Notes under the pieces: model-generated
What the model was told of the DNA's origin: nothing
Databases searched by the model: none
What the model saw: the letters and a program-made list of their open reading frames with translations, nothing else
Position numbers and translations under genes: made by a program
Part shown: piece after piece, positions 1 to 64,000 of the stretch
Numbering within the stretch: the first letter of the stretch is position 1
Layout: each line of letters opens with the position of its first letter
Source of the DNA: Tubulanus polymorphus
Lineage: Eukaryota; Nemertea; Palaeonemertea; Tubulaniformes; Tubulanidae
Assembly (NCBI RefSeq): GCF_964204645.1
Contig: NC_134027.1
Coordinates: forward strand, 9,660,485 to 9,724,484
Direction of reading: 5' to 3'
Length of the DNA stretch: 64,000 nt

Positions 1-66
1 GAAGGCCAATGGCCTTTTTAGCCCACTTGGGACTTTAGTCCCAGCGGGCTATTGCGTTCACTTTTC

Positions 67-113
67 GTCCGTCGTCCGTCCGTCCGTCCGTTCGTCCGTC
101 CGTAGACGGAATC
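67..113. repeat. CCGT-rich microsatellite
   Basis: An imperfect tetranucleotide run of CGTC/CCGT units, interrupted near the middle by a TTCG variant. It lies inside the mobile element at the left edge of the window. Confidence 0.85.
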
Positions 114-624
114 CAGTTATTTTGGGAAGTTTTGAAGACGCTTCAAGGTAACGTCTTGATATTTGGGTTACACGTGTATCTACCCTAGACACATCTTCAG
201 CCCAAAAACTGGCCCTGTCAGAATCAAGATGGCTGACTGGCAGCCATTGTTGTTCGCCAAAATCAGCACTTTTTACACATTTTTGAACTTTTTGAGGGAA
301 ATTTTGAAGACGCTTCGATCAATTACCTTGATCTTTCGGATATATATGAATCCCCCCAGGGCCCATCAACGAAACAAAAATTGGGTCGGTCGGACTCAAG
401 ATGGCCGTCCTGTGACCTTTTTAGTGCCCAAAAATGTTAATTTTTGCCCGAATTCTGAGTCCTGTAGCTTCCTACTGGTTTACCATTTCTCATTGCAATT
501 TGTGATGGGTATTCTTTGGAAAGGGATGTTTTATACCTGAGACAGGTATTTTTGATCAGCCAATTATGACGCAATTGGCAGCCATCTTGGTGTCACCAGT
601 ACTCATTCGTAAGTGGGAAAAAGT

Positions 625-1222
625 TTTTCCACATTATATTGATACCTAAGCGTATTTTGCTACCACAATCAATTAGAAAGTTGTAGCTCATAACGTGTTC
701 TATGATTGTGGTGAGTTTCAAGGTAATTGGATTTCGTATATGGCCACCAGGGGGCGTTGAATAATACAATATCTTAGCATTTCTTTATTATATTCGTACC
801 TATGCATATTTTGTAACCACAATCAATTGGAAAGTTGTAGCTCATGACATCATCTATGATTGTTGTGAGTTTTAAGGACATCAGTTTTTCTATATGGTCA
901 CCAGGGGGCGTTGAATAGTAGAATAACTTAGTATTTCCTTATTATATTGGTACCTAGGCATATTTTGTTACCATGATCAATATCAAAGTTGTAGTTCATG
1001 ACATGTTCTATGATTGTGGTGAGTTTCGAGGTCATTGGGTTTTGAATATGGTCACCAGGGGGCGTTGAATAGTAGAATGACTTAGTATTTCCATATTAAA
1101 TTGGTAACGAGGCATATTTTGTTATCACAATCAATTACAAAATCGTAGCTGCTGACATGTTCTATGATTTTGGTGAGTTTCAAGGTCGTTGGTTTTTGTA
1201 AATGGTCACCAGGGGGCGTTGA
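625..1222. repeat. Tandem repeat, about four copies of a 154-bp unit
   Basis: Each unit runs through TATTTTG-TACCACAATCAATTA, a GTTGTAGCTCATGACAT-like stretch and CTATGATTGTGGTGAGTTTC, and ends in CACCAGGGGGCGTTGAATA. The final box starts at 744, 898, 1052 and 1206, so the period is exactly 154 bp between all four copies although the units differ by substitutions. The first unit is the most diverged at its left side. Conserved length with base divergence means insertions and deletions have been rare. Confidence 0.9.
744..1218 (+). promoter_or_regulatory. Four CTCF-like boxes (CCACCAGGGGGCG)
   Basis: The boxes are at 744-756, 898-910, 1052-1064 and 1206-1218. The first reads CCACCAGGGGGCG and the other three TCACCAGGGGGCG. 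This matches the known core of the CTCF recognition motif (CCASYAGRKGGCR). All four have the same orientation. Binding is an inference: the motif could equally be a conserved structural part of the repeat. The array ends about 140 bp before the transporter start codon. Confidence 0.45.
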
Positions 1223-1360
1223 ATATTGAAATTGTTAGATTGTTGAGCATTTGAAACCATTTCCCAAGTGGGCATGGTGTCCCTGGACCCCTAGTTTTCT
1301 TATTCGTTCCATGCGCAATGATGAAAATAATACACCGAGCTGTCCATATTGTAGGTAGCT

Positions 1361-2734
1361 ATGGGAATTGTGCACGAAAAACAAGACGCCGAGCCACCGG
1401 TATCCGAATCCCCCGGAAAGCGTTGCGTGCGGTCAGAAAAGTTCACCGTGGCTTGCATCAGTTTAGTCATGATGACCGACGTCACGTTGAAAACTTGTAT
1501 AACCTTGACACTGCCGGTTATCGTGGCAAAACTAGAGTCGGTCAACGAATCGTGGTTTAGAAATGACGAATCTTTGCCACCATTTTCAGCCGAGCATCAC
1601 AACGTCGATGAGATGCGAGATGACGTTAAGCAGAAGGTCGCCTGGGCGGTGGCTGTCAACCCGATAACGGAATCGTTAATGAACCTGTTCGCGGGTTTTG
1701 TAGTTGACTGTTTAGGCTACGGGTGGCCGATGGTATTCGGCGCGGTTTTAGGCTCAGTGGGCTCGGTAGGAATCGCCTTCTCGCCGACGTACGGTTTGCT
1801 TATGTTGATGAGAATAATCACGGGCACGGCATGTAGTTTCAGTATTGTTTCCTGCCTGGCGTTTATATCCGCCAAATTCCCGGACAACGACGAACGTCGG
1901 GCGGTCATCTATTCCGCTTACGTAGCTTCTAACGTGGGCAACATTGTCGGCAACGCTGTAACGGGTTTGATGTACGAATATCTAGGAACGGCGGCGCCTT
2001 TTCTGTGCATATCCGGGGTGTTCCTCGTAGATACGATCATCCGATTTATCGCAGTCAGCTGTGACGATCCTACTACTTCCGCTAGGTCTGAGAAGAAGTT
2101 TTCACCCGAAGACTATTTCCAACGTTTGGAAGATCCGCCCATCGTTCTTCTAGTCGTTGTCGGTGTTTTGGCTTCTTTTTCGACCGGATTTTACAAAGCG
2201 TCCATCATCGAATGGGAGTTGCATACGATTCACGGACAGATCTGGCAACTGAGCATCATCTACACGGCATGCATCGTGGCGCAGGTTTTTGGAACCACGC
2301 TTTCCAGCCGCACCATGTCAAAATGCGGTCACGCCCCCCAGCTACTGCTTGGGTTCATCGGCATGGCTTTAAGTTACTTGACATTTCTATTCTGCGAGAC
2401 AGTATGGGCGTGTACTGGACCGGAACTCAGTCGGGCATTTTTCTGCGGACTCGTTTTCTTCGCGATGCCGTCGCTGTGCTCCCTTCTCACCGAGACCAAA
2501 CACCACAAAGGGAAGTACGGAGTCGTGATGGGTCTGTTCAATTCGACGCTGAATGTTGGTGTATTTATTGGCGCTTTGACGAGTGGCCTCTTCGCCTCGA
2601 CCATCGACATACGGGGTCTGATTTTCATCGTTGCTGGGCTTTTGGTGTTCAGTGCATTTGCGTCGGTAACTTTCTTCAAAGTCGAAGGAGATAATGCCAC
2701 TGAAGTTGAAGAAAATGAGAATGAAATATCATAA
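1361..2734 (+). CDS. SLC18-like (vesicular amine transporter family) MFS transporter, intronless
   Basis: This 457-residue protein has the 12-helix plan of the major facilitator superfamily. The N-terminus is cytoplasmic. Helix 1 (about 29-56) carries Asp40, and a short polar luminal loop with an N-glycosylation site at Asn62 follows. The stretch DNDERR (175-180), the phrase YLGTAAPFL (207-215) and the post-loop segment LEDPPIVLL with IWQLS align by eye with VMAT/VAChT proteins. SLC18 members are known to load amines into vesicles by proton exchange; the substrate here is unknown. By eye, Asp40, Lys92 and Arg179 match VMAT2 Asp33, Lys138 and Arg189. The positions of VMAT2 Glu312, Asp399 and Asp426 are instead Lys279, Phe367 and Asn394. 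ATG 1361 is preceded by an in-frame stop at 1352. The whole gene is one exon, unlike typical SLC18 genes, so it may be an old retrocopy or a lineage-specific intronless paralogue. The C-terminus is short and acidic. Confidence 0.82.
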   Translation: MGIVHEKQDAEPPVSESPGKRCVRSEKFTVACISLVMMTDVTLKTCITLTLPVIVAKLESVNESWFRNDESLPPFSAEHHNVDEMRDDVKQKVAWAVAVNPITESLMNLFAGFVVDCLGYGWPMVFGAVLGSVGSVGIAFSPTYGLLMLMRIITGTACSFSIVSCLAFISAKFPDNDERRAVIYSAYVASNVGNIVGNAVTGLMYEYLGTAAPFLCISGVFLVDTIIRFIAVSCDDPTTSARSEKKFSPEDYFQRLEDPPIVLLVVVGVLASFSTGFYKASIIEWELHTIHGQIWQLSIIYTACIVAQVFGTTLSSRTMSKCGHAPQLLLGFIGMALSYLTFLFCETVWACTGPELSRAFFCGLVFFAMPSLCSLLTETKHHKGKYGVVMGLFNSTLNVGVFIGALTSGLFASTIDIRGLIFIVAGLLVFSAFASVTFFKVEGDNATEVEENENEIS

Positions 2735-3037
2735 ATCAAATACGTTCGAACTCGTTTTCTTTTATTTTTGAATGGTAGTGCCATGTAAGATTATTTGGAT
2801 TTTCAATGATAAAAGCATACGGTGCACGTGTGTCTGGATATTTGTGCCGTGATTGGTGAACAGGTCGATAGTTAAGTAATACGCAGTTACGTATTTGTCA
2901 TCCTGGCCGCGAACAACGGAACTCTATCAAATCAAGTATGATGTTTTACCTGTTTTAAGTTTTATTATTGACTATTTTCAGATTTATCTTTTTTATATCA
3001 ACGATGAGACGATTTCTCTATAATGCTGTGGAATGGC

Positions 3038-3043
3038 AATAAA
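3038..3043 (+). terminator. Candidate polyadenylation signal AATAAA
   Basis: This is the first canonical AATAAA downstream of the transporter stop codon, about 300 nt away. It could end the transporter mRNA. AATAAA is common by chance in this AT-rich DNA. Confidence 0.35.
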
Positions 3044-4723
3044 GGCTAATTTTCCATTTTACAACAAGGATCTTCGTTTCACCTCATTCAAATTGTCCTT
3101 CGGAGTGCTCATTAGAGGATTCATCATCGAGAATCCTGATACGAAGCGGGTAAGACTCGTACTCCACTCCAAAGTCAATATCAACCTTTACTGCGAGAAT
3201 GGTCCAACTATTGTAATATTGAAGGAACTTCCTCGCTTGCCAGTTTCATTGCCGCCCGCTGAAGCTCGCGCCATCACAAACGCTGGCTGCAATCTGCCGG
3301 TGAAAAACGTATCTGATTGGCTATAGACTGGTGCTAAGCGGCAACCTGTTCGCTCGAAGGGTTGCGGCCAGTGTATGTGTTGGCAAGCGAGGGTGGTTTC
3401 GTAATAGCTTTATCATTTCAAAAAAAAACTCAAAGACTACAATTTTCATGACATTTCCATTTCAGCAGTTTATTATAATATATTACCGTTTTGTAATAGA
3501 CGTGCCTACATACGACTGAGCCACATACATATATAAGCACCAAGTAGGGGATTACACATATATAATATATAAATATATTTACACAATCAAAGAAATGACG
3601 ATGAATACTATAAATAAAGTTCGTATTCTATGTAATAAGTAATTACTAATACGTAATAAAACGTCGGTAAGCACCTATAATTTGACAATCATTTTGCATA
3701 GGCAGGACACACTTTTCAATGATCATCGTATTAAATAAAGCCTATCACACTTAATAATGAAGCATTTTACAAATAGTCTTTGTTCGTATGTCGCAGTTAA
3801 TTTTCATATGATAAGATGATAATATAATGAATAAATAAATGTTTTCGTTTGCACAAGGGAAAATGAATATAGGTACTACTACTAACGTAAGTTGAAATGA
3901 AAAATACTCGATGACGTTGTAAGCTACTCCTCCTTATAATGCCATCTACATCTTTAAATTGCTGCAGAAATATCTCTTGACGGAGTCACGGCGTCTAGTA
4001 GGTAACATTGATTGATTCTAAGGTTGTTCTCGAGATGTTTCAAAAGGTATTAAACATGCCAGTTGCCTAGCTTTTGGCACTGTTGACATGGAAGAAAATT
4101 CGAATACGCTAATTGCATTGAAGTGGCGCCTTTGTCCGAATGAAAGGTTTTCCGTTACAAGTGTAGAGCGTTCTCAAGGCACGTATTCACTTTTCTTAAA
4201 AGTTTAAGTCTCAATAAATGAATGGCAAAAAGGTCAATTGTTTATCACACGAAAGCACGTTGGTGAGAAAATGAAATAAGAATATTTCATATAGAATATA
4301 CGGCGTTTCGAAGCTTTTCGCGAAAGACTGGTACTGAGCAGCGAGCACTCTCTACTAGTTTGTGGAAGACAGTAATATTGAGCGCAATTTGTCCTTACAC
4401 CCTGGACCGTTATAAAAAGCCTAGAAATGTTTTTTTTTCTTTAATAATCACGATTAGCACCACCAAAAATATGCATATTATGTATAACACGTTGGGAACT
4501 ACTTTTCAACCCACAGCTACCCTTCAGAACAAGGCAATTGATAAGATTAAAGCAGTCCTAAAATCATTGGGGTTGGATGTAGACACTTCAAGCAAATGAC
4601 GCAGTTATTTCGAAGATACGTTTCATTCCAGTTGCAAGAGATTAGCAATAGCAATCTTGCTAATTTCGTTCTGTCGTACGACCAATCAAACGGGAGACAT
4701 AATAACTTCTGTGCGTTTTTCAT
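3044..4723. other. Intergenic, AT-rich; tail-to-tail spacer between transporter and tubulin
   Basis: No convincing gene is seen. A GC-richer patch at about 3060-3370 has a 97-codon open frame on the plus strand (3033-3326) without a recognisable domain or clear splice sites. The stretch 3520-4300 is low-complexity AT-rich. A TTTAAT at 4440-4445 is ATTAAA on the minus strand and could be the tubulin poly(A) signal, about 280 nt after its stop. Confidence 0.5.
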
Positions 4724-7129
<2,406 letters not shown>

Positions 7130-10100
7130 CTGCAAATGTAAAGGAATACGTAACGAATTCAAGAGCTGTTGACAACCGGATGCATGGGCCTACCCCACGC
7201 CAGGACACGTGTTTAGTTGCACCGGGATCGCCGAAGTAGCGGTCCTTCCCCCATAGGACCGTAAAAAAAATTGCCAACGATATTATGAAACCTTATCCCA
7301 GGGTTGCGATTTCACGGCGTCTTGAATTACCAATCCGATCCGAATCGGAAAATATGAGTGAGTCATATATATTCTGCGGAGGTAAAACCGTAGCTATCTC
7401 AGAACAGAACACACGAAGTGCCTCAAACGTTTATACTCGTATTTATGTTTTACGAAGGCTCCAGTACCCTGGGGATTGGAATCATCAAAACACAGGGAAT
7501 CATTTTTGTAGTCTATCAGACAACACGATCTGTTTGATTAAACTGACAAGGTGTGAATTATGAACTCACGTCTGAACTTAAAAAAGAGTTCAAAAAGCGC
7601 TGCTCGAACAAGCAATAGAGATAAAAATAGGGAAATGATCGCTGCCTGTGAAACGTCTGTTGATATCACCTAACTGCCCTCTAATTTTCGTCTACAATTA
7701 CCTCTGGATGAGATGTCTGATCATTAACCCTGTAAGAAGTATAGACCATTTCGTCTGCGGTTATTGGGAAGTCGATTGGTCGATCGATCAATGAAAGATT
7801 TTAACGTATCTTCAATTCCCTTTCAAACTTCCATTTTACAATTTAGTTACGTAACGCATTCTAGAGAGTGGACAAATTCATCTAATCTAGACATTCACCG
7901 TAGTAAATTTACGTTTGTGTTTCCTGATCTATGAATGATATGTAACAAACTAATCGCTGAATTAATCAGAACCGTATTTATAAATCATTGATGGACGTCA
8001 ACATGTGAAAAACGTTAAAATCGCGATGCTCATCAGCCCCTGTTATTTTGTTGGCATCTGAGTCACCAGACCGATGCGTTATGAGGGTGTATGTGCTACT
8101 GCGTGAGAATGGCATAATATCTATTTCTGCAAAACATAATGGCAATCTTATGTTTATAGCCGGCACAGAGGGGGTCTGATTTATTTTCCAATTCCAGTAA
8201 CCTTAAAAACGGGGCGATTCGAACAACTGGTCTAAGCACACGCATATTCCTTCGTGTATTTTCAGTATTTTGTTGAAGGCAACTGCTATGACGAGGCGTG
8301 TAATTATTACTCTTACCTTACTCATTCAGTAGGCTAGTGATGCCAGATAATTTTTTCGTTCATTTTTCTCCGTTGTTTAGTCATTCGGTTCGTTACGTAA
8401 TGCGATGGCATAGCATTATTCGATGCTATCTTTGGCAGACACGGCACAACTTTTTGTCGGACTAGTTAGCCGCTAGTTTTGGTGAAAATGAAAATATCTA
8501 GTTTCATAACAGATTGCACCCCACGTTTAATCATTATTACGTTTATTTCAGATCTCTTTTTCGGATATCCGAAGAACTGATTGCAAAGGTAGGTATTCGG
8601 CGTTTAAGCCTAGCCAAGAAATACGTTTCGGCAGAATAATTCAAAATTCATTCAGTGAGGAATCATAAAATGATTGGATCAAGGAACAGTTAGCGAAAAT
8701 TTTGTGTAACGATTGAACTGAACCACGAATTAATTTCAAAAAGATATTTGACATGTACAAACGGGTGAACTGTAACGTAAGTGCGCAAAAATTACGACTG
8801 GACCGGCTGGTTAATGAGACATACGCGTTGTATCCTTGGGAACGAGCTGGCGGCACCGGGAAGCAGAAACGTGAGACGAATAGATGCTGTTTCCATGAAT
8901 AATATTTTGGCTGCCAGACAAATGACTCATCGGAGGTCTATGTTGGCTCCCATCACAGAAAAAGTGATGTATATAACGATTATTTGTGTCGATCATGAAA
9001 TTAGAAATAGGATCGAACGCGTGCAAGGGCTAATGATTGATTACCTGAGCCGTTGATGGTGGGTAGAATCGATGGTTTTCGTGGTCAGCAAGCACATCGC
9101 GAGATTTTCGTGAATTTGGAAATTCTGGCTTTGTATGAAATAAGGCAAGACTAAATCGGAAATGTGAATACACAGAATTACGAAAATGTCTCCCTTATAG
9201 ATTCTGAATGGTTTTATACACACCCGAGCCAAACGATCATTCCAGAAAATGTCAAGCACTGCGAATAAAATGACTCAAGCCGGTGGTTTCCGTGACATTT
9301 TACAAAGGAAGACCTCATTTTAGAGCGCACTCATCTCGACGAAAACATCGCCGGGCCAAAAATCTAACCGATTAATTGCCATGAAGGAGTTCCCCTTCCA
9401 AGTCACAATTGGAGGTTTACTTATGTTAAATCTACTTGTCCAATGCTGTAAACCGAATATCTAAGAGCACTTGAAACTAATTCTAGTATGGTGGAACATA
9501 ACGATATATTATAGCGTTTCACTTCTTGGTATTATATGAATATCATCATTACAACGCAAAATCTGAAGAAACGACATAGTCCCGGGGGTTTTAACCATTT
9601 CAATTTCATTTGCGCGCAAGTTACAAATCGCGTTTGAACACACATTTCGAATCCGATATCCATATCTTAATTGACAGACAGAAATTGCTGATATCTAATC
9701 AAGCTTTATACGAGTACATGTATCAATCTGGCGTGTGTAAGATATGAAACGGTTTATTCAAATATCTAATCTTTGATAACTGATGGCAAGTGCAAGAGGC
9801 GAGTAGTTGTAGTTGTTAATCATTCTAAACGTGTTAATGATAATGATATCTATAGCACATGAATATATGAAAATGCAAATATGAAGGCGAATGGTGCTGA
9901 ACTCGGAGCCTGCTCTCAAATACACAATCGTTTTGGCAGTTCTCCATGACCACTACATCGTATTGGAACAACAAATATCTAAAACTGATAAACGATGAAG
10001 GCTGCCGGTGAAACCGTTCATTGGTCAACAGCTGTTTCGGGTTCGAACGGATCTTCCGCCCGGTTTCCGCCAAGCGAACGGCGGTCGTCTAGCGCAGTGC

Positions 10101-10751
10101 GCCGCCGACTGGTTGTCGATACAAGAACGCCTGACCATGCGATAAAATGCGTCCGAGATGTTGGTCATTATATTTCGATAATCATACTTATACGATTACG
10201 ATGTCAGATCCAGACATACATTACGGAAAATCGATCCGTCGTTTCGTGTTAACCAGTCGTCTTGTCAAAAATATCAAAAAATATCGGACTAACTTAGTGA
10301 CATATATTGACATTTTGGGCAAGACGACTAACGTTAAAGCTAGAAAGGGCTATTAAAACTGGGTAGTCTATGGGAACAAACATGAAAACCGCATCTTTAT
10401 CAAGATATCGAAAACAATAAATTCATATGTTAACGCCAAAGTTATTTTCTATCTAGACTATTGGAAAATCAGTAGGATTTTGCATCATGATCATAATCGC
10501 ATTTGCGGAAAACTGCGAGTAATATTTAAAAAATCGGAATGAAAATATCCTGAAACCATCCCTTGGTTACCTGAAACTATCCCTTGTTGATAAAATTGAC
10601 GAAGCCATCGAAAGAATTGTGATCATATGATAATAATAAATGATAAACGTAATGAGGCTTACATAGCGAAAAATACAGGAGGCTGCTAATACGTTAATAC
10701 CATATTAGATTCTTAATGGAATAGATAAATATTATAGAATAATATGCTTAC
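7130..10751 (-). other. Probable intron 1 of the alpha-tubulin gene
   Basis: The acceptor at the 7129 side reads ACATTTGCAG before the RECIS codons. The donor at the other end reads ATG|GTAAGC at 10751. The interior has no exon with supporting features. A CpG-rich patch at about 10010-10150 and another at 8780-8880 hold short open frames without recognised domains. The length of about 3.6 kb is much larger than the other introns of this gene, so a different first exon is possible. Confidence 0.5.
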
Positions 10752-10754
10752 CAT
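10752..10754 (-). CDS. TUBA: Candidate alpha-tubulin exon 1 (ATG only)
   Basis: On the minus strand the sequence reads ACAATC ATG|GTAAGC. Alpha-tubulin genes usually split directly after the initiator codon, and exon 2 here begins exactly with the Arg codon of MREC. Among the CAT trinucleotides in 7.1-11.2 kb, this is the only one followed on the minus strand by a strong donor. The 5' untranslated part would lie at about 10755-10900. cDNA would settle it. Confidence 0.55.
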
Positions 10755-11068
10755 GATTGTCTAAAGAATAAATGAAGTCGTCGATAGTGAAAAGGTGCAC
10801 GCCCACGAAACCGATATCGCTCGTTGGCGCGTAGAGAAATGATGCACTCTGCCCAACAATCACGAATGACGCGAAACGGCTCTGGTGTCGATATTTACGT
10901 ATTACTGATTCACACGTCTGCCTGCGCGTACCTGGTATCCTCGCCTGCCACAGAGAATATCAACGCGACTTGCCGCGAATGATGAACTTCCGGAACAAAT
11001 GTCGGCATGTATCGAACGTAAATCGTTCGTGCTCGAAAGATTTTATGAACTTGAAGGAGACTGGCAAA

Positions 11069-11087
11069 TGACGTCATTCTGACGTCA
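11069..11087. promoter_or_regulatory. Two full CRE palindromes, one helical turn apart
   Basis: TGACGTCA occurs at 11069-11076 and again at 11080-11087, so the starts are 11 bp apart. This is the known CREB/ATF full site. The pair is about 315 bp upstream of the candidate tubulin ATG on the minus strand and fits a proximal promoter. No TATA box is evident nearby. Confidence 0.5.
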
Positions 11088-11129
11088 GAATTTCGTAGCC
11101 AATTTAAACCTTTTTTCTGTATTCGCATT

Positions 11130-12302
11130 CTTTGAGCTTACTTTACGAGCTCACGTGGAGATACATTTTTACACATGTTTTCGAATTCGCCTTTGTAGCA
11201 TAGACCATGTTCATGCAACATCCCCGGGCATGGGTATATCAAGGAAAATCAGAAGGTGTAAGTCCAAAACGAAGGAAGGGCTATAAGGCCAAACAGCCAC
11301 GTCGAAGGCCGCAAGTGGGTTGCGTTAGAAAATTCCTGAAATAGTTTTCAATATGCAGGTTTTGATGACCTCCCTCTCTCTATTTCTCTCTTGACGAATA
11401 GGGAAACCTCAAATCCACAAAATGCCCTCTTGATCCGCCACCGAGACTGGGCCAGCTATCGAGATTATTGTCTTACAGTCGTTGTCAAGCTGGGCCGATA
11501 GCGCGATCTTTATGTTCACGTAGATACAATACCATATTCGATATTTCTCATATTTCTGCCCTACAAACTCTATTGTTGTTCCTATGTTTAATTTTCTTAA
11601 GTTTTCATTTACTTTGCAGAAAACCCTATTTTCTTATTTCCCGATGATTAGGGTTTTCTGTCCGAAACAAGATTATTGCTCGGAAATGCAACTGGTTTCG
11701 GAAGTGCCTCTTTAATACGGCAATGTTCAGAATCGAGTGAGTGGTTTACGCTTGACGTGCTCTCTCATTAGACACGGGCCAGATTTGATGTTTAAGATTT
11801 CAGCTTGATACGAACGTGAAAGTCGTCCGCAAAGACCCTAAGTTAATTAAACGCCATCGAGTGCATTTTAGCATATTTGCAGACACGTTTAAATAACGCT
11901 GCCCTGCAGCTATATTCTCTCTTTTTATTTCGACTCATCGACAGCTTAATGAATACTATCAAATATGCATTTTAATTATACATAAAATACAAAAATACCA
12001 AATGAAATACCCAACATATCTACAGTACGTAACAATCGCTTCTCAATGTTGTATTTCATAGCACGTATCCATGTATCCATTTTGTGAAAATTTCACAAGA
12101 AAACTCCAGTTCTGTTCCACGGGGACTGACACACTGACTATAACGATAACAATTCACAACCCTAAAAAAGTTTAGTGACATTTCTAGCTAATTATGTTAA
12201 TGAAAGCACAGTTATTGTGACAAATATTGCAGTTTTTGTAGCATTTCTGTAATGAAATGAATGATGATATTTGAGTCCTCGGATGCGACAACGTTTTGTT
12301 CT
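11130..12302. other. Intergenic spacer upstream of tubulin and downstream of the LRR gene
   Basis: No open frame of interest, RNA gene or clear repeat is seen. A TTTTCTTATTTCCCG / ATTAGGGTTTTCTGTCC pair near 11630-11665 is a weak imperfect inverted repeat. The 3' untranslated region of the LRR gene is probably included at the right end. Confidence 0.4.
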
Positions 12303-13831
12303 TTATAGGTACTGATTTGCCACTTTATCCGGTGTAGTCGGCGTAGCAAGTGGAGACTCGGGCACCGCCGAACTGCGACGACGTCCGCGCAGAATCAACG
12401 AAAGTCTCGGCGCTGTAAACGGTTCATGGGTTCGCCGCACCACCCAGACTAGTGTCACCGCCAGTATTACCACCAACACGATTATACACACCAGAGTCGC
12501 GATAAGAATTTTCGACAGGTTATCTGTAAGGAAAAATTATGCTTAAGTTCGAGTTCGTTTGTTTCACGGAAAGCGTGACGGGCTAAATACAGAGATTAAA
12601 GGAAAGGACGAAAAACAAACAATGAAATTTACAATTTTCAACAAGCACATTTTTAAAAGAGGGAAAGAAAAGAAACCTTCTGTGTGGACCAAGCAAGGCC
12701 CTTAGGTCGCTGTAAAAAGGGAAATGAAAAAGAAACAACAAAAGAAAAAGAAATGAGAATTGATAAATGAAATTAAATCAATAATAACGGGTGCGCCTAT
12801 GCATTACATGAGGTGAGTTTTTAAGCCACGAATATTAGGAAGGGCGAAATCACGCCGAGACTTATTAGCGTTAATTGGATCGGCTCGTAATTCATTGTCT
12901 GGGTAATTAAAAGGCTGTAAAACGTTAATTGCTATTTACTTGCAAATGCATGAGTCGATAGCCTGGAAATAGAAACTATCGTATAATCGTATAGTTGAGT
13001 ATTAAGCAAATAAGATCTAAGCATTGTTAGAAAATGACATGACAGATTTAGGCCTACGTACTAATTTAAAACGTATGCTGGTAAACCCCGGTTTTACGTA
13101 CTAATATTAATATATATATAATATTATTGAAAATCAATTGAGTTAAGCCCCGGCGTTAAAGTTAACACCTGTCTAGAAAACTGGTCCCAGGAAATTAAGC
13201 CCGTAGACCATCTTCGATGTAATAGTAGATTTAACGAAAATCGGTGACCATCAAACCCCCTCGAGTCAATATACGTACTGTTTACTGATTTCACAACAAC
13301 GAGATCATTTTCATCTTCTTGATTACTCAGGTCAGCTGTGTTTTCGGTTGTCCGTATGACTTGTGACGAGGGCACAGTGGCACCGTTGACTATGTCCACG
13401 TATAAGGTCGAATTGACCCGGCAACCGAGAATGATATTTACAGAATGCACATGTATGACGTCTAAGTTCGGCGAATAAGCCAGACACAGACGTGCATTGC
13501 CAGACGCCTCGACAGCCTTCAACGACGGCAACTTTTCTAGCAATTTCAGCACGTCGACAAAGTCTAAACTAAAGAAATCGTTACCGCTTATATCCAAAGT
13601 TTCGTAATCCAAATGGGTTCGCAAAAATTCGATGGACGTGATATTTTTGTTTGAACAGTCGATGTAGCTGCTCCGTCTTCGGAATGTACATATTTTTTCG
13701 GCGTATTTCACCTCGGCTGCCGTGGCAGAAGCTTGCGGTATTAACTTCACGACGAACGTTAATGCGATAAAATGTGCTACTACAGAAATTCCTAGCACGA
13801 ACGAAATTCCTGAAACGTAGTTCGGTATCAT
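12303..13831 (-). CDS. Short leucine-rich-repeat single-pass membrane protein, two exons
   Basis: Exon 1 is 13279-13831 and exon 2 is 12303-12523. The donor A|GTACGT and acceptor CTTACAG|AT join in phase 1 and give 257 residues. Residues 8-28 are hydrophobic (signal peptide or anchor). Cys48 and Cys59 form an LRRNT-like pair (CTF...YIDCSNKNI). Two leucine-rich repeats follow, at about 66-86 (LDYETLDISGNDF) and 97-115 (LPSLKAVEASGN). Cys116 and Cys137 look like a capping pair. Asn63, Asn140 and Asn186 sit in N-glycosylation sequons, and a strong transmembrane helix spans about 190-212. The cytoplasmic tail is short, with an RGRRRSS basic patch and a Pro/Thr-rich end. This is the plan of a small cell-surface adhesion or receptor protein; the partner is unknown and no orthologue is recognised. 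The intron carries a MITE and a purine-rich tract (about 12650-12760). The start ATG at 13829-13831 has a stop-rich upstream region. Confidence 0.75.
13085..13192. mobile_element. MITE copy (CCGGTTTT...family) in the LRR intron
   Basis: The ends CCCCGGTTTTACGTACTAATATTAA and, in reverse complement, GGGACCAGTTTTCTAGACAGGTGTTAA are diverged terminal inverted repeats. The inner AATTGAGTTAAGCCCCGG matches the right half of the better copy at 40027-40141. The copy lies just downstream of the exon 1 donor, and this explains why the exon 1 open frame runs on to 13124. Confidence 0.65.
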
Positions 13832-15412
13832 TTTTTACCGTGAAGAAATTGTCTATCGAATGTGAATATCGAGAATGTATCTGTTAAACCGATACCCAAG
13901 GAACCGCGTCAGGTTGTACGGGCAACATCGAACGTCGATTCCTAACAATCAATCGAATACCACATCACTCCATTACGCTAAGTATGTCTGTAAACTAATT
14001 AGCGTACATAACTCTTGATTTGTTCAAGTGATTAATGGCAGCGTTTTACTATGCTGTCCATCGGTTGTTACATCCTAGTTACGCTATATATTACATTATA
14101 GAAGGCTTCTGTTTACCCGATTTACATGTATTTGAACCAGAATAATGATATCACAAGAGTGTTCGCTGTCGGTGTTGTCACTACTGAATTAGATCGGGTA
14201 TCCAGATGAAATTCTTCGTTATATCTACAAAGAAACTCCGTGACCAGCCAGTAATCGACTTAAATGCACTGTAATATATATCCAAGTTCACGTTCCATCT
14301 TCGTTTGTTCAGCAAAGCACTATTCCCACGGATCTAAACACTTCCTAACCACTTCCTATGTATTGTGTCGAATACGATGTTATTTCCAACCCAAATGACA
14401 AATAGCAATTTCACAAAGACATATCCACTAGAATCCACCGATAGTATGAAAAATACAAGCAATACAAGACATTGCACTACGCTTCGTGGAACTGAGTGAA
14501 TCCTGGCCGAGTGAAAAGCGACTGCCACGCTATATTTGGAAGTTTGCGGTTTTTTGGTCCACCACCTACGTCGGTGTTTGGGTGCGGACGTCCGCAGATG
14601 TTGAAACAAGGATGGATTCTGCTGTGGTGGAAAGAATTTCCGCGAAACGAGCCGGTTGCAAAACACTAAATAAACCGTAGTATAAGTAGAGTGCTTGTAT
14701 AACATGCTCAGCACTGTATGCAGGTTTGCGTGCTACATCAACGAAGTAAACTGCAATCGAGAACCGAAATAGATATACGTAAGAATGTTATAGTATCTGA
14801 AGGATGAAGAGGAGTAATCCTCATTTCAGGAGCGTTTTCTGAGGTTTTCTGACCGTCAAATTGCTTAATTTGCCCAGTACCCAATGCACGGTAATTAAGC
14901 CAGTCCCAAACTCAAAACTCAGACATACCATGTACTAAAAATACTACTACTACTTATCGATTGCAGATAGTAAAAAGCATGTTACAGTTTAGTCCACTTA
15001 AACAATATCTATACTGTTCCTGGCGTGCAATTAAAAATGGACCTACATCTAATTTCATTAATAACAAAACCTTCCCTAAACAAAGCATCGTGAGGTTGAT
15101 GATTGGAGGACTGACTCGCCCGAACATGTTCTGAAATCCACTTCACACCGAAGTTGTTACTTCCTTTTGATCGTGTTATTCCGTTCCACCATATAGACGT
15201 TAATCGTATCAGAAATAAACTATATTCTCATTGCAATCCATCAAATTTTCAATCTAATGTTTTATTTATTGAATGGGTAGGAAATAAGGGCAGCCATTAG
15301 ATAAGAAATATTTCGTCTTCTCGCGCCAAAATGGATTTCGAAAGAAAGTTAGTCATCTTCTTTGTTGTTTTAGCACCAAAACGAGATTCGGATTAATCAT
15401 TTTGATTTTCAA

Positions 15413-15581
15413 ATAGGGATTGTCCTCGTAGTTTTTTGATTGGTAGCTTTGATTTGATTTGATTTAGTGTCTACTGAAGCGAAGCAGGGTTTGATTGAGA
15501 ATTCGTTCGGAAATCGAAGTACAATTTTCTATTTAACCGGTAAAACTAATAATTCAGATCCATCACACCTGCCGGGAGCGA
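15413..15581 (+). repeat. Dispersed repeat, family sharing CACACCTGCCGGGAGCGA
   Basis: The sequence begins ATAGGGATTG and ends CACACCTGCCGGGAGCGA. The same two blocks occur in reverse at 39433-39529. The middle is diverged and longer here, with a TTTGATTTGATTTGATTT run. The class is unknown. Confidence 0.55.
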
Positions 15582-16328
15582 AACAGGGGGTTGTGTGATC
15601 GGCGGTCGAGCTTACAGAATTTTTTGTTTAAATCGAAGTTCATAATTGGGAAATTCGGTGTAAGCGCCGCGATCTAACGGACAGTGCGTTGTTAGATCGT
15701 ATTAGTCTGCCAGAAAGACGACCGTACGATTTACGTCGTCTTCGCTTGAACCATATGAGTTTAGCTGACACCCATCCTCGCTTTTCTAGGCCTGACAGAA
15801 TACAACGAGTGTACAAACTTCGGTGGAAATCTTCAGTTCAAATGACAATGTTCAAAAACTACTTAAATCTACTAAGTCTTTTTGTCTCTAACATTTTCTG
15901 TTAACAATCCATATCAATATGTATGCATTTGTATGTGTATGCATGTATGTATATCTAACTACCGGATCTCTGACGGGTCATCTGACGTATTTTCAGTGCA
16001 AAAGAAAACGAACAATCCCACAATCGATGATTTTAAGAGTTCATTTTCTGGCAGTTTCGAGATCTAAATCCTGTAATCAGAGAAACAGTCACTTTTCCCA
16101 TCGAAACGTGGAATCGTTCATCACCAAGATGCATTATGCATTCGCTTGTCGATAGAATACAACTAAATTCAATGACCAAATAACACCACCGTCTAACGAA
16201 AATGGTCGCTCATAATGGTGAATATTTTAAGATTATTTCGAAATTCAACTCTAAGATGTTTTAGTTTTGAGTTAGATGGTGGTTTCTTTGATGGCGTAAA
16301 AACCGTTTAAGTAATGTTTATATACACC

Positions 16329-16444
16329 TAGTATGCGTTATATAAGCGGTTCTGTGTGAGTCGATGTGCACTACGTCATCAATATTGGCGTTTCAAATTA
16401 ACAATTTAGAATTTTGGCGTTTATTTTGTAATTGAATATATTTC
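16329..16444 (+). repeat. Dispersed repeat, family sharing GTTCTGTGTGAGTCGATGTG
   Basis: About 115 bp, from TAGTATGCG to TTGAATATATTTC, recurs in reverse orientation at 31398-31530. The CGGTTCTGTGTGAGTCGATG block is identical apart from small edge differences. It is probably a short interspersed or MITE-type element; no ends were defined. Confidence 0.7.
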
Positions 16445-17275
16445 GAAACTCTTATTTATTTTTTGATTTTTGAGAGGATACGTCATCAATATATCGGGGC
16501 AAGACTGGTTGACGGTGAATTTATTTCAATCATAAATCGGTATATTCAAATGCAAAATAACTTTGTTGATCCTCAATATTTTATAATTCATATCATATTA
16601 GCTATTGTCAACAATACTAAGCCATGTATGTGTCAAGGCTTCAACAAACCTTCAAGTTAGTTTCCTTGGTATGCATTCAAATCGAAATCTAATGTTGTAT
16701 GTTATGAAACGTTTATAGTGTACGTTTCATTCTTTTTGAGTAGGTATTTTAAAGGTCTTTTAAAAAGGAGATGGCGCAGTTTATATTACTACACATATAT
16801 TATTGTATCGCGATTATTTTCATTCCAAATTACCACACCTGCAAAATGCATGCGGCTCTTGATTCTCTAGTGATGGCAGGCCGATATCTCCTATTACGTA
16901 ATCATTAGATATCGCAGTTATCGATACCTATACCTGCATGCATCACTCAAACGATAATAGACTATTCGTTTAGCGAACATGTCTCGCATTAACAAAAAAA
17001 ATGTGCTGTTCCACCTGGATAATTGGTATTCTAACGTAATTAAGAGCCCCCTTCAGTTGGGGCTGGGTGTTTCGTAATTTTGAGAAAATAGATCGGCGGA
17101 GGACAGTTCCTCGTAAAAAGTAATCGCATAATGACTAATGAGGTACCCGCACCACTACTGTGACAATCGATGATTCCACGTATGGCAGGCGAGGAACCAA
17201 CAGGTTCGCTAGTAGATAGTTGGTCATCCGCGTTTGATCTCTTCTACATTTCAATTAAAACTAAATGAACTCCAA

Positions 17276-17918
17276 TTATTGATAAAGACTATACCGATAT
17301 CTGAGTAGATTTATGAATTTATGGTATATTTGGTGGGTCCTGTGATGTTGTGTGCGATTCGGGAGCCTAAAAATATTCGATTCAAATTTCATTGAAAATT
17401 GACTGATTTTGACAACGGAAGACCTACTGCTCGTCACGCCATCTGATAGGATAGCTGTAGTCGCGGGTTCCCCATTCCGAAGCCCATAAAAATACCGATT
17501 CGTAGAAGCTGCTACTGGAGTGTTGATGTAGCCATACGAAAGTGTTAGATATTCTACATTAGTGATATACAACGTTTTTAATCGTATAGAATAAGAACTA
17601 TCGTAATCATGAGTGAAATTCTAGTTGTAAAAGAACGAGAATTTCAGATTCGTTTTCACGTTGCGAGGATCAAAACAATCAGGTTTTACTCATCGAAATT
17701 TACATAATTTTTACTATACGAGACCGCTTGAAACGGGGTCTGCAAAATGGTACCATTGTTCATAGCGCGCCCGTAGTATATACTTGTTCCGGTGACATCG
17801 AGTGGCCCTTCAAAATATTTCGCATTATAGTTTATCCACACACTCCAATGGCGGATACCATTGGCGCTCAAAAAATTTAGGTGCCAATTGACTTGAGGGT
17901 GCACTTCACCAATTTTTC
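17276..17918 (-). CDS. Unrecognised protein, two linked exons (5' part missing)
   Basis: Exon A is 17704-17918 and begins after a strong acceptor TTTTCACAG. Exon B starts at 17620 after TTCTTTTACAACTAG and stays open to a stop at 17276. Joining TAT|GTAAAT to AG|AAT keeps phase 0 and removes an 83-nt intron, a sensible size here. The joined fragment is about 186 residues, rich in Tyr, Asn and aromatic positions, with alternating polar/hydrophobic stretches typical of beta-structure. Examples are RHWSVWINYNAKYFEGPL, SIYYGRAMNNGTI and VEYLTLSYGYINTP. Sequons NGT and NFT suggest an extracellular protein. The phrase YYGRAMNNGT faintly recalls DM9/DUF3421 repeats, but this is too weak for a call. 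The exon starts two bases into a codon, so at least one upstream exon is missing. A donor GTAGGT inside exon B could end it earlier. Confidence 0.45.
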
Positions 17919-20900
17919 CTGTGAAAACTGCGCTTTTCTGTTTGCCGAATTTTCATTGTATTGTTCACTTATCCGTTAAATCCATACATAAATTAATAAT
18001 GATACCGCAAACTGCAAATGGCTTCGTTCGTGCGAGTGTCCATCGCGCTATTGTCTAAGCCAGTCGTGAGCGCGTTTAAGTGTTCGTTCATCATCTTCTC
18101 GAGTGTTCAATTTTCGAGTTATTTTATAATCGGTACATTACACCGGTTAAATCAATTTCTACGCGCGATGAAGTGTCTCGTCCCGGCGGACATATTCCTT
18201 TTTAAATACGTACGGCGGTATAGTTCCATTTTAAGGTAAAATGACATACATTATGCATGTACATGTACGCAATTTTCACCACTTCATGAAAATTGTCGAT
18301 AAATCCGACGGTTATTGTCCTAATGCACTGAAGTAGCGGGTTTCTATCTAGCCAGAAATTCCAGACAGTCATTGTATTCGATCGGCCATCGTGTTTCGCT
18401 CCATTTTCAGAATTGGGGCAGCGTGTGATTTGGCTCTTTAAAATAGCGTGACGTATCAATGGGATGGTTTTTTTTTCATACTCTGTTAGATCGAAAAAAA
18501 AAGCTGATGCAGACGTGGCTTATGGTCATTAGCATAGCTAACGTGAATACCGGCATATGTTATCGGCGACCATATCCAATGCAACTTCGCAAATCACTTG
18601 ATGGCCCGTACGATTTGTAAAATAGAGAAATGAACACAAGTGGTGTTGTTACTAAAAGTATAACATGACACTTGACTTAAATGCGTCTGTAGTTTGTGTA
18701 GATACAATAACATAACTCGATATTGAGTGTCGTAACCAGTCCAAACGGCGCCAACAAGTAGACAGACGTTGCGTCCGGGCTGGCTCGCTCATTGGTCGAT
18801 TGTTGAAAATACATCTTATTTGGATCGAGCATCATGTCAGATTTATATTTTTTCTTTTTTTCCGATATGGAAATATTAAATATGGATATATTACTAATTA
18901 TGAAAACACAGCTGTATAAGGGTAATATTGATTACGTCTGAATTAACGGATATTAGAGATACTGATCCCGTTCTAACGAGCGAGCAGAGAGTACGCGATT
19001 TTCTTCGGCCTTTTCAGTTTCGTTAAAAATCTTTTTCAACGAATCCACTTCAATCGTGAAAATGAAATTGATGCAAATTACAAATTGGTGATTTGATGAA
19101 TTTGAAGAAAAAACTAGTAGAAAAATTCATTATATATTCATGCAAAATTCGCTACTATACGTAAGTGTTCTTACGCGGAATAATATCAGTGGACTATCAT
19201 TGGTGATAGTCTTTTACTCTGAACGCGTTTATATACTGAAGTAGCCCGTAACGCGTCAATGAATTTTTACGGAGCATCCTGTTTGTTTGTTAACGCCAAA
19301 GCAACGAACGAACTTAAGCGAAATAATATTGACAACAAACGCCAAGCTCGATAATCGTAAAACGCGTATCCTTATGTATAATGAATTTAATTTCGGCATT
19401 CAAATGACAACAGAACCCTCTTGACGAAATGTCTGTTTTCACCAACTAATGGTAACTATTGTGCGACTGAGCGAACAAAGAGTCCATAAGAGGCAATCAG
19501 CTATACTTAAAATATGCTGGAGAGAACTTCACCAGTCCTTGACGGCGCCACAGCCTGCTTAAACGGCCTGAGCGACTGGAGTTTCCTTCCCTCACAAATC
19601 GTTTCACCGGCCTCCTAAAATATGTACTACGTTACGCATCTTTATGATACTTGATTCGAATAATCTCCAGGCGATTGTGTGTCGTTCATCTTCCAATGCT
19701 TTTATACTCGCGCAGACGTTAAGTGGCGCTTCGGTCTACGGGGTGACCCAAAAAATCGAGACGAGAGTCCCTTTACCATGAAGTTTTGGGAACGTTTTGA
19801 TAAGATCTTATTAGAAAGTCCCCCATTGTGCAAGACCTCTCGGCATATTCTGGATTTGGGTATAGTTCCCAGCTTCCGAGTTCATATGCGTACATCGGAG
19901 TTGCGGAAGTAGGTAGGTGAGCTGATATAAACCCAAAAGTGACTTTCGCTATACTTTTCCATGTTGTTCTGACTCTGATTTTCGATCTGATCGCTCCTTC
20001 CGATGCAAACGTTCAACTGCGCCCTGCAGTACAATAGCGGCGCATGGCGCGTGTCATTATCTCTGAATAGTGTCAAACGCTTTTTTGTCTTTCGACAAGT
20101 ACGTATGCCGGATCAACATGCCAATCACGTACATTTTGAAATCTAGATATCTTCGATTGCTAAACGAAAGGCGACGACAAGTTGGATATCAAGGATCAAC
20201 ATTAAACACTAGACGGTGACTCCATTACGAGTCAAGACACGACTTATATCTCCGAAAACAATTAGAATTCGTACTTGAAGTTATTCTTGAATTCGAATAT
20301 GGGTGGATTTAATTGTACCGAGTGTCAACGAGCGACGCGCGGACTGCAGAAATTAGGCGCCGTTTCTGTACGAGGCCTGAATTCGAAATTATCGAGGTGT
20401 TGATGACAAAGACGAAGTTTCATTTGATCACGATTATATATGTCAAAAACCAACCGTCGTTGTCTTCGGCGTCGTGATCTCGGATCAAACTGAACCTAAA
20501 CCTTTTTTTCGAGTATATGGAATATGACTTGCATGCATAATAGGGCAGAAGTATAGTCATATAATACAAATACATGTATCGAATATGTTAATGGGAAATT
20601 TGAAATAAAAACGACGCTGCACCAGATGAAAGATATTTCGTTGTTGACGCAGATAACGAATTACGTACGTGATTAAAATCAAATTCCACGAAGTAACGCA
20701 GGCATTACATTTTTGCACGAAATTTTGGCGATATAAACCATCAAGTTGATTGGATAGAAAACGTGTTAAAAGACTAAACCATCTCGCAAAAGAAAATCTT
20801 GTCATGAATGACCTGATCCTTCGGAGTGGAAACTGAAAGGGCGGATCTGTGATTCTTCGAAGGGGTTGTACCTGCCAAATGAATAGGGCACTTAAGGGCA

Positions 20901-22350
20901 GATTTGGCAACGTGTGGGCATAGCATCGGTTGGAGTTTTGGTGTCCCTACCACAGAACATTGAAGAAAAAAGGGGCTTTCCTGGCCATTAGCGCCCTTAA
21001 ATCATATCTTTGTTTTTTTTTACAATTGCCTAATACCAAAATACATATGTATATTCGCATATTTATGCTTTTTCGATAGTGCACTTCATTTAGAATAGCT
21101 TGAACTTGATATTGACCACCAGCCCCCCCCCCCCCCCAATATGAAGAATCATGCTAACACCAGAGGTCTTGTCATATTCTCGTGGCTTTTTGTTCGTGAA
21201 TATCGACTAGTCACAACATAATGATAATGATAACCATGTCTATTTCATTCGACACTCCATGATTTATTCATCTCTTTGTCAGTTCGTTTTTGCTCGATCG
21301 CTCGTACTGAATTCACGATGACCTGTACTAAATACATTTTGGGAGATAATGGGCACACATTATTTATTTCGATCTGAGATCAAAATGCGATTTTCTTTTA
21401 TCATATGAAAATATAAATATACCCTTAGGGTAAATGTACTAAGGGTCACCACTGAGTTATTGCAACACTATAATCGTTTTTTAATGTAACGATATTATAA
21501 CGATGATTATTCGATAATTCGCGACGTGGTAAATCAACTATTTCAATAGGGTTCGCTTATCCATGGATAGAGATAGCAGTATCCCCGAAACTTATTAAAC
21601 AAATTGAGCATGTTGTTTGTAATAGAGAAAAAAATTGCGACCGACGATATTTCGATTTCAAAACTTAATTTCTCGACTTCTTAAAAAGGGAATTTCAACG
21701 GTAGCCAGAGCTATCAACAAGAGCAACAGATTCGACCAGTTTTTATATATGTAGGCCTAAAGAGGGCCGTATCGTATGTGCATTCACCAATAGTGTATGT
21801 ATATATTGTTAATAACTCTATATGTTGTAAATAATCGTTATATTTTATTAAGACAAGTTTATATTTTCTGTTAATTGTTAAATTGCATACTTTATATAAG
21901 TCTCCCTCCGTGTACCATAGAAATGGTTGGAGTACAAATAAAATCCTAATCTTAATCCTAATCACCTAGTGTATTTGAAAATATAGGGCTAAATGAAAAT
22001 GATACTTCGTTTCTCGAAATATACTGGGTTATTTTTTCAAATGCAATTAAATTTGTAATCAGTTCAAATAGCTGCCGAGTGTGTTTATGGTAACATTGAT
22101 CACGATTTAAAAAGAAATAATGTCCAGGGTAGATTCGTAGGTGGCAGACTGGGTCAATTTTTAAACTATACAGAAAAGAGAAACAATTTATCAATTTTTT
22201 GCCTAATCGGAATATGTTACGTGGATTGGTAAATGAAGAGGTTGTATATAGATATAAATACTTTTCGCCGGTAGGTGCGCGATTTCTTATTCAGATAAAA
22301 CTGCGACGTTCAAATGCCATTCCATAATGAAGGGTAAATAATAGCGTTTG
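17919..22350. other. Intergenic or intronic, no supported feature
   Basis: AT-rich DNA. Open frames at 18018-18239 (+), 18202-18459 (-) and 20557-20910 (-) lack domains and convincing splice pairs. Part of this stretch may be an intron of the gene at 17.3-17.9 kb. Confidence 0.4.
21123..21137 (+). repeat. Poly-C tract (15 C)
   Basis: An uninterrupted run of 15 cytosines in an otherwise AT-rich region. Its exact length is prone to sequencing error. Confidence 0.9.
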
Positions 22351-22695
22351 CTAGTGTAACGTTATCGGCGATAATAGCCATTTTACATGATTTTTCGTAT
22401 GTTCCGTGACACCTACTGGGCCGACACGTAGCCTTACACCGGTCGCCCGGGTCAATCGGTGCTGAAAACCTTCAACTACTTCCAGAAAATTGTGCTCTTT
22501 TGTAATGTAGAAACAAATGTCAGTATTGTGCGACCCGTTTTTCTCTGGCGACGAGTGGCAAATCGCTCCGAAATATTGTCCTCCAAACGACAGACGATGA
22601 CTGACAGCGCAGCATGTGGTCATCGTTGGAACTACGGTTCCCGCTGCTACCCATATTGCGTCGCTTTCAGCGCGCATTCTCGGCAACCAAAACAT
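22351..22695 (-). CDS. Candidate exon, unrecognised cysteine-containing segment
   Basis: An open frame of about 114 codons, with the central part in GC3-richer codons, contains TTCCAVSHRLSFGGQYFGAI and a later EHNFLEVVEGFQHRLTRATG, after which a GTGTAAGG donor-like site occurs. Read with that donor (phase 1) it would be phase-compatible with exon A at 17918, so both could belong to one minus-strand gene. The overlapping plus-strand frame (22459-22722) is probably its shadow. No domain is recognised and no clear acceptor was found upstream. Confidence 0.25.
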   Translation of the reverse strand: MFWLPRMRAESDAIWVAAGTVVPTMTTCCAVSHRLSFGGQYFGAICHSSPEKNGSHNTDICFYITKEHNFLEVVEGFQHRLTRATGVRLRVGPVGVTEHTKNHVKWLLSPITLH

Positions 22696-25600
22696 ACATC
22701 CCTTGAACCGATGAATTTCTAGAGAGACCCTATTTCTTTGTGTTTTCTATGAGGCGTTTGTCAAAATTGTTGCGAATATGTGGGTAATTTATTATTGACT
22801 GTTTTGTTCGTTCAGAATTCCTCCTCCACAATCTTAAAGCCCAACAGTTTCCACCTACCTCAATACTTCACAGCAACGAACCGATCATGAATTTGAACAG
22901 GAATATATATAATTTATCCATAACCAACCATTATATATCGTGCTTACACCGTGTTGCTAAAGTCACTTAGACAATGTTATAGGATTTTGACTGTGTGTAG
23001 GATGGTTTCGCATACATGTACCATATAAGCATGGCAAGTTTTTATTCAAATCACGGAGGAGCTAGGTGAATATTGCGAGACCACCCGCAAAAAGTGTTAT
23101 TCGATAACTCTTGGCATTTCTGGGAGTGACTGAATACTTTGCATCAGCGTCATGCGTACGTTAGTTTTTAGAACTAGTAGTTTAGTAAGGATATATTTTA
23201 CCCAAATGTCGTGCTAATTTCGTCCGAAATAATATACTTATTGTATGTATCTTGAAAAGCAACATAGTCAAATAACTTTGAATTCGCCTATACGGGATAT
23301 GTGCTTTCTACCAACTTTTTCATACTCGGCGAGACCAAAGGTAAAACAAATTGTGATCGGTGTGGATCAAGGGGTCCTCTCGCAATGAGTGGTCTTAATA
23401 TGTCAAGAACCCTTCGAATTAGTTTATGAGAGTCCCCTTTCTGTTCCGGGCGGCGAATGCATTTTGCGAACGACGGTCTCGTCGAGCTTAGAAACGGTGC
23501 TTATAACATTTTTGGGAACCCATGTTTCCTAATTCAGGTGATGTGATTTACGTATCCACACAGCTAAATGAGCAGAGGAACCTTTTATCTAATCTATCAA
23601 TTTAGTAAATACTTTTTCATCAAAATGTTGATCGATGTTTTCCCAATCCGGCAAGAAATGAATGGAAAAGTAGCGATCTACGTCTATCAGAAGAATCCCT
23701 GATGAGATTTACGTATAGCAGTAGATACAATTTTAAAAGAAATTATTTCATCATTATCATTTCATCTCAGTGATTCTTTATACATGTTACGCTGAACGCC
23801 GGTTATAACCTGTATTACATAATTCCGTAAGCTTTATCGAAGGCAGAATTACGACACCAACAAGAGCAAGCAGAGCATTTTGTTTCGCAGTAACAAATGA
23901 GAATTACGAAATGGCCAACTGTAACTGCGCGCAGCATGGAACAGCGGTTGTCATAATTATCACGCGGTCAGAAATTATGAAAAAATCCGAGTACATGGGT
24001 TGGAAAAGCGTTTGTAGCAAAGAAACTGAACGAGTGGCTATACGTAATCGCAGTAACAACCGCAATGTTTGGCCATGTTTTATTCACAAAAAAGTATATA
24101 CCTGTTAGAGGTACAACACATCCTGGCTTCAGCTGGAGGTACAACACGTCCTGGTTTTATAGAATCCTGGTGCCTGGCCCGACCCCTCATTGCAACCAAC
24201 TCTACGTCACCTCTGAAGCAGCTAATCATTCGACTAAAATGTATTGATTCACTTGATCATTGGGGTCTGTAAATATTGTTCTTGTGTGTAGAACCAGGGA
24301 TGTGGGAGTGAACTGGTAGACCTAAGAAATTTGGCTTTCCTATAAAAGTTTTCGCCCACTGTTTACAATCTTATAGATTCTTGTTCGTGCAGACGAGATT
24401 TCATTTTTTCATCCAAGATGGCCGTCGGTCGATACAGATTTTTATGGATTCAGTTTTGAAAAGAAAACAATAGTTAAACAGTTTTTAATTTGTTTAAACC
24501 GTACAATCTAATGACTGTATTTACATATATGATAGAACAAGAACTAATTTGCAAATTAGAGTTAAGGCCTACAAGATTTTCAAGTGTTTGGTAGTGATGT
24601 ATTAAAAAACTCGAATCGACAGACTGAACAACTACAGAGGCGCCTGATACATCGATCTGGAATAAATTATGAACATACGACAACAGACCCGCCCTTCGCA
24701 ATAATGTTTTTGATGAAAGTGTGTGCGTCTTGAATGTATGTCAGCGTTTACTTTTATTAGAAAACCACGATTTTGACAGCGTCGCATCTGTCAACGGTAC
24801 AGCTTCATTTTGAACGAGAGGGTCTTGTGTCAAAAGCACTATTCGCTGATATATTTGTTTCATGGCTTCTGGGACTTTCTCACAAGACCATCATTAGTCA
24901 CTTAGTCATTTGTCATATTACAATGATAATAACAATAATGATAATAATAATTTGTTTTCTTGTTACTATCGCTCATCTAAGTTTATAGAAATGATCTGTG
25001 AATTTTTTGATATCAAAACTGGTATCATAGTACATATCATGATAAAGTTTAAATACTACACGTGTTGCCGAACAGTCTATTTTCTAGAGTATAGAAATAT
25101 CTCTTTGGGAATCACGCCTATAGTCACTGATTGAAGCACCCGTTTAAACCCTGTCCTCGGTGAAAAGACGGTGTCGGTGTGTCACAGTGTCTGCGCATCT
25201 GTTACATCTTCAAGTAATAAGGTTGCATAAAGGGCGTTGCCTCCGTAGTAACATTCAGACGTCTTTTAACTGAAAGCTGTGACTAGGTCTAGTATTGTGT
25301 ACGATTGTATTGAAAATGTCGTGCGGCCAGTGAAAACATAGGGGAAAAAATCCGAAAACAAAAGCGCCAAGTAATTCCTCAAGGGATCCACAGACGGTCA
25401 TTCGAGTACACGTTTTCTGTTCTGTTTTCCGCCGTGCTAGCTGCTTAAATTCAGTCGCAGCAGTAACTACGCTGACTTTTAAGAATAAAGAGAATCCGAT
25501 ACAATCGCGCGTTGGGTCACAGGTGACGCGACTTGACAGGATAAGGTCATCGCTTCATTAATTTTTCCTTCACTTTTCTCCTACCCCGTCATTATCATCT

Positions 25601-28600
25601 CATTGGCTCTCTACAATCAACTATATCTTACATGTATTTATCTGATCAAATATTCATTCGTATCACGTATACACTCGTCACAGTTATAATGAACAAAATT
25701 ATGTATCATATACAAATCGATATGGCTCGATTCAGTTCAGTTGCATTTAGTTATTCAGTCATATCCGCAGTCGTTTATAATTCCGGTTTACAAGTAATAG
25801 ACCCGCCGTCGGGCAATAGCTAATGAGTAAACTAACAATCATCAATATTTCAAACCCGACAACTAAGTACAGCCAAAAGAAACAAAGACACATTAAGCCG
25901 TAAATATATCATTTTACCCGATTTTACAAAGCAAATTATGATTGGACGCTAACGACGAGTTTTCTCATTTCGATGACTTCAAAAAACTAATCCTGATTAG
26001 CTTTGTAAAAAAAGTGTCGTGGAATTGATGATGTTTTACCTATTTCGAAATTGTCCCGGTGGAAAAGAATCCCATCGGCAAACTTGTGCTTTTAAAACGT
26101 GTTTCGAACGCACAATGGATCAATTGCTTTTTCGTCGATTTCAGGCGCTGAAACACCGACGCGATGTAAATAACGCGTTTCGAGTTTGGTCGAGCGTGAA
26201 CGCGCCGTCACGAAAAAACAATTGGCATAGAAAACCAAACCATATGGCAATCGGAAATAACATTTACAACGCTCCATTTTGCTAACAAAGCTCCAATCTT
26301 TCCGCGCGCAGTCACGGTCACCTCGGCAACCAGGAAAATTCATTATTTTTAGCAATTACACGATTTATCTGTAGCAATTCGCGATTTAGTGACCCAGAAA
26401 AACAATGCGACACATCTGTCGTAGGGATTGCCGAAGACGATTTTTTTGTCTTTGTATTTTTACTCCAGGTATCTATTAGTGGCCCGGTGTGAAATGTTTT
26501 AATTCCGTTTTCAACATTGGCGCCAGCCCCAGACCTGCCCGGTCGTTTATAGCTGTAATACGTGTGTCGGTCATAGTATTTCAACGCTATATCAGTATGT
26601 ACGAAGATGGAACGTGACCAAACTAATTAAGTCGGCTATATTCATTATCTTTTTTATTGGTGCACTTTTAGAATGTCATGTATCAATATCAAGTGATTTC
26701 TTTTGGCTTTTTGTGATGCGCCATTCATTTAAAAAATCGGTTCTGTACCCCCGGGAAATGTCCTAATATCAAAATGATTGTACGTCAAAGAGTTTCAAGT
26801 TGACAGTAATCGTCTGGTGTTTGTCCATCTTCGGCGTCTAACGCGTCTTCGTCGTTTACCTGTTGGTGCTTGGCGTAATTTGTCTGTTGCCAGTTCAAAT
26901 AAACTGTCACAAAATCCGGTCATTTATCGCTCATAAATTGCCCAAACACGCGCCCAAATCGCTCGTAAAACGACTTCAACACGCGTCCATATACAATCTT
27001 CACCGGAGTACCAATTTCCTTGTTACAGATACCCCATAATTAGTACAGTCGTTCGGCGTGGAAAAAAAGAATTAATTGCGAAAAAGCACTTTTTGCTCAT
27101 TTTTATATTCTGGCCCGAGGCCGACAAACGAACATTGTCGGCGTTCTCCTCCCATCGGAGTGCTTGACAAAAGCGGGCAATTCACGCACTTCCATTTACA
27201 GATTGTGTGGCGCAAATTAAAAGATGAATCAATCAAAAGAAAACCTCCGGATACGAAAATATAAATTTGACAAACGAGCCACTGCGCATGCAGTTTCCAT
27301 ATGGCGTGCTGATATTCGAAACACACCTAATTTCGGCGAAATTACGATTTTACAATTACCTTTAGTAGCTTGCCAAACATATGGAATGGAACACTCTTGA
27401 TTGCTACAAATCAGCGACGTGGCCTCTCTTGTGGGCTATTAATACCTACAGCGAATAGCCATCTAATGGAAGCGAGGCCTACCATTAATTTCGCTGCCCT
27501 TCGCACTTAGTACTTGGAATCAAGATAACATTTCGTTGATTACTATTTTTATCACGTTTTGATCATTTATTGAACATTGTTCCGATAAACAAAGGTAATT
27601 CTACGTAAAAAGTAAAATTAATCGTCGAATGAAGGCTTTGGACACGCACTCCTAGTAATCATTGTAAAATAGAAATATGCCTACGCAACTTATCTTAGTT
27701 TTCCTAGGGACACTAGGGTGTATTATCAGGCCTAATCGGGGTAAGCAACTTTGGGTGAGTGAGAATAAAGAAGGCGGTTATTTGACCAAGAGATATCGTT
27801 GAAACAAAAAAATTGTTATTGAACTTTGTTACATCATCTGCCAAGATGTCACTAAAGGATGGCTACGATGGCGTTAGATTAGAATCGATTTCTGACGAAA
27901 GATATCTTTGTGGCCAAAATTGACCGGAGTGATAGGAGAATAGCTTCGCCTTGATTAGATCACCAAATCCATACAAAAAGGACGCGTGGAAAGCCGATAT
28001 CGTGATTAAAGATGACGGCAACATACTGCCGGATAGAACGATCGACAGGAGCCCATGGTCTTCCATACAACACAAGCTGAGCGTGCGAGACACAGAAAGA
28101 ACAAAAAAAACGAAAAAAAAACTATTCCAGTCACATAAAGGGCGCGATTCATATCTGGCAAAAATCTTATTTTGCCGATCAATGAGACAGGGAAGCATCT
28201 TCAGTAATGTCATCGGCGTTTTTAAGCTGTAGTCCTTTCAAAATGCGTAAAACCGGATATTGTAGAAAGCCAGTCGTTTAAACTGGTCGACTGGAAACGG
28301 TTACGTCGCCTAATTTGTTTTCAGTTGCCAACGACACGTTCAATATGTAATTCTGTAGGGAGGGTTATCACTTTAGCGTATACGGTATGTGAATAAGCCA
28401 CGACTGCCCAAATTGTGAAGGTGTCGTATTGCTGGCATTCGCTAACATCACGAAAATAGATTCCATCGGTGACCAGATTACGCAGTATCTTTAGCTAATT
28501 TGCCGTAGCGATTACTTCGTTCAGCTCAAAAAAAACATATTGTGCTCGTCCGTCGTATACGGTATTTAGGTAATTCGAGATCGACGTAACCGAGAACGGG

Positions 28601-30339
28601 TAATTACGTAGACGGGAAGGTTTTTCGTTATCCAAATTGTCAGAGGCCGAGGTTAATTATCGGAGGGAAAACGAGTTGGTTTACCGGCAAAATGAGGCGG
28701 TGATTCTGTTTCATCCGCTGTTCAAGGTGTAGAAATAAAGACGAAATGACAATGTATACTTTGTACAAAACGCGCACATTCAACGAAACGATTGTTTAAT
28801 CGTGGACTATAAAACGATTCGTTTTAGAGTCTATGGTTTAACCTGGAAGAATGTTTCCACGAGGATGATGTTATGATCTTATTTCTCACGGAGTCATCCA
28901 GCCAAAAGAGGGATCGTTTCGAATTCCGTGATTTAGATATTCTCGGAACTAAAGTGGAGGCTTCGTTCGATTGAAATAATTGAGGGGTAGGGGTGGAAAG
29001 TTGCGTACTACCTAACGTACGTACATACAATTCTAAATGCGAATTTATTAAGGCATGTTAAATCCCAATTTATAACAAGGACAAGTATTACGTACGTAAT
29101 TATTTAATAACACGGTTCTCATTTCATGCAACACTCTTCAATTAGTAATAGTCTATCGCCCCGATAATGACTTCGCTTGTCATACGCATTATTAAGCAAC
29201 CTCTCAATCAATTAAAAAACGGCTTATTTCCGATAACAAAGATGCTTTTCATTCAAATTCGAAGAATAAAAATGTTTTATCTGCGAACACTTTAAAATTG
29301 GAAATCGCCTCCTATGTTATGGACCCAGCGACGGCTTCAAGCACCGTTTGACACTTTCGCGCAACTTGTTGGCCGGTGAAGCCCTCGAAATATGACAGCA
29401 CATTGTTTGTTCATTGAATTTCCAAATATTGTTATACATATCTCGCGTTTGGTCTTGTTTCGCGCCTGCAAATCCTTCAGGTCGGTTCTAATTACGGCGT
29501 ACCCGTTGCTGTAAGTGCGAATAATGTATAATATTTCGTTTTCGTGAGGCGACTAACTGTATCACGAAGAGGTCTACTAGTCATCGACGACAAAATCCAA
29601 GTAGTTTCAAGAGAGATGCTCGATGATGGTTTTTGTATATCATTGCTTTCTCAAGTTGATTGTGAATAGAAGAATATAGGTATTTACATCGTGAAATGCG
29701 TATTTCAGACACGTCGTTTTTTTGAACACAATATCAAGTTAAAAGTCACCGTTTACTTACGCTCTACCGATTGCTATCGAACCGATGCATTCTGAATTAC
29801 TTTTATTCATCTTTCTCTTGTATACAGTTACTTCGCGATGACAAATCACTCTTGTAACCTTTTTTGCTATTTTTTATCAAATTTCTTTTGTGTGGAGACA
29901 ATGGAATTGAAAATTCGTAATTGTCGCTTGAAAATTCGTAATTGTCGCTAATACATAAAGAACATATGCGCGCAATGAAATATTCATATATAGCTGGAAT
30001 GAATATGTCGGATGTGTATCTAGACGAAAGACTGCATGATTTCTGACATGAATTCCAATATGATAAAATCACTGAGTTTGCTATTATCTGAAATATACCT
30101 TTAATGCATTGGTCGCACTATTACGTGCCGCCTAGCTAAGATTTTTTTTAATTTTGGCATTTCCAGTGGCGTAACCCAACCTCCGACATTTCTCCAACAT
30201 CAAATAATCAACCTACATGTAATTAAGATATTTGTACCCTACAATCTTAGAAATAAATTCAGCTTCTCTAAATGACATTAGTAACATATTTGATAACTAT
30301 AAACTTCTGAATCATTTCCAGGTTAACTAAACTTCTGGT
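22696..30339. other. Long stretch without a supported gene
   Basis: No recognisable coding region, tRNA or rRNA is seen. Small direct duplications occur at about 24107-24155 (GAGGTACAACACRTCCTGG twice) and 29908-29949. Overlapping open frames on opposite strands at 26019-26355 and 27863-28232 have no domain. A CAAGATGGCCGTC box (about 24414-24426) resembles those at the left window edge. Confidence 0.4.
29908..29949. repeat. Two direct copies of a 21-bp unit
   Basis: TGAAAATTCGTAATTGTCGCT is present at 29908-29928 and repeated without change at 29929-29949. It is a recent tandem duplication. Confidence 0.9.
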
Positions 30340-30380
30340 AGATAGGGCTGTACTAATTAAAAAGTATTACAGCCCTATCT
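30340..30380. repeat. Perfect 13-bp inverted repeat (hairpin)
   Basis: AGATAGGGCTGTA (30340-30352) and TACAGCCCTATCT (30368-30380) are exact complements around a 15-nt loop. The right arm overlaps the start of the LINE-like remnant. Confidence 0.85.
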
Positions 30381-30720
30381 TCCGTAGCTATATTGATATT
30401 GTATGGGCCAACAATTTTGACGCCGCTTCCAAATCATCTAAACTTCCAAAAAAGAGTTACAAGCATCATTAACATAAGTTACTTAGTAGAGACGCAAGCT
30501 CAATATTCAAATCCGCTCAAACTTCATGCTATAAGCAACCTTCTTGTTGGGCAGTTTGTGTATTGCCATTTATACAACCACCTTCGATCTTTTCGAGCTA
30601 AACTTATCAATACACACTCGTCATACCAGCGCAAGAACTTATTTTCTTTTTATTCATTTCAATTCGAAATGTAAAAAAGAATTCATGTATAGTGTAAAGG
30701 GTCCTAAACTTTGAAATAAA
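30361..30720 (+). pseudogene. Decayed LINE (non-LTR retrotransposon) ORF2 C-terminal end
   Basis: The reading frame gives KKYYSPIFRSYIDIVWANN, then after a frameshift LNFQKRVTSIINISY and later FVYCHLYNHLRSF, then in a further frame VKGPKL followed by a stop where a Trp is expected. This is the usual order near the C-terminus of reverse transcriptases of CR1/jockey/RTE-type LINEs (YcniVW...LQKR...RiI...F.Y......kGpklWN). At least two frameshifts and one premature stop show it is dead. The upstream polymerase core is absent, so it is a 5'-truncated copy. The exact clade cannot be set by eye. Confidence 0.6.
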
Positions 30721-31397
30721 AATAGTCGGACAATATAAAACAGCAAAAGCTTGAATATTCTTAAAACGCCATTCTATCTTCACTTATTGATAACGATCAT
30801 CTTTTTTGTCGATTCAACGTGAGCTGCTTTTCAACACTTCAACACGGCGCATTTCTCACGAGTCTAAGTACTCGTCGTTCTCAAAAATCGAGTTGTACGG
30901 AAGTTTTCTCTTGACCATTCCTTTCAGGATTTCAGTTTGGCACAAGCCTTGTATAGTTTTAAAACCCCCAGCTTTATGTTACAAAATTACGTATCTATTG
31001 TCTTCTGAAATAAACACTATTCAATCTAGTTGGTCTTTTGCTCAAATGTTTATCAAATCGATCCAAGCCGGTATTTTGTTCAGTCAGTCCATCAATCAGC
31101 AAGAAAACTATAAATCAGCAAGAAAACTACCTTGAAAGTTTATTAATGCCTTAACACCTATACTGTGTATATATATATATATATATTGCTTGATATTGTC
31201 GAAAATAAATGATATACTATAAATTCTTCAATGTCAAGGATCAATAGATCTATTAAGTTATTTTGGAGTTGAATATATAGATATTTGAATTGAATTGGGC
31301 GGTAACCAGTCTATCCCCGATATAGCAATGATGTAGTGCACGGAGTGCACATCCTTTCGAAGATAATAATTGAAATCTATCAAAAATAAAGACTTAT
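30721..31397. other. Non-coding stretch after the LINE remnant
   Basis: An open frame at 30806-31135 (+) has no recognised domain. It contains a short direct duplication, ATCAGCAAGAAAACTA twice at about 31095-31130. The rest is AT-rich. Confidence 0.4.
31167..31187. repeat. (TA)n microsatellite
   Basis: About ten alternating TA dinucleotides. Confidence 0.9.
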
Positions 31398-31530
31398 GAA
31401 ATATATTCAATCACAAGATAAACGCCAAAACTCACAGTTTTTAAATTGTTATTTTGGAACGCCAATATTCATAAAGTAGTGCACATCGACTCACACAGAA
31501 CCGGCCTTAAATAAATAACGCGCATACTAG
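31398..31530 (-). repeat. Reverse copy of the 16329-16444 repeat
   Basis: Read on the minus strand it runs from TAGTATGCG through GGTTCTGTGTGAGTCGATGTG, AATATTGGCGTT and TTTTGGCGTTTAT to TTGAATATATTTC, matching the copy 15 kb away with small indels. Confidence 0.7.
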
Positions 31531-32576
31531 ATATCAATCACAAGGGCTCGCATCTGAAGTTTTTGGATGAATATTCTAAGGGTGATCTAAGCTACTATTT
31601 ACCACAAATTCCAAATACGAGCCCCTGTGCTGTGGTATCAATGGCGTCAAAAAGCGATTCTTTTGCCACAACTGTATCATAATCCGTAAGAAAACAATCG
31701 TCGGCTGGCGTTGTTTCTCTGTATTAACGACGTCTATATGTATTTATACATATATATTTATCGATCTACGTCGTATAATTTTCATTTTCATAAATCATTT
31801 TCAGTTTATTGGAAATATACACCATACATAATTATTCATTCGAGAGGCATTCGTCGGGATGTGGCGCTATTAAAATGATTTTCTCGAGTTGTGTTATTCG
31901 ACATATGCGTCCTCTCCACCACCCTTGAAGCCGCTGTAACACGCGCACCGACCGCGTCCTCATTAAGATATTGCCGAGTATTCTTATCATGGGTTGGTAA
32001 ATGTTGGCAAATTGCTACTACTGTTGCTTCGGCTTCGGCGATAAATCGCCCGACTTCATCTTAAAACGTCCACAGCTTCTATTATTTTACGTCGAACATT
32101 CGTGAAAACCGGCTCTTATGCACGAGTACGTGTATATTGCGGTCTGGTGAGTGATTTGTGACGCAAAATCACTTTTGAATTAAAGAATAATAATTATCCA
32201 GATTTGTAACATGAGAAATATAGGTACTTGTCGCAGAAATGACAGGCACTTTCCCACTCGTCATCTTCAGGCTAGTATGAACAAACGACCACCAGATGTT
32301 GAGGTACATATGGTTCTTCATTATGAAATTGAGAGACAGAAATTAAGTAATAACACGGGCAAATCTAGGAACATTTGAAGGCCGGGGTCCAGAAGAAAGT
32401 AAAAGGTATTTCTCGGATAAACAAGTCATGTCACAGACTACTAGCTGTGTCGCGGGTCCCACGCTCGATGTTCTTAACGAAATACATCCTATAGGATAAG
32501 AATTCCGAAAGGATGAGTGTCAAATTTGCAGGTTCAAACTACTTCTGTCTTGATGAAAAGGACAACCTCTTTGGAA
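31531..32576. other. Non-coding, no supported feature
   Basis: No gene is seen. The phrase AAGGCCGGGGTCCAG near 32379 repeats the left flank of the element at 32577, so a second fragment of that repeat may be present here. Confidence 0.35.
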
Positions 32577-32845
32577 AGGCCGGGGTCCGGACCCCGAGAC
32601 CACCCCCTAAATCCGCTTCTGAATAAGATTCTTCATATTGTTTTACACTACCATGTATATATTGTAAGACACGTGATTTTTTCTATAGTGTCAATGGCCT
32701 TGATCGGAATTTAGCCCAAGATTGAACACGCCGAGTAATACGTATAGCGGTATGACGCACATTACTGGAAAACATAGCAGCTTAATCCACTTAGGCTTTT
32801 CAATACATATTTCCGTGCTGCCTTTTCACTCTCGGCGTACATTAA

Positions 32846-32899
32846 CCGCCATCTTGGATTGTTTTAATATCGGTCGTAGACGTCAGCGCATTTCCGGCG
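32846..32899 (+). promoter_or_regulatory. Promoter-like cluster: YY1-, CRE- and ETS-type boxes
   Basis: CCGCCATCTTGGAT (32846-32859) resembles the YY1 site, AGACGTCAG (32878-32886) a CRE, and TTTCCGGCG (32891-32899) an ETS-family site. They lie within 55 bp in a locally CpG-rich patch about 100-155 bp upstream of the ATG at 33001. This combination is typical of TATA-less metazoan promoters. The sites are recognised by eye only. Confidence 0.4.
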
Positions 32900-33000
32900 C
32901 GCGCAGAAGATTTCGGCGTTATGGCACATTGTTCAGGATGTCGACAGTCGTTAGTCGTTAGTGGTACACCGTTGAACGCGTTTCCGTGTTTCACCTAGCA

Positions 33001-33038
33001 ATGGGAGATCAATCCGATGAAGAGATGCTCGAGTCTGG
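33001..33038 (+). CDS. Candidate first coding exon (MGDQSDEEMLESG)
   Basis: ATG at 33001 opens an acidic 13-residue peptide. The codon GGG spans a splice donor, TCTGG|GTAAAA at 33039. A promoter-like motif cluster lies upstream. The expected further exons on the plus strand were not identified. It could be a chance ORF. Confidence 0.3.
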
Positions 33039-33320
33039 GTAAAAGACGACAGTTTCTCGACGACTTAAAATGCGTTTCCGTTCCCTGAAACGGTGCAATA
33101 TACTTCAAATGATCAATCAAGAAAGCGTTACATTTTCGTGGAAGGAAGTTTCTACCTGCGCCAGATACTTCAGTTAATCTGTCATTACGTCGTCGCTGGG
33201 GCTTGCTATATCAACGAAATGCGTTTCCCGTCAACATCATCAGCAAGTATCAGCATAGTTACCATGTTTTGCAGCTCTTACAGTATAGTATGACCAAGCA
33301 GTGGTGGATTTAGAGGGTGA

Positions 33321-33425
33321 TTCCCGCGCGAGAAAACCAAACTTTTTGAATTCTCGCGCGAGAAAACCCAAATGTTTTGAATTCTCGTGCGAGAAAACCA
33401 AAAGTTTTGAATTCTCGCGCGAGAA
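33321..33425. repeat. Four TTCTCGCGCGAGAA palindromes at 30-31 bp spacing
   Basis: Copies start at 33321 (TTCCCGCGCGAGAA), 33351, 33382 (TTCTCGTGCGAGAA) and 33412. Each is a 14-bp palindrome followed by AACCAAA...TTTTGAA. The unit length of 30-31 bp is close to three helical turns, so the palindromes would face the same side. The translated peptides are artefacts. Confidence 0.85.
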
Positions 33426-33907
33426 AACCAAAAAACGGGCCAATGTGAAAATTTTTCTATCGTTGCTTTAGCCGTACAGAAAAACTTTCTAGTATGGCCC
33501 GAATCAGCCAACATACAAGTGATCTCATCTCAGGGCCGAAAAAGAAACCTGACGACATTCTTCCTTCTTTTGCTATGCAAGAGAGAAAGAAATCTGCAAT
33601 AGGTACCATCAACTTCAAAACTTAACGTTTGATTCATGATTTTGTTCAGGAGAAAGTCGATGAACTATTCTACTCAAATATTCAGGTCACAAAATATTGA
33701 GCACCATCTATGCCTTTTCTCTATCAGGATTTTTGTTCTCTAACGCAAGAAAACCTAATGGCAATACCTAAGTTTGCGAGAGAGTGATTTTTGATTCCTC
33801 CATGAACAACGGGGCGAAGTTACGCTTTTAGTGGTAAGTAGTTGTACAATAGTACCGGTGTACACATGCGACAGACGACGACCTGTGATGCAAAAAACAG
33901 AAGTTAC

Positions 33908-34018
33908 AATTAACGCCGGAAACACGGAGAAGAGTTTCTCGTCGACGGCTGTCGGCTCTAACTTCTGCTGCAGGCACAATTTCCGTAACTCCTCCACCGA
34001 CCGGTCTGTACGCGCCAT
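33908..34018 (-). CDS. Candidate first coding exon (MARTDRSVEELRKLC...)
   Basis: ATG at 34016-34018 opens 37 codons ending at a possible donor ATT|GTAACT (33907); an earlier donor is also possible. Codons are GC3-rich (GTG GAG GAG ... CTG CAG CAG AAG), unlike the surrounding AT-rich DNA. The peptide begins MARTDRSVEELRKLCLQQ and looks like the charged N-terminus of a helical protein. A CRE-type site lies 25-35 bp upstream. The protein is not recognised and later exons were not found. It is antisense to, and downstream of, the plus-strand candidate exon at 33001. Confidence 0.4.
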
Positions 34019-34042
34019 AATCGATACGTAATCATCAAAAAT

Positions 34043-34052
34043 TTACGTCACC
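34043..34052 (-). promoter_or_regulatory. CRE-type site (GGTGACGTAA)
   Basis: On the minus strand GGTGACGTAA lies 25-35 bp upstream of the ATG of the candidate exon at 34018. This is a known ATF/CREB-type half-to-full site. Confidence 0.35.
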
Positions 34053-37000
34053 TCGTTGTTGTTATTATGTTGCACCTTTGACATCGTGTACGTGCGCGAA
34101 AGTCTTTTTATTTCATTAAGAGTCTGTAAGCGTTGCCGGATGGCCTTGATATTTTTTACATACGATGCCACTACCACTGCTACGTGAGAAATATTTTAGA
34201 CCTATTCATCCGTAAAGATTCGCTAGGTTTTTATGATTTCCGATATCCTGGAAATTTCCATGCTTAATGTACAACCAGTTATAAATTTATGTATTTTGTA
34301 TTTCGATGATCATCAAATAAATTCAATCATACCAAGATATTGGTTTATGTTCAAAATATTTCATATATAAAGTATATATTTAATTGTTTTGGATTCTATA
34401 TGGAGTTCGCTTATCCGTTTGTTAAGTGAAAGTAAGATAGGAAATGGATTTCATTTTCCAGTACATTACAATCGTTGCAAATACGTTTATTGTGTTATGC
34501 CCCAGAGAAAACCCACAATATAGATCTAAAGCAACTGTTCTTTGTTTTTTTTCCTTACATCTTCATCTTCAGAGCTTTTGATAAAACGAAACTTTAGGAG
34601 GCAGGATCTACAATTCAAATACTTTTGGCGGTTAAAAAGTGTTCACGAACAAAATTTCCTTTCATCTCTGAAAAGAAACTACACCGGTATTGTTTGTTCG
34701 CATATCAGTAATTTCGAATTTCCAAGTTTGTATTGCCGATTTAAGCCGATCGAAGTGTCCCTCTTGATTGTCCCAAATGTGAGGAAGGGGACATAATAAG
34801 AAGGGCGCTTGCGAATATTCTACCACGGCGACAAGAAGTCGCACTACGCGCCGCTAGATATGTGGGCGATGGCCTTTAACTTGCGTAAACTTGAGCTTAT
34901 GAGTTGGCGCCCTACCCAAACTGTTCAGAAGCAGGACTACGTTTCGGTATGTACAATGGCCAATCATAACCGATTAATATTCTACGAACGTCCGCGGGTT
35001 GGAGAGTGTACGTCTTCAAAAAAATAATGTTAGAGTAGATCTCATAAAGGCCTGACAGTCCAACGACGAACAACACACGAACACAATATTACACCCGGCT
35101 ATGACGAAAGCCCTTGACACCGCTACATTAGTATTATCCCGTCAGCGACCGAGCGCCTGAGTCGGTATGAAAATCGGGCCGAAGATGAGGAAATGTCGTC
35201 TTCGATTTCAGCTTCAGTCTTATTGTTCGTATGAGGCGTCGGAAACGTGGTGAATATTTGATGATGAATTGTCACCGCGACTGGTGAAGGAGTTTGGATG
35301 ACGTTGTAATAGATACCGCGCTCAATTCATGCGGAGATGCTCATAGTTGCATCCTTTTGTCAGCTTCCGCGGCTTTACCTGTCATTATTCGAGTTTTTCA
35401 GAATCCTTGGGAACGTTTTGCTTTATTGCACTGGCGTTTGTTCGCAGATACCGCGCCGTTAGTCATTGCTTATGTAAATAAGACAATCGCTGCTGTAACT
35501 TGTCTGGGTCGCGCATCTGATCTGAATGAGGTCTTCTGATCACACATGTTAGTATTCAAATTGAACGTCAAAAACACTATAGCAGATATTGCAAACATAA
35601 CCTGTAAAATACTATATCATTTGCTTAGATGCTTTTCAACTGTATTTATAACTTGAGCATTTGTGAGATATACTTCTCGTCATAGGGGATAAATAGCCTC
35701 TTTGCCTCTCAAGTCACACAATGTTTCTTGACCGGGGCATTTTGGTTTTTCTTTTTTGTTTAACGTTTATTTAGGTTTAAGAAAATTGTCGACCGATATT
35801 CATATGTTTATGATAACGATTCAGTGTAATTGCCATTCGCAGATTTTTGGGAAAAGATATAAATGTGTGTTGTAACAATACCTACGACACGTGGGAAGAA
35901 CGCCAGCTTCGGATGTGAAAGTCAACTCTTTAGAGAGGCACCATGCCAAGTGACTTGTTAAACTAAACCCATGACACGAAATCATCCGATTATTTTTCTG
36001 AACGCGATCGATTATGGCCATTGTGTCAGCTTTTGTCAAAACGACTTCCTGCAATCCATATTTTCATATAACTCCCCTGATCGGTATGGTTGTTCCATCG
36101 AACCGCAGAATTTTTCAACCCATCAGGCGCGCATCCTGCGAATTTCGAAGGTAGTGCATCAGCCGGCGAGACCCGAGGACATCACGCAAAGAACGATCGT
36201 GGGATGGGAGATTCGGCGCGACGTGAAAGTACAGTTCATTGTCATGACGCCACGTCCGCTCGGAGCGGTTGAGCAGGTGACAACCGGACGACATCCGGGC
36301 ACATTCCATCGACGAAACGAATCTAAATCTTGAAAACATCGATAAAAACACTTCGCTTGAGATCAATAAGAAATTGATGTTTCCTTCAGATTCGCTCGAA
36401 CCGATAGCGACCCAGTGTTTCGTCGGTATTGATAGGCAATATATTGCAGTGTTTTTCAAATAACACTTAGTTACCCGCTGTGGCCTATTGGTTTAATGAA
36501 CATAGACTCCTACAGTTACTATATTGTTCTTTTCTTCGTGCTGATAATATTCTTATGAATACGGATACTCTTCCTATATAGCAGGGCATCTTATTATTAT
36601 CAACTTAAACTAGGTTTCCATTCTTATCCAACGTATTAGATCAGCCCCCCGAAGCTCAACATATGGTTGGTTTTAATATTCTGATACATTTCCGCGTGTA
36701 AGAAAATCCAGTGAATGAAAACGAAATATTATATAGTGCGTTCATGTTTGAGAGTCAATTACGACGCGAATAGAACTTTCCGTAGTTTTTTTGCTTGTAC
36801 AAAGAGCAATTCAATTTTATCTTCACCCGACCATCGATCTTCGTATCAAAGACGTCGATCTCGAATTCGCGTGATGGTGCTTTCGCGATCCATAAATCAG
36901 GTGAATTCGTCAACTAACACATCTGTAATGTGTTCTCTAAATCGTATTGAATTCATGTTATATTCGACGAATCTTTTTTTTCAGATTTAGATCATTTACA

Positions 37001-38435
37001 GCTCCCGGTCTAAGGTTACACGGCGAAACGCCTTTATCCGCGACGACAAGACAATGTGGCGATTGTCAGCAGTGCGACTACGGCGACGCGCGCCTTGCTG
37101 AATTACGCCGAACTCAAAGAATAAGGAAATGGATATATGTTTATTCAATTATCTACGCGTTCTTTAACGATTGAAGCGGTGAATCCGATATCACCTTATG
37201 TACATCAAAGCTGTGTGAAATCTTACAGAATATAGAGCGTGCGTAACACGAAACAAAGTCCTACATAGATAAAATCGTTTCTCGCAATGATGCCTACGTT
37301 TTTCTTGCTGAATTAAACACTTTAATCAATCGTCGTCGGCTTTGATAACAAGAAAAACCGAATAAATCTTATATTATGTCTTCTTGGATAGGCTGCACTT
37401 CAAAGTTTCCTTAGAGCAGAACTAGTGGGTTTAACTTTTCATACGATGTTATGTTTGCAATGAATCAATTGTTAACCCAGTAAGGCTTGAGTAAGTATTG
37501 AGGGAAATATATCAATTTGCCTAGAGTGAGAATATATAATCATATCGACGAACAAAGCTATTATTGTTAGAAGCTACTTGCGCGTCGAAACTACATCAAA
37601 TGATAAAAATGACAAGTTTGCATGTTGGCGCTGACACGTGCGTTGAAAAATAAGAATCAACGAAACTAGTGAGTGCAAATTCATCGCAGCTGTCTCGAAT
37701 TTCCCTCTTACTTTACACCAGTAGCAAATGCGCCTTATAATCTTCACATCATGCGCGAATTTTTATCTAGCACATACATTTTGAGGATCGAATCTTGAAA
37801 CAGTTGCCTTAATCTCACGACCGTCAAAAACGAAGTAGTAGATTTTTTTTGAAATTCTTATACGAAAGTGCAAATTGCGACATATACATATTCATAATTC
37901 GAGAGAACACAAACTATTTCAATTCTTCTAGATCAGCGAAAATGGAATTGTAAATGTAGTACAATGCGATGAATTTGAAATCAAATACATATATGCTCGA
38001 TAATGTTTACATATACAAGGCAACGAAGCAATTGTTTTCATATAACGAAGCTGATTGAGTCATTGAAGAAAGACATTGTGAACATTATGTATCCGTCGTT
38101 TCATTTTCAACGCTTTGAACATTCTAGAATATTTGAAATACTTTTTAATAGTTTAGTACACGATAAAAAATCACGTACGTAATTAGAGATACCTTATCTA
38201 ACTTACTAATGTTAATTGAAGTCGAGATAATGCACACCATCCGTGTAAGTGAACATATGAGGCAAATCGTATTTTAAAGTTCTTGACGAGTATATTAATG
38301 ATATCCCCACTCTGTGAGAAATAGAAATCGACGCGGTTTCTTTGAAGCAAATTGATTAATAAAAGGTAATTTATTGATATAAACGACGGATGAAACTATA
38401 GTGATACAAATCTCTGGTAATTGAAGCATGGCTAC
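34053..38435. other. Long stretch without a supported gene
   Basis: Overlapping open frames at 35971-36459 on both strands lie in a GC-richer patch but have no domain. An exon-like start after CATTTACAG at about 36999 (codons through CGDCQQCDYG) is also unsupported. The remainder is AT-rich and shows no RNA gene. Confidence 0.35.
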
Positions 38436-38531
38436 AAATATTTTGAGCAACGTTTCGGCTAAAAACCATTAGCCATCAGTACGCCTGATGATGGCTAATA
38501 GTCTGTAGCCGAAACGTTGCTCGAAATATAT
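38436..38531. repeat. Long two-stem hairpin repeat with CTGATGA...GAAACG core
   Basis: The outer arms GAGCAACGTTTCGGCT (38445-38460) and AGCCGAAACGTTGCTC (38507-38522) are perfect complements. The inner arms ATTAGCCATCA (38468-38478) and TGATGGCTAAT (38489-38499) are also perfect. A 7-by-7 internal loop and a 10-nt terminal loop separate them, and the outer stem extends further with mismatches. It could be a mobile foldback element or an RNA structure. Confidence 0.85.
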
Positions 38532-39432
38532 ACTCTTTTACTCAAGAACTTTAACATCTCCGGCTAAATTATTGTGCTATTTCCCTCGTATAACTGAGAA
38601 TAGTATATCTCCATTTTGGAAATAGGGGTAAAAATCGTATATGTAAACTCTCGTGCGCTTAAAAAAACCGGCTGTGCCATAGCCCGAGTTGAGTGTTTGC
38701 AAAGAAGGAAAGCATTATCAACGCGGCGCCAAGGAGAGTCTCATGATAGAGATATATTACAATATTAGTCGTGTTAAAATTGTAATTCTGACCACTCAGT
38801 CGGCGTCAGACTAGATCATTTGTGTGAGTGTCGAACAAATTCAAAAATAGCTAAATCCAGCGGTTTGAAAACGTGTTTCGAAAAACAGACATTCGCGTAA
38901 TGCGATGGTGATCACAGTTCATGAAAGGTATCGGATGGCACTTTGGCAAAAACACTAAACAATGTGGTGCGTTCATCAAATATCAAGTTTTGGCAACAGC
39001 TATTAACCGGTTTCTATGTGATATAGTTCGTGAATGGCTCAAACTGTATGGATTACCAGTTGGAGGTAAGTGACACCAGTAGAATTGTGCGTCGTATATG
39101 CCATAGCAAACAATGGACTAAAAACGAATTCGTATCAGAATCCATGGGCAACCCATCATCGCTTCATAACAAAAATCTGCTTCCTGTGTGTATAGGTCTA
39201 TAGGCATTCCGCTGAAAAGTAAGTTTAAAGTTTCGTGGGAGTTTTGAAATATTTCGACCACGGCCCGCAATAGAAAACGGTTTTCTTACTTTCATATTCA
39301 AAGTACAGATACCGAAGTTACAGGCGAAACGTTGGGGGGAGCATTCTACTTAGGGGCCAATGGTCCAAAACGAATTTTGCTCAAAGCCGTGGAACCTTTG
39401 ATTTTACATCAATTAGCTTTTTGCTATTTTCA
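38532..39432. other. Non-coding, no supported gene
   Basis: No open frame of interest. The right part (about 39180-39432) may belong to the repeat at 39433-39529. Confidence 0.35.
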
Positions 39433-39529
39433 TCGCTCCCGGCAGGTGTGGTGGGTTTTGAAAGGGACACCAAATCAAAAAAGTCAAACGTAATCTACCA
39501 ATTAAATAAATAACAGGTCAATCCCTATC
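39433..39529 (-). repeat. Reverse copy of the 15413-15581 repeat
   Basis: It reads TCGCTCCCGGCAGGTGTG at the left and CAATCCCTAT at the right on the plus strand, the reverse of the blocks at 15.4-15.6 kb. Confidence 0.55.
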
Positions 39530-39654
39530 TTAAGATCAAAAGTGTTGCGAGTACACAATCGAACGACATTCTGCGCTCATCACGTGGATTGTATACATTT
39601 TAGAATAAATGACCATTGTTCATTCAATATCATGCTACAGTAAAGTACAGGATC

Positions 39655-39742
39655 GATGCAGTTTCACGGTTATGCGTTGTCCCTGCAGTTAAATGACCAT
39701 ATGCTGCATTACTGGACAGGGCCAATGCAGTTTCGCGGTTAT
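39655..39742. repeat. Short direct duplication
   Basis: ATGCAGTTTCACGGTTAT at about 39657 is repeated as ATGCAGTTTCGCGGTTAT at about 39725. Confidence 0.7.
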
Positions 39743-40026
39743 CTCTCAGTTAAGATGAGTTATTTTTCAAATATATTTAACGATGACTCAAATTATAGCC
39801 AACGACCTTTGTTTGAATCGAGCCCCTTGTTACCGACAATAACAATATTATTTTTTTGTGTCAGATCGCGTAGTGCTATCATTTTTATTTAGAAAATAAT
39901 TTCCGCTTGCAAAATACATTTTCACTGAAGTCCTCCGAAAGATTTTTATCAAACAAAGATGTACATACGGATATAAAATGTTATATCAGTTCATGTTTTT
40001 CACACGGGTTTAAGATAGAAAGATCT

Positions 40027-40141
40027 GGGCCCGGTTTTATAGACTGGTATTAACGTTTACCCAGGGGCTAACTCAATTCATTTTCAATTGAGGAGTTAAA
40101 CCCCGGGTTAAAGGTAATACCAGTCTAAAAAACCGGCTCTT
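40027..40141. mobile_element. MITE with 22-bp terminal inverted repeats
   Basis: The left end CCCGGTTTTATAGACTGGTA and the reverse complement of the right end, CCGGTTTTTTAGACTGGTA, match apart from one base. The interior is also partly palindromic (CAGGGGCTAACTC / GAGTTAAACCCC). The element is about 115 bp and encodes nothing. A degraded copy lies in the LRR-gene intron at 13085-13192. Confidence 0.8.
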
Positions 40142-41490
40142 GATTCCTATATCTAATGCACGTATCGTTATTTAGTTCTGATATCATTGCATACTGATTT
40201 TTGATATTTCGTCGTTTTATGTTGTACATATATATTCGGAAAATTAGCATTATTGAAAAGAAATATGATTCGCGAAATCTGCTATGGAAGCCCATTTACT
40301 CATCTTTTTTCTGAATCGAAATTACGTATGTCACTCTTCAGAAAGAATCTTGTAAACGCGATCGCAATAATTCAAAACTTTTTCCTTTTACGATCATAAT
40401 CTCAATGGTAATATATACGTAGGGCGTGGGAAGTGTATTTACTTAGATCTAAAATATTCGTGTATACTGATATTTGATCGCGATGACCGTGTACTTAATT
40501 CGTTTTGCACACAATGCGTAATATTGATATAGATAATCAATCGGTTCAACGAGATGCCTAAATACGAATCGTAAACACAGGTGACATTTTACAGAAATTG
40601 AGACTATCGCAAAAAGCGAGTCTTATCGATAGGCCGAATGATGAGTACTGCAAGAATATTTCGAAATCGTCAAAATTGACCGGACACAAATGGCAACTCG
40701 GGGGGGGGGGCGATTTATTTATACATTGTAATGTATAATTTTGTCCCCGTACCGATAATCTCAATCAGAATCCTGTTTCACTGTCCGTCAGAATTATTAG
40801 GTTATTTCATCTGACTCCAAAATTCAAAATTCAAACCCGAGTGGCTGCAGTGTGTAAAGCCGGTGGATATATTTGGTTTGGAAGTAGTCGCAAGTTTGGC
40901 ATTTTTCTAGAAAATTTACCACAGTATATGTGGGCATGTGGTATAAACGTGTTTGCGGTCGGTGGATGAAATGCAGCTGGCGATATCATAAAAGCGTACT
41001 TGATTTTTCGTTGTTGCTGTGTGTCGAAACTCAAAAACATATTTTCATAACGTTTCGAAGATTCAGTGCACAGAGAATTATAGTAATCCTCTTTCCGCGG
41101 TTTTCGCTTTTCGAATTTTATGATATGTTGTAGCAGGATTGTCGTGTCGAGTGCACCTTCACCTGTGCCGTTGTCGAGTCGAGAGGACTTACTTGCGATA
41201 TAATCTTCTCCGCGCAAATTTAATATATTAACTGGCGTTATCGAACCCCTCAACAACTAGTCTTTGCGACATGTGTTTTAGTGCAGCGCATATGAAGATT
41301 ACACTACAACATTATGTGTGTGTACAATATGACTTAGTGTCCAATTATACAATCTGCATTCTAAGTCATCTATTTTTTCGAGTTCATCAAATACTGCTGA
41401 ACGACGGTTCTTATTTGTTTTCGAAATTATTGATAGAATGTCATTTCACTTAGTCAGTCATTGCCCCTATACTCTTCGGGTAGTCCTTCT
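40142..41490. other. Non-coding; unexplained 141-codon open frame
   Basis: The minus strand is open over 40831-41256 without a recognised domain and with an AG|GTAAGT-like donor inside it. A poly-G tract is at 40699-40708. Nothing else is seen. Confidence 0.35.
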
Positions 41491-42035
41491 TTAACATCGA
41501 ATTAGCGAAAGGAAATAACAACTTGGTACATATTGCCATCGACGGATTGTTGGATATTTTGCTATCGCAAACGCGGTAATTAGTAAAAGTCCTAACCAGA
41601 TAAATTTGATGGCGCTATTATACCCGGTTGTATCGACCGGATGGAAAACTTGAGAGAGGTTAACGCCAACTACATCATTTTCGTTAATGAGGCCGCGGAC
41701 GGTGTTTTTGATCAGCGGTAACTTCGTCGAATCGTCCACGCCTCTCTCATACGAGTCGAATTAAATAGTGATTAAACATGAAAAGAAAAGAACGCGGCAA
41801 AGGTGAGACTTTCTCTCGGCTTGCTGGTTATAGCGAAGAAGCCGGGCACGGCGGTCATAATTATCGACGTTGTTACAACGTCGTGCGAGTTCGTAACGGG
41901 CGTGGTCACGTGATTATCACCGCAGCATGCCGTCCCTTGGATACTGACGGCCGCTGCTGGTTGTTTGGTAATGATCCATTGACGAAGTGTTAATTCGTTG
42001 AATACTGTTGTAAATATTGCCCGTTTGTTTGCCAT
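41491..42035 (-). CDS. Weak candidate gene: two adjacent open segments, one with a membrane helix
   Basis: An ATG at 42033-42035 opens 87 codons (MANKRAIFTTVF...) ending at 41772. A second open segment in another frame runs from about 41760 to a stop at 41491 and holds a polar stretch (NDVVGVNLSQVFHPVDTTGY) followed by a membrane helix (about FIWLGLLLITAFAIA). The codons in both are GC3-rich. A splice that joins the frames was not identified. Not recognised; it might be the end of a small single-pass membrane protein. Confidence 0.3.
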
Positions 42036-45000
42036 TTAGCACTGGCAAGCTCAAACTGATGGTTGCCCTGCGATCGTGTTCTCCGTCGGTCTATATATCA
42101 TATTAGCGACCTTCTTTGTGATTCGGAAGAAAGTGGTTCTCCGCGGGGGCTACTTTCATCATTGCGCAATTAACGATGAATTTACAAACATTTCTATTAA
42201 CGGTGATCATGGCGGTGGCGACCATACTGTTTCGGCTTGATGTAATCTAAACAAATGACCTTTGTCTTCCCATTTTGTCCATAACGGTAAAAAGCCCAAA
42301 GAAAAAGGCTACAGCGGACAATCAAGCATACTTGCAAAAAAGGATAGATTTTTAACGGAATCAACCTCAATTTTGCCATATATACTTTATAATCACTTTC
42401 AAGTAAGTTACCAGGGGCCGATCGCTCAAATGTTGGTTAGAGCTAACCAGTAGATAGTTAACATAGCGACAATGCTAAGTTCATTGTTAATACGGTATTT
42501 TTCTGCCTGTTATCTCTGCCCAGTCTGTTTCAAATTGCTTTCAAATCGCATTTGAACTGGACTTCGTTTAGGATACCTGCGCTACATGAATGATATTCAT
42601 TATCTAATATAAATCATTTTAGAATTAAGAAAAAACTTTTAAGCGACCGAACACACCCACATAACTTTGAGTTCCAATGCACGCACATTTTGTATACATC
42701 AAAAAAATTTGTTCATATGCATTCTTTATATTTTTATAAAAAGTATCACGCTATCCATTAAGATATATTTATTAACAAAACTTGCGAACGAAAGACACCA
42801 CTTCCGGAAGACACGTAAATAATCGATGATAACGCAATGAAGATGATCTGTATTTCTATTCCCCGATGTGCTCATTATAAATACAAACAATACTAAAACG
42901 TTTATTTAACAGAGAATAGGTAAAGATAATGATAACGACTGGTTTGAGTACCGAATCGAAACATTGAAGATAAACAACAATGGGTTAATCAATGGTCGGA
43001 TTTGGGACGATCAAAGGTTTACGCAGATGCGTCGGAACTCCCCTTTGCCGGACGATTCATACGCGATGATGCAAAATGGCCAGTTTCGAGTACGCTGACA
43101 CCTAGCTGAAGAGTCTCTCGAGACGGGGTTACAGAAACCTTACACAAAACGTTAAAGACCCCCGACTCGTTATCGGTTAGACAATAAGATGTACGAGTGA
43201 GTCTCGTGTGTATTCGATAATCTTTTCACGATCGTACGAGGGAGGAAGAAGTCGTTTGGAAATTATGCAATTCTACACCTTTCATTAAACGCTTGGGCGG
43301 GTGAGGTAAATCGGTAGAGAGATACATATATAGATGGCCAGGAAGATGAGTGATGATCTTTGCATTGTGTTTCGATCACTTGAATGTTTCCGCGCGATAA
43401 CAAGGCTCCGGGGACGACTCGCGAACAACGCCCCCCTCGCCTAATTATAGGTGTCATCCCTATTGTCTATTGTAATTTAGAAAACGGTTATACGTTTTGT
43501 ATTTTCGATGACAATCTGTTCCGATAGCCGCGATCCTCCGACGCCCCGGGCGCTGACGTAAACACGGTACCACGTGGGCTGAATGGCCGAGTGCGGTCGT
43601 GAAAACGATATATCGCATTTAAATCCGGTCGGATTTGGCTTATAACGAAAGGTTGCACATTGTAAAAAGATTCGTTTGTCGAATCGGGAATGTTATTCTG
43701 TCCGTTTTTGGCTTTCTATGTCCGACGTACACTGAGGCGTGAAATATACTGGTGTTCAAAATACAGTAATGTCAGCAATTATGGGTTACCCACCAACTGT
43801 GTTCTTGCATTCGAAAATCTTCATTTTACTGAATAAATTCTATTATCATAGAAATTGTTGGCAATTGAGCAGGACAGTTTTGCCCTCAGGCCAAATGTAC
43901 CAGGGCTCTAACCTATTGCTCGCCCATTAAACGTTCTTATTCCAAAACTGGATTATGATTGTGCGAGTGTGTTGTGTAGGTATCTAGTGTTCTTTATGTT
44001 GAACTACGTATTCAGACATCGCAAATAAAAGCCACCATAGGTGCCAGCAAAAATGCTTGTACCTCATCGGATTTCCTTTTATGCAATCTACATTTAACTG
44101 GCACAATTTCTTTACGGCCTTTCAAAAACCATTGAACGCGCGATCTATTCCCTCCCATATCTTTTCGACATCGTTCTTTTTGCTTGTAAACGAACGTACG
44201 TATATATTCTTGATTTAAAAAAGACGCTCTAAACGAGGAAAAAGAATTAAGATACTATACGCCCAGAAATGGATAAAATGCGAAGAAACATGTCATTTTG
44301 TTATCAGCGATCGAATTTTAGTTTTCATTTTTGTTTTTGCGTCTTCGTTGCGTGAGATTTGATCAATCTTTCCGGTTTCCAAATACTTTTTATTCAATAT
44401 GAAGTCAGAGCCCATATGATTCAACTTGGTAGATTTTCTTTCGTCATGATATCTGTCTGCTGTATGTCTCCGCAACTGGTGAGTGGCCGTTTCGCGACAT
44501 GTCGTTTTGCACACGGTTTTTCGAGAGAGTTCTGCAACCTTTCCGCGCGAACAGATCATTGAATACGCCCCGTTATCGCGACGGTCGCTCCGCCTTTTCT
44601 GTCACGCATTGTCCTACGTCGAAATCAGCATATGAAACGACGGCGAACGATTTGAGCAGTGAATGCGCGGTCGTCACAGCGTGTCAACACTGCCGATGCG
44701 CTGATTCGCTGCCATCGTAGAAAAAAATTGATCATTCACAGCAAAGATCTAATTCAGCCGGCGTTTAGGCCTATCGCAGGGCAGGCAGAGGGTTGGTTTT
44801 TGTCTGTTTATGCTAGACTGCCAAATGGTGATTAAGCCCAAAGTTTATTAAGCGCTTTATATGCGGTGTCATCCTCATTTGCAGGCAGCAAATAAAACGA
44901 GTTAGACTAGGGATGAGCAAGAAGAAGTTTACTCTATACCGATTCATATAACAATACGTAACTATCGGCTTCGTATATAGCGAAAAGGTTATCACAGACA

Positions 45001-45414
45001 CTTTCCAGGTAAGATATATCAATCATTTTATTTCAAAGTATATTCTTTTCAATAGATTTGTTGTCGTTTATCATTTAAATCTTACAAAAATAGCGGCAAC
45101 AACGAAAATACTCGATGCGACTAGTTCTGAATTGTGCTTTTCACTTTTGTGCTTTTGGCAATTTTGCAATGCTTCCCTTGTAATCCATATATTCTTATTA
45201 CAAATTAGTACTTTCACAATTCAAGCACGTTTTCTTACATTTTGCGAAGGATTTGCTCAATCGACATCGGTTTCAAGCACTTCGCACGCATATTCATTGT
45301 TCGTTTTTGTCACGAACGACACCTTGCGGTGTAATGTACAATGATGTAGTATATACGTATTCGCGTTTAACGTTGACGTTTCTGATGTTTGGCCGAATTT
45401 ATTGTGTTTTACAG
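42036..45414. other. Upstream region of Fezf, non-coding
   Basis: No other gene is seen. The right edge ends in a splice acceptor (see Fezf), so at least one 5' exon of Fezf must lie within this stretch or farther left. A GC-richer patch at 44500-44720 has a 73-codon open frame with no domain. Regulatory elements are expected but not recognisable by eye. Confidence 0.4.
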
Positions 45415-45424
45415 ACAGCTGGCG

Positions 45425-47038
45425 ATGAGAGAAGTGGACGATCACGACCAAAGGATGTCCTCGTCACCGGATTTGCAGGATACATCAAGCATGGACCACT
45501 GCGACTCGCCAATACGGGTAGATTCGCCCGATCCGACCGACGATGACGTGCCGAAAAGTACCCGTCATGACAGTCCACCGGCGCAAACTTCACCGCCGCC
45601 GAGAACCGAGCGTATATCACTGGCGTTTTCTATCGAGAGGATCATGGAACCTACGCCGAAACGATCGCCGCCCCAGCGTGAACTATCGCTGCGGTCCGTC
45701 GTGGACGATTTCAAACGTAAAATGCAGGAACCGTCGTCGATGGGCTTCCCACCGGTTTTAGGGATCCCTGCACCGAACATTGCCACAGCGTTTCAACTGG
45801 GCGTTTACAACGACCAACACAGACCGGGACATTATCCATCGCCGAGGGACTTACAGGATGCTATGAAGTACTTTCCGTACATGCATCCTGCGTTTCTTAT
45901 AGGAGGACTCAGCGAATACAATGCCAACCTATTTCGCCATTACTCAAACTTACAATTGAATGGATTAAGCGCTTTCACAGGTACTAAAGAAAAGACAAAT
46001 GTCGAAGTTCTAAAGCAATCTATGGATCAGCACCTCGGTCAACAATCTGAGCCTAAAAAACCGGCGGTTTTCGTCGATTCGCCTCCACGACCGAGCGAAG
46101 TTTTACCTCGGTCGCCGGACGTTTTAAACGGTAGTTCATCCAGCACCCATTCCGTAGACGAGACGCTCGATTTATCGGTACGAAGTCGAACCAACGGTAC
46201 GAACAATGCAGACACGTCAAAGGACAGTATAGTCAGCTCGGACTCACCTGGTGATACGAACAAAGGGTGTAAAAAGACGGTCAGCAAATCGCAGAAAACG
46301 TTTACGTGCAACGAATGCGGGAAGGTTTTTAACGCGCATTATAACCTGACCCGGCACATGCCGGTGCATACCGGGGCCCGGCCGTTCATCTGCAAGATTT
46401 GCGGCAAAGGGTTCCGTCAAGCCAGCACCTTGTGCCGACACAAAATCATTCACACACAAGAAAAGCCGCATAAATGTAACACTTGCGGCAAAGCGTTCAA
46501 CCGCAGTTCGACATTGAACACGCACATGCGAATTCATCAGAACTATAAACCGTTCGTGTGCGAATTCTGTGGAAAAGGATTCCACCAGAAAGGTAACTAC
46601 AAAAATCATAAACTGACGCACAGCAGCGAAAAACAGTACAAATGCAATATATGTAACAAGGCTTTCCATCAGGTGTACAATTTGACATTCCATATGCATA
46701 CACACAACGAAAAGAAACCGTTCACCTGTCCTATTTGCTGTAAGGGTTTCTGTAGGAACTTTGACTTGAAGAAGCACATGCGGAAACTACACGACGGAGC
46801 GCAGCTCACTTCGACCAACCAAAGTGCAAATATGAACTTGCCAAAACTGGGGGATACTTTGTATTCAAGTGCGCCGCAAGGCCCGTCAGTAAGTTGTTAT
46901 AACCCGGTTCCTTCGCTACCAACGTCCAGCTACCTCCAACGGTCCCCGTTACTGGGGCATCCACTATCTTGTCAGCCAAATCCATTTCTGATGCCCGGCG
47001 CCCCTTCTATTTTACATAAGATTCCATCTATGATTTGA
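45425..47038 (+). CDS. Fezf: Fezf (forebrain embryonic zinc finger) transcription factor
   Basis: This 537-residue protein is a nuclear DNA-binding repressor. Fezf factors are known to pattern the anterior brain and specify neurons. The eh1 motif FSIERIM (about residues 68-74) recruits Groucho/TLE co-repressors. Six C2H2 fingers span about 293-456: FTCNEC at 293, FICKIC at 321, HKCNTC at 349, FVCEFC at 377, YKCNIC at 405 and FTCPIC at 433. They are near-identical to the family in the recognition helices. The last finger reads CPICCKGF where the family has CGKGF. A TLDLSV motif at about 247-252 resembles, but does not match, the CtBP PxDLS motif. All coding sequence from the ATG at 45425 to the stop lies in one exon. 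The exon follows a clear acceptor, TTGTGTTTTACAG at 45402-45414, so there is at least one 5' intron, and coding sequence upstream of the ATG cannot be excluded because the frame stays open across the acceptor. The likely 3' untranslated region contains a hairpin. Confidence 0.95.
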
Positions 47039-47162
47039 ATATTAGTCAATATTACACATTGTGCGTTGTATTTTATTATGATGTATTGAATGGAACCTAA
47101 AACCGACTGATCGATAATAACGGTGCATTTTCACGTCACGGCGATGTATGTACAAGCGAATT

Positions 47163-47215
47163 AAATCCGATTAAAATCAGATGTCAGATGTTTTTGGCCG
47201 GAATTAATCGGATTT
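47163..47215. repeat. Inverted repeat in the Fezf 3' flank
   Basis: AAATCCGATTAA (47163-47174) and TTAATCGGATTT (47204-47215) are exact complements with a 29-nt loop, about 125 nt after the Fezf stop codon. If transcribed, it would fold into a stem in the 3' untranslated region. Confidence 0.75.
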
Positions 47216-50200
47216 TAAATCGTTCGTTCGGTTAACAAAATCCGGCCAACGATTCGCAAAAAAAAAATTCTTTCCACAGATCGCACGTTCGCGTTACATT
47301 TGTATCTCGACCCACTAGAATTGATATAACATGTAATGATATATACGAAAGTCTATAGACAAATATGAAATTTGCCAGCTGGGTACTTCGTTTAAACAAG
47401 CGAAATACGTCTATGTCCATTTTTCGAGCCACGAACGGTACGTTATGGAAGAGCTAGACTATGATTTTATCCGTACAAATGACCATTTTGTAAAAAATAC
47501 GTCGACTATCTGAATATGCATCGTTTGAAAAATTACATCCGAAAATGAATGGCACAATATGTACTTAGCACATTACTTACATACTACATTAGTATTCGGT
47601 ATTCAAATTATCTTCTAATCACAACGTGTCGCATGTCTGGACAATTTCGATACATTACGTAATTAATTCAAGCATTATTTCGTTTCTCATTCGAGTCAAT
47701 ATTTTGAGTTTATAGGCGGTGAATTTTTGAAAAATTCCATCGTACCTTTTTCCTAACATCAATTCCAAGTTTGTTCCGATCGACGTTGGTTTTATTTTTG
47801 TCGAATAAAGCGTAATCCATTTAGAAAAAAAATAACTAATTTCCATCTATTTACATATAGGACCTTAATTTTGAAAGCTTCCATTAACATTCGGGTAGGA
47901 TTAACATTTGCCATCTCATAACATAGGTAAAAATGTATTCGTCTGTGGAATCTGTTGTAACTAGTCGAAATGTAAAAATGATTGCTTTCCGTATATTGTC
48001 CGCTACGACAAATGTTCGCTATTATTCGATAACTTATAGTTCAATATCTGTTAATCCGAGTCTCTAAAACCGAGGATTATTGTGCTTATCGAGACAAAAT
48101 GCAATAAACCTATCCATCGTTTTGAAAAAATATTACAATTGCCCCTTTTGTCAGTTTGTTAATCCTACTATACAGTCCTTTTTGAAATTGATTTTCACTG
48201 CCCTGAGCAGAAAATTCTAATATCTATCCTAACGTTGTAGTCTTGCGCGAAATATATTAGAGATGACGCCGGTAATTCCGGGGCTCCTATTGTGGTTAGA
48301 TTTCAAATCGATTGACTTCCGCAGAATTGATAAATTGATGTTTTATCTAGGCACACACGTGATTAGATTTAAATCAACTAACGTAATGAGGGACTTAATT
48401 TATATCAACGTGTACCCTGGATTGATACATAAATATATTTCTTCCTAATCTCCCATCTTTCTAATAGTATCTAATTAATCAAATTCTACTGATATTCTAT
48501 ATTTTCGGAAAAAAATTGAGTAATTAAATTCCCTAGGTCAGGCAGGGTATCTAAATAATTGGCAATAGTTGGCCGTATCGAAGGATATTGTTTTCTGGTG
48601 GCTTTATATTTAATATCTTCATGCATTTGTAGTCAATTCGGAATAGAATAGTCGATCAATACTGCGAGAACGTGCTAATATTAAACGATGCCTTTAATGG
48701 TAATACATTTTCAATTTAACATTTCTTTGGTCATCAGCAGTATTTAGTTGTTATATTGCAACTGATAGCCGAACTGAACCAAACCAAATGAGATGTTTGC
48801 GATAAATGATTAAACGGGCAGGGTTCGAGTAGTAGGCTTCCTCGGTTGAACAAGGACGATCGTTTGAAAACCAATTTTTGTTCGTCGTCTTGATGCTTGA
48901 TTTCCATGTTTTCCTATCATTACGATTTTGACTTGTCGTTATGCATCTTCAGCGGACAATTTGCAGCTATTGCCACGAACTCTTCGAGTGTTTTTGGTGG
49001 TTTGACTCTTCCGTAATTACCGAGTTAATCTAATCCCCTGAGTCATTCGCAGCGCGGCGCGCAAGTCATCTTTCCATATTATAAAAACAACCGGAGACGT
49101 TTTTGTACTTGGCTGGGGCCTTGTCTCTTCGTTCAGCTGTCGATGATTAACAATATGACTCCATCGTCCTTGCATGTCGTTAGATGAAATATCCTACTTA
49201 AGTCCTCCTCGTCGACTCATGTGTAAAATACTCATCTTCATAGACTCGATCGACTCGACTCGACTTTTTCGACTGCTTGCCTTGCTCGCTCGCAGACGAG
49301 ACGGCGAGTGTCTTTCTTGTCATCAATTATTACATGAATGATATTCCACTAGCTACAGTGCATACGAAATCAATTAGCAATCGATGGAATAAACATATGA
49401 GAAAACGAATGCCTTTCTAATTACCGATAACCAATATATTAAAAAGCCAATGTTTGCGAAACTGGAGAACGTAAGCAATTTAATGACACGAATGAAATGG
49501 ATACTTAGTATCGAAATGTGCAGTCAACATCTCATCATATATTGGGTTCTTCGTTCTCTTGGTTGTCTTATTTAAACTATAATTTTGTGAATCAGGCTGA
49601 AACGGAAGTCAATAGGTAGTCAACGTTACGTTACCTGTTTTTACATACGCTTAACCTTCGCAATTGAATACTCTGGCTCTTCTTGCTCATTAGCGCGGTA
49701 TTAATTTCACATTTGATTTAGAATCAAGTCGAATTATCATATTACGGTTTTCGTATTATTGGCTTGTTTAACTGAAGTACCCAGGCACGTTTTTCAACCG
49801 TTTCTTTCTAAGCCAATTAGTAATTTAAAGAAATATCGAATATCTAATCAGTGCGATTTTACAACATCGCAATTTGCATCGTCAGTTTTGCCCAGGGACT
49901 CTTCGTTTTATAGTACATGGATAGCATAAGTGTCCCTGGTTATTGGTATAATTAGTTCTTGACGGGGAGGATATTTCATGAAGGGAGGGCCTTAGCCCAG
50001 GGTATACCCAGCCATCATCGTCACCTTCGATGGTCACATACTCAAAGCCCTTCGGGCGCTGCCTCGCAACGTTTTAATTGCTATGTAAAGGTCTCGTTAA
50101 TGCCTGTGTAGAGAAATTGGACGTGTCTAGTTAAATTCTTAATCGCATCGCAGTTGGCAATTTAGGCGGATGTGTTTAACTCACCGTGAATGAAACCTTT

Positions 50201-52106
50201 GTTAGTTTTAAACGTGTTCTCACCTTTCTGAGAGTTGGATTGTCATTTACGCTTAATGATGAACTACTACTGTAAGGAAACGACTACGGATGGCACTTCT
50301 ATTAACTATAAACCGTATGGATAGAGATTTCGAATACACATTCTCGTCGTGGTGATGATAATGAAAGCATTGTGCCCAAATACATAGATGATATGTACGT
50401 CGATATACGGAACTCTCAGAAACTGCGTGTAGTAAATGATAACGTGTCTCACATGAAATTATTATGTTGTAAAATGATGTCATATCACAAAGTCGAAGGT
50501 TTTTACGATTTTGCCGCATATTTCTCTCGTGTGGTGAATTATAGGATGACGGGTTTCACTTATCAGTTCTATGGGCATACGACTTCGCTTCGGGCTCCGA
50601 TTTTCGCCTTTTTTACATAGTGTATAATCATGGTACTCGATACCGTGAATATAAATATGTAGTCCTATGTCCGTGTATTGCCAAAGAGTTGATAGGTACA
50701 TTAAATATATTATATATATTAATCATAATTATTTATACGCAGATTGTAAATAGATATAAATTATTTCGAAGAATTATATCTCCTATACGGACAATGTATG
50801 ATTTGTACATCTCATATGTACATCTTCTCGAGAAACTGGCCAACGGTTCTTGCCCGTTATTACTCTATCAAACTGTTCCAGCTGTGATATATATATACAT
50901 TATATGTATAATCATTATCAAATCATAGGCAATTCCCGACGCGACCTGCATATACGAAAAATATATGGTCAGTGAAACAAAATGTGTACCGACTGACCCC
51001 TTCCTTGATCGTCGACGCAAAATAAGTGTGGCTCGAAACGAATTAGTCATCAAAAATATCTCTCAATAATCAACCACCCACCAGTTAAATCAGCCCCGGA
51101 GAAAATGAAATATAGATTTGTTTTGCGTGTTTGTATGCATATATATGTATGTATATATGTTTTGTTTTTTCTTTTGAATGAAAACTCATGGCGTATAACT
51201 GTGTTATTTGAAGCACCTCTAGTTGGCAAAATATACAACGTCATCAATTTAAAATCAAAAAAGGAAATACCGATGATCATAGTTTGTACTTCAATGTTGA
51301 TCTGTTGTTGTTTTTTTTTTGTAATTGTGTACGACATCACCTCATACACCTTATAAATTCACCCCGATGATGTTTAAACATATAGGCGAATATTTATGGT
51401 ATAAATTGGAGTATTTTGTTTAGCTTAACTATGTAACATTCATTGTTATAGTAAAAGTTCCTATGTGATTGGTTTCGTGTGTGTGTGTGTGTATATAACT
51501 GTTTCCAATGGATAAAAAATCTTATGATAGGGAAACATTGCATTTAAATCTAATGAACGTCTGTGATCTTCGCAATTTAGACGTGTGCTTGAAAAGAATG
51601 AACCGAAAACCAAAACGTCACGACAATTCATCTCTGTTTTTGTCATGCATTAAGAAAGAAAAATGTTTGCAGGGAAAAAAGTGTACGGAAAAGGATTCTC
51701 ACACGCAATAACTGTCTATTTCATATGATCGTATACATTGCATATTGTTCGATTCGTCAGTGGAATTCAGTAAAAATATCTATAATAACGTGTTAATGTT
51801 GGTGAAAATTTAAAAAAAAAGAAATGAACGGTTATTCAAACGTGTGTCAGTTCGCCGATAATAGAGAAGTTGAATGTGTGTGTACGTATAGCCTGAAGAT
51901 GAAGCCCAGAAACGAGAATTTTAATACTGTCTGTACAATTTCTCAAGGAGATCTATCTCGATCGATAATTCGTCACTCTCTCTCGTTCGTCTTTCGTATT
52001 TTCTTATGACAAATTACGAATAGATAATTAACAAATAAAGAACTGTGAGGCCTCTTTACGCGCACGTTGTATGCAGAAATGATGTTCTTTATATATTGTT
52101 CGATTT

Positions 52107-52133
52107 CGCGCGCGCGCGCGCGCACACATGTGT
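52107..52133. repeat. Alternating purine-pyrimidine tract (CG)n(CA)n
   Basis: The run CGCGCGCGCGCGCGCGCACACATGTGT alternates purine and pyrimidine over 27 bp. Such tracts are known to adopt Z-DNA under negative supercoiling. Confidence 0.85.
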
Positions 52134-53565
52134 CGCGCATAATATTTCCTAATCAGAAAGTGTGCGTCAAAAAGTTCATTCTTCGTTTATTTTCAAGGGG
52201 CACTGGTGTTTCGTAATTTTTCCTTGTAACGTACCACATTTTGTGCTAAAACGTGTATACACAATGTTGAAACCGTCGATATCATATGAATATTAAAATG
52301 CTATACCGATTATATTAGTGTGTTGTTTCGTTCGGGTATACTATAGATACACTACGTAATATATCTATATACATGTGACAGGGTTCTATGTACAGAGATG
52401 AAATAAAAGTCATCGTAAACAAAATTCATTACGCAGTATTCGTAATTTCAATTTTCGTTTTTGTTTTCCACATTTTCTTCGACGGGTGGCGGCTGTTCAT
52501 CGAGGAAGTGCAGCTGACATCATTGTTGTATTCATGATACCCCTTGCTCCGCGAGAATAAAACACCGTTTGCAGCAAAATTGAGAAGATTGTACGTTTGA
52601 TTGACAAATGACCATTTATATACAGAAATGACGAAATTGCAAATATTACGGATTAAAACTGAATTTCGCAAAAAGGTTGGCCAAAAAGTGCCACATACGA
52701 ATACAGTACCACAGTATGCAAATTAGCGAGGACAAATACTGGAATAGTATTTTGCAATTAATGATTCCCAAAAGAGATGGGGCCGAATAAGGAATTAGTG
52801 ATATCTCAATTGGACGAAGTAAAGAAATTAAGTAAAGATTTTTTAGATTTGTAAAATATGTTTGAGATTTATGTAGGCGCATGATATGCTTCTGAATGAT
52901 TCGTCGAAGATTTCTCTGTCATTAGTTGTTGGTGTGATCGCGACCTCTCTGTCAGGTAATAACCGGTGTACTGAGTGCACATTTCGATGAACTACTTATA
53001 AAGACTAAAAACTAAATTACTAGTACCGTGCTGTGACTACACGCGGCCAAATATTAGCCCTAATTACCAACTGACCTCACTACGGGGTGCTTCGTTAATA
53101 TATTAATAATCGTGGCAACGATTCACAATGACAACGGTCATTGCTCCAGCCAACTGGCCACCGTCTAGGTTTGCGTGACGGACGATTTATCAACAAACAT
53201 GATATTTGTCCCAGCGCATGCTAAGCCAGTGCACCAAATGGCCTTTCAGACCTATTGACTCGATATAAAATGACAGGTAGACTCGGCACGCAAGCGCAAT
53301 CCGTTGGACGTCGTATTACCGGCTGGGTCGTGGCGCTCAGTGATACACAATATCTTTTCATGCGTGGCATGCAATCAATCAGTCATGTCTGTATAGTACT
53401 GCTCACTTCTGGCTTCGAAAAAAACCATTTTTAATTTTTCTAACGATCGATTTGTATGGTTTCCACAGCGATTGGAAACGGAGGTCGCCTGGATCGTGGA
53501 GGTGTCTCTATCACCTCTGGGGTGAAACTTGGTATTTTATACTTTGATAAAGAATAATTATACAA

Positions 53566-53705
53566 TAGACTTCGCTCAAGTCGGATATTTTGGGACCGTG
53601 TAAATGTGTCCGACTTGAGTGATATCCGAATTGGATGTTAAGTATTTCATATAAAGCGTCACAAAAAATTTCAAAAAACATCCGAGTTGATCGGATCCGA
53701 GTCTA
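53566..53705. mobile_element. Small palindromic MITE, TA-flanked (pogo/mariner-like ends)
   Basis: The ends TAGACTTCGCTCAAGTCGGAT and, reversed, TAGACTCGGATCC...TCGGAT share AGACT and TCGGAT blocks and sit between TA dinucleotides. Inside, CTCAAGTCGGA (53575-53585) and TCCGACTTGAG (53609-53619) are perfect inverse copies. No transposase is encoded. TA target sites are typical of the Tc1/mariner/pogo group. Confidence 0.5.
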
Positions 53706-56700
53706 CAATACGTATTTTTCCAACGGTAAAAAGTATTGATCACCCAGAAATTCTACACGCTGATTATATAAACTACATAATCCACGTTCAAATGATTTCA
53801 ACAAATGTTTTATTTTTGAATTCGTAGCTTTTCATACATCATCACATTAGAGATCGAGAGTCATTATACGAGCCGTGGTTGTACTTGCACCGTATGGAAT
53901 TCATTAAGCCCATTTATATTACCGCGGCAAGGGGCAAGGTCCTTTCAACCCGCAACGTGCATATCTATCATTGTATGAAGTGAATGTCGCATAAAATTTT
54001 ATCACATTTATCATTAATAGATTCCCCCAGCTTGCCGCGGAATGAAAATACGTGTAGCTCGGATTCATATGACCGTAACCCATCCATGCCAGTTTCTCGA
54101 CAACAATGCGTGTCACACTTTTTATTCGCCGGCGAATTGCGAAGCTATTTCTAACGCGACGAGATAAGCTGCATAATTATCGTCGCCGAGAGAATGGCCA
54201 GAAATGCACCCACACGGTGCTTAATTATCGGGTGTCATTGTATCTATCGGGGATCGCAATATTTCGGGAGAATCATTATATCCGATGCAAGGATGCATTC
54301 ATCGAAAACCTGTTTCTCGGCGGATTTCAAAATGAAAATTCAACCGTGGTGTATCATAAACTACTGAATATGTACATAAATATATACACGCGAATCATGT
54401 TCGCGCATTCACTAATGCTAACTTCCAGCCAAGTGGGTACGAAAATACTATTTACTTTATTCCACACTGGTCGATAATACAATTCAGTTTTGTGCTGCAT
54501 CACATCAAAAATGACGCATAAAGAACGCGCAAAATCATTTAATACGCAGAAATATTGACTCGCGTATTGGCAGCAAAAATGCACATCGAAATAGACAAAC
54601 AGCCGTAGGTTAATACGTCCAGTAATATTGATGCGCACATTATTCTTACCGATTCACTGAAATTCGATATCTGCTTCGAACGAATAAAGCATCGATTTTG
54701 TTAACGTAAGTTGTTACTATACCCGGTACTCGATCGACGTCAAAAAAGTTACCGTTTGTGTCGAATCAAAGCGCGGCATAAACAAGGTGAGGTTGCCGTT
54801 TTACTGCTGCTGATCGGGGAACAACTAGGTCAGCGCTTCCGGTCGGCTCGCAACCAATCAGCAACAACGACAGAGCATTTCGCGCGAACAAAATGCAGGA
54901 AATCGTACGAACTCGCACAGTCCTGATTATATTACACATATATACGCGTTGGCGTGTTGAATTATTTGCATATTTCATGGATTAAAAAAGCTGAAGCCGG
55001 TATTGACTACTCAGTCTGTATCAATTTTAACAGCTGATACACACGTTAGGCTGAAGTAGCGCGATTGTGTATACTTCGGGCACCATTCTGACCAGATACG
55101 AATATTGAATGCCTTTTCTGCAACCGCAATTTTGAATTTGTGCACGATCTTTACAGATGTGTATCTTGTGTATCGCCTATTTCTTTTCGGATTGGATAAA
55201 ATCAATGAATTAGAAATTACTCAAAACAATATTACAAACTCACATAGAGTATTCCAAGCACCACCAAAATGATATGAATGATGTTGGTGAGTCGTGTCTA
55301 TAATCGGCACTTTTGACATCATTTTCAAGTTATCTTGACAAAGTTTCCACGAAATCAATGTAAACATGAATAGTCGTTTGACTTGCTCAGTATCTACACG
55401 ACGGCCTAATTAACTCGAAAGTCTAACCCTTTTCTTATTAATGCCTGGCGCCAGTTTGTCGCGGCTAGCGCGCCGGTGAGGACCTCAAGTGGGCCCGTTA
55501 AAAACGGAATATTAGCATTTTCATGCCCGACCCAGTAAATTCGTGTACGGTTGCTCTTATTTTTGCGAATGTATACATAATATAATATACACGTAGATAT
55601 ACACACTCATTCTATATGCCTAGATTCTTATATGTTTCACTTGAAATATTTTTTCTACAAGAAGGAATTGCGTGAAGTGACATTAATCAGCAAACGATTC
55701 AAATCGACCACGTATAAAGGAATATTTTGCCAATTTATACATTTCGCTTCATCCATTTAAGTCTTTCTTTAATCTGATCCGTTGGGCTGGATATTTTTGA
55801 TTTTTCCATTGTAAAAAATATCAAAACTTGCCATCAAACGCCTAAAAGAGTATTACAAGATTACACGTTGGCGTTAATTCGACTCTATGTTTTACAATCG
55901 TTTTTACAGGTGGCTTTTCTAGATTTATATCGGCTTGAAATATAGGTAAAATGAGCAGCTACGCTGAGTACCAGTTACAAACAGCTGCTTACTGTACAAC
56001 AGAGGATGAATGGCGGATCCTATTTCGTGAAAATCGTATATTTGATAACAATTGAAAGGGCGTCATTTTTTAAAGCGAAACGTGAATACTTTCGTCGCGG
56101 AGCAGATGTTTCTCGTCCGGTCTAGGTGCCGTAAGTGCAAGGGCTGAAACCAAATCCAGATTAGCGAAAAACAGCCTGACGTATATGTATATAAGACAAT
56201 ATATCTATATATGTGTGTATCTGTGATTGGCCCAGTAACTATCAGTTTATCACCAAATTAAAACTAACGACACCGCTCTCATGTCCAAAATATAGAAATG
56301 ATATGTATGTATGTATGTATGGTACATATCACTGAAATACTACGATATACAATGCGTATACGTATTTCTATGGAAATCGTCGGAATACTTTATCTTACAG
56401 ATCTTTCCACCTGTAGACCATAGAATGTTTCAAAAATTAATAGATCTCGTACATCTACGGCTGTATTTTACATCGACACATAGCGTGACACGTGTGTATG
56501 AACTGTTACCGGGCATATCAGTGTAGACTGCGTACGAGGTGATATCATCATATCATCATGATCATTATCACAACAATCGATCATCGATCGAGCATTGTTT
56601 AAAAGAAAGTTTCATTCCCTATGCACGTTGTAAAATGTCGTCGCGCTTATGTGATCACTCATCTTGCCAGGGAGCACCTCGCAGTTCTCGTTATCAGTCC

Positions 56701-59383
56701 GCAGTACACCTACGTGACGTATGGTCGTCGGAAATAAAACGTTTTACTTAATACGTACATATGCATATGCATTTCATAATTCTACGTGTCCTCTGAGACC
56801 GGGTTGACAAAACATTTGCATCTGTGTCGAAGAAATCAATGCCCCCTGTAGTTTGTACGCGATGCGACTTTTAGACAAAGGAAAATACGTCATTTCGAAT
56901 CGGAGATCATTTCTCTGGCAGAACGTTATAAAAAACGAATAGTCGTGTTTCCTGAGTCAAGTTATCTATATGATTTTCTCCTGCATTGTCCAAACAGATT
57001 GAGTTACCTATAATTTTGGTGCCGTAAATATTTTGTACCAGCGGGAATTTTTATTAAAAAATTAAAAACTCTTCCAAATAAAGATAATTCATCGTTTATC
57101 TAAGGCGAGAAAAATTGGTACCTCGCTTTTGCTTTCCTCTTAGCTTAAAAGCTCACCCGACCGACCGCCTATCTACCCCGTGCATTACTATTTTTGAATA
57201 TCATGATCAATTTTACCATAATAGACCCGGCATCTATGGGAATGAACTTACAAATGGTATTGCAGTTTACGAAATGATACGGCCGGTTAGGAGAAACAAA
57301 AGGTATTATTTTTCAGCCGAAGAGTGACGTTTTGGCGAGTGTGGCCGTCTGCTTAATGCAAATCGGTCATCTGCTGTCGATGATGACGAATAATGATGAG
57401 CTTTATTGAAAAAAAATACGTGGAAGAAGAGCTCATAGACGTGTGCGGATGCTGGTCAGATACGACATCTGTATGTATTCTTGTAGTTAAAAGTAAACAG
57501 ATTTGCAGTCCTAGTGCCATCGAGAACTACAGCTGACGTACATAATATTCAGCCAACGCAGTAAAATAAAACCGATAGCCCCTTCAACTGAAATAATTAA
57601 ATTCGCACGACGTGTACCTTTTCATACTGGAAACCGAGGTTAAACAAATTTTTGTGTGATTAAGTACAACGAGGTATATAAATAAATTCATCTGGCCTCT
57701 ACAAAACGACGAAACACTTATCTATTCACTGATATATAACCGATACCAAAAGATATTATATTTCCAACTCCAACATTTTTTGAAATATCATACGTCAAGT
57801 TGATGTTCAACAAGTTATCATGTTCGAGTTAAGTTGCCTGAATTTTTATTTTTAAGTTGACATATGATGGATATGCACTTTCTACAATTTCAGCAAATTT
57901 TAGGTTTCATGTTTATACATATGTATAGGCTGATGGAGTCGCATTCAATTTCCGGCGATCTAAACGTGTTTCAAAATTCATCAGGTATATCAGATGAGAG
58001 ATTACCAAATCTTCATGAAAATTATTTCGAAAATGATCAGAAAACATGCTAGCCATGTGCAATCATGGTACTTTTTCTGCCCTTAATGGTAGTATGTCCT
58101 ATTTATCATGGTCCCGCAGTCAGGTTTTTGATTGACAGGTCCTCTCACCCCGTCTATATGGCACATAATAATAGCGGTTAATGGTAACCTGAATAGCCAA
58201 CCTGAACTGAACAACTCGATCTTTAGTTCGCGTTCGCTATTCACAAAATGTCTTTTCAGTTCCTGACCATATAGGAGGTCCCAACATTTTGTCTGGTTAC
58301 ACTAGACTTATTGTGTCGAAATCTAAATAATTGAATGGCTAACATTTAGAATTTATTGATTGCTCTAAAATAATCACCGAGACTAAAATAACTGTGTATT
58401 TATCGCTGTGTTCGTTTGGAGAGGGCCCAGCGAGGTGATTGTCATAGAGGCATACAATTTCAACGTTGCGAGCCTTGCTTGGTGATTACCGCGGTTTTTA
58501 ACAGAATTAGTTCTAATACGTGAATAGCACCGATGTCGTCCCATTGTCGTGTCGCTCGTTCTTAGCCAAACTTCTCTAGACATTTGGGGTCCACAAGGTG
58601 CGAGTCCATTGAAAAGACGCCTCGATGGTGCGATATTTCATATGCTTGTTTAAACCGTATATATAATATGGGTTCATTTTGTTAAATGAACAGCGCAGTG
58701 TGATATAATTTTAGTTTTCAGAACGGCCACAACAAATTGAATGCACAGATAATATCAGTGGCGTCTCCTTAGTATTGACTACACGTTTTTATTTCAGTTT
58801 TAAATGAATATGTACGTGTGCATGCTCTCAAAAGTTTTATTTTGTAAATCATGAAGGCAGTTTTCGACACTAAAGATTTAGTTAGATAACGATTCAAATA
58901 TATGTTTATATGAAATAGAGTGAATATCTGCTAACTAGAGACATATAAATCAGTTTTTCTGTCTGAGAATGTTTTTACGATGCTTGTTCAGCGTCAGAAA
59001 AAAAATATAAGCTCAAACACTAACCGGCCTGAAATTCTTAATACATCATCCTTAGATTAATTTTCAATCGAATTTCTTTTTTTTAAATCTTATTCCATTT
59101 CATTTCGTACTGCGCTATTCTTATCTATAAATTCTTGTTTACTTTTAGATTTAGATTTTCTTTTATTCAATTATATTTCATTGTTTGGTAAGTGTTATAT
59201 TTCATTTATTTCATTCTACTTTCATCTTTATGCCATTCTTATCACTTTTATTCGATAACTTCACATAACTATTTTAGAGTTACATTCCAACGATAGTTGT
59301 AAGAACATTTAAGTATAAACAGAAGAACTTCAACGCCAGTTTGGGCAACGTTTTCGATAATCATTTTCACGATGAGACGCAGC
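53706..59383. other. Long stretch without a supported gene
   Basis: A 123-codon open frame at 54106-54477 (+) and a minus frame overlapping it have no domain. A TATG microsatellite is near 56303-56320. The remainder is AT-rich non-coding. Confidence 0.35.
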
Positions 59384-59677
59384 TCAATAGGCAGATGTAC
59401 ATTTTGCAGGGATGTAAAGAAATCGACCTAGGTCTCGATATGAATAGGCGACACGGCGAGCTCTGCCATCGAATGTTGGAAGGTGTTCCACTTCTATGAA
59501 AAGCCCCTTCATGGTTGACTGCGATCGACTGTGATTCAAGTGATACGCTATTTTGTCCGAGAAAAAATTGATTTCGTTGTGCGATAGAATTGCTTTGTGC
59601 ACGGAATCATTCACCAGTAGTGGAGGCAGACGATTACACCAGCAAAAACCCCCATTATCACAGTACATATTATGCAT
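59384..59677 (-). CDS. Candidate exon, unrecognised
   Basis: ATG at 59677 opens 97 codons in the minus frame, with text such as GGFCWCNRLPPLLV, SRSQSTMKGLFIEVEHLP and RDLGRFLYIPAKCTSAY, and an upstream TTTTTTTTCAG acceptor about 25 nt before the start. A stop (TAA) lies between that acceptor and the ATG in this frame, so if this is coding it begins at the ATG or uses another acceptor. No domain is recognised. Confidence 0.25.
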   Translation of the reverse strand: MHNMYCDNGGFCWCNRLPPLLVNDSVHKAILSHNEINFFSDKIAYHLNHSRSQSTMKGLFIEVEHLPTFDGRARRVAYSYRDLGRFLYIPAKCTSAY

Positions 59678-62600
59678 ATGACATGTGTGTTAGTGGGAAT
59701 CTCCTGAAAAAAAACCCCATGAATATACATCACTCCACGTGATGTTATGCATGATCCATAATTACAAAGGTATATAAACGCAATACTTCCCGGATCAAGT
59801 GGTATAATATTTAGATAACGGCATGTGTTGGATAGTACTGGTAATCGAATAGTTTTTCAAACTTGTTTAGTCCGTTTTAAATTGATCATATCATGTGCAC
59901 AGGTCAAATGTGAAAAGTACAAGAATGGAACGTAACAAGAAATGAACGGAAAGATGAAACAATTACTCGAAATAGATTTTAAAAACCGAACATTCACGGC
60001 GAAATTCGGTTTTCGTAGTTAGTCAACTAGTGATCGGAACTGATAACCAGATAACGCATTTTAGTTCTGTCGTCACGCATTTCACAGTGTCAACCATCTT
60101 GGTAATAGGTTCGAACTTACAACGACCGTGCTCAATCCCGAGGTCGCCCATTTTCGGACCATAGTTCCGTCTAACTGACATTCGGTTTCACTTCGCGAAT
60201 AGTCGACTAACTCCGATAACCGAAGTTATCCCTGGAATTTTGAATATCATCGAGATAAAAAATGACAATGGAGATTCACACATTAGCATTATGATAAGAG
60301 TTCTAAGTAGCTTGTCAACGAAAATCGTATTGAAGAGAGCTTTGTCGGCATCAACGAAGATTATTTCAACGCCGATTAGGTAAGAATAATGATACGGTAA
60401 CGCATTTTCACTTCGATCCCGTCGACTCTGACATAAAACGTCGTATCATGTTCTTATCGACGTTTCGGTATACGAAGTTTGCAGACGACTACTGATTAGC
60501 CAGCTTGACTGATTATCACAAAAATGGCAAGAGGATTTTCCTTCGGTCAGTCTCTGTCTCCTCCGTGATATATGCAACCTTATACCGGCTTGTTATTCGA
60601 TACCCAAAAGACGAAAAATCACGCCGGCTAAAATATGACAATATAAAAACCGACGACGAATATTGCGGATTTATTTCTGGATAAAACACGCTAAGTCGAG
60701 AACATGATTCTGTCTTTTTTTATGAATGAGTTATATATCTTCGACGATGATGCTGGAGGAATAGTCTTGTCGTCAAAAATGTGTACCCAAGAACAGAACA
60801 GTCCATCTGGGATCGTAATTTCTTCTAGCAAAGTATGAATATTACACGATAATAATATATCGCTTCGGTCTAGTCGTTTATGGCCAGTGCCGAGTTTCTT
60901 TGAAGGGCAGTTCTATTTCAAGAAAAGGAAATTTTTCACCGTGAAAAGGGGCACTTTCCTATTGAAAAAGGACAGATCTTAGGTATGATTTTTCGATAAC
61001 CTAAACTTAAACAAAAATAAAACCTGAGTAACTGAATAAACCCTTTGAGAATGGATTACTTATTTTCCAAAACATGAATATTGTATCCAAATTTCGAAGA
61101 ATCTTGAGCTGAATTTTTTATACTGACTTTTTGTAGGGGACTTCAAAAATTTTAAGGGGTTCGTTCGCTACCGGCTTGTGTACGTATTCGTGCAATGCGC
61201 GATGTTCGTAAAGATGCAATAACGATGCTTCTCAGCAGACGAATGGTTTCTATTATCATGGCCATATTACGGAAGAAGACATAATTATGCAGAGGACGCA
61301 CAGTTGTTCTAATGGGGAAACGAGTAATGTTTACAAATTTTGTATCGTCGGAATGCGCTATGATAATTCTAATGATAATAATATCATTGATAATGATGAT
61401 GATAATTCATAAAAACTTTATTTTTCGTTGAATAGTACGTACAGACACAATTATACAAAATATCATAAAAAGATAATATCATAAGTATGATCATGAAAAA
61501 CCAGAGTCTGTCCATGGTATGATATTACAGGGTCTATACACTATGCATTACTCCTGAAATTATTAACCACGCTTTCACAAATTCATCTCCAAATCGGAAT
61601 CTATCTAAGCTCTCAGTCGGGCTTACCCGCTATCATACAACCATTCATAGGTAGTGGTTTTAGGAACGCAAAGATTTGCTTTCATCTGTTACATCTGTTT
61701 CGAGAGAATTTAGACTCTTGCGAGAAACGAGTAAAATTCATGGGAAATACAATAGCGTATGCAGCGGTTCATTCGGTAGCGATTTGTCTTTGAGTTATTG
61801 CCTTTTTAGTACGAATGGAATGTTTACCGGTGTTTAATATACGCGCAGACGATTTTGCAACCCGAATGCGCTCATCTTAATAGCTAGAAAATAGCATCTC
61901 CACACAACGTAACATGCTATGAGTGGATTAAATGTAAACACCCATCCTTTTCCAATTAATTAGTTCTCCGATTGCCGACTGTGCACTATTGCTTTTTAAT
62001 TTTCGTCGAGTTACATTGCGACCGCTCGGGAGCAATCGTTTGTTTGACAAATGGGGCTACATTTTCCAGGCGATGACTCCGAATCTAGCATCTTTTATCA
62101 TTTTGGAGAAATAATAAGTTCATTCGCTGATTAATCTTGGCAAAATCTCCACGGATTGAATCCCCGGGAACATATGTCAATGAATTGTAATCTGTCGAAC
62201 GACAACATTTTCCTCCCAATTCGTTGATTACACACGTGCGGAGAGGCGAAATCGGCGCAATCCCGTGGAAGGCCATTTACAAGAAATAAAAACGCGATAA
62301 TGGTGACGTCTTCGGCATTTCCCGGGAGATTAGTGGCTCGGTAATATTCGTTCGGCGGTGGTAAAGGCCGCATTTACAGATAATGTCTGTCGCTCGGGGA
62401 AAGACTGTAAATTCGTCATTTCCACGCGAAAAAGAAAACTAGCAAATTGTTGATACATCGATGTAATGAACATTTAAGTAAACGTATATACATTATGTAT
62501 TAGAAGAGAATCGATATTTTTCAGCCAGCTTATTTTTTATTTTATAGCAAACATAATATCTCCATCGCAGTGAGTGAAACAAATGAGAAAAAATTTAACG

Positions 62601-62994
62601 GATTTGACGAAAGACCAGTTCAATCTTTAATTTTGTATTTGATTCGTAGAATATTTTTGATTTTTCTTAAAACTTTGAAGATTATCATTCAGATTCGATA
62701 TTTTGATTTGCTTCAGTTATAGAGGACTTGACACGTACACGCGTAGAATTTGAAATCTTCTGAACTTCAGCTGTTTCAGGGTTGAAAGTGATCAATCTCA
62801 GACGCCTATTGATGGACAACAACTGTTTCCTATGTCACCAAAAGGCCAAATCATCTAAGCGAATCGCCGGCTGTGAAAACCAACGTATCATTGTCAACCG
62901 TGGACAGCGTCTATCCATCTGGCACGCGTAGTTCCCCTCTACAGATGGCGCTGGTTATAACCCGTGACGACGAGTCTAACCGCCCTAGCCGATG
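59678..62994. other. Non-coding, no supported gene
   Basis: No open frame beyond 80 codons except mutual shadows at 62085-62373. A string of GATAAT-type microsatellite lies near 61370-61410. Nothing else is seen. Confidence 0.4.
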
Positions 62995-63380
62995 CTACAG
63001 ATGTAGCCGCGGTGGCCTGCTGCTATCACCTTTTGTTGAATAAACCGATTGAATTGGGTCGCCTGGCATATGGATTTTCAATAAGTGACCACTGTTGTCC
63101 ATATCGATGAATGTGCACGCTAATTGGCGAAACAAACCGATGACGTTCGATCCGAGCGTCCCGTCTAATTGACAAAACGACCCGTCAGCTGGCCCGGGTT
63201 CCCGATCAAAGTCTTTCGTATATAAAGGATCAACTAAGATGCCTGAATGAAGCAACTTAGGTATTGTAAGATTCTCGTTGTTGTTACACAACGCGTCAGA
63301 CCGATTGTAGCTGTTGAACTGTTTGAAAACAACGGAGCAAGAGTAGTGATTAATACTAGCAGAAGAATCCATACATTCAT
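62995..63380 (-). CDS. Candidate small secreted-protein gene, frame break
   Basis: Two frames overlap. ATG at 63378-63380 opens 48 codons whose first 24 (MNVWILLLVLITTLAPLFSN...) are an excellent signal peptide, stopping after FIQAS. In another frame 125 codons stay open from 63372 to 62995, with cysteines and phrases such as GSFCQLDGTLGSNVIG and DMDNSGHLLKIHMPGDP. A 47-nt intron (GTGTAAC...TTCATTCAG) would join both frames, but this is far shorter than the other introns here, so a real frameshift or a missing intermediate exon is equally possible. Not recognised. Confidence 0.35.
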
Positions 63381-64000
63381 ATTAATTCATATAAGTGTTG
63401 ACAGCCGATCAGTCGGTTTCAAATTGTATTGAAGAATGAATACATTTTATGTAACTATGTAAGTCGTGTGAATCAATGTCAAGATTCTCGTAATCGGGCA
63501 ACTACAGATAAAAAACCGAAATGCATGTAAAATATCCTATAATTTGAAATTTTCTAAAGATGTGGTTGTTAAAACTTCAAAGGGAAATTCTGTACACAAG
63601 TGAATCAGCGATAACTTTTGTGAATGATGTTCTTGTGATTGGTGAACACCATCTTCCCTGAATTGATTTTTCCAGAAAAATATGAATAAATGCTGGCGAA
63701 CTTAAAGCAGTACGATATGTAGATGTGACGATGCGATTTACGATAAATGATTGATCTACGTTGCAAAACCATTAGAAATCGCACTCAATTTCCAGCAGAT
63801 ATTTGTTGAATTTCTACTTCAATTGCATCTGCTTATGGTGGTTTTCTCAGCCACCAATTTGAATCATTGTTTATTGATATGTTCGTTTGACGCTTGAGGG
63901 CATTCGTTGGATGAATTTTCGTCAAGCTCTCAATATGCGTAACACATCCCGGCGATGGATCCTTTTTTCGACGCGAAGCCTGAAAATGCCGCCAGCCGAA
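63381..64000. other. Non-coding right edge of the window
   Basis: No gene or repeat is recognised. If the candidate secreted protein is real, its promoter would lie here. Confidence 0.35.

Follow-up and report, generated by a model that had tools for sequence, protein, structure and literature searches.

The window analysed here is a stretch of 64,000 nucleotides from the nemertean Tubulanus polymorphus. Near its start lies a mobile element with a central array of 154-bp units, followed by a gene for a transporter of the MFS family. Each unit contains the 12-bp sequence CACCAGGGGGCG, which resembles the binding site of CTCF. An earlier note on this DNA had described the array as a set of CTCF-like boxes that could act as a portable insulator or nucleosome-phasing array. 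The features considered are the following.

15 to 1296, plus strand: whole non-autonomous Helentron-like (HINE-type) element, TTTTTAGCCC...CCCCTAGTT, from blastn against fetched loci
20 to 50, plus strand: 5' subterminal repeat GCCCACTTGGG (21-31) and complementary inner repeat, forming a hairpin (DNA fold)
66 to 103, plus strand: CGTC microsatellite of the left flank, period 4, 9.8 copies (Tandem Repeats Finder)
622 to 1225, plus strand: central array, 3.9 units of 154 bp, 84% matches (Tandem Repeats Finder)
738 to 763, plus strand: wider conserved block of unit 1, reading ATATGG, then C or T, then CACCAGGGGGCGTTGAATA, delimited by low between-lineage divergence in model columns 116-141 except 122
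892 to 917, 1046 to 1071 and 1200 to 1225, plus strand: repeats of the wider block, the copy at 1200-1225 beginning AAATGG
745 to 756, plus strand: CTCF-like core of unit 1, TGGCCACCAGGGGGCGTTG, 25.3 bits with a human CTCF matrix
899 to 910, plus strand: CTCF-like core of unit 2, TGGTCACCAGGGGGCGTTG, 20.2 bits with the same matrix
1053 to 1064, plus strand: CTCF-like core of unit 3, 20.2 bits, same matrix
1207 to 1218, plus strand: CTCF-like core of unit 4, 20.2 bits, same matrix
1263 to 1273, plus strand: 3' subterminal repeat CCCAAGTGGGC, exact reverse complement of 21-31
1276 to 1291, plus strand: imperfect 3' palindrome GGTGTCC-CT-GGACCCC with one mismatch, read from the sequence and preceding the CTAG end; shuffled sequences fold as well as 1240-1296 does (z 0.31)
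1361 to 2734, plus strand: open reading frame of an MFS transporter, 457 aa, outside the element (reading-frame list; Pfam MFS_1, E 5.3e-34)

The transporter reading frame is uninterrupted, and its ATG at 1361 lies 142 bp past the last core, in agreement with the earlier description of an array ending 140 bp before a gene. The end of the element is only 64 bp before this ATG, so that the element may occupy the promoter or the 5' UTR of that gene. A separate tandem repeat of 30 bp in 3.8 copies is found far downstream, at window positions 33320-33433 (Tandem Repeats Finder).

The proposal that the array sits inside a mobile element was borne out by blastn with window positions 1-1500 as query against 20 fetched loci, 11 of which contain arrays. 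Complete copies were present in 8 of these 11 loci, aligning with the window from 15 to 1296-1298 at 93-98% identity, with exact edges that are blurred by T runs. From left to right, the element consists of a T run, the 5' subterminal repeat with its complementary inner repeat, the CGTC microsatellite, a variable segment, the 154-bp array, and a right flank holding the reverse-complement subterminal repeat, the imperfect palindrome and the end CTAGTT. The DNA fold of 15-75 reaches -10.4 kcal/mol (z -3.35), and none of 200 shuffled sequences folds as well. Among the eight other copies, the 5' subterminal repeat is unchanged except for one inserted base in L005 and two substitutions in L008, and the 3' subterminal repeat is unchanged in seven, with one substitution in L009. 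Inspection by eye of both ends of the nine copies showed T runs and no other flanking duplication. The subterminal inverted repeats, the complementary inner repeat, and the microsatellite followed by a central tandem array are features of HINEs, and these three are present here; the array is the central satellite-like part of a non-autonomous Helentron. The longest reading frame of the window copy has 125 codons. In the whole genome there are 58 matches to Helitron_like_N, and a search for an autonomous partner in four 10-kb regions among them turned up neither the subterminal repeat of this element nor its unit nor its core.

Among the closest known systems in structure is Cg_HINE of the oyster Crassostrea gigas (Vojvoda Zeljko et al. 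2020, PMC7492417), in whose published description, as far as it was available to us, the order of parts is the same as here, including the microsatellite and the variable segment. Its array monomers measure 138-181 bp, compared with 154 bp in T. polymorphus, and its right flank of about 60 bp contains a 3' subterminal repeat, as here, and a palindrome, to which the imperfect one here may correspond. The DINE-1/HINE elements of Drosophila and mites, in the portion of the report by Thomas et al. 2014 (PMC4067079) at hand, also share subterminal inverted repeats and central repeats, and they have a 3' palindrome and a preference for T-rich insertion sites, with which the imperfect palindrome and the T runs seen here would agree; in the HINE families described there, about 38-60 bp separate the 3' subterminal repeat from the end, whereas here the distance is 23 bp.

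The core CACCAGGGGGCG occurs exactly four times, on the plus strand, at 745-756, 899-910, 1053-1064 and 1207-1218 (1-based), the copies being 154 bp apart. The four same-strand boxes reported previously are therefore real, with coordinates that had been given one base too low. Allowing up to two mismatches, the window contains five matches against 0.83 expected, a number reached in none of 100 shuffles. The likeness to CTCF also stands. The CTCF consensus is CCASYAGRKGGCRS, as given in the accessible part of PMC6746451, and in all four units CACCAGGGGGCG agrees with its positions 2-13; position 1 (C) is matched by unit 1, whereas units 2-4 have T there, and at position 14 (S) every unit has T. 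The base preceding the core (column 122) is T in three of the four window units and in 132 of 183 sampled units, where the human matrix has C, a point against the CTCF reading. As had been noted, the units around the boxes have diverged, with pairwise identities of 78-85%, and the longest stretch invariant across the four is the 19-bp CACCAGGGGGCGTTGAATA (P 0.015 by column shuffling). The conserved block exceeds the CTCF core, with TTGAATA downstream and ATATGG upstream. Unit 1 contains an inverted repeat, ACCACAATCA...TGATTGTGGT; none of the three 142-bp stretches that separate the cores folds better than its shuffled versions (z 0.32 to 1.26), and Rfam returned no family at gathering score for window 1-3400, its lone match (E 0.51) being taken as chance.

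The repeat, for which the earlier note had proposed a genome-wide search, is abundant in the 268-Mb genome (77 contigs). The exact 12-mer core occurs 4676 times, compared with 4 occurrences of the reversed pattern; 3800 of these cores are followed by the YTGAA tail of the unit and 876 are without it. Exact cores are found in pairs at exactly 154 bp 1188 times, against none for the control, from which we infer hundreds of arrays with at least two exact cores. The exact right end of the element occurs 850 times. In 80 sampled arrays, spacing between successive units was exactly 154 bp in 161 of 203 cases. As regards distribution, the 87 places on contig C1 among 100 listed matches to anchor sequences lie between 6.3 and 23.8 Mb of its 32 Mb, and the first on C2 is at 5.1 Mb, so that, among the places listed on these two contigs, the element seems to avoid chromosome ends. 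The exact core itself is absent from 5.2 Mb of C1 (0.90-6.12 Mb) and is present nine times in the first 0.9 Mb; three 501-base samples from the core-free gap had no N and were ordinary-looking sequence.

A protein that could recognise these boxes is encoded by the same genome. CTCF has been reported to be kept throughout the bilaterians and to be missing from other organisms (in the part of PMC12221973 seen). The T. polymorphus CTCF gene, whose presence the earlier note had made a precondition of its proposal, lies on the same contig as the window (C3:3430379-3431720 plus the next exon) and has 11 fingers. The first two matches to the human finger region have 62% and 52% identity, and the next, located elsewhere, 33%; among PDB entries, the host protein is best matched by human CTCF (7w1m, E 3.6e-110). 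In fingers 3 and 5 the recognition helices (TSGELVRH and DTYKLKRH) are identical to the human ones, that of finger 4 has one change, that of finger 7 differs at three of eight positions, and that of finger 6 at four of the eight, the last being a point against CTCF binding.

The CTCF motif also appears outside the element. Among the first ten genome places listed, nine are single cores outside element DNA, where likeness to the element does not go beyond the core itself and brief random matches; L013, one of the nine, belongs to a distinct small repeat that contains more core-like words. The variant CCASTAGAKGGCGC, which CTCF tolerates, has 153 matches in the genome and none when reversed, whereas the disfavoured variant CCASGAGCKGGCGC has one match and one when reversed. 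Thirty of 100 listed matches to the tolerated variant sit in three tandem arrays, two of them in stretches open throughout; the dispersed count is therefore lower, and still far above the control. At C6:107692-109365 (L115) a minisatellite of 78 bp in 13 copies is followed by one of 112 bp in 6 copies, and the consensus units of both contain the CTCF-type word CCAGTAGATGGCGC; its longest open stretch is 51 codons on the given strand and 130 on the other, it lies near a contig end, and it does not resemble the element.

The earlier note had asked whether the core is less diverged than the rest of the unit, and the answer differs between individual insertions and lineages. Judged by the refuting outcome that the note had named, a core conserved no better than its flanks, the comparison of insertions counts against the proposal and that of lineages counts in its favour. 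For the insertions, arrays were picked by anchors outside the core, taking the first 80 of 100 listed places, all of them on contig C1 (the genome has 632); of their 210 non-last units, 183 were compared and 27 were too short. In pairs of units less than 3% apart, the ratio of core to non-core divergence was 2.05 (bootstrap 1.09-3.08), and none of the 130 windows along the unit had a higher one. Since such pairs differ twice as much in the core, inserted copies lose it at the pace of unprotected sequence or faster. A second sample was formed by 40 of 100 listed places with the right end of the element, with arrays outside the first sample; 2 of the 40 yielded no recognisable unit. Exact cores made up 201 of 283 units in the first sample and 52 of 114 in the second, which leans towards divergent copies because previously sampled arrays were excluded; at least one exact core was present in 26 of the 36 loci of the second sample with a countable unit. 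In the 397 units of both samples, two CpG transitions account for 67 of 193 core differences. Among 119 cores with one substitution, CpG changes were the commonest and were followed by a mixture of changes that CTCF tolerates and changes that it does not, tolerated changes not being singled out in these single copies. In the bulk of the sampled copies, the core shows no protection at the level of the host.

Between lineages, in contrast, the core is held. The ratio of core to non-core divergence was 0.24 (0.16-0.33) at 14-18% divergence and 0.27 (0.09-0.55) at 24-35%, from lineages that are few and deep pairs most of which are non-independent. When units were clustered into lineages at a threshold of 0.06, which dropped units from clusters with one or two members (88 of 360 in the 14-lineage set and 99 of 412 in the 20-lineage set), the consensuses of 14 lineages showed no substitution in the 12 core columns against 7.8 expected, with 85 in the other 130 columns (Poisson P 0.0004), and a longest clean run of 18 columns (P 0.0026). 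The 20-lineage set included 20 added arrays that had been chosen for a broken core, so that the test on it is biased against finding constraint; even so, two core substitutions were counted against 12.3 expected, with 133 in the other columns (Poisson P 0.0004), which supports the retention of the core in propagating lineages. Core substitutions were below expectation in all seven lineage settings (Poisson P 0.00001 to 0.0075, a range also spanned by four settings of the 20-lineage set). These P values are rough, as they come from parsimony counts on average-linkage trees built from cluster consensuses, and two overlapping loci (L102 and L103) cause one unit to be counted twice.

Both core substitutions belong to a single lineage of seven units, whose consensus CACTAGAGGGCG is exact in five of them, and they affect the Y and the R of CCASYAGRKGGCRS, where CTCF accepts C or T and G or A. 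Other changes do not fit this pattern, and count as points against a CTCF reading. A core lacking one G, CACCAGGGGCG, has spread in two lineages and has 361 exact copies with the tail; of the 20 arrays with this deletion, 13 retain an intact core and 7 have none within the 1.1 kb fetched. Gap events between lineages number 2 in the core against 0-1 across the remaining 130 columns. Three loci of the CACTAGAGGGCG subfamily have a first unit with CATCAGGGGGCG, a change outside the CTCF consensus, and the block is wider than the core. In the subfamily represented by L161, L166, L167, L169 and L174, the last unit is CACTAGAGGGCG and the unit before it has the G-deleted core, with five units in three of the five loci.

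Taken together, we consider it on balance probable that the HINE repeats bind host CTCF and that the copies which go on propagating keep the site, a reading based on sequence comparison. Each 154-bp unit carries one CTCF-type site in constant orientation, so that an insertion brings with it up to about four such sites of one polarity. Host CTCF would bind these sites at least in young, unmethylated copies, and binding may benefit the element, for example by keeping a germ-line donor copy nucleosome-poor and unmethylated; if binding does help, lineages without the site would spread less. Effects on looping or insulation would be a by-product of those copies that are still intact. A bolder version, that this rolling-circle transposon lives by CTCF, its satellite being selected to recruit the protein to the multiplying copies so that these stay open or unmethylated or are favourably placed for being copied, and its dead copies leaving behind decaying sites that can be recruited as loop anchors, is a possibility that we put forward tentatively.

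The block might instead serve the machinery of the element itself, as a recognition or priming site, or serve another host zinc-finger protein, its likeness to CTCF sites being coincidental or secondary. The extension of the fixed block past the core to TTGAATA and back to ATATGG would suit such a function, as would the alternation of C and T before the core, which the human matrix does not favour, and, according to the part of PMC7492417 seen, two conserved segments are common to one group of oyster HINE repeats and a cluster that is otherwise dissimilar. However, the core coincides with positions 2-13 of the CTCF consensus, the host has CTCF, and the motif and its tolerated variants outside the element are far above controls, so that we regard this explanation as rather unlikely. 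It is also conceivable, and to our judgement quite unlikely, that no selection acts at all, the apparent conservation of the core arising from the small number of lineages compared and from a CTCF-like word that the ancestral unit held by chance. In favour of this, the test of invariant runs gave P from 0.20 to 0.02 with 4 to 7 lineages, being weak when lineages are few, core deletions have spread, and the longest run without substitution in the 20-lineage set with its G-deleted arrays was not significant (P 0.13). The shortfall of core substitutions in every setting speaks against it, as does the finding that in closely similar pairs of units this same core is the most changeable of the 130 windows.

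The insulator or phasing array selected by the host, as originally proposed, seems very improbable. Four same-strand sites near a gene would be in keeping with it, and in mammals CTCF sites carried by repeats and other CTCF sites mark chromatin borders equally often, in the part of Schmidt et al. 2012 (PMC3368268) available. However, the core is unprotected in individual copies, with exact cores in fewer than half of the units of the second, divergent-leaning sample, and the period itself is unsuited to phasing. A nucleosome core occupies 147 bp, which leaves 7 bp in a unit of 154 bp; a nucleosome together with a CTCF core of 15-19 bp exceeds the period, and neighbouring sites could therefore not both be occupied around one nucleosome. 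We accordingly rejected the phasing part of the proposal, the period being an ordinary one among HINE monomers such as those of the oyster (138-181 bp, in the text of PMC7492417 seen).

Our favoured reading, that the repeats bind CTCF, has partial parallels elsewhere. B2 and other mammalian SINEs have dispersed CTCF motifs to thousands of places (Schmidt et al. 2012, in the portion of PMC3368268 at hand), as the element has done here, but those are retrotransposons whose binding was demonstrated, whereas this is a Helentron-type element with putative sites in a tandem cluster. The DXZ4 macrosatellite of the mammalian X chromosome (available parts of PMC3218863 and PMC3491370) is likewise a tandem array, and one to which CTCF binds, but has 3-kb units on one chromosome, in contrast to a dispersed mobile element. 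In placozoans, Mutator repeats (Kim et al. 2025, PMC12221973, as far as seen) show a DNA transposon carrying a loop-anchor motif in an invertebrate, with another transposon, another motif and animals without CTCF. CTCF goes unmentioned in the available description of Cg_HINE (PMC7492417), where the T. polymorphus element has its CTCF-like core, and no CTCF-like array is described for DINE-1/HINE in the part of PMC4067079 consulted; within the collection of papers searched, none combined CTCF with a Helentron.

If the reading is correct, the spread of CTCF sites by mobile elements, documented in mammalian SINEs in the part of PMC3368268 seen, would extend to rolling-circle elements, and T. polymorphus would provide a DNA-transposon counterpart, in an invertebrate, of SINE-driven CTCF expansion. 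It would also give a functional reason for the conserved part of the HINE central repeat, and would open to test the idea of a transposon that exploits CTCF for its own copying. The hundreds of arrays with at least two exact cores would then constitute a natural experiment on clustered CTCF sites.
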